Source: Psychrobacillus sp. FSL K6-2836
GTDB taxonomy: Bacteria > Bacillota > Bacilli > Bacillales_A > Planococcaceae
DNA length: 64,000 nt
Reading direction: 5' to 3'
Assembly (NCBI RefSeq): GCF_038003085.1
Contig: NZ_JBBOOM010000001.1
Location: 1,674,001 to 1,738,000, forward strand
The notes under the pieces were generated by a model. That model saw only the letters and a program-made list of their open reading frames with translations, made no database searches and was not told the DNA's origin. Both the position numbers and the translations under genes were made by a program. This document shows, one piece after another, positions 1 to 64,000 of this stretch (position 1 is the stretch's first letter; each line of letters begins with the position of its first letter).

Positions 1-214
1 TCCTTGAAGTAAGTGATGTTAAAACTGGTGCACCTACTGTTACACCGAGCGCATATAACGAAACCGTCAGTCCCGCTGTTGTCAAAGATATATCCAAGTC
101 TTTAGATATTAGTGGCAATAGCCCGACACTGACAAATTCAGTCGTTCCTATTGCAAATGCACTTACTGCCAATGCTAGTAATGCAAACATACTTCTCTTT
201 TTATCTAAAGTCAT
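1..214 (-). CDS. MFS transporter, N-terminal part (cut by window edge)
   Basis: Reading leftward from an ATG at 214, 71 codons are open to the window edge. The start MTLDKKRSMFALLALAVSAF is followed by the strongly hydrophobic stretch IGTTEFVSVGLLPLISKDL and then SLYALGVTVGAP. This is the usual first two helices of drug-efflux MFS permeases of the YdhP/AraJ/YtbD type (family knowledge). A purine-rich GAAAGGTTGAG lies just upstream of the ATG. The gene is divergent from an HxlR-type regulator at 398, an arrangement typical of a regulator controlling an efflux pump. The substrate cannot be told from the visible part, and the remaining helices lie outside the window. Confidence 0.85.
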   Translation of the reverse strand, partial: MTLDKKRSMFALLALAVSAFAIGTTEFVSVGLLPLISKDLDISLTTAGLTVSLYALGVTVGAPVLTSLTSR

Positions 215-328
215 TATTTCTCAACCTTTCTCGAATGCGGGATAAATAAATTCCGCTGGACCAAAATATATTGTAAATCTACCGGCAAATGTTATTATGA
301 TTCATAGAGATCTAAAAGAAAAGTACGC

Positions 329-376
329 ACTTTTTAGTAATATAGGCACTATAAAGTTCTATAGGTACTTTTTAGT
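329..376. promoter_or_regulatory. Candidate HxlR operator (paired direct repeats)
   Basis: The 10-mer ACTTTTTAGT occurs at 329-338 and again at 367-376, 38 bp apart, and TATAGGCAC (341-349) is echoed by TATAGGTAC (360-368). The repeats sit in the 183-bp gap between the divergent MFS and HxlR genes, just upstream of the HxlR ribosome-binding site. Their role as operator is inferred from position and repetition. Confidence 0.4.
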
Positions 377-397
377 TCCTATTAAAGGAGAAATAGT

Positions 398-769
398 ATG
401 AAACCAAAAAAATATAATATATCTGTGGAAGCTACACTAGAGGTCATTGGCGGCAAGTGGAAATGCGTCATATTATGCCATTTAACCCATGGAAAAAAGC
501 GAACGAGTGAATTAAAGCGGCTTATGCCTGACATAACCCAAAAAATGTTAACGCAGCAACTTAGAGAGTTAGAGGGAGATGGTGTTATTAATAGGATTGT
601 CTATAACCAAGTCCCGCCAAAAGTAGAATATGAATTGAGCGAATATGGTACAAGTCTTGAAAGTATACTCAGCGCCCTTTGTTCATGGGGAGAAGAGCAT
701 ATTACAAAAGTATACGGAGATAAGTTTTCTGTTTTAGAGGACAGCATTTTGAACGACAGCTTAAAATAA
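398..769 (+). CDS. HxlR-family winged-helix transcriptional regulator
   Basis: This 123-residue protein has the HxlR signature near the N-terminus (EVIGGKWKCVILCHL, about residues 15-29). It is followed by the helix-turn-helix (RTSELKRLMPDITQKMLTQQ) and the beta-wing with VPPKVEYELSEYGTSL. Length and order match the family, whose members are often small dimeric sensors of electrophiles or oxidants. A good ribosome-binding site (AAAGGAG, 384-390) precedes the ATG at 398. The gene is divergent from the MFS transporter at 1-214, so control of that pump is the simplest inference. One cysteine (CHL) lies in the first helix region and another in LCSWGEEH near the C-terminus. Whether they act as redox sensors, as in YodB, is unknown. 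Confidence 0.9.
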   Translation: MKPKKYNISVEATLEVIGGKWKCVILCHLTHGKKRTSELKRLMPDITQKMLTQQLRELEGDGVINRIVYNQVPPKVEYELSEYGTSLESILSALCSWGEEHITKVYGDKFSVLEDSILNDSLK

Positions 770-775
770 ACTAAG

Positions 776-972
776 AAAAACCAGACAAAAAAGATGCCCG
801 GTCCTTTAAGGTCAAAACCTGTTTCTATCGTTTCCGAAGGGCTTTGGACAGACATTTTACTATATGATTACCGAGGGAATTTTTAGGGATATTGGTAATC
901 TTATGGTGTTTGCCTGTCCGTCGCCCTGCTACAACTCTTAGAAACAGGTAAATGCATTTTTGGATAACTAGA
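776..972 (+). repeat. Dispersed repeat R1, copy a
   Basis: This element recurs at 4499-4742 (inverted), 27944-28147, 30182-30362 and, as a left half, at 44864-44940. The left flank carries GCCCGGTCC, then CTGTTTCTATCG, then GAAGGGCTTTGGACAGAC. The right flank carries CTGTCCGTC, TAGAAACAG and TTTTTGGATAACTA. The inner CTGTTTCTA and TAGAAACAG are inverted repeats. In this copy the central region is short, closed only by ATTACC/GGTAAT. No ORF of note is present. It follows hxlR directly and may supply its terminator. Confidence 0.8.
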
Positions 973-1249
973 GAAAAGCTACTTTCCTATTCATAGAGGG
1001 GATGACAGTCTAAGTACGCGACATCTTGGTGCTCCTGCTCAAAGCTCGTCGCAAAATAAAGAAACATTTCGCAACGACTGCCTGACCCACATCGTGTGGG
1101 CCCGAAGATGCAATTTCGTTCGCTATTCGCTTCTTTATTTAATAAACATTTACTTCTTTTCTATATTTTCACTAGTACAAAAGAAAATCTACTTTCTTCT
1201 ACTAACATTGGATAATCCCATTTCTAATTCAAAAGCGATTGCAAATAAA
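973..1249 (+). repeat. Dispersed repeat R2, copy a (joined to R1)
   Basis: This segment is strongly similar, in the same order, to 28148-28428. Shared blocks are GACAGTCTAAG, GCGACATC, TGGTGCTCCTGC, then GCTCGTCGCAAAATAAAGAA, TTTCGCAACGACTGCCTGAC, CATTGGATAAT and AAAAGCGATT. In both places it follows an R1 element directly, so R1+R2 forms a composite of about 475-485 bp. There is no credible coding sequence. Confidence 0.75.
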
Positions 1250-1350
1250 GAAAAACCGGGTACAAGACACGCCCGGTATCGTTTTATTCTCTAAAACATT
1301 ATATCCATTAGCTTCAAAGTACATAAATCATATAATTTCTTGTCTCATAA

Positions 1351-1384
1351 AAAACAAGATTCTCTATATGGAGAATCTCGTTTT
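1351..1384 (-). terminator. Rho-independent terminator of spoVR
   Basis: A hairpin with arms AGATTCTC (1357-1364) and GAGAATCT (1371-1378) is flanked by A-rich and T-rich runs. It starts five bases beyond the spoVR stop codon on the minus strand. Confidence 0.75.
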
Positions 1385-1388
1385 AATC

Positions 1389-2783
1389 TTACAGATTCAT
1401 TTTCGAAACCTTTTTACCGTCAAATGTATATAAAACCTTTTTTCCTTCTACGACAGTTTCCATGTGGATTGTTCTCCCCCATAATTGATGGATATATGGT
1501 AGAACATTTTCCAAATAATGAGGATCTAGTTCCGTTCCTTCATAACCATGATGTAAATACAACTCTCCAAGTCTCATATAATCTCCATTTTCTACTACAA
1601 TATAAGGGAAGCTTCCATTCACTCGCATTGACACAAGCTGATCGCGGACATTTTCATAGTCCTTATCTGTTATTTCATAGTTACCATTCTTCTTTTCAAA
1701 CAAATATAAATCTTCCTGTTTCACTAAGTCCTTCGTTAAGTAATTTCGAATAAAAGATATGTCTGATTCTATTTCTCTTACTTCAAACATTTTCTCTCTA
1801 CCCGAATTAGCTTCAATACCTAAATCTTTCATTTCATTCGTCGGATTATTATATCTCTTTTCTATATCTTCGAAAATTTTCACACCCAAATAATATGGAT
1901 TGATGCCAGTTTTAGAAGGCTGCACTACATTGGCATTTAACTTGGCAAATTCAATTGTTTCATCACTCGTTAAATCCATTTCCCTTAATATACGTTGGTG
2001 CCAATACGATGCCCAGCCTTCGTTCATAATCTTGGTCTCTAATTGTGGCCAAAAGTAGAGCATTTCCTCTCGCATCATTGTTAAAATATCTCGTTGCCAC
2101 TCTTCTAACTCACTGCTATATTCCTCTATGAATAGGAGTAGGTCCTTTTCTGGTTTCGGAGGAAACTTTTTTCGATAAGGAAGAATCAATTTTGTTTTTT
2201 CTTCTCGATGATCCAATCTCCACAAATCATCATAATCAGTTCTTCTTACCCCTTCAACTTCTTCCTCATCCTCATAAACGGGCAGTTTGGGTCTCATAAT
2301 AGACGGGTCAATATGCTCTTGAATTGCTAATACTGCATCTAAAAAACTCTCCACCTCATCTTTTCCATACAACCTCTCATAGGCCGCAATGCGTTCAGCG
2401 GTTGCCGTCATACTCTCCACCATATCTCTGCGAGTATTAGAGAAACGAACATTATGTTTGAAAAAGTCACAATGAGCGAGTACATGCGCAATAATAAGCT
2501 TATTTTGGATGAGACTATTTGTGTCCAATAAAAACGCATAGCAAGGATCTGAATTAATCACCAATTCATAAATTTGACTGAGTCCAAAATCATATTGCAT
2601 TTTCATCTTATGGAACTGTTTTCCAAAACTCCAATGAGCAAAACGTGTGGGCATACCGTACGCACCGAATGTATAAATGATATCTGCGGGGCAAATCTCA
2701 TACCTCATTGGATACGTGTCGAGGCCGAATCCCGTGGCGATTTCGGTAATTTCCGCAATGGCATGTTGTAGTTTTCTCTCCAT
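1389..2783 (-). CDS. spoVR: SpoVR family sporulation protein
   Basis: This 464-residue protein is close to the length of Bacillus subtilis SpoVR (about 468). Characteristic stretches are [20 protein letters not shown] near the N-terminus, ARHWSFGK-like [29 protein letters not shown], and [20 protein letters not shown] in the second half. In B. subtilis SpoVR is needed for normal spore cortex formation; the biochemical role is unclear. The ATG at 2783 overlaps the stop codon of yhbH by one base (TAATG), which implies translational coupling. The order prkA-yhbH-spoVR is common in bacteria. A terminator lies just after the stop. Confidence 0.95.
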
Positions 2784-3943
2784 TACTTGGCTCCCTTTTG
2801 AAAAATACTCTTCAGTGCTTCATATACGTCTTGGTTTTCTTTCAATACATAATATCTAAACTTTGGATTTTCAATTTTTTTATAAGTGTTCATTAAAGTA
2901 GAATATCTGCTATGAGCATTTACTTCGCCGTAGCCAAAAATACTCGAAACATCCATTAATTCATTTACAAGTTGAATACATTTGACGTTATCACTAGTCA
3001 TATTCTCGCCATCAGAAAAATGCACAGGATAAATATTATAACGAGTAGGATTATATTTTTCTTTAATAAGCTCTAGCGCTTTCATGTATGCCGAGGAACA
3101 AATCGTACCTCCACTTTCCCCTTTTGAAAAAAACTCTTCTTCTGTTACAACTTTTGCTTCAGTGTGATGAGCGATAAATTCAATTTCTACCGTTTCATAT
3201 TGAGAGCGTAAAAACCTTGCCATCCAGAAAAAAAAGCTTCTAGCACAATACTTTTCAAAGTTCCCCATTGATCCACTGGTATCCATCATTGCTAACACAA
3301 CTGCCTTCGATTCTGGTTTTACTACTTCATCCCATGTTTTAAAACGCAAGTCATCTTGGTGGATAGGCATTATTCCTGCCTTTCCCTTCATTGCATTTCG
3401 TTTAATAGCAGTCATGATAGTTCGCTTTTTATCAATATTGCCCATTAGACCTTTTTTCCGTATATCGTTGAATGTAATATGTTCCGTTGTAATTTCTGAC
3501 TGTTCCTTTTCTTCTAAATTGGGCAACTCCATTTGGTTGAAAAGCTCCTGTTCTATTTCTGCAATAGATATCTCAGCTTCATAATAGTCTTGACCTGCCT
3601 GATCACCGGCCTGTTTACCTTGCCCTGCTTTTCCTTGTTCATCTCCTGAACCTTTTGCGATAACATCTCCTACTTGGCTATCCCCATCACCTTGCCCAAC
3701 GTGCTTTGATGAATCATAGTTGTACCTTATTTTATATTCATCTAGTGAGCGAATCGGGATTTTAATGACTTCTCGTCCATTAGACATAATGATATTTTCT
3801 TCACTGATCAAATCGGGCAAGTTGTTTTGAATCGCTTCCTTCACTTTCTCCATATGTCGCTGTTGGTCTTGGTGACCTTTTCGATGCAAAGACCAGTTTT
3901 CCTGCGAAACGACAAATTGTTTTGCTTCTTCTTTATTCTCCAT
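2783..3943 (-). CDS. yhbH: Sporulation protein YhbH (DUF444, vWA-like)
   Basis: The protein has about 386 residues. It matches YhbH along its length: [14 protein letters not shown] near the N-terminus, a Gly/Asp/Lys-rich linker around residues 85-120, then a von Willebrand A-like domain with the metal-site motif DTSGSMG at about residues 221-227. [19 protein letters not shown] and [17 protein letters not shown] lie in the second half. DUF444 proteins are encoded beside PrkA kinases and SpoVR in many bacteria, suggesting shared function. The start is uncertain: ATG at 3943 has AGGTG upstream, but an in-frame GTG at 3955 would add four residues. In B. subtilis yhbH is mother-cell expressed. Confidence 0.93.
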
Positions 3944-3968
3944 TTTTCTCAACACCTACCTATTTTTT

Positions 3969-3997
3969 ATCATATGCCTGTTCGTCATTCTTATTGC
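3969..3997 (-). promoter_or_regulatory. Possible sigma-E-type promoter of yhbH
   Basis: On the minus strand GCAATAA (3991-3997) and CATATGAT (3969-3976) are separated by 14 bp. They loosely resemble the sigma-E -35 and -10 boxes (CATA core). The match is partial. It would give yhbH-spoVR their own promoter after the repeat-filled gap that separates them from prkA. Confidence 0.3.
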
Positions 3998-4184
3998 AGA
4001 TGAAAATGAAAAATGTAGAGGTTAATATTATGATAGATAAGAAAAAGGCATTCACATACCGAAAACCGGTGATGGAATTGCCTTTTACAAAAGAAAATTT
4101 TGAAGAATAGAAGCTATCCATTAATACTGCTGATTTCCGTTTCAACGAACTTTCATGTTTCGAAGCTAGCGCAGCGATGCAGAA

Positions 4185-4466
4185 ACAGGTGGAGAACTAA
4201 GGCTAAGTGCGCCACGTCGTATGGCAATGCCTTCGTGACCAACATCCTGTTGGCCTCCGTGGGGTGAGCGATGAGCTATCACCACAGCTCAACGCGTCGT
4301 TGTGATATCTCATCGCTCACCCCACCGAAGTCACCACCTTCCACTACAATCCATTAGTGTGTAGTACTTCCTATGAATGTACGGCAAAGGCGGCTTACTT
4401 AAAAAGACTTTTATAGCAACGTTTATAGAGCACTCTTGCCAGGAATTGTAAGGGTGTTTTTTTTGA
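4185..4466 (-). repeat. Dispersed repeat R3, copy a, with 23-bp palindrome
   Basis: This segment is the reverse complement of sequence at about 45050-45330, with shared blocks such as GTGCGCCAC, CAACATCCTGTTGGCCTCC, GTACGGCAAAGGCGGCTTAC, AGCAACGTTTATAGAG and CTCTTGCCAGGAA. It contains a long inverted repeat: arms 4260-4282 and 4302-4324 pair at 22 of 23 positions around a 19-base loop. Its end forms a terminator-like hairpin followed by a T run (4449-4464). It fills part of the 830-bp gap between yhbH and prkA; I find no gene there. Confidence 0.75.
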
Positions 4467-4498
4467 AAGATTACTCTATCAATAGGAAAGGGACTTTT

Positions 4499-4742
4499 CT
4501 CTAGTTATCCAAAAATGCACTGTCCTGTTTCTAAGATTTGTAGGAGGTAGACGGACAGGCGAACGCCATAAGATTACTGAAAAAAAGGGATGCTGGTTGG
4601 TTGTGACGTCCGTCACAACCAACCAGCATCCCAAAAAATTCACTCTGTAATAATATAGCACAACGTCTTTCGAAAGCCCTTCGAAAACGATAGAAACAGT
4701 TTTTGACCTTAAAGGACCGGGCATGTCTTTTGCCCGGTTTTA
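4499..4742 (-). repeat. Dispersed repeat R1, copy b, with perfect 22-bp hairpin
   Basis: This is an inverted copy of R1 (see 776-972) with both flanks present. Its core holds a perfect inverted repeat: arms 4587-4608 and 4611-4632, 22 bp each, with a 2-base loop. The tip, read on the minus strand, is GTGACGGACGTCAC, nearly identical to the tip in copy c, while the rest of the stem differs. The CCGGGC...GCCCGG end at 4718-4736 is itself a hairpin with a T run and lies 36 bp after the prkA stop. It may terminate prkA. Confidence 0.85.
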
Positions 4743-4777
4743 TTAAAATTTCAGCTATGTTATTTGTCTATTTACGT

Positions 4778-6673
4778 CTATCTATTTAGTAAACTGCCAA
4801 CATATTTCAATAGTTCGTTGGCTGATGTAGAGTTGTATCCATGTTCGTCTATTAATCTTGCCACTACTTCATTTACTTTCTTTAGATGAGCTTCATCTGG
4901 TGTCTTCGCTGAAGTCGTAATTTTCACGACATCCTTTAAATCAGCAAATAATTTCTTTTGGATGGCTTCACGTAGACGCTCATGCGAATTATATTCAAAA
5001 CGTTTTCCTTTTCTTGCATATGCCGATAATCGAATGAGTATTTCTTCTCGAAATGCTTTTTTTGCATTTTCAGAAATGCCGATTTGTTCCTCAATGGAGC
5101 GCATTAGCTTCTCATCTGGATTCATCTCTTCCCCAGTTAGTGGGTCTCTCATTTTGTTTTTATTGCAAAAAGCCTCGACGTTATCTAAATAGTTGTTCAT
5201 TAGTGTAATTGCTGACTCTTCATATGAGTAGACAAATGCTTTTTGTACTTCTTTCTTCGCTATTTCATCGTATTCTTTGCGAGCAATTGCTATATAATTC
5301 ATGTATTTTTCTTTGTCTTCATCAGAAATGGATGCGTGCTGATCCAGCCCCTCCTTTAAAGAACGTAGCACATCTAGGGCATTAATCGATGGAACTTCTT
5401 TACGGATAATCGCAGAGGAAATACGGTTGATCACGTAACGTGGATCAATTCCATTCATTCCTTCATTTTGAGATTCCTTCTTCAATTCCTCCACATCGAT
5501 GTCGTTAAAGCCTTCCACGTTTTCTCCATCATAAAGGCGCATTTTTTTGACGAGATCTATTCCTGTTTTTTTCGGAATCTCGAGCCTCGTTAATACGGAA
5601 AAAATTGCAGCAGCCCTTAGTGCATGTGGAGCAATATGAACATGTGTCATATCACTTTCTTTAATCATCTTTTCATATATCCGTTCTTCCTGGCTGACCT
5701 TTAGATTATAAGGTATTGGCATGACAATAATACGGGAATGTAACGCTTCATTCTTTTTATTGGCTATAAATGATCGGTATTCAGTTTCATTGGTATGGGC
5801 TACGATCAATTCATCTGCACTGATTAATGCAAAGCGTCCTGCCTTAAAATTACCTTCCTGAGTTAGTGATAATAAATGCCAAAGAAATTTTTCATCTAGT
5901 TTAAGCATTTCTTGGAACTCCATCATACCTCTATTCGCTTTATTGAGCTCCCCATCAAAGCGATATGCACGAGGATCTGATTCTGAACCATATTCCGCTA
6001 TTGTTGAAAAGTCTATAGAGCCTGTTAAATCCGCGATATCTTGAGATTTAGGGTCGGATGGTGTAAAGGTACCAATTCCCACACGTTTATCTTCAGAGAA
6101 GAAAATCCGCTCCACTATGACATCTTCTACGCGCCCACCATATTCCTTTTCAAGCCTCATCGAGTTTAAGGGGGACAAACTACCTTCAATGCGAATTCCA
6201 TATTCATCAAAGAAGTCTTCTCGTAAATGCTGAGGGATTAAATGCAGAGGATCCTCATGCATTGGACAGCCTTTTATAGCGTATACTGCGCCTTCGTCTG
6301 TACGAGAATATTGTTCAAACCCTCGTTTAAGAAGTGTTACAATAGTCGACTTTCCTCCACTTACTGGTCCCATTAATAACAAAATTCGTTTACGTACATC
6401 TAATCTTCTGGCTGCAGGATGGAAATATTCTTCTACTAATCGCTCTAGTGATTCCTCTAATCCAAAAATCTCGTTTTGAAAAAAAGTAAATTGTTTTTTG
6501 TTTTCTTGTTCAGTAAGTCCTGCATTTTTTATCATGCTATAAACCCGTGCATGTGCCGTTTGGGCAACCTCTGGACGTTCCTTCACAATCGCTAAAAATT
6601 CTTCAAACGTACCTTCCCACTTGAGCTGGTTCTCTTCTTCTCGATAATTTCTTACTTTGTTTAAAATGTCCAT
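4778..6673 (-). CDS. prkA: PrkA family serine protein kinase
   Basis: This 631-residue protein equals the length of B. subtilis PrkA. It starts MDILNKVRNYREEENQLKWE, then shows an AAA-type P-loop GPVSGGKST at residues 102-110. Further on are SGGKST-linked conserved stretches such as IKGCPMHEDPLHLIP, GIGTFTPSDPKSQDIADLTG and ANRGMMEFQEMLK, and finally the C-terminal kinase-like region. PrkA is a mother-cell protein affecting sporulation; kinase and AAA+ protease-like roles have both been proposed (family knowledge). The ATG at 6673 is preferred over one four codons upstream (6685), because GGAGGG lies just before it and the shorter form fits the family. It normally neighbours yhbH; here about 830 bp of repeats intervene. 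Confidence 0.96.
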   Translation of the reverse strand: MDILNKVRNYREEENQLKWEGTFEEFLAIVKERPEVAQTAHARVYSMIKNAGLTEQENKKQFTFFQNEIFGLEESLERLVEEYFHPAARRLDVRKRILLLMGPVSGGKSTIVTLLKRGFEQYSRTDEGAVYAIKGCPMHEDPLHLIPQHLREDFFDEYGIRIEGSLSPLNSMRLEKEYGGRVEDVIVERIFFSEDKRVGIGTFTPSDPKSQDIADLTGSIDFSTIAEYGSESDPRAYRFDGELNKANRGMMEFQEMLKLDEKFLWHLLSLTQEGNFKAGRFALISADELIVAHTNETEYRSFIANKKNEALHSRIIVMPIPYNLKVSQEERIYEKMIKESDMTHVHIAPHALRAAAIFSVLTRLEIPKKTGIDLVKKMRLYDGENVEGFNDIDVEELKKESQNEGMNGIDPRYVINRISSAIIRKEVPSINALDVLRSLKEGLDQHASISDEDKEKYMNYIAIARKEYDEIAKKEVQKAFVYSYEESAITLMNNYLDNVEAFCNKNKMRDPLTGEEMNPDEKLMRSIEEQIGISENAKKAFREEILIRLSAYARKGKRFEYNSHERLREAIQKKLFADLKDVVKITTSAKTPDEAHLKKVNEVVARLIDEHGYNSTSANELLKYVGSLLNR

Positions 6674-6704
6674 GTTTCCCTCCATTCATGGGAGTAGTTT
6701 ATAC

Positions 6705-6733
6705 ATAGTATGAAGTTTTAGAAATTATGATAC
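6705..6733 (-). promoter_or_regulatory. Candidate sigma-E promoter of prkA
   Basis: On the minus strand GTATCAT (6727-6733) and CATACTAT (6705-6712) are separated by 14 bp. This is close to the sigma-E consensus -10 (CATACAAT) and spacing. The expected start would be about 25 bp upstream of the prkA ATG. In B. subtilis prkA belongs to the sigma-E regulon (established knowledge); the assignment here is inference. Confidence 0.45.
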
Positions 6734-6751
6734 CAAATTCTCTACAACAAT

Positions 6752-6783
6752 AAAGCATCTCTTGTCAGATCAAGAGATGCTTT
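6752..6783 (-). terminator. Terminator after the DUF4349 gene
   Basis: The arms AAAGCATCTCTTG and CAAGAGATGCTTT pair perfectly around a 6-base loop. The hairpin lies between the DUF4349 stop and the prkA promoter, with T-rich sequence following on the minus strand. Confidence 0.75.
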
Positions 6784-6831
6784 ATTCGTTGTTATAGGAT
6801 ATATTCTCAATAAATACTTGATTTTAGATTG

Positions 6832-7713
6832 CTATTCTTTTATTTTCCTTCTTTTAATTACCAAAACTACCACACCTGCAATAATTGCTAAAAATGCAAG
6901 CACTGGTAAATTACCAATTATAAACACTATAATTCCTGAGCCTATCGATAAAAGTGAATTTGTACTTGTTATAAATTGCTTTTTCGTTTTTTCCCATGTA
7001 TTCAAGTCTTTGTTTTCTATTTCTGGAATAATGACACGGTTTTCATACATCGTTAATTCGATTGTGGAAAAGGACGTTTGGTTTTCTAAATAATTTATTT
7101 TCCCTACTAACACCTCAATTTCTTCTTGGATCTTTGCCAAATCAGTGGAAATTTTCAGTAGGTCCTCTGTTTTTTCAGCATCTTTCATAAATGCTAGTAA
7201 TCGTTCCTCCACTGCACGTTTCGATTTTACTCGAGAGCTTAGGTCTACATACTGCTCGGTTACATCCTGTCCAGTTACATTTTTTTCTAAAACTTTGGAT
7301 GCTTCTGCCTCTGCTTCCGACAAAAATGTTTCAAAATGTTCTTCTGGAATTCGCACAACCATTTTCCCAGTACTTGTTTCATCAGATTCCAAATACACAT
7401 TGGACTCTACAATATAGCCATCATAATTCTTCACCTTTTGTTCCATATTATGCTGCGCCTTTTCTAAATCCTTTACATTCGTACTAATTCTAGCCTGATG
7501 AATGATCATTCGAATGTTAGGAGCCTCTCTATCCTCTGTTGCACTCCCCTGTTCCACTTCTGCTTCTTCACTTTTTTGTTCCTCAGTTGCAAATTCCGCT
7601 GAATCAGATGCACTTTCTGCAGTGCTCATCTTGGCTGACTCGTCATCTCCACTACAGGCTGCTAATAACACGGATAGGCTTATAGTGACTAAGAATAACC
7701 ACGCTTTTTTCAA
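6832..7713 (-). CDS. DUF4349 domain-containing lipoprotein
   Basis: This 293-residue protein starts at TTG 7713, with AAGGGGG about eight bases upstream. A lipoprotein signal ends in the lipobox LLAAC (Cys20). A Ser/Glu-rich linker follows to about residue 65. The DUF4349 body includes RISTNVKDLEKAQHNMEQKV, GKMVVRIPEEHFETFLSE, TEQYVDLSSRVKSKRAVEER and a coiled segment. A C-terminal transmembrane helix (VLAFLAIIAGVVVLVIKRRK) completes it. Both ends are therefore membrane-tethered on the outer face. Function is unknown for the family. It appears to be a single-gene transcript with a TA-rich stretch at its 5' side. Confidence 0.85.
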   Translation of the reverse strand: MKKAWLFLVTISLSVLLAACSGDDESAKMSTAESASDSAEFATEEQKSEEAEVEQGSATEDREAPNIRMIIHQARISTNVKDLEKAQHNMEQKVKNYDGYIVESNVYLESDETSTGKMVVRIPEEHFETFLSEAEAEASKVLEKNVTGQDVTEQYVDLSSRVKSKRAVEERLLAFMKDAEKTEDLLKISTDLAKIQEEIEVLVGKINYLENQTSFSTIELTMYENRVIIPEIENKDLNTWEKTKKQFITSTNSLLSIGSGIIVFIIGNLPVLAFLAIIAGVVVLVIKRRKIKE

Positions 7714-7913
7714 AATAATTGCCCCCTTATATATATATATCTGAATAATCAGACGAATAGTAATGGAAAGAGTTTCATTTCACTTTTACAGTACACTACC
7801 ATGCTAATAAAGTACCCCGTTAGCAGATGAGAAATTTTTACTTTTTTCACAAAAATCCTTAAATAATTAAAAAATTTAGATAGAATAGAGGTAGAAATTG
7901 AGGAGGTATTTGA

Positions 7914-9581
7914 ATGGGAAAAGCAAACGATAAGGTTATTCGTTATAGAGGAACCAAGTTGAATACGAAAGGCTGGCTACAAGAAGCAGCACTTCGCATG
8001 CTTATGAACAATTTAGATGCGGAGGTAGCAGAGCATCCTGATGACTTAGTTGTTTACGGCGGTATCGGAAAGGCAGCTCGGAACTGGGAAGCTTTTGACG
8101 CAATAGTTCGCTCCTTAAAGGAACTTGAAAACGATGAAACATTGCTTGTCCAATCTGGAAAACCAGTAGCTGTATTTAAATCTCACATCGATGCACCCCG
8201 TGTATTAATAGCTAACTCGAACTTAGTGCCAGCGTTTGCTACATGGGAGCATTTTCATGAACTCGATAAAAAGGGTTTAATGATGTACGGACAGATGACT
8301 GCTGGTAGTTGGATTTATATTGGTTCTCAAGGGATTGTACAAGGCACTTATGAAACATTTGCTGAACTTGCTAAACAGCATTTCAATGGAACGTTAAAGA
8401 ATACGATTACACTTACCGCGGGGTTAGGTGGTATGGGGGCAGCTCAGCCATTAGCAGTTACGATGAATGGTGGAGTATGTATTGCTATAGAAGTAGATGA
8501 AACGAGAATAGATAGACGCATCGAAACACGCTACACAGATTTGAAAGCGCATACATTAGACGAGGCAATTCAACTAGCAGAAGAAGCAAAGCTAGCTGGG
8601 AAACCTCTATCCATAGGGCTTGTTGGAAATGCTGCGGATATTTTACCTGAAATGATTGCTCGTGGTTTTACACCAGATGTATTGACCGATCAAACTTCAG
8701 CGCATGATCCATTAAACGGCTATATCCCTTCCCAAACGTCCCTAGAGGAAGCACTACTCTTACGCCAAGAAAATCCTAGCGAATATATAAAGCGCTCTAA
8801 GACCTCTATGACCGTGCATGTGCGTGCTATGGTCGAGTTAATGGATAAAGGTTCCATAACATTCGATTATGGCAATAATATACGCCAGGTGGCCAAGGAT
8901 GAAGGGCTCGATCGTGCGTTTGACTTCCCAGGATTTGTCCCAGCTTATATCCGACCACAGTTTTGCGAAGGCAAAGGTCCCTTCAGATGGGTTGCATTGT
9001 CCGGAGATCCTGAAGACATATATAAAACAGATGAAGTAATCTTACGTGAGTTTAGTTATAACACTCATCTGTGCAACTGGATTAAAATGGCTCGTGAAAA
9101 AATCCAATTCCAGGGCCTTCCTTCCCGAATATGCTGGTTAGGTTATGGCGAAAGAGCACGCTTTGGGAAAATTATAAATGATATGGTTGCTTCGGGGGAA
9201 TTAAGTGCACCAATTGTAATTGGCCGGGACCATTTAGATTCGGGATCAGTCGCCTCCCCCAATCGTGAAACAGAAGCTATGAAAGATGGTTCAGACGCAG
9301 TGGCAGACTGGCCAATATTAAATGCCATGATAAACGCTGTAGGTGGTGCAACATGGGTTTCCGTCCACCATGGAGGTGGGGTCGGAATGGGATATTCCAT
9401 TCATGCTGGTATGGTCATAGTGGCTGATGGAACAAGAGAAGCGGAAGTAAGATTAGAACGAGTGCTCACTTCAGATCCAGGTATGGGAATTGTTCGTCAT
9501 TTTGACGCTGGTTATGAGCTTGCAGAAAAAACAGCTCGTGCTAAAGGCGTCAACATTCCAATGATGGAAAAGGAGGACTAA
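7914..9581 (+). CDS. hutU: Urocanate hydratase
   Basis: This cytoplasmic enzyme of 555 residues converts urocanate to imidazolonepropionate, step two of histidine degradation, using tightly bound NAD+. It shows [15 protein letters not shown] (about 48-62), the NAD-binding loop [11 protein letters not shown] (169-179), [11 protein letters not shown], and the conserved [17 protein letters not shown] and [15 protein letters not shown] blocks. Length fits the family (about 550-560). AGGAGG at 7901-7906 precedes the ATG. The stop is only 5 bp from hutI. A weak palindrome, TGGAAAGAGTTTCA (7764-7777), lies upstream but lacks the central CG of a CcpA site, so I do not call a cre box. Confidence 0.97.
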
Positions 9582-9586
9582 AACAT

Positions 9587-10858
9587 ATGAGTAAAGCAGT
9601 TTGGATTAAACATGCATCTCAATTAGTTACTCTGGCCAGTAAACATAAAGGTCCACGAACGAAAGAGGCCATGAGTGAACTCACTATTATAGAAGATGGA
9701 AGTATTTGGTTGGAAAATGAAGTAATTCAAGCTATTGGTACAACAGAGGAGCTTCAAAGAAAATATGCAACTCGTATAGATGAAGCCGAAATCATTGATG
9801 CATTCGGAAAACTCGTGACACCTGGGCTTGTTGATCCGCATACGCATGTCGCATATGGAGGAAGTCGTGAGCGTGAATTTGAAATGCGTCTAGAAGGTGC
9901 AACCTATATGGATATTATGAACGCAGGTGGAGGTATCCATGCTACTAGCCGCATGACACGAGAAGCAACTGAAGAAGAAATTTTTGCCCAGACTAAAGTC
10001 AGGCTAGACTCCTTCTTAGCTCATGGAGTAACTACTATAGAAGGAAAAAGTGGATATGGTTTAAATGTTGAAACGGAGATAAAACAACTTCGAGTTATGC
10101 AGCGATTGCAGACAGAGCATCCAGTAGATATTGTTCCAACTTTTATGGGGGCACATGCTGTTCCCGCTGAATTTAAAGAAAAAGAAGATGAATACGTTGA
10201 TTTGATAGTGAATGATATGCTGCCCAAAGTAGCTGGTGAAAAGCTCGCTAAGTTTAATGATGTCTTCTGTGAAGTAGGCGTCTTTACCCCTGAGCAATCG
10301 AAGCGAATTTTAGAGGCTGGGAAGGCTCTTGGATTGGCACCTAAAATTCATGCAGATGAAATTGAACCTTATGGAGGAGCCGAACTTGCGGCGGAAGTGG
10401 GAGCTATTTCTGCAGAGCATTTATTGAAAGCATCAGATAGCGGTATTGCTGCAATGGCCAAACAAGGTGTTATCGCATGTTTACTACCCGCAACAGCTTT
10501 GTATTTACGAGAAACTTCCGCGAGGGGTCGCGCTATGATTGATGCTGGTGTGCCAGTTGCGATTTCAACTGATTGCAATCCCGGTTCCTCTCCGACAACA
10601 TCCATGCCGCTTGTGATGAACTTAGCCTGTATTTCGATGAGACTTACTCCTGCAGAGAGCTTATGTGCGGCAACATTCAATGCAGCCTGTGCTATTCAAA
10701 TGGAGGATAAAGTCGGCTCTTTAGAAATAGGTAAACAAGCAGATATTGTGCTCTGGAACGTTCCAAATTACCAGCAATTACAGTATTTGTTTGGAGTAAA
10801 TCATGTGAATAGTGTGTGGAAAAAAGGAGTACAGGTCGTCGGTTTACAACGAAATTAG
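9587..10858 (+). CDS. hutI: Imidazolonepropionase
   Basis: This 423-residue amidohydrolase-superfamily metalloenzyme opens the imidazolone ring to give formiminoglutamate, step three of histidine degradation. It has the metal-binding HxH in GLVDPHTHVAYGG (His85, His87). GKSGYGLNVETEIKQLRVM, KIHADEIEPYGGAELA and AISTDCNPGSSPTTSMPLVM follow. The gene begins 5 bp after hutU with AAGGAGGAC upstream, so it is translated from the hutU transcript. The next enzyme, a formiminoglutamase (HutG), is not in this window. Confidence 0.97.
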   Translation: MSKAVWIKHASQLVTLASKHKGPRTKEAMSELTIIEDGSIWLENEVIQAIGTTEELQRKYATRIDEAEIIDAFGKLVTPGLVDPHTHVAYGGSREREFEMRLEGATYMDIMNAGGGIHATSRMTREATEEEIFAQTKVRLDSFLAHGVTTIEGKSGYGLNVETEIKQLRVMQRLQTEHPVDIVPTFMGAHAVPAEFKEKEDEYVDLIVNDMLPKVAGEKLAKFNDVFCEVGVFTPEQSKRILEAGKALGLAPKIHADEIEPYGGAELAAEVGAISAEHLLKASDSGIAAMAKQGVIACLLPATALYLRETSARGRAMIDAGVPVAISTDCNPGSSPTTSMPLVMNLACISMRLTPAESLCAATFNAACAIQMEDKVGSLEIGKQADIVLWNVPNYQQLQYLFGVNHVNSVWKKGVQVVGLQRN

Positions 10859-10955
10859 TCCAGCTAGAATGCCTTTGGAAAACAGCAGCAGGGATCTGTA
10901 CCTTTTTAGCTTACTGGCATTCAATAAATTCATCGTAGAAAGAATGTGATTAGTA

Positions 10956-12452
10956 TTGATTAATTTAAAAGGAAATGACCTTACACTAGAGCATATGCGA
11001 GCTATTTTATATCAGCATGAACAAATTATTATAGATGATTGTGCAAAAGAAAATGTTGTGAAGAGTCGAAAAGTCGTTGAAAGGATTGTGGAAGCTGGTC
11101 AAACCGTCTATGGCATAAATACTGGCTTTGGAAAATTCAGTGATGTGAGCATAAACGAGTCTGATGTCCACGCCCTTCAGCTACATCTTATTCGTTCCCA
11201 TGCATGTGGTATTGGAGAACCATTCGAGGAAGTTGTATCACGTGCAATGGTCGTTCTTCGTTTAAATGCATTACTTAAAGGATTTTCTGGTATTCGTTTA
11301 GAAGTGTTAGAGCGGCTGTCATACATGGTGAACCATCGTATTCACCCTGTAATTCCTCAGCAGGGATCTCTTGGAGCCTCTGGTGACTTAGCTCCCCTCT
11401 CCCATCTTGCTTTAGTTTTAATAGGTGAAGGGTTCGTCTGGGACGGGGACAATCAAGTTCCATCTCTTCTAGTTTGGGAAAAACATCATTTAACACCAAT
11501 TGTATTAGAAGCTAAAGAAGGTCTGGCATTGATAAATGGAACGCAAGCGATGACTGCTCAAGGAGTAGTCAATTGGCTTGAATCCGAAACACTTGCCTAT
11601 CAAAGTGAATGGATTGCTGCCATGACAATGGAAGCTCTATACGGTATTACAGATGCTTTTCATCCAGCTATTCATGAAGCACGAGGTTATCCCGAGCAAG
11701 TAGGAGTTGCGAAAAGAATGCTTCAATGGCTTGAAGGCAGTCAACTTGTAACTAGACAAGGTGAAAAACGTGTGCAGGATGCCTACTCTATAAGATGTAT
11801 ACCTCAAATTCATGGAGCGAGCTGGCAGGTCCTTGCTTATGTAAAGGATAAACTGGAAATTGAGATGAATGCAGCTACGGATAACCCGTTAATCGTAGAG
11901 GATGGAGAAGTGATTATTTCGGGAGGAAACTTTCACGGTCAACCAATTGCATTTGCCATGGATTTCCTAAAGGTTGCAATGGCTGAACTTGCAAATGTAT
12001 CTGAGCGACGAATTGAACGTTTAGTGAATCCACATCTAAATGAAGGATTACCACCTTTTTTAAGCCCAGAGCCCGGATTACAATCTGGAGCTATGATTTT
12101 ACAATATGCAGCAGCAAGCCTTGTTTCTGAAAATAAAACCTTGTCCCACCCTGCCTCCGTTGACTCTATTCCGTCTTCCGCAAATCAGGAAGATCATGTG
12201 AGCATGGGAACAATCGGGGCAAGACATGCCTATCAAATCATTCAAAATAGCCGCAGAGTCATCGCAATCGAAGCCATTTGCGCTGTGCAAGGAGTGGAAT
12301 ATAGAGGCAATAACCTCATATCTCCTGCCCTGCAGAACAAGTGGCAAAAAATTCGAGGCGTCGTTCCTTCCATAACAGAAGATCGTATTTTTAGTGTGGA
12401 TGTAGAAAAAACGTATTTGTATTTAAAAGAAGAAACTACTCGTAAATTTTAA
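10956..12452 (+). CDS. hutH: Histidine ammonia-lyase
   Basis: This 498-residue enzyme deaminates L-histidine to urocanate, the first step of the pathway. The MIO prosthetic group would form from Ala141-Ser142-Gly143 within [66 protein letters not shown] and [19 protein letters not shown] are all present. A TTG start at 10956 is chosen because [15 protein letters not shown] aligns with the start of B. subtilis HutH, although the ribosome-binding site is weak. A 97-bp gap with an inverted GAATGCC/GGCATTC separates it from hutI. The B. subtilis order is hutP-H-U-I-G-M; here it is U-I-H and no hutP is visible. Confidence 0.96.
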
Positions 12453-12459
12453 GATATAG

Positions 12460-12494
12460 CTACCTCTTCCTAATTCGAAGAGGTAGTTTTTTTT
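12460..12494 (+). terminator. Terminator of the hut operon
   Basis: The perfect arms CTACCTCTTC and GAAGAGGTAG are followed by an eight-T run, eight bases after the hutH stop. Confidence 0.9.
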
Positions 12495-12614
12495 AGGGCA
12501 TTTTGCCAGGTTTATGTTCTTTAGGAGCAATTTTATGGGTTATTCTTTGTTCTGCCTTCCTTTTGTTACAAACATATTAATAACATAACGAGCATATGTC
12601 ATCTTCTAAAAAAT

Positions 12615-12641
12615 GTTTATAACAGAAGACTTCTAGGGTAA
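12615..12641 (+). promoter_or_regulatory. Candidate sigma-B promoter
   Basis: GTTTAT (12615-12620) and GGGTAA (12636-12641) with a 15-bp spacer match the general-stress consensus GTTTAA/GGGWAW well. It lies 48 bp upstream of the first small lipoprotein start. Assignment is by motif only. Confidence 0.45.
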
Positions 12642-12688
12642 GTACTTACTAATAAACAATAAATAATAATAAAATGGAGGAATTTAAC

Positions 12689-12862
12689 ATGATTAATAAT
12701 TCTATCGCAGGACAAAAATGGTGGAAGATAGGCGCAGCAGCATTCTTATCTGCAGGCTTATTAGCAGGGTGTGGTGATGGAGAAAACGAATCAGATGTAG
12801 ATGATAATATCGAAGAAGATATTGAGCAAGAGCTTGAAGAGGAAGATAAAGACGGAGAGTAA
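12689..12862 (+). CDS. Small acidic lipoprotein (paralogue 1)
   Basis: This 57-residue protein starts at ATG 12689 with GGAGG 8 bp upstream; an upstream in-frame ATG at 12674 overlaps that site and is less likely. It has the pattern NSIAGQKWWKIGAAAFLSAG followed by lipobox LLAGC, then an almost wholly acidic tail (Asp/Glu from about residue 33 to the end). It is a clear paralogue of the next gene. No known function. After lipidation the mature form would be a short polyanionic peptide on the outer membrane face. Confidence 0.7.
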   Translation: MINNSIAGQKWWKIGAAAFLSAGLLAGCGDGENESDVDDNIEEDIEQELEEEDKDGE

Positions 12863-12888
12863 ACGTTTGACCGGAGGAGGTAAATATT

Positions 12889-13101
12889 ATGGCTACAAAT
12901 TCAATTACAGGACACAAGTTGTGGAAAATCGGTACAGCAGCGTTTCTATCAGTAGGGTTGTTGGCAGCTTGTGGAGATAATAACGATGATGATGATCTAA
13001 ACGATAATCCCGTAGAAGAAGATGTGGATGTAAATATTGAAAACGATGAAAATGTGGAAGATACTGACGGGGAAAAAGAAGACGTAGAAGATACCGAATA
13101 A
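12889..13101 (+). CDS. Small acidic lipoprotein (paralogue 2)
   Basis: This 70-residue tandem paralogue of the preceding gene has NSITGHKLWKIGTAAFLSVG followed by lipobox LLAAC, then a tail rich in Asp, Asn and Glu. GGAGGAGG precedes the ATG and the gap between the genes is 26 bp, so they are probably co-transcribed from the sigma-B-like promoter. Conservation is highest in the signal segment (WKIG.AAFLS.GLLA.CGD), while the tails differ. Function unknown; the acidic tail could bind cations or cell-wall material, which is speculation. Confidence 0.7.
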   Translation: MATNSITGHKLWKIGTAAFLSVGLLAACGDNNDDDDLNDNPVEEDVDVNIENDENVEDTDGEKEDVEDTE

Positions 13102-13147
13102 GAAGTCATGGATAAGGATCGTGAATAGCATTTTCATTATCAAAAAT

Positions 13148-13185
13148 AAGTCATACCCTCACTATTTTTGTGAGGGTCATGACTT
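13148..13185. terminator. Bidirectional hairpin terminator
   Basis: The arms AAGTCAT-ACCCTCAC and GTGAGGGT-CATGACTT, with one bulged base, surround a T-rich loop. It ends the lipoprotein transcript. T-rich sequence on both sides could make it work from either direction. Confidence 0.7.
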
Positions 13186-13345
13186 ATTATTTACATGTAC
13201 AAGTTCCTTTCCCATTTAGTTTGTTGCATTTTTTACACTTTTTGTTGGTAATCCTATTCACTTCCTTTTAACGATTTACACCATAATATGTTGGTATTGG
13301 ATGTCCAATTACACTCAATATTCGACAAATACATAAGTTGATGTT

Positions 13346-13716
13346 TGTGGATAAAGTTATACACAATTCAAATCAAGTTATATCTATAATAAGTTAGACA
13401 AAATAATAGTAATCCACATTTTATCCACTGAATATTGTGGATAAATATTTATATATTAACATTTTCCCTTCTGCTATATCTAAAAAATATTAAAAACAGG
13501 GATTAATTTTGACAAAACCTAAAATAATTCTTTTTTTTTCATAGAAAAATGTTTTTAGAACCTTATTCTGAATGATTTTCATTGAAATTTTTCGACATTA
13601 TTCGACTTTTCAATAATTGTGGATAACTTTATACACATAATTCACACTGATATATATAAGTTTTATCTTCCTATTAACAACTTATTCACATATTATCCAC
13701 TTTCACCTGTGGATAA
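13346..13716. promoter_or_regulatory. DnaA-box cluster upstream of sda (two identical-spacing modules)
   Basis: Four perfect DnaA boxes (TTATCCACA, all on the minus strand) lie at 13346-13354, 13436-13444, 13618-13626 and 13708-13716. Three fit TTATNCACA on the plus strand: 13357-13365, 13629-13637 and 13682-13690. Three more carry one mismatch to TTATCCACA: 13410-13418, 13421-13429 and 13693-13701. The boxes form two modules of five with the same order, orientations and offsets (0, 11, 64, 75, 90), exactly 272 bp apart. No dnaA, dnaN or other origin gene is nearby, and sda begins 187 bp downstream. In B. subtilis DnaA activates sda through such boxes, so a regulatory cluster is favoured over an origin. 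Confidence 0.9.
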
Positions 13717-13903
13717 TAGAACAGTTGTTCTTAAGTGCGATATTTGTTAAATTAGTCTTAGAAAGATTACTTATTTTTTTACTTAATTAGCCTTAATCAT
13801 TGCCGGCCTTAAAGTTTTTAAATTTTGTTACACCAGCTTACACAGAAGCATATATATATATATTTTTCCATATTGATTAATGAAAACGGAGGTGCTAGGA
13901 TTT

Positions 13904-14038
13904 ATGAGTAAAATGTCTGACGATCTTCTAATCGAGGCTTATTTAACAGCAAAAAAACTAAAACTAAGTCCAGAATTTCTAGAACTATTAGAATCCGAAA
14001 TTGCTCGCCGGTGCTTAACGATTCAAAGCGTTAGTTAA
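13904..14038 (+). CDS. sda: Sda, DNA-damage/replication checkpoint inhibitor of sporulation kinases
   Basis: This short gene encodes 44 residues: MSKMSDDLLIEAYLTAKKLK, then LSPEFLELLESEIARRCL, then TIQSVS. It matches Sda (about 46 residues, helical hairpin): the SDELLIESY-like SDDLLIEAY, the leucine pattern of both helices, and the EIxRR motif (EIARR). Sda blocks autophosphorylation of histidine kinases such as KinA, holding sporulation until replication is in order (established in B. subtilis). GGAGG at 13888-13892 and the ATG at 13904 are well spaced. The 10-box DnaA cluster upstream supports the call strongly. It is the only gene between the lipoproteins and the SASP. Confidence 0.92.
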   Translation: MSKMSDDLLIEAYLTAKKLKLSPEFLELLESEIARRCLTIQSVS

Positions 14039-14121
14039 TTAGTCAAAGAATAATGATGAACTAGGATTAAACGGTGAGACTCCACCTTTTCCTTAGCGGA
14101 GGAATTTGGCTGAATGAGTTT

Positions 14122-14151
14122 AAAGCTGAGGAAATCTCTTCAGCTTTTTTC
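14122..14151 (+). terminator. Terminator of sda
   Basis: The arms AAAGCTGA and TCAGCTTT form a hairpin followed by TTTCT, about 85 bp after the sda stop. Confidence 0.65.
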
Positions 14152-14161
14152 TATAATAAAG

Positions 14162-14190
14162 AAAAAAGCCGGTGGAATTTCCCACCGACC
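14162..14190 (-). terminator. Terminator of the SASP gene
   Basis: CGGTGG and CCACCG flank a 6-base loop, followed on the minus strand by GGC and a T run (14161-14167 read in reverse). It starts ten bases beyond the SASP stop. Confidence 0.8.
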
Positions 14191-14199
14191 TAACAATTA

Positions 14200-14397
14200 T
14201 TAGCTAAATTGATTTCCATTCATTTGTGATTGGGCTTGAGCTACTAAACGCTTAGTAATTTCTCCGCCAACGGAACCGTTAGCACGCGCTGAAGCTTCTC
14301 CTCCAAGTTGAACACCGAATTCTTGAGCGATTTCATATTTCATTTGGTCAAGAGCTTGTTTAACGCCTGGTACTACAAGTTGATTGTTGTTTGGCAT
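14200..14397 (-). CDS. Alpha/beta-type small acid-soluble spore protein
   Basis: This 65-residue protein starts at ATG 14397, preceded by AGGAGGTG at good spacing. An in-frame GTG at 14406 overlaps that site and is rejected. It has the family hallmarks: [15 protein letters not shown] containing the germination-protease cleavage context (E(I/F)A), [15 protein letters not shown] in the second conserved block, and a Gln/Asn-rich end. These proteins coat spore DNA and protect it from UV and heat, and are degraded at germination. Paralogues elsewhere in the genome are expected, so no specific ssp letter is assigned. Confidence 0.95.
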
Positions 14398-14419
14398 GTT
14401 GTTCACCTCCTTGTAAGCT

Positions 14420-14448
14420 TATATTGTGTATTTTTTCATCATTTATAC
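14420..14448 (-). promoter_or_regulatory. Possible sigma-G promoter of the SASP gene
   Basis: On the minus strand GTATA (14444-14448) fits the -35 element GHATR and CAATATA (14420-14426) is one base from CATNHTA, with a 17-bp spacer. Forespore expression is expected for this gene class. Confidence 0.4.
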
Positions 14449-14498
14449 CACCAAATGAAACCGTAAATTTTGTTAATATTTTTCAAGAATGTCTGAAT

Positions 14499-15293
14499 TT
14501 ACTTTTCTAGGATTTGGTGAATCACTTCGTTCGCTTTACTGTTGTTTAAATTTTTATAAATACAGCTTGCTGGGGAATCCCTTAGTGTCTCTGTAAATGC
14601 ATTCGCCATTTCTGCCTCTCCTGCAACATGAAACTCTCGCCAACCTCGTTTTTTCTTTAACTGTTCAATGGTTGTTCTCATACCTTTGTAAAAGGTACTC
14701 GCATTGGATCTGTATTTCGTGTCTAATACAGCAGTTTTGCTATCAGCAGTTGCTCGTCTTCCCCGACTATCTAATTTGACCTTTTCATTCCACGTTTCAG
14801 AAACTGGGTCATATTTGAACGTTACATCGTCTCGTACAAAGCCTAATGCAGTGTCTAAAATACGAACTTCCCCAAAGCTAGGCATGATTATACCTGCTTC
14901 TGGATATGCTTTATACATATACTCCAGTTGTTCTGTGACAGGATGATTTTCCCAATAGAAATTTGTTTTTACAGGAACCTGCACATAATGAACAGACCAT
15001 AAATCATCATTTGCACTAGCAAAAATGACAGCACCCTTACGTAACTCCAATGAGTTTTTTTCCATTTCATTTTTAACTTTTTCCTTTACATGATTAAATG
15101 CTTTTAATTCCTTCTCATCACCTGAAGCTTCTATATATTCTCCGATACGCTTCAAGCCACTTTTCAAGTGAATCCCCCAAGCACCATTTAGTTGCTCAGG
15201 ATCTCCAGGATTTGTATTCAAATAAATACTCAAAACACTTCGATCCATACTTGAGTATGCATTCAGCGCTTGAATTTCTTTATTTATCGTCAT
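14499..15293 (-). CDS. VLRF1-type aeRF1-like protein (bacterial release-factor-family homologue)
   Basis: This 264-residue protein has SVLSIYLNTNPGDPEQLNGA near the N-terminus, LRKGAVIFASANDDLWSVHY around residues 84-103, and VPVKTNFYWENHPVTEQL. A C-terminal half with GWREFHVAGEAEMANAF follows. I recognise this as the Bacillus protein usually annotated VLRF1 family aeRF1-type release factor, related to archaeo-eukaryotic release factor 1 and Vms1. Family members are thought to act on ribosomes, possibly releasing stalled peptidyl-tRNA, but this is not shown for this branch. The Gly-rich catalytic GGQ of true eRF1 is not visible. A ribosome-binding site AGGAGGAAG precedes the ATG. Confidence 0.65.
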   Translation of the reverse strand: MTINKEIQALNAYSSMDRSVLSIYLNTNPGDPEQLNGAWGIHLKSGLKRIGEYIEASGDEKELKAFNHVKEKVKNEMEKNSLELRKGAVIFASANDDLWSVHYVQVPVKTNFYWENHPVTEQLEYMYKAYPEAGIIMPSFGEVRILDTALGFVRDDVTFKYDPVSETWNEKVKLDSRGRRATADSKTAVLDTKYRSNASTFYKGMRTTIEQLKKKRGWREFHVAGEAEMANAFTETLRDSPASCIYKNLNNSKANEVIHQILEK

Positions 15294-15403
15294 TCTATCT
15301 TCCTCCTTTGTCTAACTCTTCGTAGTATCACCTTCCTTCAAAGGATTACACAGAAAAGATAATGATTAAATTTTGTAAATTTGAAAAAAGGCATTAAGGA
15401 AAT

Positions 15404-15437
15404 AAAAAAAACGCACCGATTGTAAATCGATACGTTT
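15404..15437 (-). terminator. Terminator downstream of the antiporter gene
   Basis: The stem ACGCACCGATT/AATCGATACGT, which uses G-U pairs in RNA, has a 3-base loop and a long T run on the minus strand. It lies between the antiporter stop and the aeRF1-like gene. Confidence 0.65.
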
Positions 15438-15484
15438 TGTCAAAAGACAGGAAAGGGTATACTTTTTACTTAGTGTCTGTCTAG

Positions 15485-15545
15485 ACTCCAGCGCCTAGCC
15501 CCTCGAGTCGTTTCAGAATGTCGGGGCTTGCAAAGGCGCTTGCTC
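15485..15545 (-). repeat. Bacillales-type palindromic intergenic repeat
   Basis: Nested inverted arms AGCGCCT (15490-15496)/AGGCGCT (15534-15540) and AGCCCC (15497-15502)/GGGGCT (15523-15528) enclose CTCGAGTCG. I recognise this block as a repeat often found at gene ends in Bacillus genomes. Only one copy is seen in this window. It abuts the antiporter stop codon. Confidence 0.55.
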
Positions 15546-15553
15546 TGTTGTTC

Positions 15554-17596
15554 CTAATGCGAATGGATACTGGTTTCCTCCATCCAATACGCTTCTCGAA
15601 TATTGATGTGTCTTCGCATTTTCCTAGTTATTTCCATAGATATTTCACCATTTTGATACAAGTATTGAATTTCATCACGTTCTGCCTGAAAAGCCTGATC
15701 ACGTAGCTCTCTTTGTACACTTATATAATGACCAGAATCGGTTAATTTATTGGCAAGTTTAAATTTAACAATCATATCATTGTACTCTCCAATAAGTTGA
15801 ACATTAACTACCTCGTTTTCAGAGGTCATTGTGTCCCTCAGATACTTAATAGCGGCTTTTGCCATTTCTACTTTAAAACTCACTACTTTATTGCCTTTTG
15901 CTAAACGAACTTTGATCGTATCCCTTTTTTTATGCATGAATAGCTTCAAAATATTATAATAACCTCTTTTAATAACTGTCCAAACAAGTAACACTCTATA
16001 TAGTAAGCGACTGGTTACAGCCACACGCATTCGATGAATATGCTCTTCGATTAAGTAAAGTGATTCCCGGTCAATTTTACTATTTGTTTTTAATTTTTCT
16101 ATATAGTCACTCTCAACTTCCAAAACTTTCATACGAGTTGATGTTTCTAACACTTTTATACGGTTTGCTTCATCCTCACTTACAAATAATAGCTGGTTTC
16201 TTATTTGATTGTAATTAGCAATAATCGAGACTGCCGCTCCGCGATTTTCTTCCGTTGTTAAATCACGCAAAGTATTTATTGCCCTCTCTGCCGTTCGAAG
16301 AATAGCCAATCTTTCCATTTCTTCTTTTGCTTCCTCCGTATTTCCTTTTTCCGATTTTGCCAGTAAAGGAAGAACAATACTTGCCAGAACAAGTGTCAAT
16401 AGAATTACTCCCGCTGCTATAAAAATTATTAATGCACGCTGCGGAAAAACATCCCCATTCACTAAAAAGTATGGAATTGTAAAGGCTCCCGCTAGCGTAA
16501 CCGCGCCTCGTACTCCCGCAATGGTTGTAATAGCAACATATCGAATAGAAGGCTTAGTTAAATTTTTCTCTTTCATAAACCAACCAACCCACCAAGCTAC
16601 ATAAATCCAAATCCAACGAAGTATCAGCAAGGCTGCAGTGATGATAAAAATATACATAATTACTTGGTAATTATTAAATAATGGACTTTCAAATATTTCT
16701 TCTGAAACATTTGGAATTTGTAATCCAAGTAAAACAAAAACTAGTCCATTCAAAATAAATATAACAATCGTCCAAGTACTTTTTGACACTAGTTGTAATT
16801 GTATGGCTGGTGACTGTTCACGGTCTTTGAAAATGGCATGTACAATACCAGCTGCTACAACCGAAAGAATTCCAGATAGATGAAAGTGTTCAATAATATA
16901 AAATATAATGAAAGGTGTTAGTAGTTGAATAAGCATATGTATAGTAACATCTTCCATACCTAATCTGCGTATAAAAACTTTCAAGCGAATGATCAAATAA
17001 GCCAGTAACGCACCTCCCAGAAACCCGCCTAAAGCTATTAGTACAAAACTCACACTTGCCTCCGCCAGTGAGAAAACTCCTGTTACAGTAGCTGCAACAG
17101 CAAATTTAAACGCAACTAATCCAGATGCGTCATTCATGAGACCTTCGCCTTCTAGAATATGGGTAATTGTTTTAGGTATTTTCACACGACTAGAAATGGC
17201 ACCAACTGCCACAACATCTGTTGGGGATAAAATAGCTGCTAGCGCAAATGCAGCAGATAATGGAATTGATGGTATAAGCCAATGTATTAAATATCCTATT
17301 ACTAACACGGTTAAGAACACGAGCCCAAGTGCTAGCATTAAAATCGGTTTACGTAGCTTCCATAACTCATGTCTAGAAACATTTTTTCCGTCATAAAACA
17401 ACAATGGAGCTATAAATAGAATAAAAAACAGCTCTGGTTCTAACTCAACATGTATTCCTAAAGGTAAAGCGGCAAGCGAAACTCCAAGTACTATTTGAAT
17501 TAATGGTACTGGTATATATGGTAAAAAATGATTAATAAAGTTAGATAATCCGATAATGAGCAATAATAATAAGATGATTAAAAAGAACTCCACCAA
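15554..17596 (-). CDS. CPA1-family Na+/H+ antiporter (NhaK-like)
   Basis: This 680-residue protein has about a dozen transmembrane helices in its first 420 residues and a 250-residue cytoplasmic tail rich in charged helices. Antiporter signatures are LSPTDVVAVGAI (124-135, the PTD motif), LEGEGLMNDASGLVAFK (ND at 155-156, ion-binding) and AGVRGAVTLAGAF. Length and tail resemble B. subtilis NhaK (YvgP, about 670), which exchanges Na+, K+ or Li+ for H+. The start is TTG 17596 or GTG 17593; GAAGGGG fits either. It is monocistronic, followed by a repeat and a terminator. Confidence 0.9.
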   Translation of the reverse strand: MVEFFLIILLLLLIIGLSNFINHFLPYIPVPLIQIVLGVSLAALPLGIHVELEPELFFILFIAPLLFYDGKNVSRHELWKLRKPILMLALGLVFLTVLVIGYLIHWLIPSIPLSAAFALAAILSPTDVVAVGAISSRVKIPKTITHILEGEGLMNDASGLVAFKFAVAATVTGVFSLAEASVSFVLIALGGFLGGALLAYLIIRLKVFIRRLGMEDVTIHMLIQLLTPFIIFYIIEHFHLSGILSVVAAGIVHAIFKDREQSPAIQLQLVSKSTWTIVIFILNGLVFVLLGLQIPNVSEEIFESPLFNNYQVIMYIFIITAALLILRWIWIYVAWWVGWFMKEKNLTKPSIRYVAITTIAGVRGAVTLAGAFTIPYFLVNGDVFPQRALIIFIAAGVILLTLVLASIVLPLLAKSEKGNTEEAKEEMERLAILRTAERAINTLRDLTTEENRGAAVSIIANYNQIRNQLLFVSEDEANRIKVLETSTRMKVLEVESDYIEKLKTNSKIDRESLYLIEEHIHRMRVAVTSRLLYRVLLVWTVIKRGYYNILKLFMHKKRDTIKVRLAKGNKVVSFKVEMAKAAIKYLRDTMTSENEVVNVQLIGEYNDMIVKFKLANKLTDSGHYISVQRELRDQAFQAERDEIQYLYQNGEISMEITRKMRRHINIREAYWMEETSIHSH

Positions 17597-17681
17597 ATTT
17601 CCCCTTCTTCTTTACAAATATACCTATAAGTTTATAGGGATTACTCAGTAATTACAAATTAACCCCTATCTCAAGAACTGC

Positions 17682-18632
17682 TCATCCCTTTTCTTTTTTT
17701 GTTAAATAATCTATCATTCCCATTGCACTTACTTCTAAATCCAATTTAATTAGTCTAAATACATTATGTTTTTCTGAAATGCCTTGATTTTTCAGGTGTT
17801 CTTTCACTAACCTATTGAGTCTATTTGCTAGCTCATCATATCCCTTTGCTTCCGCGTACACAGCTTCTGCTTCTGTCATAAAAATATTTAACCACATCGA
17901 AACTTGAGAAAGTGCTTCTTTGGGAGAGTTTGTTACTCCAAAATGTCCATAATAAATATATTGAAGATTCATTTGAACGAAAAGCTCTATTGCCCTTTGC
18001 ATAGCAGCAGGATTGAATTGGTTTGGTGAGGTTGATGGTAAAAAGAAAGTAACACCATCTGATATGAGTTGTTCATAACGAACACCAACCGTATCTCCCG
18101 TAAACATTCCATTACTAATCGGATCGTAAATACTAAAATGATGATTAGCATGACCAGGAGTATCAAAAAACTTTAATATACAAGCTGCCCCTATCTTTAA
18201 TATTTCCTCATCATTTTTTATAACCATTCGCTCATTGGGAATCGGAATGATAGGATCGAATAATTCCTCAAACTTATTCCCATAAACAGCCTTTGCACCA
18301 GCTATCAGCCTTTCTGGTTCCGCCAGATGCCTTACTCCTTTAGGGTGAACAACGATCTTGGCATTTGGGCAATCCTTTAAGAGAAGTCCCGCTCCTCCTG
18401 CATGATCCAAATGTATATGAGTAACAATTATGTATTTAACTTGGTCTAATGAAAAACCTAATGATTCTAATCCACTTTTCACATGCTTTACCGACGGGCT
18501 TGGTCCAGTTTCTATTATAGTAAGTTCGCTTTCATCGATGACATACGTTCCAGTGCGTTCTGACTCCCCCATATCAAATCCATCAATTAAATAAATTCTT
18601 TCATTTAATTTTTTCGGATACTTGTTTGCCAT
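17682..18632 (-). CDS. MBL-fold metallo-hydrolase
   Basis: This 316-residue protein has the metallo-beta-lactamase metal site THIHLDHAGG (His72, His74, Asp76, His77), FFDTPGHANHHFSIYD and FTGDTVG. GGAGGAGATATTGAA precedes the ATG. The fold is certain but the substrate is not. The relatively divergent middle (GVRYEQLISDGVTFFLPST) is typical of a Bacillus group of soluble hydrolases of unknown role, and no lactonase- or glyoxalase-specific feature stands out. It lies 85 bp upstream of the antiporter gene on the same strand with no clear terminator between, so co-transcription is possible. Confidence 0.85.
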   Translation of the reverse strand: MANKYPKKLNERIYLIDGFDMGESERTGTYVIDESELTIIETGPSPSVKHVKSGLESLGFSLDQVKYIIVTHIHLDHAGGAGLLLKDCPNAKIVVHPKGVRHLAEPERLIAGAKAVYGNKFEELFDPIIPIPNERMVIKNDEEILKIGAACILKFFDTPGHANHHFSIYDPISNGMFTGDTVGVRYEQLISDGVTFFLPSTSPNQFNPAAMQRAIELFVQMNLQYIYYGHFGVTNSPKEALSQVSMWLNIFMTEAEAVYAEAKGYDELANRLNRLVKEHLKNQGISEKHNVFRLIKLDLEVSAMGMIDYLTKKEKG

Positions 18633-18778
18633 TTCAATATCTCCTCCATAATAATATTTGAATATTTTGCAAATAAATCTCTTCTATTATATTAACATTG
18701 ATCTGATGAATAACTACGCAACTACCATACAATAATTATTGAATATAAGTATCATACACGCTATGGGGGCTCAAGCAT

Positions 18779-18815
18779 AAAAACCTACTGCCTCAAAATA
18801 TGGCGGTAGGTTTTT
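18779..18815 (-). terminator. Terminator after the 85-residue gene
   Basis: AAACCTACTGCC and GGCGGTAGGTTT pair around AAAATAT-type loop sequence with flanking A and T runs. It starts about 20 bases beyond the stop at 18837. Confidence 0.8.
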
Positions 18816-18836
18816 CGTAAAAAATATCAATACTAA

Positions 18837-19094
18837 CTACTGTAACGTATTTAATCTCTCTTTGTTTTGATGCAATTGTTCCTGAAGTGTACTTATAGGC
18901 TCCATATCCCCTCTACTTTCTAATGCCATTTCAACTGAACGATTGGCACGCTCAATCATATCCTCTGCATTTTGGATGGACTGTTCTGTAGGATTTGTTA
19001 AAGCTTGACCAACAGCGAGCGTGACATTATCCACAGAATTGTGTAATCGCGCAAGAACATTATCTTCTTTCCAACTCATTTGTGTGTGATCCAT
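18837..19094 (-). CDS. Hypothetical 85-residue helical protein
   Basis: I do not recognise this family. The 85 residues (MDHTQMSWKEDNVLARLHNS onward) are predicted mainly helical with no signal peptide, cysteine or membrane segment. ENVxxLHNxVDN-like and SIQNAEDMIERANRSVEMAL segments suggest two amphipathic helices, and the end (EQLHQNKERLNTLQ) could form a coiled coil. GGAGGGC precedes the ATG and a strong terminator follows, so it is probably a real gene. It is divergent from the spore gene tlp with 155 bp between them, which hints at, but does not prove, a spore-related role. Confidence 0.7.
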   Translation of the reverse strand: MDHTQMSWKEDNVLARLHNSVDNVTLAVGQALTNPTEQSIQNAEDMIERANRSVEMALESRGDMEPISTLQEQLHQNKERLNTLQ

Positions 19095-19249
19095 ATTAAA
19101 GCCCTCCTCTATTGTTAGGATTACTATGGCAACTTCATCCTATATTTATTCATTTGTGCATTAACATGACGGTTGCATGACGACTAATATTCTTAGTGAA
19201 TTAGGAAACACTATCTATGGAAAGCTTCAAATTATAAGGAGGAAAAGTT

Positions 19250-19471
19250 ATGCCTGAAACCAGACGTGGCCCTAATGATCGTTCGAATAGTGAAGAAAGA
19301 CTAAAGAAAACAATCAGACATATGGAAGCAGCCGAAATAGCGATGGAATATGCTCCTGAAAAAGACGTTGCTGCAATTAAAAAGAAAAATGAACAACGCG
19401 CGGAAAGTATAGAAGGATTGGAGAAAGAAATTAAAGCAGCTGAAAAATCAGGATTAAAAGGATACCTATAA
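19250..19471 (+). CDS. tlp: Small acid-soluble spore protein Tlp
   Basis: This 73-residue protein resembles B. subtilis Tlp: PNDRSNSEERLKKTIRHME near the N-terminus, EAAEIAMEYAPEKDVAAIK, then KKNEQRAESIEGLEKEIKAA and a Gly-rich end. The family's PDDRSDNVEKLQ and IKEKNARREQSIE blocks are recognisable. Tlp is a minor forespore-made spore protein (historically called thioredoxin-like, though it lacks a CxxC). AAGGAGG precedes the ATG at good spacing, and a terminator follows the stop. Confidence 0.9.
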   Translation: MPETRRGPNDRSNSEERLKKTIRHMEAAEIAMEYAPEKDVAAIKKKNEQRAESIEGLEKEIKAAEKSGLKGYL

Positions 19472-19480
19472 CACTTCTTA

Positions 19481-19519
19481 AGCTAGCCAGATATGAAATA
19501 ATATCGTGGCTGGCTTTTT
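19481..19519 (+). terminator. Terminator of tlp
   Basis: AGCTAGCCA and TGGCTGGCT pair with one wobble and are followed by TTTTTC, nine bases after the stop. Confidence 0.8.
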
Positions 19520-19576
19520 CATTACATAAATTGAAACTATTTTAACTTCTTTTCGTAGAGAAGTTGAGGTGAGATT

Positions 19577-20434
19577 ATGAAAAACTTTACAGGAATATTT
19601 CTTATAGGATTAAGTATTATTATTGCTTATACTAATTTGCAAAATTTGCCGGAGAATATCTTAACGTACATATTAGTCATTATATTAATCAGCTTTCCAC
19701 TCTATTTAACAGGTCATTTATTACGCTGCACTTTTAAAATTTTTAAAGAGAAAGTAATTTTGTGGTCTGCCGCATATGCATTTGTTGCATTGCTCATTCC
19801 TCTTCTATTTTTTAGCTATACACATTACGAACAATTAAAATCAACGACTTTTAACGATCACTTCATTCTTTTTGAGTCGACTTCCTCAGTAAATGGTGGA
19901 GGTATTTCTCTTGGTTGCATGTTGCTTCTACTATTATTTGTTTCTATACGCCTATTTAGTTCCGATATACGTCGGAAATGGATACCTAATCTAATAATAG
20001 TAGTTACACTTATTGCATATGGCACCTCTTTATATGTCTTATGGGAAGATTATAGGGGAATTCATGCAGACAAAGGTTTGATCACCAATAAGTGGAATGG
20101 TGTTGAAGAATCTATTCCTTGGGAGAATATCACTCGAATTTATGTAGACCCTTATGTTCACTATGCTTCTTTAAGCGATACAAGTGACGAAACGCATATT
20201 TCTTGGGCAATGGTAATAGAATCTTATTCAAATGAAGACGTACTCTATAGGTTTCAAAATTTGTCAGAAGATGGTCTTCACAAAGCCAATCAAATAAAAG
20301 AAATTGCGCAGCATAAAAATATCCCCTTCCTAATAACTAATATGACCGAAGACGAACGCAAATGGTATGAGTTCGAATTGGACCTAGAGAACCTACCTAA
20401 AGAACCCTTTCATGTTTTTTTCAATATAAAATGA
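19577..20434 (+). CDS. Membrane protein of unknown function
   Basis: This 285-residue protein has about five transmembrane helices in its N-terminal 155 residues (for example GIFLIGLSIIIAYTN, YILVIILISFPLYLTG, FVALLIPLLFF, LGCMLLLLLFVSI, LIIVVTLIAYGTSLYVL). A soluble domain of about 125 residues follows, with VEESIPWENITRIYVDPYVH. The pattern of a membrane domain plus a small beta-rich domain resembles PH-like membrane proteins. I do not recognise a family with confidence. The start at 19577 is preceded by GAAGTTGAGGTGAG, a modest ribosome-binding site. It stands alone between tlp and yunC. Confidence 0.7.
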   Translation: MKNFTGIFLIGLSIIIAYTNLQNLPENILTYILVIILISFPLYLTGHLLRCTFKIFKEKVILWSAAYAFVALLIPLLFFSYTHYEQLKSTTFNDHFILFESTSSVNGGGISLGCMLLLLLFVSIRLFSSDIRRKWIPNLIIVVTLIAYGTSLYVLWEDYRGIHADKGLITNKWNGVEESIPWENITRIYVDPYVHYASLSDTSDETHISWAMVIESYSNEDVLYRFQNLSEDGLHKANQIKEIAQHKNIPFLITNMTEDERKWYEFELDLENLPKEPFHVFFNIK

Positions 20435-20517
20435 AGTAAAACCTAAATCGAAATTAAACACGCTTTTTCTATTGAACACATAAATTGTAGAGATAGAAAA
20501 AGGAGGACTGCTTGGTC

Positions 20518-20820
20518 ATGATTAATCTAGAACCAATTAATATTGAGGGGTATACATTTTTATCGATTTCTGTAGAATTGCCTAAAACGAACTTACTCGT
20601 TGTCACCAATGATAAAGGGTATATAATGTGTGGTGCTCTAGACGTTGCGCTACTTAATGAGAAATTGAAAGATAGAAAGGTAGTTGCCGGAAGAGCTGTT
20701 GGAGTAAAAACAATATCTCAGCTTTTGGATGCGCCGCTTGAATCCATTACCTACGAAGCGGAAGAACTAGGTATCACTCAAGGTATGATCGGAAGGAAAG
20801 CCCTTTTAAAAATGATATAG
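20518..20820 (+). CDS. yunC: YunC family protein (DUF1805)
   Basis: This protein of about 100 residues has GYTFLSISVELPKTNLLVV, then KGYIMCGALDVALLNEKLKD, GRAVGVKTISQLLDAPLESI and GMIGRKALLKM. These are the conserved blocks of the DUF1805/YunC family, whose function is unknown. ATG at 20518 is preferred since the family starts with MI(N/K); an in-frame TTG at 20512 lies closer to AGGAGG (20501-20506) and would add two residues. A strong terminator follows. Confidence 0.85.
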   Translation: MINLEPINIEGYTFLSISVELPKTNLLVVTNDKGYIMCGALDVALLNEKLKDRKVVAGRAVGVKTISQLLDAPLESITYEAEELGITQGMIGRKALLKMI

Positions 20821-20840
20821 TGGAAGCGATTCATTACCAA

Positions 20841-20877
20841 GGCTACAGAACAGCACATAGTTGTTCTGTAGCCTTTT
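20841..20877 (+). terminator. Terminator of yunC
   Basis: The perfect 12-bp arms GGCTACAGAACA and TGTTCTGTAGCC are followed by TTTT. Confidence 0.9.
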
Positions 20878-21070
20878 GGCATGCCCATTTTTGCTCATTT
20901 CCCCAGCATTTACCTTATACTTCACAATTACGTTACCAATTTACTTTAATTTGTTCACATCTTCATGAACGTTTTGTGAAGTTGCTTTTTTTCATTTTGT
21001 TTTTTCAATTCGTGGTAATAAGATAGAGGCATACAGAGACAACATCTGTTTACTATTCGTTTATATAAAG

Positions 21071-21210
21071 TGAAACTTCAATCAGTGAGGGTTTCCTTTA
21101 TCCCCACTGATTGTTAGTTGAACCATTCGGGCATTTACGGGCAGTTTTCTCCCAATTATGCTTTGTTGCTAGACCAATACTTGAAGTGGGAGTATACCCG
21201 TTAATGCGGG
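21071..21210 (+). promoter_or_regulatory. Structured two-domain leader or noncoding RNA upstream of qoxA
   Basis: Domain one is a hairpin with arms CAATCAGTG (21079-21087) and CACTGATTG (21105-21113), extended by GGG/CCC, and no T run follows. Domain two has an outer helix GCATTTACGGG (21131-21141)/CCCGTTAATGC (21197-21207, 10 of 11 paired) enclosing CTCCCA (21149-21154)/TGGGAG (21187-21192). It ends about 30 bp before the qoxA ATG. I have an impression of similar sequence elsewhere in Bacillales but cannot name an RNA family. It could be a qox leader, an independent small RNA or a dispersed element. Confidence 0.55.
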
Positions 21211-21237
21211 ATAAATATTCTGGGAAGGGGTAGAACT

Positions 21238-22164
21238 ATGAAATTAAAAATGAAATGGATTCTTTTAACGATGGTTATCACTATTTCCACCGTGTTAACC
21301 GCTTGTGAACCATTACTAGTTTTAGATCCGAAAGGCCCGCAAGCAAAAACACAGGCTGACGATATTATGTTATCTATTTGGCTTATGTTAGGTATAGTTA
21401 TTGTCGTTTTAGCTATTTTAGTGTTTGTCTTATTAAAATACCGTGCTTCAAAACAACCGAAAGATTACGAGCCACCACATATTGAAGGAAGCCCAATTGT
21501 TGAAGCAATTTGTATCGGTATACCTATTATAATAGTTATCTTCTTATCTATCGTTTCCGTAAAAAGTAACTATGAAGTCGAAGCAACTCCAGTAGGATAC
21601 GAAGATCAAGAGCCTTTAGTTATTTATGCTTCTTCATCTAACTGGAAATGGCATTTTAGCTATCCGGAAGAAGATATCGAAACAGTAAACTATTTATATA
21701 TCCCTGAGGACCGTGCTATTGAATTTAAACTGTATTCATATGGTCCAATCACAAGCTTCTGGATTCCACAGCTAGGAGGTCAAAAGTACGCTATGTCTGA
21801 TATGATTACAACTTTACACTTAGCGGCAGATCAACCTGGAGAATTTATGGGTAGAAATGCTAACTTCAGTGGAGCTGGATTCGCAGAGAATACTTTTGAA
21901 GTTACTGCAATGTCTCCTGCTGAATACGAAGAATGGGTAGAAGAAGTACATGAAACTGCTTCACCTCTTACAGAAGAAAAATTTGAGGAATTATTAGAAC
22001 CTGGGCATCTTGGTCGTTCTACTTATACAGGAACACACTTAGAATTTGCTCCTCCGCCAGAACATGATCACGGTTCAGCAAATACTGATGGTGAAGAAGA
22101 TTCTGATCTAGAAGGTCATGAAGAACACGATGCACATAATGCAGAAGAGCATTCAAATCATTAA
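21238..22164 (+). CDS. qoxA: Cytochrome aa3 quinol oxidase subunit II
   Basis: This 308-residue membrane lipoprotein has a signal ending at lipobox VLTAC (Cys22), two transmembrane helices (about 44-64 and 87-105) and an external cupredoxin-like domain with EPLVIYASSSNWKWHFSYPE, WIPQLGGQKYAMSD and GEFMGRNANFSGAGFAENTF. The copper ligands of CuA-type subunit II are absent, as expected of a quinol rather than cytochrome c oxidase. It is the first gene of qoxABCD, with AAGGGG before the ATG. Unusual: the C-terminus (from about residue 280) is a His/Asp/Glu-rich tail with repeated HD, HE and HN pairs. Confidence 0.95.
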   Translation: MKLKMKWILLTMVITISTVLTACEPLLVLDPKGPQAKTQADDIMLSIWLMLGIVIVVLAILVFVLLKYRASKQPKDYEPPHIEGSPIVEAICIGIPIIIVIFLSIVSVKSNYEVEATPVGYEDQEPLVIYASSSNWKWHFSYPEEDIETVNYLYIPEDRAIEFKLYSYGPITSFWIPQLGGQKYAMSDMITTLHLAADQPGEFMGRNANFSGAGFAENTFEVTAMSPAEYEEWVEEVHETASPLTEEKFEELLEPGHLGRSTYTGTHLEFAPPPEHDHGSANTDGEEDSDLEGHEEHDAHNAEEHSNH

Positions 22165-22209
22165 TGCACGATAGCTACACATTATTTTTTTGAAAGGAGT
22201 AACAAAAGT

Positions 22210-24159
22210 ATGGATTTCTTTGATCGTTTTGCAGTACCACATCCAAGCTTTTTAATATATGCATCCATGGTTGGTATCGGATTAACTATGCTTGCCATTG
22301 TTGTAGGAATCACCTACTTTAAGAAATGGGGATACTTATGGCGCGAATGGATAACTACTGTTGACCATAAACGAATTGGTATCATGTATTTACTAACAGC
22401 ATTACTTATGCTGTTCCGCGGTGGCGTAGATGGAATTATGATGCGTTATCAACTTTCTATGCCTGAAAATACATTTTTAGATTCACAACATTATAATGAA
22501 GTTTTCACAACTCACGGAGTAGTTATGATCCTATTTATGGCTATGCCATTCATTATATTTTTCTTTAACTATCTTGTTCCTCTACAAATTGGAGCGCGAG
22601 ATGTTGCATTTCCACGCTTAAATGCTTTAAGTTTTTGGTTATTCTTTATGGGAATGGGATTATTCAATCTATCATTTATAATAGGTGGATCACCTGATGC
22701 AGGCTGGACATCTTACTTCCCTCTAGCTGGTAATGAGTTTAGTACGTCTGTTGGTACGAACTATTACATGATTGCTATTCAAATAGCTGGTATCGGTACA
22801 TTAATGACTGGTATTAACTTCATTACGACTATTTTAAAGATGAGAGCACCTGGCATGACTCTTATGAAAATGCCAATGTTCACATGGTCCGCTTTCATCG
22901 CCAACGTTATTATTGTTTTTGCTTTCCCTGTGTTAACAGTATTGCTAGCAATGGGAACAATGGATAGACTATTTGGAACAAACTTCTTTACTACCGATAA
23001 TGGTGGTATGGATATGCTTTGGGCTAACTTGTTCTGGGTGTGGGGACATCCTGAAGTATATATTTTGATATTACCTGCATTTGGTCTATACAGTGAAATT
23101 ATTCCAACGTTTGCACGACGTAATCTGTATGGTTATAAATCGATGGTTGCATCAATGGTAATTATTTCTGTACTTTCGTTCTTAGTATGGGCTCACCATT
23201 TCTTTACAATGGGTCAAGGTCCTTTTGCAAACAGTATATTCTCCATTACAACGATGGCGATTGCTATTCCAACGGGTGTAAAAATATTTAACTGGCTATT
23301 CACCTTGTGGAAAGGAAAAATCGAGTTTACTACACCAATGCTCTATTCGGTTCTTTTTATCCCACTATTTACTTTAGGTGGAGTTACTGGTGTAATGTTA
23401 GCGATGTCAGCAGCTGACTATCAATATCACAATACGATGTTCTTAGTGGCTCACTTCCATAACGTAATTATTCCAGGGGTAGTTTATGCCATGCTTGCTG
23501 GTCTTACGTTCTATTGGCCAAAAATCTTTGGCTTCATGTTGAATGAGAGACTTGGTAAATGGACTGCATGGATACTTTCAGTCGGCTTTGTATTAGCCTT
23601 TATACCAATGTATATTACTGGTTTGGATGGTCAGGCACGTCGTATGTATACGTACTCTGAATCTACTGGCTTTAGTTTATTGAACATGGTTTCATTTGTC
23701 GGTGCTGCAGTTATGGCAATCGCCTTTGTTCTACTTGTTTATAACATTTACTATAGTATTCGTTACTCTCCAAGAAATATTGGTAGCGACCCTTGGGATG
23801 CACGTTCACTTGAATGGGCAACGCATACCCCAGTACCAGAGTATAACTTTGCTATTACACCACAGGTTGCTTCTACACAAGCATTCTGGGACTCAAAGAA
23901 AAATGGACATGAGTTATATAAAGGCGATATAGAAAAAATTCATATGCCAAATAATAGTGGTTTACCATTTATCATGAGTTGTATTTTCTTTGTATTTGGC
24001 TTTGCCCTGGTATTTAGTATATGGCCAGTGGTAATTGTCTCTTTAATCGGTATTTTAGCTTGTTTAGCTTACCGTTCATTTGAGAAAGACCATGGAAGAT
24101 ATATTTCTGTCGAAGAAATTAAAGAAACAGAAACTAGATTGCGAGGTGCTAAAAAATGA
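22210..24159 (+). CDS. qoxB: Cytochrome aa3 quinol oxidase subunit I
   Basis: This 649-residue catalytic subunit of the terminal oxidase is the same length as B. subtilis QoxB. Haem-copper motifs are present: EVFTTHGVVMILF (low-spin haem His), WVWGHPEVYILILPAFG (CuB His cross-linked to Tyr), VWAHHFFTMG (the His pair) and VAHFHNVIIPG. It oxidises menaquinol and reduces O2 to water while pumping protons across the membrane. AAAGGAG precedes the ATG, 45 bp after qoxA. Its stop overlaps the qoxC start by four bases. Confidence 0.97.
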   Translation: MDFFDRFAVPHPSFLIYASMVGIGLTMLAIVVGITYFKKWGYLWREWITTVDHKRIGIMYLLTALLMLFRGGVDGIMMRYQLSMPENTFLDSQHYNEVFTTHGVVMILFMAMPFIIFFFNYLVPLQIGARDVAFPRLNALSFWLFFMGMGLFNLSFIIGGSPDAGWTSYFPLAGNEFSTSVGTNYYMIAIQIAGIGTLMTGINFITTILKMRAPGMTLMKMPMFTWSAFIANVIIVFAFPVLTVLLAMGTMDRLFGTNFFTTDNGGMDMLWANLFWVWGHPEVYILILPAFGLYSEIIPTFARRNLYGYKSMVASMVIISVLSFLVWAHHFFTMGQGPFANSIFSITTMAIAIPTGVKIFNWLFTLWKGKIEFTTPMLYSVLFIPLFTLGGVTGVMLAMSAADYQYHNTMFLVAHFHNVIIPGVVYAMLAGLTFYWPKIFGFMLNERLGKWTAWILSVGFVLAFIPMYITGLDGQARRMYTYSESTGFSLLNMVSFVGAAVMAIAFVLLVYNIYYSIRYSPRNIGSDPWDARSLEWATHTPVPEYNFAITPQVASTQAFWDSKKNGHELYKGDIEKIHMPNNSGLPFIMSCIFFVFGFALVFSIWPVVIVSLIGILACLAYRSFEKDHGRYISVEEIKETETRLRGAKK

Positions 24160-24752
24160 AGGTAGATAACTCGCTTCCACTTGAATATAGTACAGAAGAA
24201 AATAACCTGAAGATCCTAGGTTTTTGGATCTTTATAGGTGCGGAAATAATGCTTTTCGCAACACTTTTCACTGCGTATTTCACATTAGAAAATCGTACTG
24301 GCAATGGTCCAACTGGTGCTGAAATTTTTGAAATCACACCAGTTCTAATAGAAACTATTTTACTGTTAACAAGTAGCTTTACTATTGGGCTTGCTATTCA
24401 TGCCATGCGATTAAATAAGAAAAAAGCTACAATGGGATTCTTTATCGTCACATTAATTTTAGGAGCAGCTTTCCTAGGAGTTGAAATCTACGAGTTCTCT
24501 CATTACGTACATGTTGGTGCGGGACTGCAAACAAGTGCATTTACCGCTGCTTTGTTGACGACCTTAGGAACACATGGTTTGCACGTAACATTAGGATTCT
24601 TCTGGGGATTATTTATATTAATACAGATTAAAAAACGGGGGCTAACTCCAGAAACAGCCAATAAATCGTTTATTTTCTCACTTTATTGGCATTTCCTAGA
24701 TATTATTTGGATCTTCATCTTTAGCTTCATCTACTTGAAAGGAATGATGTAA
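24156..24752 (+). CDS. qoxC: Cytochrome aa3 quinol oxidase subunit III
   Basis: This 198-residue membrane protein with five helices shows subunit III features: ILGFWIFIGAEIMLFATLFT, RTGNGPTGAE, TTLGTHGLHVTLGFFWGLF and SLYWHFLDIIWIFIFSFIYL. The ATG overlaps the qoxB stop (ATGA), implying translational coupling, and qoxD begins one base after the stop. Confidence 0.96.
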   Translation: MKVDNSLPLEYSTEENNLKILGFWIFIGAEIMLFATLFTAYFTLENRTGNGPTGAEIFEITPVLIETILLLTSSFTIGLAIHAMRLNKKKATMGFFIVTLILGAAFLGVEIYEFSHYVHVGAGLQTSAFTAALLTTLGTHGLHVTLGFFWGLFILIQIKKRGLTPETANKSFIFSLYWHFLDIIWIFIFSFIYLKGMM

Positions 24753-24753
24753 T

Positions 24754-25035
24754 ATGAAAGAATTATTCCCTCTTAAACAAGTAATGGGCTTTGCATTTTC
24801 GTTAGTCCTAACTGTCGTAGCGCTTTTAGTTTACTTTACTGACATGTCCTACACAGTAGGAATGACAGTGCTACTAATAACTGCTTTCGTTCAAGCTGGT
24901 CTACAGATAGTTGTGTTTATGCACGCTGGAGAGACTAAAGATAAAGGTTCTATCTATCTAAATATCTACTATTCCCTACTTATTGCTCTAATTACCATTT
25001 TCGGTACACTACTTGTATTGGTTTGGGATATGTAA
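24754..25035 (+). CDS. qoxD: Cytochrome aa3 quinol oxidase subunit IV
   Basis: This 93-residue protein has three transmembrane helices (VMGFAFSLVLTVVALLVYF, VGMTVLLITAFVQAGLQIVV, IYYSLLIALITIFGTLLVLV) with the subunit IV motif AGLQIVVFMH. It is somewhat shorter than B. subtilis QoxD. It is the last gene of the operon and is followed by a strong terminator. Subunit IV assists assembly and proton translocation in related oxidases. Confidence 0.95.
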   Translation: MKELFPLKQVMGFAFSLVLTVVALLVYFTDMSYTVGMTVLLITAFVQAGLQIVVFMHAGETKDKGSIYLNIYYSLLIALITIFGTLLVLVWDM

Positions 25036-25055
25036 AAAAGCAATAGAGATATATG

Positions 25056-25098
25056 AAAAGGAGGATCGTGACTGCTACAGTCTCGATCCTCCTTTTTT
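25056..25098 (+). terminator. Terminator of qoxABCD
   Basis: The arms AAAAGGAGGATCG-GACTG and CAGTC-CGATCCTCCTTTTTT, with one mismatch, form a long stem with a T run. It lies 20 bp beyond qoxD. Confidence 0.9.
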
Positions 25099-25227
25099 AT
25101 GATGATCGTTATTAGTGAATGCCTTGGGCAATAACTTTTATAAAATTAGAGTTAGTTCCTTCTTGAATCAACTCCAGCATTAGCATAATAAGAAGTGATG
25201 CAAATACTGTTTAGCCTTATATGTTGA

Positions 25228-25875
25228 CTATTTTATTAATTTCCCTTTAGTATTCAATATTTTAATATCATAAGTGTCAATATAAGATAATGAATTTAGT
25301 TCTTTGGAAAGTAAGATTTCATTTACTATCTCTTCAATTTCCAATGCTAACTTATGTGCATCTTTATCTGAACTTTCTATTGAAGTATGAATGGTAATGG
25401 ATTTTTGGTACTCAGCATTTATTTTTTCGAATACATCGAAACTTTTAAGACCTTTCATTAAAGTTGATGTTAAGTGTAGAAGTTCTTTGTTAACTTCTTC
25501 GGTAATGAAAGATAAATCCAGTCTCTCTACAACAACTGTATAGTCTTTTAATGCGGAAGATTTAATAACACTTTTTGCAATGGACTCAATATCCTTTTTT
25601 ACTGAATTGAAATATTCTTCATTCTCTTTAACTTGTATCTTCAATTTTGTCTCTGAGTTCGAACTTACTCCAAATTCTAATTCCTCATAAATCTCATGAA
25701 TTTTTTCAGCTACCATGTTCAATGTAGCAAAATTTAGTTCTTCTTTAGTAAATAAAGGTTTTTGTTCCTCTTTATTTGCAACAGCAGTATCGGTATCTAA
25801 AGACTTGTTTAACAGGCTAATTGATGCCATTCCCACTATAAATATTCCAACAATTATTAATATCTTTTTTAACAC
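25228..25875 (-). CDS. Membrane-anchored hypothetical protein
   Basis: This protein of about 215 residues has one N-terminal helix (KKILIIVGIFIVGMASISLL), then a largely helical extracytoplasmic region with many Lys and Glu. GTG 25875 is chosen because GGAGGG sits about six bases upstream; an in-frame start at 25917 lacks such a site. SITIHTSIESSDKDAHKLAL and LKIQVKENEEYFNSVKKDI hint at alternating strands and helices, with two similar halves possible. I do not recognise the family. It appears to be a single-gene transcript. Confidence 0.65.
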   Translation of the reverse strand: MLKKILIIVGIFIVGMASISLLNKSLDTDTAVANKEEQKPLFTKEELNFATLNMVAEKIHEIYEELEFGVSSNSETKLKIQVKENEEYFNSVKKDIESIAKSVIKSSALKDYTVVVERLDLSFITEEVNKELLHLTSTLMKGLKSFDVFEKINAEYQKSITIHTSIESSDKDAHKLALEIEEIVNEILLSKELNSLSYIDTYDIKILNTKGKLIK

Positions 25876-25981
25876 ATAATCCCTCCTGTTAAGAAAGGTA
25901 TGTATTATGTCTAACAAAAATGACTTGAAGTATAATGTCCTCCTCTTGATGTAATCTGTACCTTCAGTTTAAAGATATCAA

Positions 25982-26022
25982 AAAATGACTATCAAATTGA
26001 TATACAATTTGATAGTCATTTT
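25982..26022 (-). terminator. Terminator after the 77-residue membrane protein gene
   Basis: AAAATGACTATCAAATTG and CAATTTGATAGTCATTTT form an 18-bp stem around a short loop with flanking A/T runs, which could work in both directions. Confidence 0.8.
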
Positions 26023-26065
26023 AGATTAAATTTTGAATGTATGCGATAGGAACCCGTAACAAGTT

Positions 26066-26299
26066 TCAGACACTCTCTTTTTTGCATTGATTGGAGTTAA
26101 GAATCATTTCTTCCGAAGCAACTAAAATCATTCCGATTAAAAAGATGAAAACTGCTCCCATGACAACGCCAATTCCAACGCCCATAATCGTACTAAATTC
26201 GCTCATTAATGTTCCATATAAAAAGATAGCAATTCCTATTGTAAGTAAAGTAGCACCGACAAATTTAGTAGCGTGCAACATTTTTAAGTAAGTTTCCAT
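26066..26299 (-). CDS. Small membrane protein of unknown function
   Basis: This 77-residue protein starts at ATG 26299, preceded by AAGGGGTG at good spacing; an ATG further upstream (26341) lacks one. It has two transmembrane helices (FVGATLLTIGIAIFLYGTL and IGVVMGAVFIFLIGMILVAS) and a short Cys-Lys-rich end. Unrecognised. Upstream at 26330-26380 are several TTCACA/TGTGAA half-sites that could bind a regulator, but no clear palindrome. Confidence 0.6.
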   Translation of the reverse strand: METYLKMLHATKFVGATLLTIGIAIFLYGTLMSEFSTIMGVGIGVVMGAVFIFLIGMILVASEEMILNSNQCKKESV

Positions 26300-26419
26300 A
26301 TTGTAACACCCCTTTATACTTACATTATTCACCATGTTCACAAAGTTGTCAATTGTTTTTGTCTTTTTTGTGAACGGAAATGAATTGTTTTGTAATTTTA
26401 AAGGGGGAAATCATCTAAA

Positions 26420-27523
26420 TTACGCTCCACTAATTAATTTCAACTCTTTTCGGTAGCCTAAAACAATACGAACAAACAAAAAGACCCAAAACACACTCAT
26501 AACCACAAGCAATATGCGAATAACCCCCATATATGACCATACCAGAAATGGTTGATCAATTGTGATTGTATTCATATATATAGACTGAGCACAAATGAAT
26601 AAAATGAAGATAGATATACCACAGTTCATGAAAAAAGCCTTTTTTGCGACTTTTCTTCTCTCTAGTTGATCATACGAAAATGCAGGTTTTTCTTCCCCCT
26701 CTTCATAAGGCATCCCCCATATTGTGTAGTTCAACCATGTTATATTAGAAGTGTATTTTAACTCCCACCCAAAATCCTTATGAAGCTGAAAGTAATTTGC
26801 ATTAATTTTCGGTTCAAACGTTACCTCATAAGAAATATTATTTTTTTCCTTTGGACGGAATGTGAAAATCGTTGCAAAAACGGATTCAAGCTCATAGCCC
26901 CTTTCTGCCATTTCCTCGAGCCAAATTTTCGTTCTTAATGGCTCGTACATCCAAGCTGGGCGAACTCTACGGACTTTCTTCGTTCCAGACTTTTTAATGA
27001 CCGCAGTACCGAGTAATTGCTTTTCAAATTTACGATAAGCTCTATAGACGAAAATAGTTAACGCGATTAGTCCGGTATAAATGATTATTGGTATTAATAG
27101 TGGACCAACTTGAAAAGTCTCACTAAAAATATTAAGAATAATGCCAAATAAAAATATAAACGATAAATAAGATGATAAATAGAAGGTTGAGATTAAGAAA
27201 TACATATAAGCATGCAATCGAGTTCGTTTAAACAATTGATCCTTACTAGGAAAAACGGAGATATCTGGGCTCTCATTTGTGAGCACTTGCCACTTGCCAG
27301 AATTTACCTCAGTTTCCCAACCAACAGAGACGAGCTTAGGGGCAAGTGTTTTTTCACCGTAATGAATACGTACTTTTTTCTCTACTGAATCCCTTTGCTC
27401 AAACGTAAACACCCTCGAAAAACGGTTAAGACTTTTTAAGTGAAAACCTTTTGCTACCAAATCCTCTAGCCATATTTCGGTAGTATCAATCCGGTAACTC
27501 CAAAGCCACCTCATTTTTTTCAT
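26420..27523 (-). CDS. DUF2812 domain-containing membrane protein
   Basis: This 367-residue protein has two copies of the DUF2812 pattern: one at the N-terminus (WLWSYRIDTTEIWLEDLVAK, with GFHLKSL) and one in the middle (WMYEPLRTKIWLEEMAERGY). Each is followed by a pair of transmembrane helices. Its ATG overlaps the stop of the PadR gene by four bases. PadR/DUF2812 pairs are common in Firmicutes. By analogy with PadR/DUF1700 pairs, the membrane protein may be the target and partner of the regulator. Function unknown. Confidence 0.85.
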   Translation of the reverse strand: MKKMRWLWSYRIDTTEIWLEDLVAKGFHLKSLNRFSRVFTFEQRDSVEKKVRIHYGEKTLAPKLVSVGWETEVNSGKWQVLTNESPDISVFPSKDQLFKRTRLHAYMYFLISTFYLSSYLSFIFLFGIILNIFSETFQVGPLLIPIIIYTGLIALTIFVYRAYRKFEKQLLGTAVIKKSGTKKVRRVRPAWMYEPLRTKIWLEEMAERGYELESVFATIFTFRPKEKNNISYEVTFEPKINANYFQLHKDFGWELKYTSNITWLNYTIWGMPYEEGEEKPAFSYDQLERRKVAKKAFFMNCGISIFILFICAQSIYMNTITIDQPFLVWSYMGVIRILLVVMSVFWVFLFVRIVLGYRKELKLISGA

Positions 27524-27843
27524 TTAAATTCCTCCTCCAAGCGTAAGGCATTTGTGTGTAATTCTTTTAAACGAACAATTTCCGCTCGCATCACATTCTT
27601 GCCAACCTCAGTAATTTCGTAAATCGTTTTACGTTTTTCATCTGAAAATACGCTAATCATTCCATCGTTTTGCATTTTTGTTAAAGTACCATAAATCGTA
27701 CCTGAACCTAGCTTTAATCTACCGTTTGTTAATTCCTCCACACGTTTAATAATGCCGTAGCCGTGGGATGGCTCTGTTAAAGAAAGCAGTATATAAAAGG
27801 CAGTTTCGGTCATCGGTATATATTTTTTTAGTAATTTTTCCAA
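27520..27843 (-). CDS. PadR-family transcriptional regulator
   Basis: This 107-residue winged-helix protein has the PadR pattern: AFYILLSLTEPSHGYGIIKR, LGSGTIYGTLTKMQNDGMIS and KTIYEITEVGKNVMRAEIVR. The TTG start at 27843 is supported by GGAGG seven bases upstream. A 35-bp palindrome directly upstream (27858-27892) is a likely operator, so autoregulation is expected. It is coupled to the DUF2812 gene by an ATGA overlap. Confidence 0.9.
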   Translation of the reverse strand: MEKLLKKYIPMTETAFYILLSLTEPSHGYGIIKRVEELTNGRLKLGSGTIYGTLTKMQNDGMISVFSDEKRKTIYEITEVGKNVMRAEIVRLKELHTNALRLEEEFK

Positions 27844-27857
27844 TTTCCCACCTCCAC

Positions 27858-27892
27858 TATGTCACGTTACGACTATATCACGACGTGACATA
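27858..27892. promoter_or_regulatory. PadR operator candidate
   Basis: The perfect 10-bp arms TATGTCACGT (27858-27867) and ACGTGACATA (27883-27892) are separated by 15 bp. The spacer contains TATAGT on the minus strand, a possible -10 element, so a bound repressor would cover the promoter of the padR-DUF2812 operon. Confidence 0.6.
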
Positions 27893-27943
27893 AATATGCA
27901 ATAATTTACGGACTTGGTGGATATGTATTTTATAATCCTAAAG

Positions 27944-28147
27944 AAAAACCGAGCCCTGTTTCTATCCTTTTCGAAAGGCTTTGGACAGACTGGTTGCTAC
28001 ATTATTACCGAGTGAATTTTAAAAGAGGCCAGTCGTGACTGACGTCACGACTGGCCTCTCTTTTCTAAAGTAATCATATGGCGTTTATCTGTTCGTCACC
28101 CTCCTACAACTTCTATAAACAGATTAATGCTTTTTTGGATAACTAAG
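27944..28147 (+). repeat. Dispersed repeat R1, copy c, with perfect 16-bp hairpin
   Basis: Both R1 flanks are present (CTGTTTCTAT, GGCTTTGGACAGAC; TAAACAG, TTTTTTGGATAACTA). The core hairpin has perfect 16-bp arms (28024-28039 and 28044-28059) with tip GTGACTGACGTCAC. The tip matches copy b, but the rest of the stem is different and still fully paired. Confidence 0.85.
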
Positions 28148-28428
28148 AGAAAAGAAACTTGCCTAATTATAAAGGAGAAGACAGTCTAAGAACGCGACAT
28201 CGTGGTGCTCCTGCGCAAAGCTCGTCGCAAAATAAAGAAACATTTCGCAACGACTGCCTGACCCACATCCTGTGGGCCTCAGAAGATACAATTTCTGGTG
28301 CTATTCGCTTGTTTATTTGGTAAATACTTATTATTTCTCTTTATTTCCACTAGTATAAAAGAAAATCTACTTTCTTTCCCTATCATTGGATAATAGCATT
28401 TCTAAATTCAAAAGCGATTACAAATAAT
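28148..28428 (+). repeat. Dispersed repeat R2, copy b (joined to R1)
   Basis: This is the partner of 973-1249 with the same order of blocks (GACAGTCTAAG, TGGTGCTCCTGC, TTTCGCAACGACTGCCTGAC, CATTGGATAAT). Together with copy c of R1 it fills most of the 700-bp gene-free gap between padR and the FG-GAP-like gene. In the remaining 28429-28604 I see no gene or clear signal. Confidence 0.75.
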
Positions 28429-28604
28429 TAGATCACTCTCTAAAATCGGACCACTCTAATCAGCTAAGCGATAAGCTATGCTAAATTTTCTTGTGGAATA
28501 CTACACCCTATATCGATTGGAGCGGAAATCACCTGTATTATTTATTCTTTAAAATCTTATGAACCTAGTATTCACTAGACAATTTTATACACTTCCCCAT
28601 TTTT

Positions 28605-30068
28605 TTAAAGCGAAGAAATATCTTCTCCATAGATAGAAACGTTTTGCCTATCAGATATAAATTTTTGTCCATCCCATCTAAGTACTGTTTGAACATACCC
28701 TAAACCATCAGCATGATATCTTCCCGCAATTTCTTGAAAAGCCATCAGTTCATAGGTGCCATCCCTAGCAAAGTCAATAGGATACAACCCACTAACAGGG
28801 ACAACCCACCCCTCTATCGGTTCCTTTAGAATTCCGTCTTCATCGTAAATTTCCGATAAATATTCATTTCCTTTATACGTTAAATCCAATATATATTGCT
28901 TGTTTGGATAGGAACTAACTACTTTGACCCGATAGTAGTTTTCATAATGGACTTCATATTTGGAGGTTTCATTGAACTCTTCTACGTTAAATACTTGCTG
29001 TATATTCCCATGAGCATAGGAAAAGACAAATGCATAAATAGTACCCCCACTTCCTCCAGTATCTATAACAACTAAAATGTCATCTACTTGGTCACCAGTA
29101 AAGTCACCAAGAAAAATGGTCGGGTTATAACCAACATTTTGGTTCATATAAACTTTCTCTAACGTATTTTCATGCTGGTACAAGACATTTAAAGTGATGT
29201 TCTGCCAAAATGGACTCCCTTCCGTCTTTTCTCCAGTTAGGTAAACTGTGTCCAAAAATCCATTCCCGGTCAAATCACCTCTGGAATATACAATAATCTC
29301 ATCATTGTTATGACCATTATTTTGCATTTGCTCTAACACTTGCCGCCTCATATTTAGTAAAAACTCAAGTGAAGGGTACGGTTCACTGAAAGCCAAAGCC
29401 TTATCAATAGAAATCATAAACTGTTCCAAATCACCTGCCTTCTTTTGCGCCTCTGCTAAATAGTACCAATAATAAGAGAAATCATTGGATTGGAGTAGGG
29501 TTTCATAATAATCTTCTACTCTCTTAAAGTAATACGGATATACATCTTTTGCTAAAACAAGCTTATTTTCTTCAAAACGATATACATCTATTTTGTAGGC
29601 TTCTCCCGTATCATGAACCCAAATTGCGAGTTCATATTGACCATCAGGACCATATAGACCAGGCATGTCTTCTACTTCCAATCTACTATAAGCTATATTA
29701 GAAGTAGGAAGTCTTATAATTCCACCATCCACCCATTGCAATAAATCCAACTTGGACCATTCGCTACCTATTTGCCAACCGACAATGAGCGTATTCACCC
29801 AATTAGCTGTAATCGGCGCCGCCATTAGGCTTGAAATTCCATACCCACTTCCTTTTATGTGTATTAAAGGTAGCCACTGGTCATGGACATTTTTTAGAAT
29901 CACTAGGTAATTTTGGTCTTTATATTTATATGCTCCGATTAATTCATTGATTTGATCGTTATCGATATCAGCCATTAACACTGCTGGATTATTAGGAAGT
30001 CCTGACAATTCAAGGATCGATGCGGTTGGTGGTAGAAAATTCAATAGCACATTCACATAATCATTCAC
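28605..30068 (-). CDS. FG-GAP/VCBS repeat-like protein
   Basis: This 487-residue protein has no signal peptide. Asp-rich, calcium-site-like loops of the FG-GAP/VCBS type recur: DIDNDQINEL (from about 34), DLTGNGFLDTVYL (about 265), DFTGDQVDDILVVID (about 322) and DFARDGTYELMAF near the end. A TPR-like helical pair (WYYLAEAQKKAGDLEQFMIS) lies in the middle. GTG 30068 is chosen as start (MNDYVNVLLNFLPP) because AAGGGG lies seven bases upstream and Bacillus homologues begin at this point. These proteins are usually annotated as VCBS repeat-containing; their role is unknown. Confidence 0.8.
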   Translation of the reverse strand: MNDYVNVLLNFLPPTASILELSGLPNNPAVLMADIDNDQINELIGAYKYKDQNYLVILKNVHDQWLPLIHIKGSGYGISSLMAAPITANWVNTLIVGWQIGSEWSKLDLLQWVDGGIIRLPTSNIAYSRLEVEDMPGLYGPDGQYELAIWVHDTGEAYKIDVYRFEENKLVLAKDVYPYYFKRVEDYYETLLQSNDFSYYWYYLAEAQKKAGDLEQFMISIDKALAFSEPYPSLEFLLNMRRQVLEQMQNNGHNNDEIIVYSRGDLTGNGFLDTVYLTGEKTEGSPFWQNITLNVLYQHENTLEKVYMNQNVGYNPTIFLGDFTGDQVDDILVVIDTGGSGGTIYAFVFSYAHGNIQQVFNVEEFNETSKYEVHYENYYRVKVVSSYPNKQYILDLTYKGNEYLSEIYDEDGILKEPIEGWVVPVSGLYPIDFARDGTYELMAFQEIAGRYHADGLGYVQTVLRWDGQKFISDRQNVSIYGEDISSL

Positions 30069-30181
30069 ATTTACACCCCTTTGAACCATCATATGCTTCA
30101 ATAAGTAACCTATTTCTTTTCTTTAGGCAAAAAATACTTAGTTTCGGATTATTTCCTTGGACAAGTATTTTTTCAAATAAG

Positions 30182-30362
30182 AAAACCGGGCAAAAAAGAT
30201 GCCCGGTCCTAGATCAAAACCTGTTTCTATCGTTTTCGAAGGGCTTTGAACAGACTTGACGCTGTATTATTACCAACATCTTTTTTTCGGTAATCTTATG
30301 GCGTTTGCCTGTCCGTCGCCCTTTTACAATTTTTAGAAACAGTATAGTGCGTTTTTGGATAA
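30182..30362 (+). repeat. Dispersed repeat R1, copy d (short core)
   Basis: The copy starts with an intact CCGGGC...GCCCGG hairpin, then CTGTTTCTATCGTTTTCGAA, and closes with CTGTCCGTCGCCC, TAGAAACAG and TTTTTGGATAA. The centre has only the ATTACC/GGTAAT closing pair and no added hairpin. Confidence 0.8.
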
Positions 30363-30490
30363 TACGGTGAAGGTTCATCACTCACCTTGCTGAAAGCGTC
30401 CGCCTGAAATAGAAATCATCGGTACTAATCATTCTTTCCAGTCCCATGAACCCTATGTAAACGGTACATTTTTGTATTCCTATCTGTCAA
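30363..30490 (+). repeat. Diverged R3-like fragment
   Basis: GGTTCATCACTCACC, then AAGCGTCCGCCTGAAA, GTAAACGGTACATTTTT and CTATCTGTCAAAAA follow the same order as 45240-45420 (R3), but with many substitutions. Similarity is judged by eye. Confidence 0.45.
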
Positions 30491-30493
30491 AAA

Positions 30494-30526
30494 GATGCCG
30501 AAGAGGATATTTCCCTCTTCGGCATC
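30494..30526 (-). terminator. Terminator of bpr
   Basis: The perfect 13-bp arms GATGCCGAAGAGG and CCTCTTCGGCATC lie 12 bases beyond the bpr stop on the minus strand. Confidence 0.9.
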
Positions 30527-30538
30527 CTTATATTAAAC

Positions 30539-33500
30539 TTATTCTGCTAAATCTTTGACTGGCATTTCTACTTTTACTTCTGTCGCCTCTTCTTTAGATT
30601 GTTCCGTTGGTGCAGGAACATTGATAAATAGTTTGCCTGTAGCTTTTTGACGTGTTTCATTAGCAAACTCATCTACTACTTTTACTTCGATAACTGCTCC
30701 ATTTGCAACAGTATCAGCAGGCACTGTCCAATAACCAACGTAATGTCCATCGCCCATTTCCATCATAGGTAGCTCTGTTGCATTGTTCAATTGTCCTACA
30801 TTAGTTAATGGCATATGGATAACAAACGAAGGTTTTAACCCTGGATCGCTATCAAATTCAATTTTAACGCTTCTTCCTGTTGCCAAATAAAGATCACTTG
30901 CTGGCTTCAGGTTCGAAATTTCAGGTGCATTGTAATCTGCTGTAACAGTGACTGCTTTCGACACACTATTACCAGCTTTGTCACTAGCCTCTACTACGAT
31001 TTCGTTTATTCCTTCGTCTAGAAGAATTCGTTTAGAGTATTTACCGTTCGAAACCGTGGCAGCTTGCCCATTAACACGAACGAACTCTAGATTTTCATCT
31101 GCAATGGTACCTTGAACAGTTACAGTTTCACGATTTGTTTTTTCTCCATTCACTGGATTATCGATAGTTAGTTCTGGCTTTACTGTATCCAAAATAACTG
31201 TGGCAGGATCGGATTGACCTGTTACTCGATCGTCCAACACAGAAACTGCTACAAATTCATTTGACCCTTCTGTCAATTCTACTTCAATAGCAAATTTACC
31301 ATCATCACCAACAACTGCTGAGCCAGCGTCTTCTCCATTTTGCTTTAACTCAATTGTAGTTGTAGGTGAAGCAGTTCCTTCTACTATAAACTGCGGATCA
31401 TTTGTTACTAAACCAGCCTCTGGTGAAGTAATAATTGGACCAACTACTTCATAGCTAACACGGGCACGAATCATATAATTTCCTTCTGCTGCTGGAGAAG
31501 GTGACCATGCTCCGGATACTCCTTGGTAACTTCTTTCTGCGTTTACTCCGTCTTCATCTGTTGCAAGTCCTGGTGAGTTCGGGTTTGCTACAGTTTGACG
31601 ATATACCATATAGAAGTCGCCATTCACGGTGATATTGTGTTCCGTGAGGTCAACTACAGTCCATTCACCATTACGAAGTGCTGTTGCATCAATAGGACCC
31701 GCAAGTTTTTTACCAGGTGTCCCATCTGCTCCTGTCGCATCCCAAACTTCTACCGCAAACGCTGTGCCACCTGGACTTGGCCATTCTGTATCCCAGAAAC
31801 GGAAAACTCCATCCGTAACAATTCCATTTTCTTTGCCTTCAGGAAGAGACATTTTTACTGCCCAAGCGTTTCCTGCAGCATTGAATGCACGTGCATTTTC
31901 TGCTGTTCCATCATCATATCCAATTTCTCCACCTGGATATGTGTAGAAAGGTTCTAGGGCAATATTTTGTGTTGTCGCGTCTGCACCAATTGTAATTGTT
32001 ACTTCTTGGCTATGGTAGCCACGAGCAATTATTTTTAGTGTGTAGTCTCCCTCGTATGCTGTTAAAGAGTAATTACCAGATGCATCTGTTATTACAGGCG
32101 TTACATTTGCATCTTCGACAAGGATAATTGTTGCACCTTCAATCGCCTCTCCTGTCGATTGGTCCGTGATTACTCCACTTACCGTATTTTCTTCCATTTC
32201 CAACAATGTGAAATTAGCAGTTGCCGTACCATCTGCTTCTATCGTTACAGATTTTTCTTCAGACTCAAATCCGTACGCTTCTGCTTTAGCTGTAAATGTT
32301 CCTGCACCATGCGTAAGTGAATACGTACCATCCGCTGGGTTTGTATAAACTGAGCGACCAGACTCTAAGACACTTACTTGTGCACCTAATGGCAATAATG
32401 TAGGATTAACAATTGTATCTACTACTGGAGGTGCTTCTTTTACTGGCATTACCGGCTTAATTGTTTTAGGATCAATTGCTTCTTTTAATGACTTTTTATC
32501 TGTTTCCTTGTTATTACCTTTGTTTACATTTAATCCTTTATTACCGTTATTTCCATTGTTGCCGTTATTACCTTTTTTGCCATTATTTCCTTTCGATACT
32601 TTTCCAGTTTGGGAAATATCCGCTAAAACAACATCATCTAAATACCAGCCATTTTTCACAACACTTCCATCTGAAAAAGCGTTAAATCCGATGTATACAC
32701 GTTGTCCAGCATATGCTGACAAGTCAACCTCTGCATCTATCCAACCGTCAGATGTGCCTTGAACCATTAAAAGTTGCGTCCATTCTACTTGATCTGTAGA
32801 GATAAATACATGACCATAATCCCACGCTCTTCCCGTGGAAGACTGTTCGAACTCATGCCATTGCTTGAATTGGATGTATGAATTTCCTTCAGGCAAATCT
32901 ACTGGAGGCATAACAAGCGTCGCATTCATAGAACTTTCATACGTTCCATCTAAATTGGTAGCGTACACTTTTTCTCCAGACGCTGCATTTTCTGGACCCG
33001 TAGTTGGAGTACCCCATTCCCAGCTATTTTTCTCTCCGAAAGAAGTCCATCCAATAGGAGTTGCTTCAAAATCTTCTGAATAACCAACTGTGATTCCTGG
33101 ATTCACTTGAATCTCGTATTCTTCGCTTACTACTTCATTATTCCCAAAATCATTTATCGTCCATTTGTAAGTAAAAGATTCCCCTGTTATTAATTCTCCA
33201 GGTACTACTACAGTATATTCACCATCCGTATAATCTCCAGATGTGCGCCCAGCTTCAATTGATTGCCATGCACCATCTGCATCTTTATAGTTTAAGCCAA
33301 CTGATGAAACGCTGATGTTATCAGTAACGGAGATTGTTAGAGGTAAAGCCATTCCTTCATACGTCTCACTAGGAGCAGTATGTTCAAATACTGGAGCCTC
33401 TGTATCATCACCTTGCTGTGAAACTTGTCCTTCTAATGTTCCAAGACCTGTAATAATAGACGCCACTGCTTCATATGCATCTACTAAACCATGGCCATAT

Positions 33501-34990
33501 CCGTGATTCGGAACCGTTGTATACACAGAATCTGTTAATGGATTGGCTGTAGTAAGCAGAATTTCTTCCATCTCATCCACTGTTATGTCAGCATCCACTT
33601 GTCTAAGCAATGCTGCTACACCTGCTACAGCTGGCCCTGCCATCGATGTACCATTCCAACCACCTTCATAAACACCTCCTGGTACAGATGAACGTATATT
33701 TACACCAGGTGCAGAGACATCCGGTTTAATTTCTGCATACGGAGAAGGTCCACGTAACGAGAAGTTTGCTACTGTATTATTAATATCCGTTGCTCCTGTT
33801 GCAAAAGACTCTGGATAGTTAGCAGGTGCTGCTACAGAACCTGCTCCACCAGGATTGGTAAGTGTAGTATTACCTGCAGAAAACTCCGGGAAAATTTCTG
33901 CTGCACGCCAGTTAACTACAACATCACGGTACCATTCATCAAGCCCTGCACCGCCACCCCATGAGTTGTTCACAACATCCGGAGCCATATCCACTCGTGC
34001 ATTACCTTCCGCATCTGTTGGAGCTAATATCCATTCAGCTGCTTCTAGTAAATCTGTATCCGATCCTCCGCTTGCCGTAAAAGCTTTAACGGCAATATAT
34101 TTTGCTCCTGGAGCTACCCCAACTTGGTTCGCACCATTAGGTTCACTACCAACCATTGTTCCCGTTACATGTGTTCCATGTCCTTGGTCATCATATGGTG
34201 TAGCCCGTCCTGCTGTTGCATCAAACCAGTTATAGTCATGAGAAACCGCTCCAGTCGCCTTATTATAGCCACGGTATTTTTCTTTTAAGGCTGGATGATC
34301 CCATTGGACACCTGTATCAATACTTGCTACTACCGTTCCTGCTCCATCAATGCCCATCTCCCATACTTCTGGAGCTTTGACACGTTCCACATTCCATTCA
34401 ACATTTGCAGTTTCTGCTTTTGGCACGACTGCACTTTCTGTTTTTGTAGTAAATAATTGACGAGTTTCATTCGGCAAAATTTTCTCTACCTCTGGAAATG
34501 TAGCTAACTTTTCTGCAACTTCCTGCGTTGCCGTAACAGACATTCCGTTGACTATATAGTAAGATTCAACATCCTTCGCATTCCCTTTCGCAACTTCTTG
34601 CTCCAGGAACTCTGTGACAGTTTGCTGAGATTCTAAGGAAGTAGACTTCAGTTCTGATACAACTGCAGATCGTTGAATTAGCTTAGCATTATGAGAGGAC
34701 AAATTTGCCTTTTCAGCATTTTCCCTAGCTTCTTCAGCTACTTGTAAAGAATCTGATTTCTCCTTGAATTTTATAAGAAACGTAACTTTATCATCACTTT
34801 TAAAACTTTCCAGTAATCGACTGTTTAGCTTGTCCTTAGCAGAAAGAGAATTAGAACTTGAATCCCTGAACGATTGGTGAAGTTTATTTGCTGTTTCTGC
34901 ACTAACAACGTTTGGTGCGACAAGTGAAAACGTCATAAGTACGCTAGCTACGACACTTAGAACTTTAGTTTGACTTTTTTTCTTCCTCAA
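30539..34990 (-). CDS. bpr: Bacillopeptidase F-like secreted S8 serine protease
   Basis: This protein has about 1,483 residues. Order: signal peptide (KKKSQTKVLSVVASVLMTFS, cleavage near VVSA), I9-type propeptide, subtilisin domain with Asp225 (VVASIDTGV), His274 (GHGTHVTG), Asn374 (FSAGN) and Ser449 (GTSMAGP). A MAM-like domain follows with WNWG-type NSWEWGTPTTGPENAASG, then a Lys/Asn/Gly linker, carboxypeptidase-regulatory-like repeats and Ig-like repeats. Domain order and sequence match B. subtilis Bpr (about 1,433). TTG 34990 is the likeliest start, with GGAGG seven bases upstream; an ATG two codons earlier (34996) touches that site. It probably digests extracellular protein in stationary phase. 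Confidence 0.95.
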   Translation of the reverse strand: MRKKKSQTKVLSVVASVLMTFSLVAPNVVSAETANKLHQSFRDSSSNSLSAKDKLNSRLLESFKSDDKVTFLIKFKEKSDSLQVAEEARENAEKANLSSHNAKLIQRSAVVSELKSTSLESQQTVTEFLEQEVAKGNAKDVESYYIVNGMSVTATQEVAEKLATFPEVEKILPNETRQLFTTKTESAVVPKAETANVEWNVERVKAPEVWEMGIDGAGTVVASIDTGVQWDHPALKEKYRGYNKATGAVSHDYNWFDATAGRATPYDDQGHGTHVTGTMVGSEPNGANQVGVAPGAKYIAVKAFTASGGSDTDLLEAAEWILAPTDAEGNARVDMAPDVVNNSWGGGAGLDEWYRDVVVNWRAAEIFPEFSAGNTTLTNPGGAGSVAAPANYPESFATGATDINNTVANFSLRGPSPYAEIKPDVSAPGVNIRSSVPGGVYEGGWNGTSMAGPAVAGVAALLRQVDADITVDEMEEILLTTANPLTDSVYTTVPNHGYGHGLVDAYEAVASIITGLGTLEGQVSQQGDDTEAPVFEHTAPSETYEGMALPLTISVTDNISVSSVGLNYKDADGAWQSIEAGRTSGDYTDGEYTVVVPGELITGESFTYKWTINDFGNNEVVSEEYEIQVNPGITVGYSEDFEATPIGWTSFGEKNSWEWGTPTTGPENAASGEKVYATNLDGTYESSMNATLVMPPVDLPEGNSYIQFKQWHEFEQSSTGRAWDYGHVFISTDQVEWTQLLMVQGTSDGWIDAEVDLSAYAGQRVYIGFNAFSDGSVVKNGWYLDDVVLADISQTGKVSKGNNGKKGNNGNNGNNGNKGLNVNKGNNKETDKKSLKEAIDPKTIKPVMPVKEAPPVVDTIVNPTLLPLGAQVSVLESGRSVYTNPADGTYSLTHGAGTFTAKAEAYGFESEEKSVTIEADGTATANFTLLEMEENTVSGVITDQSTGEAIEGATIILVEDANVTPVITDASGNYSLTAYEGDYTLKIIARGYHSQEVTITIGADATTQNIALEPFYTYPGGEIGYDDGTAENARAFNAAGNAWAVKMSLPEGKENGIVTDGVFRFWDTEWPSPGGTAFAVEVWDATGADGTPGKKLAGPIDATALRNGEWTVVDLTEHNITVNGDFYMVYRQTVANPNSPGLATDEDGVNAERSYQGVSGAWSPSPAAEGNYMIRARVSYEVVGPIITSPEAGLVTNDPQFIVEGTASPTTTIELKQNGEDAGSAVVGDDGKFAIEVELTEGSNEFVAVSVLDDRVTGQSDPATVILDTVKPELTIDNPVNGEKTNRETVTVQGTIADENLEFVRVNGQAATVSNGKYSKRILLDEGINEIVVEASDKAGNSVSKAVTVTADYNAPEISNLKPASDLYLATGRSVKIEFDSDPGLKPSFVIHMPLTNVGQLNNATELPMMEMGDGHYVGYWTVPADTVANGAVIEVKVVDEFANETRQKATGKLFINVPAPTEQSKEEATEVKVEMPVKDLAE

Positions 34991-35720
34991 CTTCATTCCT
35001 CCCTGAATTTTACTACGATTTTTTTTACCAATAGAACTTATAAAAGGGCATAAAAAAACACCTTCTCCTCCTTCCCAATAAATTTTGGTAAATAGAATCA
35101 ATGGTGACAATCTAAATATCTCTTGGTGTAACTACAACAATAAAGGAATACAACTCTAATTTCTGTCGAACTCTGTCGATAATAATCCGAATTTTCAAAA
35201 TTAATAAAAATCAACTATTTTTAATATTTTTTTAGTAGGTTAATAGTCGCTATTTAAAAAGTCATACAATGAGAAAATAATCCATAGAATCGTTGGCACC
35301 ACTACGAATTGTAAAATTAATAACTTTTTGTTTGTTTTTTCATATTTTTTGTACTTTTTAAATAAATAAATATTTCTACCCAGTTATACAAAAATTAAAT
35401 CGACCCAAAAATTTATCAATAATTTAAAGTAGACCTTATTGACTATATAATTTTTAAAAAAATTTTCTAAAACCTCTATTTTCAATGTCTTTTATCTACA
35501 ATTTTCTTTTTTCTGCATTTCACAAAATTGACAGGACATTTTTATTATTAACACAAGTTACCATTAGCCCCTTAGACTCATTATTTTATTAAGTCTCTTA
35601 TTTACCTAATAGCACAGAGCTCATTTCTACCATGCACCAAAGGCTAAAAGTTGAAAAATTTTACTCTGTGAAGTTCAATGGTATGGTTGAAGGAGATTAT
35701 TTATTGGAGGAGTTTTATAT
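34991..35720. other. Long AT-rich gene-free stretch between bpr and the SLAP-like gene
   Basis: This divergent intergenic region of about 730 bp holds the 5' region of bpr and the promoter side of the gene at 35721. I see no credible ORF, tRNA or strong hairpin. T-rich and A-rich runs are frequent (35200-35550). The promoters cannot be placed with confidence. Confidence 0.5.
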
Positions 35721-36095
35721 ATGCAAAAGTTGAAATTTGAATCTTCCTGGGGAAAGGCAATTGCTGTAAAGGATAAAGAACTAATAGCCGAGATTTTTCA
35801 AAATAGTAATACGGAAGATGGGCAAAGTATTCGATTGGTGCCCATTTGGGAAGCAATGAATTATAAAGGAGAGGTTTTGATCACTGTCCTAATCCATAAC
35901 TTTATGGATACAGAGTTGACTTTTCAAAATCAAAAATTTACCTATATAGAAAAAGAAGCAATTATTGCAGAGCATATCTTTACTGTTCCTCAGTTAATTA
36001 TTAAACGAAAAACTAGTATGCCATGGACGTTTATCTTTCCGATTGAAAGTTTGGTAATGAAAGAAATCCGTGGAAATGGAAAGTTAAAAATATAA
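35721..36095 (+). CDS. SLAP domain-like protein
   Basis: This 124-residue protein without a signal peptide has ESSWGKAIAVKDKELIAEIF, SIRLVPIWEAMNYKGEVLIT, VLIHNFMDTELTFQNQKFTY and SMPWTFIFPIESL. I recognise this as the small Bacillus protein usually annotated SLAP domain-containing, named for similarity to a surface-layer-associated domain. Function is unknown. GGAGGAG precedes the ATG. A repeat with a terminator-like hairpin follows. Confidence 0.65.
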   Translation: MQKLKFESSWGKAIAVKDKELIAEIFQNSNTEDGQSIRLVPIWEAMNYKGEVLITVLIHNFMDTELTFQNQKFTYIEKEAIIAEHIFTVPQLIIKRKTSMPWTFIFPIESLVMKEIRGNGKLKI

Positions 36096-36153
36096 ACGAA
36101 AAACCACGGAAAATAACTACCTATACAGATGTAATTTCAAGTAAAAAGAAAAT

Positions 36154-36394
36154 GAGACTGGGACAGAAGTAGAAATTTTATTGGATAAGAAACATTTACC
36201 GAATAATAGATATTTATTAAAATTGATTGAAATGGAGGGGCGACTCCTACGGGAATAGCGTGACGCCTGAGACTACAGGCTCAGGCCACGCCCGTGGAAA
36301 GCGTCCCTAGAATGGAAATCAATTTTGTGCACAGCAAAAAAACAGCATTTTTCTCACAGAGAAAAATGCTGTTTTGGGGTTCTGTCCCAGCCTC
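36154..36394. repeat. MITE-like element R4 with terminal inverted repeats
   Basis: The ends GAGACTGGGACAGAA (36154-36168) and TTCTGTCCCAGCCTC (36380-36394) are inverted repeats with one mismatch. Inside are a GC-rich block (GACTCCTACGGGAATAGCGT, CCACGCCCGTGGAAAGCGTC) and a perfect 15-bp hairpin (36341-36355/36359-36373) that could terminate the flanking convergent genes. The GC-rich block resembles a repeat common in Bacillales genomes. No ORF. Confidence 0.75.
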
Positions 36395-36401
36395 TTTGTT
36401 A

Positions 36402-37595
36402 TTACAAGGCTGTTTTTATTAATTCTTTATCTTTTCTACCATGTAGTAAATAGTAAAGTGGGATACAAATAATAATTACTACTACCATTGCTACAAAGAT
36501 TGCACGATATCCGGTCTCTGGCACGATGAATCCTAAAACGTAAGGTCCTATTCCTAAACCGAGATCAAATAGGATAAAATAGGTTGCAGTAGCTAAACCG
36601 AATCGGTGGGGCTTTGTCACTTTAACCGCGACCGTTTGTGCAACAGAATTAAAGTTGCCATAACCAAAACCTATAAAAGCTGCTGCAAGAAGTAACATCC
36701 ATCCTGCGGAAGCTTGGCTAAACAAAAACATGCCAATAGCAAATAGAGCAATGCACGGGTAAACAATAATGTTTGCACCTCTAGAATCCATTAATTTACC
36801 TGTAAATGGACGGGAGAAGATAATAACAATTGCATAAACTAAGAAGAAATAACTCGCTGCACTAACTAGATTAATGGACTCCGCATAAAACGACAAAAAT
36901 GTCATTACGCCTGAATAACTAAACCCGATGATCAATGCAATAAAAGAAATAGGTACTGCCTTCGGTTCGATAAATTGAGATAAAATGGAGCTTTTTTCTT
37001 CTGTTAAATCTGGTTGTTTAATAGGAGGTAACTTTAGTTTCACAGCAGCAAAGAATAATATACATATGATAGACAAAACTAAGTTCATTGTGAACATGAT
37101 AATAAATCCATTGTCCATTTTCAACAGTAGAATTCCGATAAACGGTCCAATAGCTGTTGCTAATATAGCACTTAAACTAAAATAACCAATCCCCTCTCCT
37201 TTACGAGCACTTGGCAATATATGAGCCACAATGGTACCCGTTGCTGTACCAATAATTCCAACAGCAATCCCTTGTGCTAATCGGTTAGCCAAAAGTAGTG
37301 GAATACTGTTCGCCAAGAAGTAAAGTCCTGATGTAATTGTAAAGAAAGTTAAACCAATCCATAATATTTTAATAGGTCCTTTTTGTCCGATGAAACGTCC
37401 GGCACTAATTCGCCCCAACAATGAACCAATAATAAAAATACTTGATACTAAGCCCGCCGTACTAGTAGTGGCCTCAAATTCCGATTTTGCATAAGATGCA
37501 ATTGTTACCATTAACAAAAAGAATACTAATGTTGCTAAAAAATTTATCGTTGAAACGATTATAAAATCCTTTGTCCAAAGTTTTTCCTTGTTCAT
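36402..37595 (-). CDS. MFS transporter
   Basis: This 397-residue protein has 12 predicted helices and an MFS motif A-like loop (GRISAGRFIGQKG) between helices 2 and 3, with IGTATGTIVAHILPSARKGE later. It resembles drug-efflux permeases of the DHA1 type. It follows a MarR regulator by 9 bp on the same strand, so it is probably repressed by that regulator and induced by its ligand. The substrate cannot be inferred. Confidence 0.9.
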   Translation of the reverse strand: MNKEKLWTKDFIIVSTINFLATLVFFLLMVTIASYAKSEFEATTSTAGLVSSIFIIGSLLGRISAGRFIGQKGPIKILWIGLTFFTITSGLYFLANSIPLLLANRLAQGIAVGIIGTATGTIVAHILPSARKGEGIGYFSLSAILATAIGPFIGILLLKMDNGFIIMFTMNLVLSIICILFFAAVKLKLPPIKQPDLTEEKSSILSQFIEPKAVPISFIALIIGFSYSGVMTFLSFYAESINLVSAASYFFLVYAIVIIFSRPFTGKLMDSRGANIIVYPCIALFAIGMFLFSQASAGWMLLLAAAFIGFGYGNFNSVAQTVAVKVTKPHRFGLATATYFILFDLGLGIGPYVLGFIVPETGYRAIFVAMVVVIIICIPLYYLLHGRKDKELIKTAL

Positions 37596-37604
37596 GAATT
37601 ACCA

Positions 37605-38015
37605 CTACTTCCTAATATTTTGTTGCAACTTTACTAAAACCTTTTCCACTATCTCACATTCCTCTTCAGTTACGCCTTCTAAAAGCGAAGATTGGAAAGT
37701 ATGAACTGCCTTTTTTAATTGTTGATATTTAACAATACCTTCCTCCGTTAAATGCATTACTTTCTTTCGCTTATCTGTTCCATAAACTACGTATATCAAA
37801 TTTTGATCAATAAGTTTCTGGGCAAGTGCTGTGACTGAAGGCTTCTCAACACTCCAATACAAAGCAATTTCTGAATTTGTCGCAGGACCAACTTCATATA
37901 TATATCGGATCAATCCCCACTGTGCTTCTGACATCTGAAAAGGACTCAACACTTGCTGGAGACCATTCGCATAAGGTCGCTGAAGAATTTTAAATTTAGC
38001 AAACATCGAATTCAT
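37605..38015 (-). CDS. MarR-family transcriptional regulator
   Basis: This 136-residue winged-helix protein has SEAQWGLIRYIYEVGPATNS, ALYWSVEKPSVTALAQKLID and GTDKRKKVMHLTEEGIVKYQ, the MarR wing with its conserved DxR(K)K. AAAGGAGGGG precedes the ATG. It forms an operon with the MFS transporter, and an AT-rich palindrome lies 26-53 bp upstream. Confidence 0.92.
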   Translation of the reverse strand: MNSMFAKFKILQRPYANGLQQVLSPFQMSEAQWGLIRYIYEVGPATNSEIALYWSVEKPSVTALAQKLIDQNLIYVVYGTDKRKKVMHLTEEGIVKYQQLKKAVHTFQSSLLEGVTEEECEIVEKVLVKLQQNIRK

Positions 38016-38041
38016 ATTAACCCCTCCTTTATTATTATGTA

Positions 38042-38068
38042 AATTAGTTAGTTAGTCTAATTAATTAA
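38042..38068. promoter_or_regulatory. Possible MarR operator
   Basis: An AT-rich imperfect palindrome (AATTAGTTAG, then TCTAATTAATT) with tandem TTAG units lies just upstream of the marR-like gene. It is weak evidence, because the base composition alone favours such patterns. Confidence 0.3.
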
Positions 38069-38133
38069 ATAACATTTTTTTGATTTTGTAAAGTGTTTAA
38101 TAATTCATTCTTTTTGCAGTGTGAATGCATATA

Positions 38134-38163
38134 AAAACACCCTTACCAATTTGGCAAGAGTGC
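38134..38163 (-). terminator. Terminator of the flavin reductase operon
   Basis: On the minus strand CACTCTTGCC and GGTAAGGGTG pair with two G-U pairs and are followed by TTTTTAT. The same CACCCTTACC...GGCAAGAGTG motif is carried inside repeat R3. Confidence 0.75.
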
Positions 38164-38187
38164 TGTAACAGCCTGTAATAAAACTCA

Positions 38188-38796
38188 CTATTTAGGTCTT
38201 TCTATTGAAAAGATATCTCCAATTTTTGCATAGCTATTGCCGGCTAAACGACTGACAGCATTTAAACCTCTCGGATCAATCCGCCCATCTTCATAAATTG
38301 CTTCATCTAAATGAAACCGTACAACTTCCCCAATGAATAAATCACTACCCGGTTCTTCCCCTCCTAGAGGAATTGCTTGTACTAGTCTGCATTCCATGCG
38401 AACTTTTGCTTCCTTTACACCCGGTACAGAGACATTTTCACTTGGTACAAGTGTTAGATTCGCCAATTCGATTTCACTTTCTGATGCAGGTAATGAAGCC
38501 GCTGTTTCATTGATTTTCGCTACATTCTCATCATCCACAATATGCACAACAAATTGTTGGTTATTATAAATATTACGAGCAGTATCTTTTACTTGGCCAC
38601 CCGATCTTTGGATAGCAAGTGACACCATCGGCGGGTTGGATGAAACAATATTGAAATAGCTAAATGGTGCCCCATTAACAATTCGGTCCTCAGATTGTGT
38701 GGTAACGAAAGCAATAGGTCGAGGGATGATGGAACCGATTAAAAGTTTATAATTATCTCGCTCACTATTTTGTTTTGGATCAATCGAAATCAACAT
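38188..38796 (-). CDS. Flavin reductase family protein
   Basis: This 202-residue protein has the FMN-binding flavin-reductase fold: YKLLIGSIIPRPIAFVTTQS, GAPFSYFNIVSSNPPMVSLA and KDTARNIYNNQQFVVHIV, with SRLAGNSYAKIGDIF near the end. Such proteins reduce FMN or FAD using NAD(P)H or bind FMN directly. It is the last gene of the four-gene operon 41342-38188 (gap 16 bp), with a dioxygenase-like protein and MhqN, so it probably acts in detoxification of quinones or aromatics. Confidence 0.88.
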   Translation of the reverse strand: MLISIDPKQNSERDNYKLLIGSIIPRPIAFVTTQSEDRIVNGAPFSYFNIVSSNPPMVSLAIQRSGGQVKDTARNIYNNQQFVVHIVDDENVAKINETAASLPASESEIELANLTLVPSENVSVPGVKEAKVRMECRLVQAIPLGGEEPGSDLFIGEVVRFHLDEAIYEDGRIDPRGLNAVSRLAGNSYAKIGDIFSIERPK

Positions 38797-38812
38797 GTTC
38801 TGCCCCCTTTTA

Positions 38813-39754
38813 TTAGTCGATTGGACGCACTTGAATAGGAATAAGTGAATTAACTAATCGCTCACGGTGTTGTTCATATTGTGGGGGTAACATTAACTGA
38901 TTCCCCATTGTTTCCAGTGTTTCATCATGTGCAAATCCTGGTGGATCTGTTGCAATTTCAAATAGAATTTCCCCTGATTCACGGAAGTACAATGCGTTAA
39001 AGTAGTTACGGTCTTTCAACTCGGTTACATGTTGACCAAGATTCATGGCATGTTGTTGCCATTCAGCATGATCAGCATCATCCTGTGCACGCCATGCAAT
39101 ATGGTGAACGGTGCCAACACCTACCCCGCCTCTTACACCGGTGACCATTTTTAAATCTATAATATTGCCGATATCCGCTGAAGATCTAAAGCGTGTATAA
39201 TCACCCTCGGTTCCAACCACTTCAAGCCCCATTACATCCGTTAATGTTTTAGTCGTTTCTTCTGGTCTGCTTGAGTAAAGTGTTGCACCACCAAAGCCTT
39301 TAATCGCGACTTCAGGTGTTACTCCTCCAAATGTCCAGTTGTTTTGTTCACCTTTTGTTCGTTCAACAAGTTCTAGATGTAGGCCATGTGGATCATCAAA
39401 TTGAATTACGTGTTCACCAAAACGCACGGCTTTTTTAAATGGAATCGCAAATGTTGCAAGTCGATTGATCCAAAAACTTAATGATCCTGTTGGTACTACA
39501 TACGTAGTAACTCCCACTTGACCATCCCCAATTTGTCCTTGATAAGCATTTGCCCAAGGGAAAAAGGTAATAATTGTTCCTGGTTTTCCCCCTCCATCTC
39601 CAAAATATAAGTGATATGTGCCAGGATCATCAAAATTCACTGTTTGTTTAACTAAACGTAAACCTAATACACCTGCATAAAAATCAATATTTTCCTGTGG
39701 ATGACCTACGATAGCTGTAATATGGTGAATTCCCGCAGTATGTTTTTTCATCAT
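38813..39754 (-). CDS. mhqO: Ring-cleaving dioxygenase-like VOC protein MhqO
   Basis: This 313-residue protein has two glyoxalase/VOC modules. It matches B. subtilis MhqO closely at TAGIHHITAIVGHPQENIDF, then VLGLRLVKQTVNFDDPGTYH, LYFGDGGGKPGTIITFFPWA and VGVGTVHHIAWRA. Metal ligands are likely His in GIHHIT, His in TVHHIAW and Glu in ILFEIAT. MhqO is a putative hydroquinone-cleaving enzyme controlled by MhqR and induced by methylhydroquinone and catechol. Gaps to both neighbours are 10-16 bp. GGGAGG precedes the ATG; a second ATG follows directly. Confidence 0.92.
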   Translation of the reverse strand: MMKKHTAGIHHITAIVGHPQENIDFYAGVLGLRLVKQTVNFDDPGTYHLYFGDGGGKPGTIITFFPWANAYQGQIGDGQVGVTTYVVPTGSLSFWINRLATFAIPFKKAVRFGEHVIQFDDPHGLHLELVERTKGEQNNWTFGGVTPEVAIKGFGGATLYSSRPEETTKTLTDVMGLEVVGTEGDYTRFRSSADIGNIIDLKMVTGVRGGVGVGTVHHIAWRAQDDADHAEWQQHAMNLGQHVTELKDRNYFNALYFRESGEILFEIATDPPGFAHDETLETMGNQLMLPPQYEQHRERLVNSLIPIQVRPID

Positions 39755-39764
39755 TATTTCCTCC

Positions 39765-40391
39765 CTATTTGATAAATTTCACAAATTCATCGACTGGTTT
39801 ACGGTAACCACGTAAACGTCGACTACTTAGTTTTTCTTTTCCTATAGTAATCATTAATACTACTTCATGTGTGTCTGGAACTTGGAGTAATTCACGTATC
39901 TTCTCCTGGTCAAAACCAATCATTGGACAAGTATCCCATCCACGATTTTTTGCAGAGAGCATAAACATCATGGATGAAAGTGATGCATTTCGAATCGCAT
40001 CCTCCTTCATAAATTGCTCCCCTTTTTCTTCATAGAACTGGTTATTCTCCTGAATCATTTTGTTTAATTCGAAATCTGTAATGATTCCTAAGTCTCTCAT
40101 TCCTTCATGTAGGCGTTCTGTTTGGCGATAAGCATATCGATCCGCTAATACTAGAATAACTGCAGATGCGCTGTGTACCTTGTACTGTCCATTGGCAGCT
40201 ATTCGTATATTTTCCTTCATCTCTTCATCTAAGACAACCACATATTCTGTATGCTGTAAGTTAAAGGCAGAAGGAGTAAGCTTTAAATCATCAAAAATGG
40301 GCTTTAAATCACTTTCTGTCATTTTCACTTCTTTTAAAAAGTTACTTGCAGATCTACGTATATCTATTAGTTTTGTAAAGTCCATGTCCAT
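39765..40391 (-). CDS. mhqN: Nitroreductase family protein MhqN
   Basis: This 208-residue FMN-dependent nitroreductase-fold protein resembles B. subtilis MhqN: IRRSASNFLKEVKMTESDL, LTPSAFNLQHTEYVVV, GQYKVHSASAVILVLADRYA, EDAIRNASLSSMMFMLSAKN and GWDTCPMIGFDQEKIRELL. In B. subtilis it is co-transcribed with mhqO and mhqP. Here it lies between two dioxygenase-like genes with gaps of 9-10 bp. Its likely role is two-electron reduction of quinones or nitroaromatics, avoiding redox cycling. Confidence 0.92.
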   Translation of the reverse strand: MDMDFTKLIDIRRSASNFLKEVKMTESDLKPIFDDLKLTPSAFNLQHTEYVVVLDEEMKENIRIAANGQYKVHSASAVILVLADRYAYRQTERLHEGMRDLGIITDFELNKMIQENNQFYEEKGEQFMKEDAIRNASLSSMMFMLSAKNRGWDTCPMIGFDQEKIRELLQVPDTHEVVLMITIGKEKLSSRRLRGYRKPVDEFVKFIK

Positions 40392-40400
40392 TCCCTACCT

Positions 40401-41342
40401 TTACTCTATTGGTACCAATTTTGCTTCAATTTCCGCTCGCTTGCCTTCTAAAAATGGTGGTAAGTCTAGCTCTTTACCAAGGGATTCAATGGTTGAATCC
40501 ACTGTAAAACCTGGTCCATCTGTCGCTAACTCAAATAAAATCCCATTTTCTTCTCTAAAATATAAACTCTCAAAATAGTAACGGTCTGTTATTTTCATAA
40601 CTTCAAATCCAAAATCTTGAATACGGTCTTGCCATTCCCTTAGTTCCTCGCCATCTTTTACACGGATAGCTACATGATGCACGCTGCCTTTTCCAGGTTT
40701 TTCTTTTGGACCATCTTGCTCCACAATGACAATTTCACCAAAAGCCTGACCTTTTACCGACTGGTAGATAGCTTCGTTTTTATTACGTGTAGCAAGTTCA
40801 TACCCAAACAGTTTTTCTAATGTATTTGCTAAGCTATTAAGTGATTGTACGGTCATTTCTACAGCACCCATTCCCAGAATACGATGCTCCTCTTCAACGA
40901 TTGAATCATTCCAAGACTGCCAATACGCTGGTACTTCATCGCCATTATTATTTAGAAGGACAAGTCGTAATCCCTCACAATCTTCAAAGTGGAGTGCGTC
41001 ACGTCCTGCGTACTTGGTCAGCTCCCCATGTTGCACATCGAGTAATTCAAATCTTTTCTTCCAATATAGTAAACTGTCATAAGACGGGACAAGTAAGCCA
41101 ATTCTCGTTATGGCATTCGTTCCTCGTTTCGTTCTTCCTACCATAGGGATTTCAAAGAAGGATAACTCTGTTCCCGCACTGCCCGTTAAATCCCCATAGA
41201 AGAGATGATACATACTAGGATCATCTTGATTAACTGTTTTTTTCACTCTACGAAGCCCAAGCACTTTTTGATAAAACTGATTGTTTTGTTGTCCTTTTTT
41301 TGTAATCATCGAAACATGATGATGTCCTGCTATCTTGTTCAT
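40401..41342 (-). CDS. Ring-cleaving dioxygenase-like VOC protein (MhqA/MhqE type), copy 1
   Basis: This protein of about 313 residues starts at ATG 41342 with GGAGG seven bases upstream. It has AGHHHVSMITKKGQQNNQFY, then VLGLRRVKKTVNQDDPSMYH, LFYGDLTGSAGTELSFFEIP and GKGSVHHVAIRVKDGEELRE. ENGILFELATDGPGFTVDST gives the second-module metal Glu. It is closer to B. subtilis MhqA/MhqE than to MhqO. It is the first gene of the four-gene operon ending at 38188. Confidence 0.9.
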   Translation of the reverse strand: MNKIAGHHHVSMITKKGQQNNQFYQKVLGLRRVKKTVNQDDPSMYHLFYGDLTGSAGTELSFFEIPMVGRTKRGTNAITRIGLLVPSYDSLLYWKKRFELLDVQHGELTKYAGRDALHFEDCEGLRLVLLNNNGDEVPAYWQSWNDSIVEEEHRILGMGAVEMTVQSLNSLANTLEKLFGYELATRNKNEAIYQSVKGQAFGEIVIVEQDGPKEKPGKGSVHHVAIRVKDGEELREWQDRIQDFGFEVMKITDRYYFESLYFREENGILFELATDGPGFTVDSTIESLGKELDLPPFLEGKRAEIEAKLVPIE

Positions 41343-41440
41343 CTTAGTTCCTCCCATTTTCTGTTTGGATAAATTCTGAACAAAACCTTCAATCTGCTTG
41401 ATAGCGTTTAGCTCAAAATTTATTCGAATTTATCTAAAAA

Positions 41441-41470
41441 CAAAATGTACATGCGCACATGCACATTTTG
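41441..41470 (-). terminator. Terminator of the FMN reductase operon
   Basis: The stem CAAAATGTACATG/CACATGCACATTTTG, with two mismatches, is followed by TTTTTA on the minus strand. It lies upstream of the next operon's start. Confidence 0.6.
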
Positions 41471-41479
41471 CTATTTTTA

Positions 41480-41666
41480 TCAATTACACCTAGGCGTAAT
41501 TGCGTCCAGATTTTGAATCGAGCTTGCACGATTCAAAATCTATAACATCCGCCAGAAGCTTTATCATCCTTCAGCGGGCGTTTGGTTACCTGCTGGACAA
41601 GATAATAAAACCACATTCATCTAATTACCCACAGAGGTGGTAGTTTTCTGCTGAAGGAAGATAATA
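41480..41666. other. Multi-hairpin intergenic segment
   Basis: Three nested or adjacent inverted repeats occupy the 310-bp gap. These are CAATTAC/GTAATTG near 41481-41501, the perfect 13-bp AGATTTTGAATCG/CGATTCAAAATCT near 41511-41543, and TTATCATCCTTCAGC (41561-41575)/GCTGAAGGAAGATAA (41650-41664, 14 of 15). The last encloses AAACCAC/GTGGT. No ORF. It resembles a dispersed Bacillales intergenic repeat, but only one copy is in this window. Confidence 0.5.
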
Positions 41667-41667
41667 A

Positions 41668-42273
41668 TTATTTACGTATTGTATTTAATGCAGTTGTCCA
41701 AGGGATAACTTGGTCTAGCATTTGGTTGACTGAATCAGCTTGAACTGCAGCTGGTTTGAAGTCTGTACCGTTTTCGAAGTCTGTAAATAATGATAATGCT
41801 GGATGTACACGAACATGTGCTACAAGTAACTCACTTAAAATCCCACGTAAATGTTCTGTTGCACGAGCTCCTCCAACAGAACCGTATGATACGATACCTG
41901 CCGCTTTGTTGTTCCACTCTTCACGTAAGTAATCTAATGCATTTTTAAGTGCTCCAGTGATTGAGTGATTGTATTCTTGAACGATGAATACGAAACCATC
42001 TTGTTTTGAAATAATTTCAGACCATGCTGCTGCGCCTGATGCGTCCCCACCAGCTTCACCTAAAAGTGGTAATTTGTATTCTGCGATATCGATAATAGTA
42101 TAGTTTGCATCCCCACGTTTATCTGCTAATTCTTTTACCCATGCTCCAACTTGTGGACTTACGCGTCCCTCACGTGTTGATCCTAAAATAATACCTATAT
42201 TTGATTTTGTCATTGTTTTATCCTCCTCATGTTGTTGTTCTTGTGTTCCAAATAATTTATTTAAAAAACCCAT
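41668..42273 (-). CDS. NADPH-dependent FMN reductase
   Basis: This 201-residue flavodoxin-fold protein has the FMN-phosphate loop GSTREGRVSPQVG, then DIAEYKLPLLGEAGG, FIVQEYNHSITGALKNALDY and YGSVGGARATEHLRGIL. It resembles the azoreductase/chromate-reductase type. Two in-frame starts both have strong ribosome-binding sites: ATG 42273 (AAGGAGGTG) and ATG 42213 (GAGGAGG). The longer form adds an amphipathic-looking segment, MGFLNKLFGTQEQQHEEDKT. It lies 18 bp downstream of a dioxygenase-like gene and is probably in the same MhqR-controlled operon. Confidence 0.9.
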   Translation of the reverse strand: MGFLNKLFGTQEQQHEEDKTMTKSNIGIILGSTREGRVSPQVGAWVKELADKRGDANYTIIDIAEYKLPLLGEAGGDASGAAAWSEIISKQDGFVFIVQEYNHSITGALKNALDYLREEWNNKAAGIVSYGSVGGARATEHLRGILSELLVAHVRVHPALSLFTDFENGTDFKPAAVQADSVNQMLDQVIPWTTALNTIRK

Positions 42274-42291
42274 TTTTTTAATTTCACCTCC

Positions 42292-43275
42292 TTATAAATA
42301 CTCTTTCTCTATGTTAAGCGTGCTCCGCACTGTATTGATCGGTCGTACAGATGCCTCAATTTGTTCTCTTTTTCCTTCAAGGAATGGCGGCAACGACAGT
42401 ATTTCTCCTACTGTTTCGTAAGGCTCGTCACCCATAAATCCAGGTCCATCTGTTGCCCATTCAAAAAGGATGCCAGGTGCTACACGTGCATATAAAGATT
42501 CAAAGAAAAAGCGATCCACATACCCGGAAGTACCAAAACCAGCTGCTTGCATATGGTCAATCCATTCATATAGCACTTTCGTGTCTTCTACGCGGAATGC
42601 TGCGTGATGTACTGTTCCGTATCCTTGGCGACCTGCTGGCAAAATCGTATTATGTTCCACAATTACTTGCGCACCATTGCCACCTTTGCCAACTTCGAAT
42701 AAATGCAGTGATCCTTCTTGTGCAATTTCACTCATTAACATTACTTTTTCCAATACTTCTTTAAAGTAATCAAATTGTGCGATACGAACATGAATTGGTC
42801 CTAAACCTTTAATCGCAAATTCCAATGGAATTGGACCATTTTGCCAAGGTGTCCCTGATTCAATGCCCTCATTAAATTCATCAGAAACCAACATATATTG
42901 TTGGTCATCAAAGTCCACAAATGAAATTGTCTTCTTCCCAAATACTTCTTCTATGCCCGTATTCTTTACTTCGTACTTATCAAAGCGTTTCACCCAGTAA
43001 TCAAGTGCCGCATCTGTCGGTACGCGGAAAGCCGTTTTATAAATCTCGTTCGTTCCATGTGTTCCTTTTGGAATACATGGAAAATCGAAGAATGTCATAT
43101 CGGTACCAGCTGACCCTTTATCATCTGCGAAGAATAAGTGATACGTCTGAATATCATCCTGATTGACTGTTTTCTTTACTAGACGCATTCCTAATACATA
43201 GGTGAAAAATTCATAGTTTTTTTCTGCACTACTTGTTATAGCTGTTACATGGTGTATTCCTTTTAAATGATCCAT
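42292..43275 (-). CDS. Ring-cleaving dioxygenase-like VOC protein (MhqA/MhqE type), copy 2
   Basis: This 327-residue protein with two VOC modules has KGIHHVTAITSSAEKNYEFF, then VLGMRLVKKTVNQDDIQTYH, LFFADDKGSAGTDMTFFDFP, YGTVHHAAFRVEDTK and PGILFEWATDGPGFMGDE. It is the third such protein in this cluster. The palindrome TCTCAAATCTGAGA upstream (43312-43325) resembles an MhqR site. The gene lies immediately downstream of mhqR (72-bp gap) and upstream of the FMN reductase. Confidence 0.9.
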   Translation of the reverse strand: MDHLKGIHHVTAITSSAEKNYEFFTYVLGMRLVKKTVNQDDIQTYHLFFADDKGSAGTDMTFFDFPCIPKGTHGTNEIYKTAFRVPTDAALDYWVKRFDKYEVKNTGIEEVFGKKTISFVDFDDQQYMLVSDEFNEGIESGTPWQNGPIPLEFAIKGLGPIHVRIAQFDYFKEVLEKVMLMSEIAQEGSLHLFEVGKGGNGAQVIVEHNTILPAGRQGYGTVHHAAFRVEDTKVLYEWIDHMQAAGFGTSGYVDRFFFESLYARVAPGILFEWATDGPGFMGDEPYETVGEILSLPPFLEGKREQIEASVRPINTVRSTLNIEKEYL

Positions 43276-43311
43276 TATGCTTCCTCCTTTTGTTTACATT
43301 GAATTAATAAT

Positions 43312-43325
43312 TCTCAAATCTGAGA
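43312..43325. promoter_or_regulatory. Candidate MhqR operator
   Basis: The perfect inverted repeat TCTCA-AATC-TGAGA lies in the 72-bp gap between mhqR and the dioxygenase gene. It recalls the B. subtilis MhqR box (TATCTCGA...TCGAGATA). Function is inferred. Confidence 0.45.
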
Positions 43326-43347
43326 TAAAAACCAAAAAAATTTATAT

Positions 43348-43776
43348 TTATAAAGCATGATTCTCGACTTTTTTTAGTAGTTCTACCATTTTGTTCATAT
43401 CCGCTTCTGTTAACTTACCAAAGATCTCTTCAATCTTCTTCTCATATGGAGGAAAAATTCGCTCCACAAGTGCCTTCCCTAGACTCGTCAAACTAGCATA
43501 AGTCACACGACGATCTTTCTGACATGCTTTACGAACAACAAACTCCCTCTGTTCTAGCTTATCTATTACATAAGTAATACTACTACTTGAAATAAGAGCC
43601 TTTTTCCCAATCACTTGAATCGGCTGATCGCCTCTTTGATAAAGTAATTCTAATACTGCAAACTCTGTAGGATTCAATTCATATTTAGCTGCATCTTTTC
43701 TAATCACTTCTTGAATCGACTGGGAGGCACGAAGGATAAAGGAAACAGCATTCAATTTTATTGGAGTTAGTTCCAA
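43348..43776 (-). CDS. mhqR: MarR-family regulator, MhqR-like
   Basis: This protein of about 142 residues has the MarR fold: LNPTEFAVLELLYQRGDQPI, GKKALISSSSITYVIDKLEQ and CQKDRRVTYASLTSLGKAL. TTG 43776 is preferred (GAGGAG eight bases upstream); an in-frame GTG at 43785 overlaps that site. It heads the two-operon mhq cluster, whose gene content (mhqN, mhqO, dioxygenases, FMN reductase) is the MhqR regulon of B. subtilis. In that species MhqR represses and responds to quinones and hydroquinones. The symbol is given from sequence and context together. Confidence 0.75.
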   Translation of the reverse strand: MELTPIKLNAVSFILRASQSIQEVIRKDAAKYELNPTEFAVLELLYQRGDQPIQVIGKKALISSSSITYVIDKLEQREFVVRKACQKDRRVTYASLTSLGKALVERIFPPYEKKIEEIFGKLTEADMNKMVELLKKVENHAL

Positions 43777-43798
43777 TCGTATCACTCCTCTAATTTAC

Positions 43799-43821
43799 CT
43801 TTAATTAAAGTATCTTTAATT
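43799..43821. promoter_or_regulatory. Overlapping palindrome upstream of mhqR
   Basis: The perfect palindrome CTTTAATTAAAG (43799-43810) overlaps a second inverted repeat, AATTAAAG-TAT-CTTTAATT (43803-43821). Its position, about 25-45 bp upstream of the mhqR start, suggests autoregulation. Confidence 0.45.
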
Positions 43822-43921
43822 CGAACTAAATATAACATGAATTCATTTTCGTTGTCAACACTTTAACTAATATTAAATAATACTTAAGTCAAACCCTCAA
43901 TTTATGTGACGATTTGTATAC

Positions 43922-44545
43922 TCAATTGATAGAGCTGCTCACACTTATAGGGAAAAGACTTCCATCTATTGTAAATGAAATAATTCCCGACTCCTCTGAA
44001 ACTACTAGAACTAACGCATCACATTTTTCTGAAAGTCCTATTGCAGCACGGTGACGGGTACCAATTTTCTTTCCACCTGACACTATATTAGATAAAGGAA
44101 GAACGTTCGCTGCGGAATATATTTTATCTCCTCTTATTAACACAGCACCATCGTGTAAAGGATTTCCAGGATAAAAGATGGATTCTAATAATGATTGGGT
44201 CAATGTTGCACCAATAGCCGTACCAGCTCGAATTAATGGGTCCACTTGGTCCTTACGCTCAATCACGATTAAAGCCCCATGTTTTTGATGAGACAAATGC
44301 TGAATGCAAGTAGTTATTTCCAAGTATTTATCAGTATAAGGGGATAAATAATTATTTAGATAAAAAGAAGCAGCCATCGTTTCTACTTCTTCAAATTTAT
44401 TCTTGAGATCCTTAAGCTCCCCCAAAACACAATAACTATCATTATTTAGAGTTTTTATTCCTTTATTTATCTCAAATGATATACTTTCTAAGATTTCCGT
44501 TAATTGTTTCTTCAATGGTGTTAAATCAAACGTATTGTGAGACAT
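43922..44545 (-). CDS. cdaS: Sporulation-specific diadenylate cyclase CdaS
   Basis: This 207-residue protein is exactly the B. subtilis CdaS length. It has an N-terminal helical pair (residues 1-60, autoinhibitory in the family) and a DAC domain with the catalytic DGA (132-134, in LHDGAVLIRGD) and RHR (164-166, in GTRHRAAIGLSE). It makes cyclic di-AMP from two ATP; CdaS acts in the forespore and affects germination. ATG 44545 fits the family length and AAGGGG lies 10 bp upstream. The upstream region contains two copies of AAAGGTACC. Confidence 0.93.
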   Translation of the reverse strand: MSHNTFDLTPLKKQLTEILESISFEINKGIKTLNNDSYCVLGELKDLKNKFEEVETMAASFYLNNYLSPYTDKYLEITTCIQHLSHQKHGALIVIERKDQVDPLIRAGTAIGATLTQSLLESIFYPGNPLHDGAVLIRGDKIYSAANVLPLSNIVSGGKKIGTRHRAAIGLSEKCDALVLVVSEESGIISFTIDGSLFPISVSSSIN

Positions 44546-44863
44546 ATTAAAGGTACCCCTTTTCAAAATTATAACCACAGCTTACTGGGTACCTTTAACT
44601 TTACCCAAAACACAGTAAAGCATACTTACATTTTCACAGGACCAAACCCATTTAATACCTGGCGTACTCTTCTATGGTCATCTGTAAAAAAGCAGTGGCT
44701 GCTGGTGGCAATGTGGTACTTTTCATATAGCTAATAACCACTGTATTTTTGAATGTAGAGTCTCCTAGGGGAAATAAATTAGCCTCTGTTATGTTGTAAA
44801 TAATTTGTCTAATTACGTTTTATAATAATTTACCTCAAATTTTAACCCCATAAAAATCTGCAC

Positions 44864-44940
44864 AAAAAAACCGGGCAACATACCCGGTCCTTAAAGGTCA
44901 AAACCTGTTTCTATCGTTTTCGAAGGGCTTTGGACAGACG
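44864..44940 (+). repeat. Dispersed repeat R1, left half only (copy e)
   Basis: CCGGG...CCCGG, CTGTTTCTATCGTTTTCGAA and GGGCTTTGGACAGAC are present. The sequence then joins directly to an R3 element at 44943, with no core or right flank. It looks like an R1 copy truncated by recombination or insertion. Confidence 0.8.
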
Positions 44941-44942
44941 TT

Positions 44943-45504
44943 CACTTAGCCTTTGTACTCCACCTAAAACGGAAATCAGCTGTACTATCCCTTTAATAAA
45001 GTCCCACGACCAAGTGTTTACGCTACATTTTTAAATGCTTTCTTATTTATCAAAAAAACACCCTTACCATTCCTGGCAAGAGTCCTCTATAAACGTTGCT
45101 ATAAAAGTCTTTTTAAGTAAGCCGTCTTTGCCGTACATTAAGGAAGTACTACACACTAATGGATTGTAGTGGAAGGTGGCGACTCCAGCAGGATCAGTGA
45201 GACAGATGAAGCATCACAACGTACCCGAAGGGGCGGTGATGGTTCATCGCTCACCCTGCGGAGGCCAACAGGATGTTGTCACGAAGGCATTGCCACATGA
45301 CGTGGCGCACTTAGCCTTTGTACTCCACCTGAAACGGAAATCGGCTGTACTATCCCTTTAATAAAGTCCCACGACCAAGTGTTTACGCTACATTTTTATA
45401 TACTTTCTTATCTATCAAAAAAACACCCTTACCATTCCTGGCAAAAGTGCTCTATAAACGTTGCTATAAAAGTCTTTATAAGTAAGCCGCCTTTGCCGTA
45501 CATT
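44943..45504 (+). repeat. Tandem R3 repeat (197-bp direct repeats, 365-bp period)
   Basis: 44943-45139 and 45308-45504 align end to end without gaps (offset 365 at both ends) and differ at only a modest number of positions. Each contains CACTTAGCCTTTGTACTCCA, a terminator-like CACCCTTACC...GGCAA hairpin and GCCGTACATT. The intervening 45140-45307 matches, inverted, the 4185-4360 region. No credible gene. In the rest of the gap, 44579-44863 shows nothing clear, and 45505-45778 holds one hairpin-like CCACCACTCC...GTGGGTG at about 45523-45545. Confidence 0.85.
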
Positions 45505-45778
45505 CATTAGAAAGTTTTAAACCACCACTCCTCAAAGTGGGTGTTCGCAGATACTATCCTGCATGTCCTCATTGTCTTAAAGAGAATAAGGCTTGTCATT
45601 CCAGCTCTATATAAAACTCCCTGTTACAGCTTAAAGGTTAAAACTTAATATCCATACGTACAATGCAGCTTATGTTTATATAATATACCCATTTCAATTA
45701 TTTATCAATGGAAATGATTTCATTGTATAATTAGGTATAATAGAAAGTATAGATACGCTGGAATGAGGATGTGATGGA

Positions 45779-46576
45779 ATGGATAAGAACCAGCCAAATG
45801 GTGAGCTTGAGGAAATTAGTGATGAAGAATTACAGATACTAGTTCTGGAAGCACAGCGAGAGGCACTTGAAAAAGAAGCATTAGAAAAAACGAGACCAAA
45901 ACTTAAGCGACCTTTTCCAAGATGGATTTTTTGGACAATGGCTTTCGTCTTATTCGTCAATACATTTGCGATGATTTTTCAGATTTATTCCATTCCAGCC
46001 ATTGAATTTATCAAAACCTCCGCTAGGTTATCGGCACAGGAAGATATTGCCCGATATAAAGAGGCTGTTGTTGTTGTATTAACTGATGATAGTAAAGGAA
46101 CTGGATTTTCTATCTCTAGTGAGGGAAAGGTCCTCACCAATTATCATGTAGTGGAGGATAATAACAGCGTAGTAGTTGGTTTTCCTGAAGCGGGACGTTT
46201 TAATGCAGATGTTATACAAACCTATCCATCTATAGATCTTGCAGTATTGCAAGTCGATGAAGAAGACTTGCCTTTTCTAGAGCTTTCAGAAAATCCATCT
46301 TATGAGCTAGGTGATCCTATCACTTTCATAGGCAATCCACTAAAATTTACAGGCATTGCGAATGAAGGATCATTAATCGATTTTCATCAATTAACTGATT
46401 GGGATGTTCCTGTGATGATGATGGAAGCACCAGTATATAGAGGAAATAGTGGAAGTCCTGTTTTAAATGAGGATGGACAAGTAATTGGCGTCGTATTTGC
46501 CACATTAGATCATGACGAGCATGGAAAAGTCGGACTTTTTGTACCGATTGAAGAATACTCTAGAGCACAAAAATGA
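45779..46576 (+). CDS. Membrane-anchored trypsin-like serine protease
   Basis: This 265-residue protein has an acidic cytoplasmic N-terminus of about 45 residues, one transmembrane helix (about 49-70, IFWTMAFVLFVNTFAMIFQI) and an HtrA-like protease domain outside. Catalytic residues are His123 (LTNYHVVED), Asp153 (PSIDLAVLQ) and Ser224 (GNSGSPV). It lacks the C-terminal PDZ domain of HtrA/DegP. The type II membrane orientation suggests quality control at the outer membrane face or a regulatory cleavage; the substrate is unknown. A weak GAGGATG precedes the ATG, and a strong terminator follows. Confidence 0.88.
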   Translation: MDKNQPNGELEEISDEELQILVLEAQREALEKEALEKTRPKLKRPFPRWIFWTMAFVLFVNTFAMIFQIYSIPAIEFIKTSARLSAQEDIARYKEAVVVVLTDDSKGTGFSISSEGKVLTNYHVVEDNNSVVVGFPEAGRFNADVIQTYPSIDLAVLQVDEEDLPFLELSENPSYELGDPITFIGNPLKFTGIANEGSLIDFHQLTDWDVPVMMMEAPVYRGNSGSPVLNEDGQVIGVVFATLDHDEHGKVGLFVPIEEYSRAQK

Positions 46577-46585
46577 TTGCAGAAA

Positions 46586-46620
46586 ACCCGTTTAGCACTG
46601 GAATGCTAAACGGGTCTTTT
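46586..46620 (+). terminator. Terminator of the trypsin-like protease gene
   Basis: The perfect 12-bp arms ACCCGTTTAGCA and TGCTAAACGGGT are followed by CTTTT. Confidence 0.9.
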
Positions 46621-46624
46621 CATG

Positions 46625-46785
46625 TTGCTCTCGTATACGAGTGTATCTCTCTCGTTCAGGCTAGTGTTGCTCTCGTATGAAGTTGAATCTCTCTCGTATA
46701 GCCGTTGCTCTCTCTCATATAGGACCGAATCTCTCTCGTTCACGGTAGTGGCTCTCTCGCATAGGAGCGAACTACTCTCATAATA
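46625..46785 (-). repeat. 21-bp tandem repeat array between convergent genes
   Basis: Read on the minus strand, units such as TATGCGAGAGAGCCACTACC, TGAACGAGAGAGATTCGGTC and TATACGAGAGAGATTCAACT recur every 21 bp for about seven and a half units. The core ACGAGAGA is conserved and the last 6-8 bases vary. It lies exactly between the protease terminator and the stop codon of the winged-helix gene. The spurious reading frame through it (a 7-residue YERDS-like repeat) has no start signal of its own. Confidence 0.85.
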
Positions 46786-46786
46786 A

Positions 46787-47551
46787 TCACTTATCCAGAC
46801 CCAAATATTTCTCCCGCCAAACAACTCGTTCTCTTTCATTCAACTCATTTTCTAGTGTTTCATCCCATTGATCAAGAAATGTATTCCATACCCTGGCGTA
46901 TAGAAGATCCTCTGATTTATTGTGCAAAATAAACTCAAAGCAGGGAACATCATCCACATATAATTCAGAGTTGGATACAATTTCAGAAACTACTGTTTGA
47001 AGGTCACCATCCACAGTTTCCATCCCACTTGTTTGGAGGGCGTCTACTAGTACCGCATCTTCCCACTTTAACCTCACCTTTTCCTCAGAAGCATAACGAT
47101 ATAGGTTCAGTGTTTCCTCGCCGTCCAGTGCTGGTTTTATTTCACCTTGCAAAAAACTACTATGACTTGGGCTATAAAGTAAATTTTGACTTCGGGCATC
47201 TAGTTCTTCTTCAAATATTCCTTCTTCCAGTTGATTGCACCCTTTTTCTGTCAGCGTAAATATTTGGTTTTTTATTTCGATTAAACGAGTTCTCTTCATA
47301 ATATTGATCAAGTCTTCCATAAATAGCTGCTCTACAAGCAATAATTCACTGATTTGTTTACCACTTGTTAATTCTGCTTTTTGGCATGTTATCAACATCA
47401 TTTTCATGAGAACATCCATTTTAATACGCTTTACAGGTTTGTATTCCACTTCAATTGTATGAAGTGGAATCGTCCATGCAGTGGACGAAACTATTTTAGC
47501 TTGTACATTTTGTTGTAATTCTTTTTTTAGACGTTTTTCTAAATCAATCAT
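46787..47551 (-). CDS. Winged-helix protein, partner of the SF1 helicase
   Basis: I do not recognise a named family. This 254-residue protein has a predicted winged helix around residues 65-110 (SGKQISELLLVEQLFMEDLI, RTRLIEIKNQIFTLTEKGCN), flanked by an acidic middle and a C-terminal region ending DETLENELNERERVVWREKY. There is no membrane segment and no catalytic motif that I can identify. It follows the 1,273-residue helicase gene by 27 bp on the same strand, so the two are probably co-transcribed and may form a complex. The wing could bind DNA or the helicase. Confidence 0.7.
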   Translation of the reverse strand: MIDLEKRLKKELQQNVQAKIVSSTAWTIPLHTIEVEYKPVKRIKMDVLMKMMLITCQKAELTSGKQISELLLVEQLFMEDLINIMKRTRLIEIKNQIFTLTEKGCNQLEEGIFEEELDARSQNLLYSPSHSSFLQGEIKPALDGEETLNLYRYASEEKVRLKWEDAVLVDALQTSGMETVDGDLQTVVSEIVSNSELYVDDVPCFEFILHNKSEDLLYARVWNTFLDQWDETLENELNERERVVWREKYLGLDK

Positions 47552-47578
47552 ATTAATATACTCCTATAGCTAAAAACG

Positions 47579-50500
47579 TTATTTCTTACCGTCTTTCTGA
47601 AAGTTAATCAGTCCGTTATTACCTTTTACAATTTGAAGCAAACGTTCATACATTTCTCTAGAGGTTCTTTGTTTTGCTCGTTTTGTGAACATATGGGAGC
47701 TTCCTACTAAGATAAGTAGCTCTCTTGCTCGTGATAATGCAACGTTTAAGCGGCGATAATCATTTGCAAATCCAATATCTCCACTCTTTTCTTGATTGTT
47801 TCTTACCATACTTAAGAGAATGACATCCATTTCCATCCCCTGAAACTTGTCTACAGTTCCAGTTCTGAAGGTCAAATGTGATAAGTTAGCTTGTTGTTGG
47901 ATAAGGCGGTCAATTCGTTTAACCTGTTCTCCATAAAAACTAATGACCCCAATACTTTTACGTTCATCTGGATCCATTCTTCCTTCTTTTTTTGCATTAG
48001 CTGTAGCATCATTCAAATCGATTAGTACATCACGGATAGCATCTAACTCTGCTTGGTTGAATCTACTTTTGCCATCCTTCATACGTTCTTCAAAATATGG
48101 TTTTTCGCTTGGCATATCTAGCCATAGCAAATGGTCTTTTCTTTTCACATATCTTGACTCAAGTAGATGATCACGAGCAGTATCTGAGTCGGCCAACCCG
48201 CATTGTAGTCGATAATTTTCTTCCTCATAAAATGGAGTGATAGTCTCCATTATACTTTCATGCATTCTATATTGAATTGCTAGCATCGTCTTGCTCGTCT
48301 TTGGTAAATTTTTGAATAAACGTTCGAATAATGATTCCTTCAAAAGCTTTTTCAATTCGTCTTTTTCTTCTAGATTATCACTTTCTTCTAGTATTGCCTG
48401 AAGTGTTTCATCTAGAGTGTCCTCACCGACTAGTGGAGGAAGCTGATGATGGTCACCTACTAAGATAATCTTCTTACCTTTTAACATTGGTAGTAGTAAT
48501 TCAGGTGGTGTTGCTTTAGAAACTTCATCTATAATAACTACATCAAAAACAGGGTAGTTTTCCATAAATTCTTTACGAGCTGATGCAACGCATGTTGTTC
48601 CAATTACATTGGCATGTCGAACATATAGCTTACGAATTTCATCTAAATCGTGGTCATTTGCCTCTTTCAATAATGAGTACCATTCATTTTGAACTGTTTG
48701 TGTGATTGGAAGATGATCCTTCTCTAAGTGAAGCTTTACCATTTCCTCTTTAGTTCCTTTTATCTCTTCCACTGTTTTTTCGAGTGCATGCTCAGGGTTT
48801 TGAAGTATAATTTCATCTAAAGCTTTTAGTATGCGCTCCTGCTCTAAACCATCTGCATTCACTTGTTTAGTTTTTAGTTCATTGTCTTGGAGAATTGCTT
48901 CAATCTTCACAAGTTCTTCCGTTAGCTTCTGAAAATGACTCTTTTTCATTTCCAGTTGTTCTATATAGTTTGTAACGGTTTCTAACGTTTTTTTCAATTT
49001 TACAATAGAGCCTTCCATCTCAAACTTTTTGTCTTTTAACTCTGATGAGGATGAGAGTGAATCAACTGTATCTATTTCTGGCTGTAGCTGATTCACCGTT
49101 TTCTGCAGTAGCTCTAGCTGATTCTTTTGGCTGATTGCCTTATTGGCTAATTCATTTTTGAGTTGTTGAAGAGCTATTGATTCCCTGCTAGTATCACTAA
49201 CCAGCTGTGTTTTAATCGTTTGAAATTTTGTTATAGAACTATTTTTCGCCAACTGAACGGCCGATTTCTGCTTCATAACAAATTTCTCTCTCACATAGAG
49301 ACCTTCTAGTAAAATCGCTAATTTCTCCGTCGTCATATCGTCATCACCAGAAGTCATCATATTCTTCAAACGATTCATAAACTGATGAATTTCTTTTATC
49401 GTATAAGAGGAATCAAAAAGAATACCACTTCTTCCAATATTATTTCGGACATTTTCCACAGAAAATTTGTATTTTCGAAGTAGCTTTTCTACGTAATCTA
49501 TTGCAGCTAATAAGCGAGCATTTAAATCCTGCCAATCGGCGAACGTTTTAATATGATCTATTAGTTCATCTAATTCAGCTATTTGCTGTTGAAGAAATAT
49601 TGAAAGTTCCATATTATATTCCGCCATTTTACTTTTAAGCTGATCAATTTTTCTAATAGAATCTATTTCTTTCTGGAATAACTCTAGATGGTTTATCTTC
49701 ACTTGTGTACTTTGATACTTCTTCCTAGATTCTTCCATGGATGTTTCCATTTCACGTAAGGAATCTATTGCTTCTCGGTAAGAAAGGAGATCTTGTACTT
49801 CTTTCGTCTTTAATAGTAGCTGATTTACTTTTTCTAACAACTCACCTTTTGAAGGATTTGATTCGATGAATTGTACCATATCGTTAATCTCGTTGGATAA
49901 AGCTTCTGACTTACCTCGTTCTTCTATCACATTATTTTCTAACTGTTCACGGTCTTTTTTTAATGAAACTAATTCTTTTTTAAGTTTTTTTATTTCTTCT
50001 ATTCTTGTATCATGCTCTACTTTTGCTTCCGCTTTTCGTTCAATCGCTTTTTCAAATAATAATTGTTCCTTACTCAATTCCTCAATTTGACGCTTACATC
50101 CGGCTATTTGTTCAAGAAGCCGACCTTCTTTTAAGGTTTGCTCGTCTATTTCTTTCTGTAAAGCAGTTAAAGTCTGTTCTTTCCAGTACTGCCCTACATT
50201 TTCTTCGATAAATTTCTTGCCTTCTTCTTCAATACTTTCTGTCCTACCGAATCGTAAAATACGAATTTCTTTGTTTGAAAGTAATCTACTAAGGGCATTG
50301 TCAACCGCCAAATTAGATTGAGACGCTACGAGTGTACGTAAGCCTGCCTTGGCATTTTGCTGACATATTTCAGAAATTACTGTCGTTTTTCCTGTGCCAG
50401 GTGGACCTTGAATGACATACAAATCCTCTGCAGTCATCGCACCAATAACTGCTTCTTGTTGAAACTCGTTTAGCTGATTATGAAATTCTAATTCTTTACG

Positions 50501-51400
50501 CTTTGCGTTAATACGAATGGTCGGGCGATCTTCAAATAAGATTTTTTCGAGGTTGGGATTGGCAGCGAATCCATTTTGCAAATCTTCAAATCCCTTTCGA
50601 AGACGCCTAATTTGGCTAAGGGATGCAAAATTACTAAATACAGCCTCTTTCGATTTAGGATTCCACTGGTTTTTTCTTGCGAGTTCTCGAAATTTGGGTT
50701 TGATCTCTATTTCTATCGTTTGTTTTACTCGATCTGATTTCAAAATATCGCCTACGTCGTTTTGGAATCCTTTTAACGTCACACTAAGACCTCTTAAATT
50801 TTTCCATTCGTTCGCATTCATCGTGCAGCCATGCAATGTCATACGACTAAAATCCGCATTGAAAATAAGTTTAGAATACGGACTAGTTACATCTGCAATA
50901 TCTGCATTACGCTCTTGAATCTTCAAGTAACCTTCCCAGCTAGAAATTCGCTTTTTCACATACTCTGAACGCTCTTCTGCAACAGGAAGATCTTGAATTT
51001 TAGTGTGTAGTGTAAGTGGCATTCCTGCTCCATTATTTCTAGCAGTAACAAAAGTCAAATCAACCGGAAGACGACGATTTGTTCGAACGGGAACCCTAGG
51101 ACCTCTAACATGAAGACTAGTTGCGAGCAAACCATCCTTTTGTAGTATGCATTCCATCACCACTACTCGATTATCTACTTTTTCTGCTAGCTTAATGTTT
51201 GTTACATTATCAAAATATATGGAAAGTGACGTATTCCCATGATTATTTACTGGGCGTTTTTCAATATGTACCTCAAAAGAACTCTGTATGTTAAAAAAGG
51301 CATGTTCATCAGTTGACCATTCCTGAATTCCTTTGCGTGCCTTATTTGTAATCATTAAGTTGCAGCGCATCGTTTTAACTAAGGTTGTTGATTGGCTCAT
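47579..51400 (-). CDS. UPF1-like SF1 helicase with long coiled-coil insertion
   Basis: This 1,273-residue protein starts at ATG 51400 with AAGGAGG seven bases upstream. Residues 1-300 form an unassigned N-terminal region. Helicase motif I is GPPGTGKTT (332-340); a very long coiled-coil insertion spans about 400-890. Motif II VVIIDE (about 954-959), motif III GDHHQLPPL, IQYRMHESI, GTVDKFQGMEMDVI and RRLNVALSRAREL follow. The motif set is that of the UPF1/DNA2/SMUBP-2 branch of superfamily 1. Large coiled-coil UPF1-like helicases occur in both housekeeping and defence contexts; the role here is unknown. It pairs with the gene at 46787. Confidence 0.88.
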   Translation of the reverse strand: MSQSTTLVKTMRCNLMITNKARKGIQEWSTDEHAFFNIQSSFEVHIEKRPVNNHGNTSLSIYFDNVTNIKLAEKVDNRVVVMECILQKDGLLATSLHVRGPRVPVRTNRRLPVDLTFVTARNNGAGMPLTLHTKIQDLPVAEERSEYVKKRISSWEGYLKIQERNADIADVTSPYSKLIFNADFSRMTLHGCTMNANEWKNLRGLSVTLKGFQNDVGDILKSDRVKQTIEIEIKPKFRELARKNQWNPKSKEAVFSNFASLSQIRRLRKGFEDLQNGFAANPNLEKILFEDRPTIRINAKRKELEFHNQLNEFQQEAVIGAMTAEDLYVIQGPPGTGKTTVISEICQQNAKAGLRTLVASQSNLAVDNALSRLLSNKEIRILRFGRTESIEEEGKKFIEENVGQYWKEQTLTALQKEIDEQTLKEGRLLEQIAGCKRQIEELSKEQLLFEKAIERKAEAKVEHDTRIEEIKKLKKELVSLKKDREQLENNVIEERGKSEALSNEINDMVQFIESNPSKGELLEKVNQLLLKTKEVQDLLSYREAIDSLREMETSMEESRKKYQSTQVKINHLELFQKEIDSIRKIDQLKSKMAEYNMELSIFLQQQIAELDELIDHIKTFADWQDLNARLLAAIDYVEKLLRKYKFSVENVRNNIGRSGILFDSSYTIKEIHQFMNRLKNMMTSGDDDMTTEKLAILLEGLYVREKFVMKQKSAVQLAKNSSITKFQTIKTQLVSDTSRESIALQQLKNELANKAISQKNQLELLQKTVNQLQPEIDTVDSLSSSSELKDKKFEMEGSIVKLKKTLETVTNYIEQLEMKKSHFQKLTEELVKIEAILQDNELKTKQVNADGLEQERILKALDEIILQNPEHALEKTVEEIKGTKEEMVKLHLEKDHLPITQTVQNEWYSLLKEANDHDLDEIRKLYVRHANVIGTTCVASARKEFMENYPVFDVVIIDEVSKATPPELLLPMLKGKKIILVGDHHQLPPLVGEDTLDETLQAILEESDNLEEKDELKKLLKESLFERLFKNLPKTSKTMLAIQYRMHESIMETITPFYEEENYRLQCGLADSDTARDHLLESRYVKRKDHLLWLDMPSEKPYFEERMKDGKSRFNQAELDAIRDVLIDLNDATANAKKEGRMDPDERKSIGVISFYGEQVKRIDRLIQQQANLSHLTFRTGTVDKFQGMEMDVILLSMVRNNQEKSGDIGFANDYRRLNVALSRARELLILVGSSHMFTKRAKQRTSREMYERLLQIVKGNNGLINFQKDGKK

Positions 51401-51566
51401 GAACAAACCTCCTTTTTAATCGTAGTTTAGACAAATTAGTCTAACTTATATATGTTATCATTTTTACTCTGAAAATTGCATAATCCAACTTAACTTTCTT
51501 TTCCTGAAACTATTTCCAGGATGTAAAAGCATTTATTGAATTGAAATAATATATAATAATTCCGTG

Positions 51567-51598
51567 AAAAAACCGACTCCTTTTGGGAATCGGTTTCT
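51567..51598 (-). terminator. Terminator of the YhcN-like gene
   Basis: AAACCGACTCC and GGAATCGGTTT pair with one mismatch, flanked by A and T runs, ten bases past the stop. Confidence 0.75.
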
Positions 51599-51607
51599 TC
51601 ATAATAA

Positions 51608-52171
51608 TTACTTAGCTTGGTCTGGAAATACTCTTTCCACAGTATCTGTAAATTCATCGAAGAATCCTTCCACTGGTTCATCTGCTCGAATTCTGTCTCC
51701 GTAGTCTCTAAATTGCTTAGTAAAATCGGGATTTGCAGATACATAAACATTATTAAATTCCGCATTTTCAGCTTTTGCTGCATCTGAAATTTTAGTTTTT
51801 ATTTCTTCCGTCTCTTCAGTGCCTTCGCTTAGTTCGACTGCAACGTATGCATTATTGTCAGTTACAAGCACACTTGCCGATTCTACTTCCTCTAACTCTG
51901 TGATTTTATCGGCTACTTCATCCGCTACTTCCACATTTTGTGACTCTGTACCGTTTGTTGCGCCATCATCACCTGTTGTTCCATCATTACCTGTTGTTCC
52001 ATCATTTGTAGCGTCATCATTATCATTCATGCCTTCATTTACCGTATCCGTGTTTTCTGTTGCTTTATCTGCGTCGTTGTCTGTTGCCTTATCGTCATTA
52101 TTATTAGTTCCGCAAGCGGTCAATAAGCCGATGAGAAGCATCATAAATACTAATTTCAGTAATTTACTCAC
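51608..52171 (-). CDS. YhcN/YlaJ-type sporulation lipoprotein
   Basis: This 187-residue lipoprotein starts at GTG 52171 with AAGGAGG nine bases upstream. The lipobox is LLTAC. A low-complexity Asp/Asn/Gly/Thr linker (about residues 22-78) contains near-repeats such as GTTGNDGTTGDDGATNG. The C-terminal domain has ADEVADKITELEEVESASVL, VTDNNAYVAVELSE and SANPDFTKQFRDYGDRIRAD, typical of the YhcN/YlaJ family found in forespore membranes. B. subtilis homologues are linked to spore outgrowth. Confidence 0.85.
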   Translation of the reverse strand: MSKLLKLVFMMLLIGLLTACGTNNNDDKATDNDADKATENTDTVNEGMNDNDDATNDGTTGNDGTTGDDGATNGTESQNVEVADEVADKITELEEVESASVLVTDNNAYVAVELSEGTEETEEIKTKISDAAKAENAEFNNVYVSANPDFTKQFRDYGDRIRADEPVEGFFDEFTDTVERVFPDQAK

Positions 52172-52261
52172 TTTATTTTTCCTCCTTTTGATTTGCTATA
52201 CAAATAGCTTGGTCTTTTTAAAGTGAATTATGCGTAAGTTCATTAAAACTGGGCCAATCTT

Positions 52262-52270
52262 TGATATAAT
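52262..52270 (+). promoter_or_regulatory. Extended -10 promoter of the M20 gene
   Basis: TGATATAAT matches an extended -10 (TGn-TATAAT) 40 bp upstream of the ATG. No good -35 is visible, which is common for extended -10 promoters. Confidence 0.4.
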
Positions 52271-52309
52271 TTATTTAATGAAAAATCAGAAAAGGGGAGA
52301 TTATTAAAA

Positions 52310-53479
52310 ATGAGTATGGATATTATTAAGCAACTTGAGGAATCATACGATGAAATGGTCAATATTCGACGTTACTTACATATGCATCCCGAAGTATCAT
52401 TTCAAGAAACCGAAACAGCAAAATATATACAAAAGTTCTATACAGATTTACAAATACCCTTCCAAGCAAATGTTGGTGGTAATGGGGTAGTTGCTCGAGT
52501 AAAAGGCGCTTTTCCAGGTAAAACGGTTGCTTTACGAGCAGACTTTGATGCCCTCCCAATACAAGATGAAAAAAATGTACCTTATAAATCGACTATTCCA
52601 GGTGTCATGCATGCATGTGGTCACGATGGACATACTGCTGCATTACTCATACTCGCTCGTACGTTAAATGAATTTAAAGAACAATTGACAGGCGAATATG
52701 TATTTATCCATCAGCATGCAGAAGAATATGCTCCAGGTGGTGCAAAACCAATGATTGAGGCTGGTTGTTTAGATGGAGTAGATGTAATTTTCGGTACACA
52801 TTTATGGTCTCAAACTCCTCTAGGAACTATTGAATATAAAAGTGGTCCCATTATGGCGGCAGCAGATCGATTTTCTATCACTGTCCAAGGGAAAGGTGGT
52901 CACGGAGCAAATCCGCATGACACAAAGGATTCTATCGTAGTTGCCTCTCAATTAGTTGTAAACTTGCAGCAATTAGTGGCAAGACGAGTAAACCCTACTG
53001 AATCTGCAGTACTTTCTGTCGGTTCTTTCATAGCGGATAACGCATTTAATATTATTGCGGACACTGTGAAAATGACCGGTACTGTCCGTACATTTAAACC
53101 AGACGTTAGAAATTTAATGGAAAATGAATTAAAACGTGTTATAGAGGGTACATGCTATACAGCAGATTGTTCTTATTCTTTCCTATATGAAAGAGGCTAT
53201 CCTCCAGTAATTAATCACAAAGAAGAAACAGAGTATATAGCAGACATTGCTAGAACAATTCCAGGAGTTAAAGAAGTGAATGAATCTGATTTATTGATGA
53301 TCGGAGAGGATTTTGGTTATTATTTAGAAGAAATACCCGGTACGTTCTTCTTTACCGGCGCTATGCCTGAAGGGGATGTATTCCCTCACCATAGTCCTAT
53401 GTTCGATTTCGATGAACGAGCAATGTTAGTAGCGGCGAAAACGTTGGGAATGGCTGCGATTAACTTTCAAGTAAAATAA
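52310..53479 (+). CDS. M20-family amidohydrolase
   Basis: This 389-residue metalloenzyme has MHPEVSFQETETAKYIQ (25-41), the metal-binding block HACGHDGH (101-108, Cys103 and His105 as likely ligands), FIHQHAEEYAPGGAKPMIE, the dimerisation-domain entry KGGHGANPHDTKDS, and PHHSPMFDFDERAM at the C-terminus. The cysteine-containing site is that of N-acyl-amino-acid amidohydrolases and hippurate hydrolases, which release an amino acid from an acylated form. The exact substrate is open. AAGGGGAGA precedes the ATG; it is a single-gene transcript with its own terminator. Confidence 0.93.
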   Translation: MSMDIIKQLEESYDEMVNIRRYLHMHPEVSFQETETAKYIQKFYTDLQIPFQANVGGNGVVARVKGAFPGKTVALRADFDALPIQDEKNVPYKSTIPGVMHACGHDGHTAALLILARTLNEFKEQLTGEYVFIHQHAEEYAPGGAKPMIEAGCLDGVDVIFGTHLWSQTPLGTIEYKSGPIMAAADRFSITVQGKGGHGANPHDTKDSIVVASQLVVNLQQLVARRVNPTESAVLSVGSFIADNAFNIIADTVKMTGTVRTFKPDVRNLMENELKRVIEGTCYTADCSYSFLYERGYPPVINHKEETEYIADIARTIPGVKEVNESDLLMIGEDFGYYLEEIPGTFFFTGAMPEGDVFPHHSPMFDFDERAMLVAAKTLGMAAINFQVK

Positions 53480-53496
53480 CAATAGTACAGTAAAAT

Positions 53497-53525
53497 CCCA
53501 GAATCTCTATGATTCTGGGGTTTCT
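53497..53525 (+). terminator. Terminator of the M20 gene
   Basis: The perfect arms CCCAGAATC and GATTCTGGG are followed by TTTCTTT-type sequence. Confidence 0.8.
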
Positions 53526-53562
53526 TTGACCTTATAATATAAACTTCAGCATTTTCCAAGTA

Positions 53563-54513
53563 TTATTCCTTATCCTTTAGATAAATTCCATACTTTTTCC
53601 ACGGTACAAAATCAAGTTGCCCATAAAATTCCAGTAAATTAGTCCAGTCAATAATGATAGTTTCTACTTCTCTTTCCTGCAGATAAGCCATGGCAGCCAC
53701 CACAACTTCCAATCCGTAACCCTGCTTTCGCTCGCTTGAATCAATACCTAATGGTCCAATTCCACCAACCTCTTGTTCAAAAAGAGGACTCCAGTAAACG
53801 TTTTGTGCAATTGATGGCGATATGGAATCATTCATTCTACAAAAACCAATGATGCTTCCATTCTTTTTTGCCACAACAAATTCTCTACCTATCCCACCCA
53901 TTTCAAAGTATTTGATCGCCTCATACTCCCATCTACCGGGAAAGCACCTAGCTAAAAAAGATAAGAACTCTTCTTTTTCCTCTATTTGCAGTACAGAAAA
54001 GGATGCCGAGCTTTCATTTGGGAATGGATATTTTTTTACCAGATGATTAATCAAATCAAATGCATCCAGCTTTTTGTTATATCCAAATTTCTCAACCCAT
54101 TTTTGTACGTCGGGATAAACCTCAGGAACTCCCGGAAAATAGTGAAAAGGGTCTCCAGCAAGTTGTATTACTTCCGCTCCACTTTCTTTTAAAGCAGCCT
54201 CCGCTTGTTCCAATAACAAGGTTCCTATACCTTTTCCTCGATAAGCGCTGTCCACTAAGAGAACTTGAATCCATCCCTTTTTGAAATCCATTTCAACCTT
54301 CTTTTTTTCTTGCCATTTTTTAGAGACTACAAATCCTATTACTTTGCTATTATCGTCAACCGCTATAAATGATCCTTCCTCTAAAACGTTAACATCCTCA
54401 AAGCTATTTTGAACAAATAGTTCCTTGCGCATAGGGAAATGGGTGCTCAATTCTTTGTTCCAAAGTGCTACCAATTCATCGATATGATTTCTATTCCATG
54501 CTATTAGATTCAT
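53563..54513 (-). CDS. Tandem-GNAT acetyltransferase
   Basis: This 316-residue protein has two GNAT halves. The first has the acetyl-CoA loop RGKGIG (92-97, in SAYRGKGIGTLLLEQAEAAL). The second, from about residue 170, has FVVAKKNGSIIGFCRMND and a weaker loop, RKQGYGLEVVVAAMAYL. It is the last gene in the 64000-53563 gene train and starts 28 bp after the FAD oxidoreductase stop, so it may be part of the carbohydrate operon. The substrate is unknown; an amino sugar is possible from context only. Confidence 0.85.
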   Translation of the reverse strand: MNLIAWNRNHIDELVALWNKELSTHFPMRKELFVQNSFEDVNVLEEGSFIAVDDNSKVIGFVVSKKWQEKKKVEMDFKKGWIQVLLVDSAYRGKGIGTLLLEQAEAALKESGAEVIQLAGDPFHYFPGVPEVYPDVQKWVEKFGYNKKLDAFDLINHLVKKYPFPNESSASFSVLQIEEKEEFLSFLARCFPGRWEYEAIKYFEMGGIGREFVVAKKNGSIIGFCRMNDSISPSIAQNVYWSPLFEQEVGGIGPLGIDSSERKQGYGLEVVVAAMAYLQEREVETIIIDWTNLLEFYGQLDFVPWKKYGIYLKDKE

Positions 54514-54540
54514 AACAGCCTCCTTTCATCAAGCATTCAA

Positions 54541-56136
54541 TTACTTATTCGCAAAAGTCTCTTCCATTCGTCTGATTGGGTCATCTTCCATCTCCATACT
54601 CCAACAGATTACCTGCTTACAGTTTAGTAATTCTTGTTTTAATATTTCATAATTTACATCTTGAACAGATGTTTTATGTTTGATGGCAAGTGAGGCTGCG
54701 ATTGCTGCAGACTGCCCTAAAATCATAAAAACCGGTTCCATACGAATAGAACCATATGCAATATGCGAGCTGGACAAACAAACCGGAACTAAAAGATTAG
54801 TGCATTCCTCTGCTTTTGGACGAATGGATCGATACGAAATTTCATAAGGTGCGATCGGTACCTGCACATCTCCTTCATTTACACATCTGCCTTCAATAAC
54901 TACACGACGACAATTATGGGAATCCATATGAAAGGAAGCTAAGCCGATAGAATCGTTTATCAATTCTTGTTTTAAACAATTATGATCCGTCATAACATAA
55001 TCTGAAATCATTCTTCTTGCCTCTCGAATGTATAGCTGATGTGGCCAATGTCCTGTTCGTTCAAACTCATCCTTCGGCAATCCCCAAGCAGAAACTTCAT
55101 CTCTTATTGTTTTTGGAATTTGAGGGTCATTAGATAAGAAATATAACATTCCAAGGTCGTAATTCAGATGGTCTTGAAATATAATTTCTCGGCTTTCATA
55201 GTCCCCTTCTGGCCAGTCATAATTCATCCCAATATTATCGGTAGAAACGGCTCCATGATTATTCAAATCGGACTTTCCATTCGGGAGTATAGTATGCAGT
55301 TTCATGGCATCCCAAATACCTGCTTTGATATACCTCAGAAGTAATTGATAACGGTTTGGTTCGTAGACAGGTGGTTTAGGAAACGGAACACGATTTGTTG
55401 CATCATTCGTTAAACAGATACGAAAGTTATAAGCCTGAATTCTATGATCACCTTGTCCTTGAAAGCCCAGTGAATCTTGTTTGCTTTCTGTGATACCTGG
55501 TAATAGTCCGGTTTCCGGCTTACCTTCCACGATATATGGATCTATCCATTTTTCAAATTTATGATGCAGAGCACCGAACTGTACTCCATTATAGATTTCA
55601 TTATAGGTAGCATTTGATTCTCGACCCACAAAATAAGAAACTCCTGCAAACGCAAGCAAATCACCCTCGTATGTACAGTCTAGAAATACTTTACCGCAAT
55701 ACGAAGTACCATCCTCCATCACTATTTCCGATATATTTTGATTAGTTTTCTTAACTACTCTTAGATGTTGTCTAAAATTAATCGGAATATCATACTTTTT
55801 TATCCATTGTTCAAACACTTGACGCGCTACTTTTGGTTCAAACTTCCACTGCTTATCCTTACCGTAATACTTAGCAATTGCATCATAAAATTCTTTTGAG
55901 AGTCCGCCGATTGCATTCTCTGCACCAAGATCAGTTGCCCCCAACCCACTCACCGTCATCCCACCGATATTATTACTGAATTCCGCAATAACTACTGTTA
56001 GACCCATTCTTTTAGCTTGAATAGCAGCAGTAATACCAGCAGGTGTCCCTCCATAAATAACTAAGTCTTTTTCGATAACGGATGGGCTTTCTTTTTTTTC
56101 AGTTGGCACGTAATAATGTAGATTACTAAAATCCAT
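54541..56136 (-). CDS. FAD-dependent oxidoreductase (PF12831 type), copy 1
   Basis: This 531-residue protein starts at ATG 56136 with GGAGG eight bases upstream. It has a dinucleotide-binding loop GGTPAGITAAIQAKRMGL (29-46) followed by NNIGGMTVSGLGATDLG. YEGDLLAFAGVSYFVGRESN, PKDEFERTGHWPHQLYIREA and SSHIAYGSIRMEPVFMILGQ are typical of a family found in polysaccharide-use clusters. It has no signal peptide, so it is cytoplasmic. It is paralogous to the gene at 61476. The likely chemistry is FAD-linked oxidation of a sugar or sugar acid; the substrate is unproven. Confidence 0.85.
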   Translation of the reverse strand: MDFSNLHYYVPTEKKESPSVIEKDLVIYGGTPAGITAAIQAKRMGLTVVIAEFSNNIGGMTVSGLGATDLGAENAIGGLSKEFYDAIAKYYGKDKQWKFEPKVARQVFEQWIKKYDIPINFRQHLRVVKKTNQNISEIVMEDGTSYCGKVFLDCTYEGDLLAFAGVSYFVGRESNATYNEIYNGVQFGALHHKFEKWIDPYIVEGKPETGLLPGITESKQDSLGFQGQGDHRIQAYNFRICLTNDATNRVPFPKPPVYEPNRYQLLLRYIKAGIWDAMKLHTILPNGKSDLNNHGAVSTDNIGMNYDWPEGDYESREIIFQDHLNYDLGMLYFLSNDPQIPKTIRDEVSAWGLPKDEFERTGHWPHQLYIREARRMISDYVMTDHNCLKQELINDSIGLASFHMDSHNCRRVVIEGRCVNEGDVQVPIAPYEISYRSIRPKAEECTNLLVPVCLSSSHIAYGSIRMEPVFMILGQSAAIAASLAIKHKTSVQDVNYEILKQELLNCKQVICWSMEMEDDPIRRMEETFANK

Positions 56137-56166
56137 TATTAAAACCTCCATTTGCCACTTATGTTT

Positions 56167-57858
56167 TCACTGGACTTTGCTTCCCCACTCTTCGGAATAG
56201 TTTTTGTTTATCAACCGAAGATAATAAATATAAAATAGAGTCATTTCTCTCGGTGTAAAAGAAGAATAATTATCTTTTGTTTGAATGGCTATTAATGGTT
56301 CTATATCAGATAGTTCAATAGCAGATAAATAACTATCTGCTGCTTTTAATTCAGTTAAAATTTGTAAGGAAGATGCTGATTTATCCACCTTTTCGGAGTC
56401 TACAACTCTTGCTGGAAATAACGGGATATTCCATTTTGAATATGGAGATATTAAATTCTCTAAATCTAAAAGCATCTGTTGAAAAGCTTCTTTTTCTTCC
56501 TTAAAAACAGCGAAGTATTCTTCCAACACCACTTCATATTTCTCGCCCCATGCAACACGCGAATATAGATAATTATTCAAATGATGAATCCACTGCCATG
56601 GATAATTAGCACTTACTTTATGATTTGTTTGTTTTTGGTGCACTGGAACGATTAAGTTTAATACACCTTGTATTTGCAATTGCTTATAATCGTGTAAATC
56701 ACTCGCTATTCTAGTTAGAAGCGGTGGAAATAGTTCACTTAACATGAAATGATCACTGTAATATTCTAAGACAGTTAGTGAACGTCCTTTCATGCTTGTT
56801 TGCGTACTCCAATCCTCTAAGGTTTGAAAAGCCCTTACTTGGTTAGGTTCACTAGCATGAATAGAATTGGAGTAATCCCTCCCCCAATAGGCATATAAAA
56901 CATCTGCCGTGTCAGATACCTTCGTTTCCTTCCTTTCAAGCATGTCCCAAGAAAGTCCGGCATTATAAACTATATATTCAACTTCTACAGCTAAGTTAGA
57001 GATATTTAACGACGATTTTAATCTCTCCGTAAATCGAATATAATTTAATAAAAATCCATCGGCATTTTTTTCTTCTATCCCTACATCTTCTGGCCAAAGT
57101 GAGATTCTCGAAATTACTTCATTCTCTTTACAAATGGAAATAATTTTATTAATTACTTCATCTTGAAGTGCTATATTTTCAGCAAAGAACTGGAGATTTT
57201 CGTAGTTCTCTAAGCTATTTTTCTTATTTCCCTTTTGAATAATGTCCAATAAATACCTTAGACTATGCCCACCTAAGGTAACTTGAACCCCACGTTTTTT
57301 TAACCCTGAGACTATATATGATTTAATTTCATCCCATAAGAAGAATGTGAAGAAAAACTCATTTTGACCATTTTTTACTCCCCAATCAATGATGGAATTT
57401 ATGTATCCAGGTTCATCTATTGTCTCAAAAATATTCCCGCGTCTTCCAAACATCGGCTCATGAATAAATAAGTCCAAGTTTATACCTTGTGATTGCTCTA
57501 ATATTTCTTCTCTATCCAGGTGGATCCATTGATAGCCGAAAAACTTTCTACAATACATATATGCACCATATAAGATGGATCTCGGCTCATTTCCAATAAT
57601 CCACAAATCTTTACCAGAAGAGACGAATGCAAATCCATCCGAATTAATATTTACTTTATTTTCTTTCGAAACCATTGCACAGTATTGAGTAGTAGTTATT
57701 AATATAACTCTAAAATCATTTTCATTTGCTTCTGTTTCAGTAAGAACACTTTGATCATGAACGGAGCTCTTATAGCCGGCTTTTTCTATTAATCTTTTTA
57801 ACTCTTCAACAGCAAATAGAATAGTTTCGTGATTTTGAAAGTAAATAATTTTATGCAC
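56167..57858 (-). CDS. GH67 N-domain/DUF4838-like glycoside hydrolase-related protein
   Basis: This 563-residue cytoplasmic protein starts at GTG 57858, with AAAGGTG nine bases upstream. The N-terminal part has the alpha-glucuronidase N-domain-like pattern (FAFVSSGKDLWIIGNEPRSI, LYGAYMYCRKFFGYQWIHLD). A TIM-barrel-like section follows with RISLWPEDVGIEEKNADGFL, VEVEYIVYNAGLSWDMLERK and ADVLYAYWGRDYSNSIHASE. The usual GH67 catalytic carboxylates cannot be placed with confidence. It lies in a carbohydrate operon beside a CE7 esterase, so an intracellular glycosidase or a derived binding protein is likely. Confidence 0.7.
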   Translation of the reverse strand: MHKIIYFQNHETILFAVEELKRLIEKAGYKSSVHDQSVLTETEANENDFRVILITTTQYCAMVSKENKVNINSDGFAFVSSGKDLWIIGNEPRSILYGAYMYCRKFFGYQWIHLDREEILEQSQGINLDLFIHEPMFGRRGNIFETIDEPGYINSIIDWGVKNGQNEFFFTFFLWDEIKSYIVSGLKKRGVQVTLGGHSLRYLLDIIQKGNKKNSLENYENLQFFAENIALQDEVINKIISICKENEVISRISLWPEDVGIEEKNADGFLLNYIRFTERLKSSLNISNLAVEVEYIVYNAGLSWDMLERKETKVSDTADVLYAYWGRDYSNSIHASEPNQVRAFQTLEDWSTQTSMKGRSLTVLEYYSDHFMLSELFPPLLTRIASDLHDYKQLQIQGVLNLIVPVHQKQTNHKVSANYPWQWIHHLNNYLYSRVAWGEKYEVVLEEYFAVFKEEKEAFQQMLLDLENLISPYSKWNIPLFPARVVDSEKVDKSASSLQILTELKAADSYLSAIELSDIEPLIAIQTKDNYSSFTPREMTLFYIYYLRLINKNYSEEWGSKVQ

Positions 57859-57894
57859 AATTATTAACACCTTTCTAAACAGATGGTTGCCTTT

Positions 57895-58878
57895 TTATAC
57901 ATCGTTTAATATTACCGCCTTTTTCAACTCACTCGACTTATACGCAGCTAAAGCAACTTCTAGTGACTTTAGTCCATCGAATCCCGTTATAGAAGGTTCT
58001 TTTCCTTCTTTAATGCAATTTACAAAATCCAATATCAAACCTAAGTCCATATCATTACCAAAGAAATGGTGTTCCAGTGATTTCTTCCCGTTAGAAAAAA
58101 TCCTAAAATGTTCTTTAAAGGCATCAACCTTTACCGTCTCTTTCGTACCAATCACTTCAATTGTGACATCTCCCCAGGTCGGAAATTCAGCAAAGCGAGA
58201 CCAGCTTGAATCATGAGAAGCAATTACACCACTTTCAAACTCCAAGGTAAGCAAACCTGCATCGTCTATGTCAATATTATGGAAGTAAGAATCGACAATG
58301 GATTTGACCTCCACGACTTCTTTGTTTAAATACCAACGCATAATATCAACCATATGCACCGTATGATCGAGCACAGCTCCCCCGCCTGATTGTTCTATAT
58401 CAATGAACCACCCACCAGGATTTTGCCCACGGTTGGTTGTTCGAAAAGCTAGTATTTCTCCTAACTCCCCTTTATCGATCATTTCTTTTAACTCTTGTAT
58501 AGGTGAACTAAATCGAACTGGATAAGCTATTTGCAAAGTAACATTATGCTCTTTGCAAACATCAATCATCTCTTGTGCGTCTAATACATTCGTTGCAATC
58601 GGCTTTTCGCACAAAATATGCTTCTTAGCTTTGGCTGCATTTATCACCATTTCTTTGTGTCGACTGTTTTCACTACAAATAATAACCGCGTCCATACTTT
58701 CCTTGAGAAAATCTGATTGATTAGAATAATGCGGGACATTATATTTTTCAGAAGCTTCTCTGCCTCTTTTAATATCTTCATCAAAAATAGCAGCTAACCC
58801 TACATCAGGAATTTTCTTTAAACAATCCGCGTAGCTATAAGCATGCATATGTGCAAAGCTCATTATTCCAATTTTCAT
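57895..58878 (-). CDS. Gfo/Idh/MocA-family oxidoreductase
   Basis: This 327-residue NAD(P)-dependent sugar dehydrogenase-type protein begins MKIGIMSFAHMHAYSYADCL, a variant nucleotide loop with HMHA instead of GxGxxG. CEKPIATNVLDAQEMIDVCK carries the conserved EKP, and GGAVLDHTVHMVDIMRWYL the family's Asp-His pair. These enzymes oxidise sugar or cyclitol hydroxyls, often at C3. The ATG overlaps the stop of the upstream gene by four bases (ATGA), implying translational coupling. Confidence 0.92.
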   Translation of the reverse strand: MKIGIMSFAHMHAYSYADCLKKIPDVGLAAIFDEDIKRGREASEKYNVPHYSNQSDFLKESMDAVIICSENSRHKEMVINAAKAKKHILCEKPIATNVLDAQEMIDVCKEHNVTLQIAYPVRFSSPIQELKEMIDKGELGEILAFRTTNRGQNPGGWFIDIEQSGGGAVLDHTVHMVDIMRWYLNKEVVEVKSIVDSYFHNIDIDDAGLLTLEFESGVIASHDSSWSRFAEFPTWGDVTIEVIGTKETVKVDAFKEHFRIFSNGKKSLEHHFFGNDMDLGLILDFVNCIKEGKEPSITGFDGLKSLEVALAAYKSSELKKAVILNDV

Positions 58879-59615
58879 AACCGCAACCCCTCATCCATTA
58901 GTTTTTGGAAGTAATCTAATCGGGTGATTATTTTTTCGTCAATTACTTTTGCTGAGGATACTAGAGCATCTACCGAATAGGTTAGTGGTAACAGCGTTCT
59001 ATCATTTGGATGTACAGGCTTCATTTGATCACTATCAAATTCAATGATATGTTTTATACCACTCCATTCGAGCTCAATTTTCTCTTGGTTACCCGTTGTA
59101 TATTCAATATGTGCCATTGTTCCTAGACCAAAATCTATCATAATAATGATATGTCTTGGCATTAAGGATAGTCTCGATTGTTTAAGATGAATATCCTTTG
59201 GTTCGCCCAATAAAGAAGTAATTACATACAAATCTCCAACAATCATTGAGAGAATACTTTCTCCCTGAATTGTTCGTCTGTATCTAAAAACACCACGTGG
59301 ATTAACTTCTTTTTTGATTATTTCAGTAAAACTTCTAAAGAAAGGTAAAACTTCTAACTCAAAGTAGATATATGTTCTACTATTCAGATAATTTTTGTTA
59401 TACAAACTGTACGGTAAATAAACATTCCCATTTTTATTTATAACTCCATTTACATTATTAGCAGTTGCAGCTATTACATAGCTAACATCCTCATAAAGAT
59501 TTTCTTGGATTTCGTCAGGTGAATTTGAAATGGTTACTTTTTTTATGGGAAGGTGTGAGTCTATTTTATTTAAATCACCTAAAATAATATTAGCGATGAT
59601 TTTCGCCCCCTTCAT
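58875..59615 (-). CDS. Gfo/Idh/MocA-like protein without a visible nucleotide-binding motif
   Basis: This 246-residue protein is not clearly assigned. From about residue 95 it follows the Gfo/Idh C-domain pattern (ESILSMIVGDLYVITSLLGE, DFGLGTMAHIEYTTGNQEKI, LEWSGIKHIIEFDSDQ). The N-terminal region (MKGAKIIANIILGDLNKIDS) is short and lacks GxGxxG and the EKP motif. It may be a reduced paralogue acting as a partner subunit. It overlaps the upstream isomerase gene by 26 bp and the downstream Gfo/Idh gene by 4 bp. The ribosome-binding site for ATG 59615 is weak. Confidence 0.65.
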   Translation of the reverse strand: MKGAKIIANIILGDLNKIDSHLPIKKVTISNSPDEIQENLYEDVSYVIAATANNVNGVINKNGNVYLPYSLYNKNYLNSRTYIYFELEVLPFFRSFTEIIKKEVNPRGVFRYRRTIQGESILSMIVGDLYVITSLLGEPKDIHLKQSRLSLMPRHIIIMIDFGLGTMAHIEYTTGNQEKIELEWSGIKHIIEFDSDQMKPVHPNDRTLLPLTYSVDALVSSAKVIDEKIITRLDYFQKLMDEGLRL

Positions 59616-60453
59616 CTAATAACTTTCTTAATCGATTGATGGCTTCTTCATTTGCTAATCTTGCATCTTCCAAACCCTCATACTCTATCGATAACCATCC
59701 ATCGTATTTTATTTCTTTTAGCCCATTCACAATATATTCAAGATTCACTTTGCCATCTCCTGGAATTACTCCGATTAGTTCTACTCCTTCTGTTGAATGG
59801 AAACCCTTCCATTCTTCACCTTGTTCTTTTTCCCGAAAATCTTTGAAGTGAACATGTATTATGTCATTTTTCAATTGTTCAAAAGCTTTTGTTGGACTCT
59901 CATGAACAAGTAAAAAGTTCCCCGTATCAAACGTCGATTTGACAAATGGACTATTAACTTCTCGAATAATATTATTAACCTGAGAGCTTTTCCCAGCTAG
60001 TAACCCATGATTTTCAATAGCCAAATACACTCTTTCTTTTTCTGCCACTTCGGCACATCGTTTTAATCCGCTTACTATTAACTCAGCACCGTTTTTAAAC
60101 GTTAAATTTTCATGGAGGTCTCCACAAAATACTCGAACAATATTAGTTCCTAGCTTTTTGGCAATTTGAATACCTTCTAAAACTTTAAGCACTTCCTTAT
60201 CTTGTTCTTCCTTAGAATCCTTAACAAAGTTATTCGAAACATCATATGCAGATACTTTTAAATTATTTTCTTTCAATGCTTTTTTTACTAGCTCTAGCTC
60301 TTGATCTGGTTGTTCGGGGTTTGCCCAGTAAAAATCTAGTAATTCCACGCCATCTAAAGAAATACTCTTGGCATAATCAATAAAATTGATTACTGACCAA
60401 TTTTCCTTCTTTATAGTAGAAGCTAAACTGTACATACTTACACTAATCTTCAA
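59590..60453 (-). CDS. Sugar phosphate isomerase/epimerase (TIM barrel)
   Basis: This protein of about 287 residues starts at TTG 60453 with AGGTGG upstream; MKISVSMYSLASTIKKENWS fits the usual start of the family. The xylose isomerase-like TIM barrel shows SLDGVELLDFYWA, IVRVFCGDLHENLT, RVYLAIENHGLLAGKSSQVN, KSTFDTGNFLLVHESP, IIHVHFKDFR and GWLSIEYEGLEDARLA. The metal ligands expected of the family (Glu in IENHG, Asp in FDTGN, His in HVHFKD, Glu in IEYEG) are all present. Such enzymes pair with Gfo/Idh dehydrogenases in inositol and 3-keto-sugar pathways. Confidence 0.9.
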   Translation of the reverse strand: MKISVSMYSLASTIKKENWSVINFIDYAKSISLDGVELLDFYWANPEQPDQELELVKKALKENNLKVSAYDVSNNFVKDSKEEQDKEVLKVLEGIQIAKKLGTNIVRVFCGDLHENLTFKNGAELIVSGLKRCAEVAEKERVYLAIENHGLLAGKSSQVNNIIREVNSPFVKSTFDTGNFLLVHESPTKAFEQLKNDIIHVHFKDFREKEQGEEWKGFHSTEGVELIGVIPGDGKVNLEYIVNGLKEIKYDGWLSIEYEGLEDARLANEEAINRLRKLLDEGGENHR

Positions 60454-60466
60454 CAGAATCCCACCT

Positions 60467-61447
60467 TTAGGTAGCATTCACCAAATGTTTCATGATGAAT
60501 GATAATTTGTTTTCTTCGTGAAATGGATTGTTCTCATGTGTAAATTGCGGATACACTTCTATCCTTTTATCAATAGTTGCTAAATGATTATAAGCAGCAA
60601 ACACTGTAGATGGTGGGGTTACTGCATCCTCTAACCCAATCGTCATTAATGTAGAACAAGTAATCGCATCACAGAAATGAACAGAATCTATATAACCCAA
60701 AGTTCGCATTACGTTTTCATAGGAGTGATACTGAGGATCAGAAAGTTTAAAGTAGTTCACAATCTCCATATACGGTCCTAAATTCGCCACTTCTAATGCA
60801 CGTTCAAAATGTGAGATAAATGGGTAGTCCGCGATAACTAGATCAATATCCCCAGCTAAAGCTGCTAAACTTAGCGCTAATCCGCCTCCCTGCGACGAAC
60901 CTGTTAATCCTAACTTTGTCACTGCTACTGGAGCATTATCAGATTTTATCCAACTCACTTGCATAAGAAGATCTTTATAAACATTTGTATAATAATAGTT
61001 CGCTGGATCATGAATACCTTGTAGCATCCAACCAGGAGTTCTACTACCGTTTACATATTGAGCAAAATCAGGAGAAGTACCTTGACCACGTACATCGAAT
61101 GAGTATACGGCAACGCCTAAGGAAGTCCATTTCAAGAAATCAATCGGCAACCCGCAACTTCCGGTATAACCATGGTGGTTCATAATAACAGGGCAATTTT
61201 CGACTGATTTTGGTTTTATTAAAAGCCCCTTTAAAGGGGTACCATCCCAACTTTCAAAAGTGATATCAGCTACATCAACTGTCGGAACTGGGTAATTCCT
61301 CCAATCTACACTTACCTTCGGAAAAAGAGCACTTAGCTCAATCTTTTGTTTCTCCCAAAACCGCTCAAAGTCAGTAGGCTTATAAATAAGATTAGGTTTA
61401 TATCCTTTCAGTACTTCTAGCGGAAAATCTCCGATCTGTCTTCCCAT
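60467..61447 (-). CDS. CE7 acetyl esterase (acetyl-xylan esterase / cephalosporin-C deacetylase type)
   Basis: This 326-residue alpha/beta hydrolase without a signal peptide shows the three CE7 signatures: RGQG (120-123), GSSQGG with nucleophile Ser185, and the C-terminal FTHENN with the catalytic His and its following Glu. DAVTPPST holds the acid. CE7 enzymes remove acetyl groups from xylo-oligosaccharides and other small acetylated compounds inside the cell. It is 13 bp upstream of the isomerase gene in the same operon, supporting a substrate that arrives acetylated. Confidence 0.92.
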   Translation of the reverse strand: MGRQIGDFPLEVLKGYKPNLIYKPTDFERFWEKQKIELSALFPKVSVDWRNYPVPTVDVADITFESWDGTPLKGLLIKPKSVENCPVIMNHHGYTGSCGLPIDFLKWTSLGVAVYSFDVRGQGTSPDFAQYVNGSRTPGWMLQGIHDPANYYYTNVYKDLLMQVSWIKSDNAPVAVTKLGLTGSSQGGGLALSLAALAGDIDLVIADYPFISHFERALEVANLGPYMEIVNYFKLSDPQYHSYENVMRTLGYIDSVHFCDAITCSTLMTIGLEDAVTPPSTVFAAYNHLATIDKRIEVYPQFTHENNPFHEENKLSFIMKHLVNAT

Positions 61448-61475
61448 TTTTTATCACACGCCTATCATTCAATAT

Positions 61476-63041
61476 CTAGATTTTTTGATAAAATGACTCT
61501 GGCCACTCTAATTCAAAGCCGTCCACCCTAAGTCTACTTTGGAATTCTGCTAACAATCGATTATTTTCTCGAACTTCTCTTGGTGTTGCATCATTTTCTA
61601 AACAAAATGCTACTAATGCTCCACACGCCTCTCCAATATTCCATTCGGTTGGGTGCAAACGATAGCAACCATTAGTGATATGTGTAGTACCAATATTCTT
61701 ACATCCAGCTAGTAGATTATCTGTAGCTTTTGGAATGATAGCTCCAAGTGGTATATGGTAAGGCAATGCCTTTATATCCAGATACGATCGTCCGGACATA
61801 CTCGGATGCAAATCAATGCTATATGAACCTATTCCAATTCGATCATCATATAACTTCCCTGTACTTCCTTCATTAAATACCGGAGAAACGTCTTGTTCGA
61901 CAATTGTGTATTCAGCTTTAATACGCCTAGATTCTCTAATATAAGGAGCTTTCGCTAAACCATCTTCCGTTTCAAAAACATCTTTACGTAACTTTAATCC
62001 TGGATACCCTTTGCTCCCATCAGGCCTAGGTGCTTCCGTTTGCAGCCAATATAAAAGCGACAAGCTTAGTTGTTTAGCTTGATAGATATTTTTTTCTCTT
62101 TCTTCTATTGATACGTTATAAATATTGCCTAAAAAGTAATCATTTTGAGGCCAATTCATTAAACTAACATCTTTTGAGTCATTACGCGTGTAAAACTGGT
62201 TTTGATCATAAATTCGTCGATACTCCCAAAGTGGAAATCCATTTTCTTCACCGAAGAGAGTATATTTTCTTTTCTCTTTCGTTATAGGATGAGGTGCAAA
62301 GAAACTTAAGTATTTGTCTGGCCAAATACTTGGTCGGAACTCCCTCCAAAATGAATACATTTCTGGTTTCTCGATCACATGATTTTCTCCATCTCGATTT
62401 TCCATGGCAAGTACAAAGGTAAAAGCTTGAACATCACAAGGATCTGCTACATCTAAAGCATGTGGTTCATTGAAATCACTTTTTCCTTCTGCTCCAGTTA
62501 CGTAGTCAAGATTTGCAAGTGGAAGTAAATCACCAGACTCTGTTGCATCTACAAAATATAAGGCTTTAAACGTTTCTAGTTTACCTGTTATCAAGTTCTC
62601 CGCAGAAACATCAAATAGTTTTCTACCTTCTCTATTCACAGCTTTCACTACAGTATTTAACTTAATGGTTAGCAGATTAGTCAATACAAAAGGTAGAAGC
62701 ATTTCATTTAGAACCTGCACGCTTACTCTTGGATCATGACAAAGGTTACTAACTAAACCATTCCCAGGGTTGAATCGATCACTTGCCTTTTTTATATCCA
62801 TACTTTGCGCATAAAATTCTCGTACTTTTTTTCGATACGATTGGTATCTTCTTGTGGTACCAAACTCTTCTATCCAGGGATGCTCATCAGGAGGCACTCC
62901 TTGTGAGGTTACTTGCCCTCCAATCCAATCTGTTTCTTCTGTTAATAGTACACGCAGTCCTTTTGCACATGCAGATAAAGCTGCTGCACAACCACCAAGA
63001 CCTCCACCTACAATGACTAGATCTATCTGATACATATTCAT
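61476..63041 (-). CDS. FAD-dependent oxidoreductase (PF12831 type), copy 2
   Basis: This 521-residue cytoplasmic protein has DLVIVGGGLGGCAAALSACA (FAD loop GGGLGG at 12-17), TEETDWIGGQVTSQGVPPDE, DATESGDLLPLANLDYVTGA and CKNIGTTHITNGCYRLHPTE. The domain type is that of copy 1, but similarity between the two is limited, so they probably oxidise different compounds or positions. The ATG directly follows the stop codon of the upstream Gfo/Idh gene (TAA-ATG), with a weak ribosome-binding site, suggesting coupled translation. Confidence 0.88.
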   Translation of the reverse strand: MNMYQIDLVIVGGGLGGCAAALSACAKGLRVLLTEETDWIGGQVTSQGVPPDEHPWIEEFGTTRRYQSYRKKVREFYAQSMDIKKASDRFNPGNGLVSNLCHDPRVSVQVLNEMLLPFVLTNLLTIKLNTVVKAVNREGRKLFDVSAENLITGKLETFKALYFVDATESGDLLPLANLDYVTGAEGKSDFNEPHALDVADPCDVQAFTFVLAMENRDGENHVIEKPEMYSFWREFRPSIWPDKYLSFFAPHPITKEKRKYTLFGEENGFPLWEYRRIYDQNQFYTRNDSKDVSLMNWPQNDYFLGNIYNVSIEEREKNIYQAKQLSLSLLYWLQTEAPRPDGSKGYPGLKLRKDVFETEDGLAKAPYIRESRRIKAEYTIVEQDVSPVFNEGSTGKLYDDRIGIGSYSIDLHPSMSGRSYLDIKALPYHIPLGAIIPKATDNLLAGCKNIGTTHITNGCYRLHPTEWNIGEACGALVAFCLENDATPREVRENNRLLAEFQSRLRVDGFELEWPESFYQKI

Positions 63042-64000
63042 TTATAAATATATTTCTTTCCCTGTACTTGCGGATTCATATACTGCACTTAACATTTTCA
63101 TCACTTGGACGCCATCTTCAACTGGGGCAAGTGTTTCTTTTCCTTCTAAACAGCATTCAACGAAGTGATTAATTTCGTTTGTAAAGGCACCTACAAAATC
63201 AAAACTTAAATTATCAATTTGAGGAGTCATGTTTAATATAGTATTATTTTTCTCTGTCACCATTACTAACTCTGGTTCTATTTCAGCTCCACCCTTAACA
63301 CCGAACAACTTCACATAGAGCTCATCTTCTTGTGCATGCAGCGTGAAGCTGACATCTACGTATAGGGAAGCACCATTTTCAAATCGAATGAGCGCATTCG
63401 CTAAATCCTCTACATCATTTAACGTAGAATCATAATCAGCAGCCTTATAAAAAGATAAATTTTCTATATTGCTTCTGTTTCCTAACTTTGAATATGCATT
63501 CCCGCTTACTGACACTGGTCGTGGTTTCCCCATCAAATACCAACAGATGTCTATCATATGCACACCTAAATCTATTAGTGGCCCCCCTCCTGACTTAGAG
63601 CGATCGCTGAACCAACCTCCTGGATTCCCTAATCTTCTTATACAAGAGGCTTTTGCATAATATATTTCTCCAAGCTCATCTTGATCGATAAACTGTTTAA
63701 GAAGTTTTGTATTACTACCATGTCGTCTCACAAAGCCAACCTGTAATTGCTTACCGGATTTCTTTACAGCCTCTTCCACAGCCAAAGCCTGTTCCACTGT
63801 CGAACTTAATGGTTTTTCAACCAACACATGCTTCCCTGCTTCTAACGCTGCAATAGCCATTTCCGCATGAGTGTTGTTCCAAGTGCAGATACTTACAGCA
63901 TCTACATCTTTGTTTTGCAGTAAATCATTATAATTATTATATAAATTTGTAACTCCATATTTTTCACCTGCTAGAGTTAGACGTTGTTCATTACTATCAC
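63042..64000 (-). CDS. Gfo/Idh/MocA-family oxidoreductase (5' end outside window)
   Basis: The reading frame is open through position 64000, so the N-terminal nucleotide-binding loop lies outside the window. The visible part starts DSNEQRLTLAGEKYGVTNLY and continues with DAVSICTWNNTHAEMAIAAL, EAGKHVLVEKPLSSTVEQAL (EKP motif), GGGPLIDLGVHMIDICWYLM (Asp-His pair) and LNDVEDLANALIRFENGASL. It is the most upstream visible gene of the operon. It is complete in its C-domain and different in sequence from the one at 57895. Probably a sugar dehydrogenase. Confidence 0.92.
   Translation of the reverse strand, partial: DSNEQRLTLAGEKYGVTNLYNNYNDLLQNKDVDAVSICTWNNTHAEMAIAALEAGKHVLVEKPLSSTVEQALAVEEAVKKSGKQLQVGFVRRHGSNTKLLKQFIDQDELGEIYYAKASCIRRLGNPGGWFSDRSKSGGGPLIDLGVHMIDICWYLMGKPRPVSVSGNAYSKLGNRSNIENLSFYKAADYDSTLNDVEDLANALIRFENGASLYVDVSFTLHAQEDELYVKLFGVKGGAEIEPELVMVTEKNNTILNMTPQIDNLSFDFVGAFTNEINHFVECCLEGKETLAPVEDGVQVMKMLSAVYESASTGKEIYL

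What the first reader, a model, noticed from the sequence alone, without database searches (positions are those of the whole stretch)
13346..13716. Two five-box DnaA modules with identical internal spacing, exactly 272 bp apart, upstream of sda
Seen directly: boxes at 13346(-), 13357(+), 13410(+), 13421(+) and 13436(-) are matched by 13618(-), 13629(+), 13682(+), 13693(+) and 13708(-). Every pair is offset by exactly 272 bp, with the same orientation, while the sequence between boxes has diverged. Four boxes are perfect and three fit TTATNCACA. A TTCGACA also lies about 25 bp before each module (13321 and 13591). Known: DnaA activates sda in B. subtilis. Inference: an old duplication in which box geometry was kept under selection, so two DnaA arrays on the same helix face (272 bp is close to 26 turns) may read the replication-initiation state cooperatively.
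Basis: partly seen in the sequence, partly recalled or inferred. Interest (0 to 1): 0.85.

Follow-up and report, generated by a model that had tools for sequence, protein, structure and literature searches.

The report
Doubled DnaA switch before sda
The control region of the sporulation-checkpoint gene sda carries a rigid set of binding sites for the replication starter DnaA that is kept across spore-forming bacilli, and in this bacterium and most sampled species of its genus there is a second copy of that set whose sites look preserved by selection.

Summary
Confirmed: two DnaA-box arrays (13346-13444, 13618-13716) have identical geometry (-0,+11,+64,+75,-90), 272 bp apart. The geometry is not specific to the pair: it is the conserved sda operator of bacilli, found in 171 of 172 distinct sda upstream regions (28 of 29 when found by Sda protein alone), including the presumed B. 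subtilis locus.

The fuller plan is a Spo0A-type box (TTCGACA) about 28 bp before the first DnaA box, up to seven DnaA boxes, a LexA box 2-3 bp after the last one over the -35, and an extended -10. The proximal array has all of this; the distal one has only the Spo0A-type box and five strong DnaA boxes.

The genome is Psychrobacillus-like. A second array lies upstream of sda in 10 of 19 genus genomes and, in looser form, downstream in 5; none of 154 other distinct sda regions has one. In 8 species the distal array varies at 11 of 45 box columns but 52 of 54 spacer columns. Best reading: a duplicated DnaA operator kept to sharpen sda's response to ATP-DnaA. That role is inferred; DnaA titration is the main rival. 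The Spo0A-type box suggests direct Spo0A feedback on sda, which my paper searches did not find reported.

The parts
13321..13327 (-). Spo0A-type box (TGTCGAA read on the minus strand), distal array, 25 bp before its first DnaA box
   Evidence: exact 25-27 bp before the first box in 7 of 10 species with the upstream distal array
13346..13354 (-). distal array, DnaA box -0, TTATCCACA
13357..13365 (+). distal array, DnaA box +11, TTATACACA
13410..13418 (+). distal array, DnaA box +64, TAATCCACA (1 mismatch)
13421..13429 (+). distal array, DnaA box +75, TTATCCACT (1 mismatch)
13436..13444 (-). distal array, DnaA box -90, TTATCCACA
13591..13597 (-). Spo0A-type box, proximal array, 27 bp before its first DnaA box; near-match half site TTCGACT at 13601-13607
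13618..13626 (-). proximal array, DnaA box -0, TTATCCACA
13629..13637 (+). proximal array, DnaA box +11, TTATACACA
13638..13646 (+). proximal array, weak DnaA box +20, TAATTCACA
13671..13679 (+). proximal array, weak DnaA box +53, CTATTAACA (consensus TTATaAACA)
13682..13690 (+). proximal array, DnaA box +64, TTATTCACA
13693..13701 (+). proximal array, DnaA box +75, TTATCCACT (1 mismatch)
13708..13716 (-). proximal array, DnaA box -90, TTATCCACA
13719..13730 (.). LexA-type box GAACAGTTGTTC, 2 bp after the last DnaA box; absent from the distal array
13725..13753 (+). predicted sda promoter: -35 TTGTTC (13725-13730, inside the LexA box), 17 bp, TG plus -10 TAAATT (13748-13753)
   Evidence: TGnTA 25-27 bp from the LexA box start in 155 of 156 loci with an exact LexA box
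13904..14038 (+). sda, 44 aa, sporulation inhibitor; GGAGGTG ribosome site 9 bp before the ATG
   Evidence: Pfam PF08970
13145..13188 (.). strong hairpin (-25.8 kcal/mol, z -7.3), likely terminator that insulates the region from the upstream genes

Best explanation
The proximal array (13591-13753) is the conserved control element of sda. ATP-DnaA is taken to fill a rigid seven-box array ending next to the -35 and to activate an extended -10 promoter; LexA bound over the -35 represses it; a Spo0A-type box sits just upstream. The distal array (13321-13444) is a second, trimmed copy of the Spo0A-type box plus the five strong DnaA boxes, without LexA box or promoter. It probably goes back to about the root of the genus and its boxes are kept by selection. 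Most likely it acts as an auxiliary array that raises local DnaA occupancy or loops to the proximal array, making sda respond more steeply to ATP-DnaA and hence to replication initiation. Shown here: sequence, geometry, conservation contrast, phylogenetic range. Shown by others in B. subtilis: DnaA binding and activation, LexA repression. Inferred: DnaA binding in this species, age and role of the second array, Spo0A binding.
For: Geometry at sda in 171 of 172 distinct upstream regions, last-box offset 89-91 in 166 of 171; in loci found by the Sda protein alone, 28 of 29 distinct; the same flexible scan found nothing in the rest of the window. The presumed B. subtilis locus L245 has boxes at 0, 11, 65, 76, 91 plus LexA and Spo0A-type boxes. 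Published data on that promoter: seven boxes, boxes 4-7 needed at 55 nM DnaA, boxes 1-2 important for full activation, about 50-fold more DNA recovered with ATP- than ADP-DnaA at 55 nM (PMC4447404 passages). Distal array: 11 of 45 box columns vary against 52 of 54 spacer columns in 8 species; in five close species its boxes are 92.7% and its spacers 58.1% identical, against 61.1% at fourfold sites of a neighbouring gene. A profile of the element scores the two window arrays at E 2.5e-22 and 3.9e-15 (both are among its 29 training rows); the next match in that genome outside this region is E 0.003.
Against: No binding or expression data exist for this species. 4 of 19 genus genomes have no second array, and in 5 it lies downstream of sda in a looser form, so a fixed upstream enhancer position is not required. 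Distal and proximal spacers agree no more than by chance. The distal array lacks the two weak boxes, one of which is probably among boxes 4-7 that B. subtilis needs at low DnaA. Intergenic stretches around the arrays are also conserved in the five close species (interval between arrays 75%, 150 bp upstream 82%), so the region may hold something else as well.
Confidence: 0.55

Rival explanations
1. The second array is a DnaA sink (a DnaA-box cluster in the sense used for B. subtilis): it binds ATP-DnaA and tempers replication initiation, with little effect on sda.
For: Removing six DnaA-box clusters outside oriC causes early initiation in B. subtilis (review PMC5295017, passage). The second array sits upstream in 10 and downstream in 5 genomes, as a position-tolerant sink would. 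It lacks promoter and LexA box.
Against: A sink need not stay next to sda, yet the 13 profile hits at E below 1e-9, in 9 of 10 genomes searched, all lie at sda. Rigid box spacing and the retained Spo0A-type box are not needed for titration. [quoted passage not shown] subtilis.
Confidence: 0.22
2. The second array serves another gene: the divergent 24-aa Cys-rich ORF (13187-13261, minus) in the window's clade, or the membrane-protein/DUF2653 operon downstream of sda in the other group.
For: The micro-ORF is present in all six clade I species at a constant distance (108-110 bp from its Cys motif to the distal array). In four of five genomes with a downstream array, that array lies between sda and the operon.
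Against: Of four other species with the upstream array, three have no such micro-ORF within 1.5 kb by a crude Cys-motif search and one has a similar ORF about 570 bp away. The output end of the distal array (the -90 box) faces sda. The operon is also present without a nearby array in six genomes (G001, G003, G010, G012, G017, G018).
Confidence: 0.12
3. The distal array is a decaying relic or a chance assembly without function.
For: It lacks the weak boxes and the LexA box; 4 of 19 genus genomes have no second array.
Against: Its boxes are far more conserved than its spacers or fourfold sites. Chance is excluded by the 14-mismatch runner-up in 64 kb.
Confidence: 0.04

Closest known systems
DnaA-activated, LexA-repressed sda promoter of Bacillus subtilis
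   Same: Same gene, same array plan (0, 11, 65, 76, 91), LexA box directly after the last DnaA box, Spo0A-type box upstream
   Different: One array there, two here; the distal one lacks LexA box, promoter and the weak boxes
B. subtilis extra-oriC DnaA-box clusters (DBCs)
   Same: Dense DnaA boxes away from oriC
   Different: Outside the sda regions the profile finds only weak matches (E 5e-5 or weaker) in the ten genomes searched; titration not tested here
Spo0A boxes overlapping DnaA boxes at B. subtilis oriC
   Same: Spo0A-box consensus TGTCGAA together with DnaA boxes (PMC5295017 passage)
   Different: At sda the Spo0A-type box is separate from the array, 25-30 bp before it in 157 of 171 loci

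Membership tests
B. subtilis-type sda control region (proximal array) | sda downstream on the same strand | tested here: met
B. subtilis-type sda control region (proximal array) | seven DnaA boxes in the conserved geometry | tested here: met
   two of the seven are weak
B. subtilis-type sda control region (proximal array) | LexA box directly after the array, over the -35 | tested here: met
   13719-13730
B. subtilis-type sda control region (proximal array) | DnaA binds and activates | not testable with these tools
   published for B. subtilis only (PMC4447404 passages)
B. subtilis-type sda control region (distal array) | LexA box next to the array | tested here: not met
   each of the 20 genomes has one exact LexA box in the region scanned, at the proximal array
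B. subtilis-type sda control region (distal array) | five strong DnaA boxes in the same geometry | tested here: met
Spo0A box | exact TGTCGAA consensus | tested here: met
   13321 and 13591 on the minus strand; consensus from PMC5295017
Spo0A box | bound by Spo0A~P | not testable with these tools
   a Spo0A gene is in this genome; no binding data
DnaA-box cluster that tempers replication initiation | loss causes early initiation | not testable with these tools

The most novel reading that the evidence does not exclude
The sda region of bacilli is one rigid nucleoprotein switch that joins three inputs on about 170 bp: Spo0A~P (sporulation commitment), ATP-DnaA (replication initiation) and LexA (DNA damage). 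Spo0A~P binding beside the DnaA array would close a direct feedback loop on its own inhibitor Sda, and Psychrobacillus doubled the Spo0A/DnaA part to make the replication input ultrasensitive. Box spacing that changes by about one helical turn in a few lineages supports a phased DnaA complex.
Probability: 0.3. Interest if true: 0.82.

Novelty: new variant of a known kind. Interest (0 to 1): 0.62.

Why it matters
PMC4447404 says that there were too few regions to define what makes some DnaA sites strongly ATP-selective; sda was among the most selective (passages). The conserved geometry reported here (offset 90 +/-1 in nearly all loci, with cases near +11 bp in two families) gives that question a defined, testable grammar across many genera. 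A genus in which most sampled species carry a second array is a natural experiment on how copy number of a DnaA operator shapes the sporulation checkpoint. The Spo0A-type box at a fixed place would, if bound, connect the sporulation master regulator directly to its own checkpoint gene.

Tried and rejected
Helical phasing between the two arrays: distances fit 10.5 bp per turn but not 10.4, 10.6 or 11, and few are independent; kept as suggestive only. Duplication shown by spacer homology: not supported. A-to-B length constraint: in six clade I species the interval between the arrays has 1 gap column of 173 (3 of 174 for five of them), while proximal array to sda has 115 of 192. But 150 bp upstream of the distal array has only 5 gap columns of 152, so this may be a general lack of indels there. 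Downstream arrays as moved copies of the distal array: in all five the best score against a clade II distal array beats the score against the own proximal array, but margins are modest and some clade II distal arrays score below it; unproven. TTCGACA as a chance repeat: rejected, exact at -30 to -25 in 157 of 171 loci against 0.007 per 100 bp elsewhere in the same loci. Other copies of the element in the genome: no strong one (only 150 first-look candidates per genome were scored). Paper on Spo0A boxes at sda: searches gave none, one search listed one on CdsR/LrgAB that I did not open, one search listed 15 of 20 papers, of which I searched passages in four and saw no mention. Burkholder 2001, Molle 2003 and Veening 2009 are recalled and were not readable; Okumura 2012 is not held.

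Rows and limits: repeated upstream regions were dropped, 222 loci with sda giving 172 distinct. Many of these loci came from the box pattern itself, so the independent figure is the Sda-protein set. One sda-like hit (L024) has no array. Of the 23 pattern matches in 21 loci without sda, five have offsets 89-92 (L084, L117, L139, L164, L174); in L084 and L117 sda may lie just outside the stretch, the other three were not followed up. The five-box scan misses the downstream arrays; a looser four-box scan finds them.

Full report
OBSERVATION. Scored against TTATNCACA with the geometry -0,+11,+64,+75,-90, the two arrays have 1 and 2 mismatches in 40 scored letters; the next best place on either strand of the window has 14. 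Seven of the nine exact TTATNCACA matches of the window lie in these 371 bp. The downstream gene is sda (13904-14038, Pfam Sda E 1.9e-18).

WHERE THE WINDOW COMES FROM. The genus holds 19 genomes here, all with sda. Four of their contigs have the same lengths as contigs named Psychrobacillus soli, P. vulpis and two Psychrobacillus spp., so the window is from Psychrobacillus (inference).

THE GEOMETRY IS THE ANCESTRAL sda OPERATOR. I searched with a pattern that fixes the first two boxes and leaves the third free over 31 spacings. In 261 family genomes 36 have a match, in 398 class genomes 58; the control (pattern read backwards) had none in either search. Many genomes without a match may lack sda: in a smaller sample only 34 of 61 had an Sda match. 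97 hold sda, and each of these has one match within 220 bp upstream on the same strand, with third-box offset 90 (73), 91 (20), 89 (3) or 92 (1). The 23 matches in the 21 loci without sda are spread over offsets 76-100; five of them have offsets 89-92, and for two of these sda may lie just beyond the stretch. With loci found only by the Sda protein, 28 of 29 distinct loci have the array. Over all 172 distinct sda regions, 171 have it: offsets 89 (6), 90 (101), 91 (59), 92 (1), 101 (2), 102 (1), 114 (1). Collapsed to 70 clusters by spacer similarity the offsets are 89 (5), 90 (41), 91 (19), 92 (1), 101 (2), 102 (1), 114 (1). The 101 and 102 cases come from families f19 and f13 of the sample, which suggests tolerance for one added helical turn; the single 114 case does not fit whole turns well.

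FULL ANATOMY. The consensus is TTTTCGACAAA, then DnaA boxes -0, +11, +20 (weak), +53 (TTATaAACA), +64 (TTAatCACA), +75 (TTATCCAC), -90, then GAACggTTGTTC and TGnTA. TTCGACA is the reverse complement of TGTCGAA, given as the Spo0A-box consensus in PMC5295017 (passage). It is exact at -30 to -25 in 157 of 171 loci, or 58 of 70 clusters, against 0.007 per 100 bp elsewhere in the same loci. GAACN4GTTC follows the last box by 2-3 bp in 156 of 171, or 57 of 70 clusters; that this is the LexA consensus of B. subtilis is recalled. TTGTTC at the end of that box is placed as a -35 with a 17-bp spacer, and TGnTA lies 25-27 bp from the LexA box start in 155 of 156. A blind best-match promoter scan agreed with this -35 place in 33 of 156 loci, its commonest single place. 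Promoter consensus sequences are recalled. The presumed B. subtilis locus L245 (Sda sequence and position match my recollection of strain 168) has the same parts. Literature: the B. subtilis sda promoter has seven DnaA boxes, boxes 4-7 are needed at 55 nM ATP-DnaA, boxes 1 and 2 are important for full activation, and about 50 times more DNA is recovered with ATP- than ADP-DnaA at 55 nM (PMC4447404, passages). LexA repression of sda is stated in PMC11925247 (passage). Matching those box numbers to my geometry (1, 2, 3 = 0, 11, 20; 4-7 = 54, 65, 76, 91) is an inference from count and order.

THE SECOND ARRAY. A four-box scan finds a second array in 15 of 18 distinct genus regions and in none of 154 other distinct sda regions, 143 of which have at least 600 bp upstream and 450 bp downstream. 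By genome it is upstream of sda in 10 of 19, at 271-273 bp (7), 263 (2) and 285 (1), downstream of sda in 5 (G005, G009, G011, G013, G016), and absent by this test in 4 (G001, G002, G012, G018). The downstream arrays are looser: their last two boxes are at +76 and -89, and the box at +64 falls below one mismatch; the five-box scan missed them. An unrooted tree of two neighbouring proteins (17 genus members, G002, G009 and the outgroup not placed; some branches with support near 0.5) puts the upstream form on both sides of the genus, so it probably existed near the genus root (inference); four of the five downstream genomes form one clade. The second array keeps an exact TTCGACA 25-27 bp before its first box in 7 of 10 upstream and 5 of 5 downstream cases, and has no exact LexA box. 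In 8 species with offset 90, 11 of 45 box columns vary against 52 of 54 spacer columns (Fisher P 1e-14; columns and species are not independent, so P is indicative). In five close species the distal boxes are 92.7% identical and the distal spacers 58.1%, against 61.1% at fourfold sites of the 14499-15293 gene. Its positions +20 and +53 (57.2%) are not kept, whereas in the proximal array they are 86.7%. So within the distal array the boxes, and little else, are constrained. Against a simple picture, the flanking intergenic stretches are conserved too: 75% between the arrays and 82% in the 150 bp upstream, part of which is the micro-ORF.

ORIGIN. Same box order, orientation, spacing and preceding TTCGACA argue for duplication. 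Spacer identity between the two arrays shows no significant excess in any of the seven species tested (P 0.065 to 0.94), so either the duplication is older than spacer memory or the second array was assembled under the same structural rule.

UNIQUENESS. A sequence profile of the element (29 rows, several from the genomes then searched) was run on ten whole genomes. Its 13 matches at E below 1e-9 lie in nine genomes, all at sda, including the downstream array of G016; the next best are weak, E 5e-5 or more. G037 has no strong match, its best being E 0.02. 150 first-look candidates per genome were scored. In the presumed B. subtilis genome weak matches fall at coordinates 193, 1772 and 644309, which I take from recall to be oriC and the gcp-ydiF region.

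MECHANISM. Proposed: ATP-DnaA assembles on the array, its last box lying next to the -35, and recruits RNA polymerase; LexA competes over the -35; the second array raises local DnaA density or cooperates by looping. Binding and activation are shown in B. subtilis by others; everything about the second array's action is inferred. Its place on the other side of sda in one group fits a position-tolerant role (looping or titration) better than a strict fixed-face contact.

SPO0A. Sda blocks Spo0A phosphorylation (PMC5295017 and PMC11925247 passages). A conserved Spo0A-type box beside the DnaA array would make the output of the pathway act on its own checkpoint. Near-match second half sites about 10 bp away (13601 in the window; ATTC after TTCGACAAA in the consensus) resemble tandem sites, a resemblance recalled and not tested. 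A Spo0A gene is in this genome. I found no paper describing this box at sda; important subscription papers were not readable, so it may be in print.

VERDICT. I rate it a new variant of a known kind, with an open and testable part in the Spo0A-type box and in what a second array buys the cell.

Noticed in passing
window 13187-13261 (-): Divergent 24-aa Cys-rich micro-ORF (VNRITNKKCKKCNKLNGKGTCTCK, GTG start after AAAGGA), present in all six clade I Psychrobacillus genomes; a similar one lies further upstream in G010.
   Followed up: partly
window 12674-12862 and 12889-13101 (+): Two similar small lipoprotein-like ORFs in tandem (LLAGCG / LLAACG motif, acidic tails), no Pfam match.
   Followed up: no
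L258, L262, L264, L266, L269 (G005, G009, G011, G013, G016): A Spo0A-type box plus looser DnaA array lies downstream of sda; in four of the five (not G009, where neither protein matched in the fetched stretch) it lies before a membrane-protein/DUF2653 operon that six other genus genomes have without a nearby array.
   Followed up: partly
L256 (G003), distal array right end: Boxes +75 and -90 lie in a longer inverted repeat (TTAACACCTTATCCACA...TGTGGATAAGGTGTTAA), which could also form a hairpin.
   Followed up: no
L215-L222 (family f16): Box pairs with third-box offset 79-80 and no sda in the stretch; possibly another DnaA-box region such as oriC (a guess; Exiguobacterium loci with offsets 79, 98 and 99 appear).
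   Followed up: no
L139, L164, L174: Array-like matches with offsets 92, 91 and 89 but no Sda match in the stretch.
   Followed up: no
L024 (G020): Sda-like match without any array upstream.
   Followed up: no
window 14200-14406 (-) and 14499-15293 (-): Alpha/beta small acid-soluble spore protein and a baeRF family 5 protein downstream of sda.
   Followed up: partly
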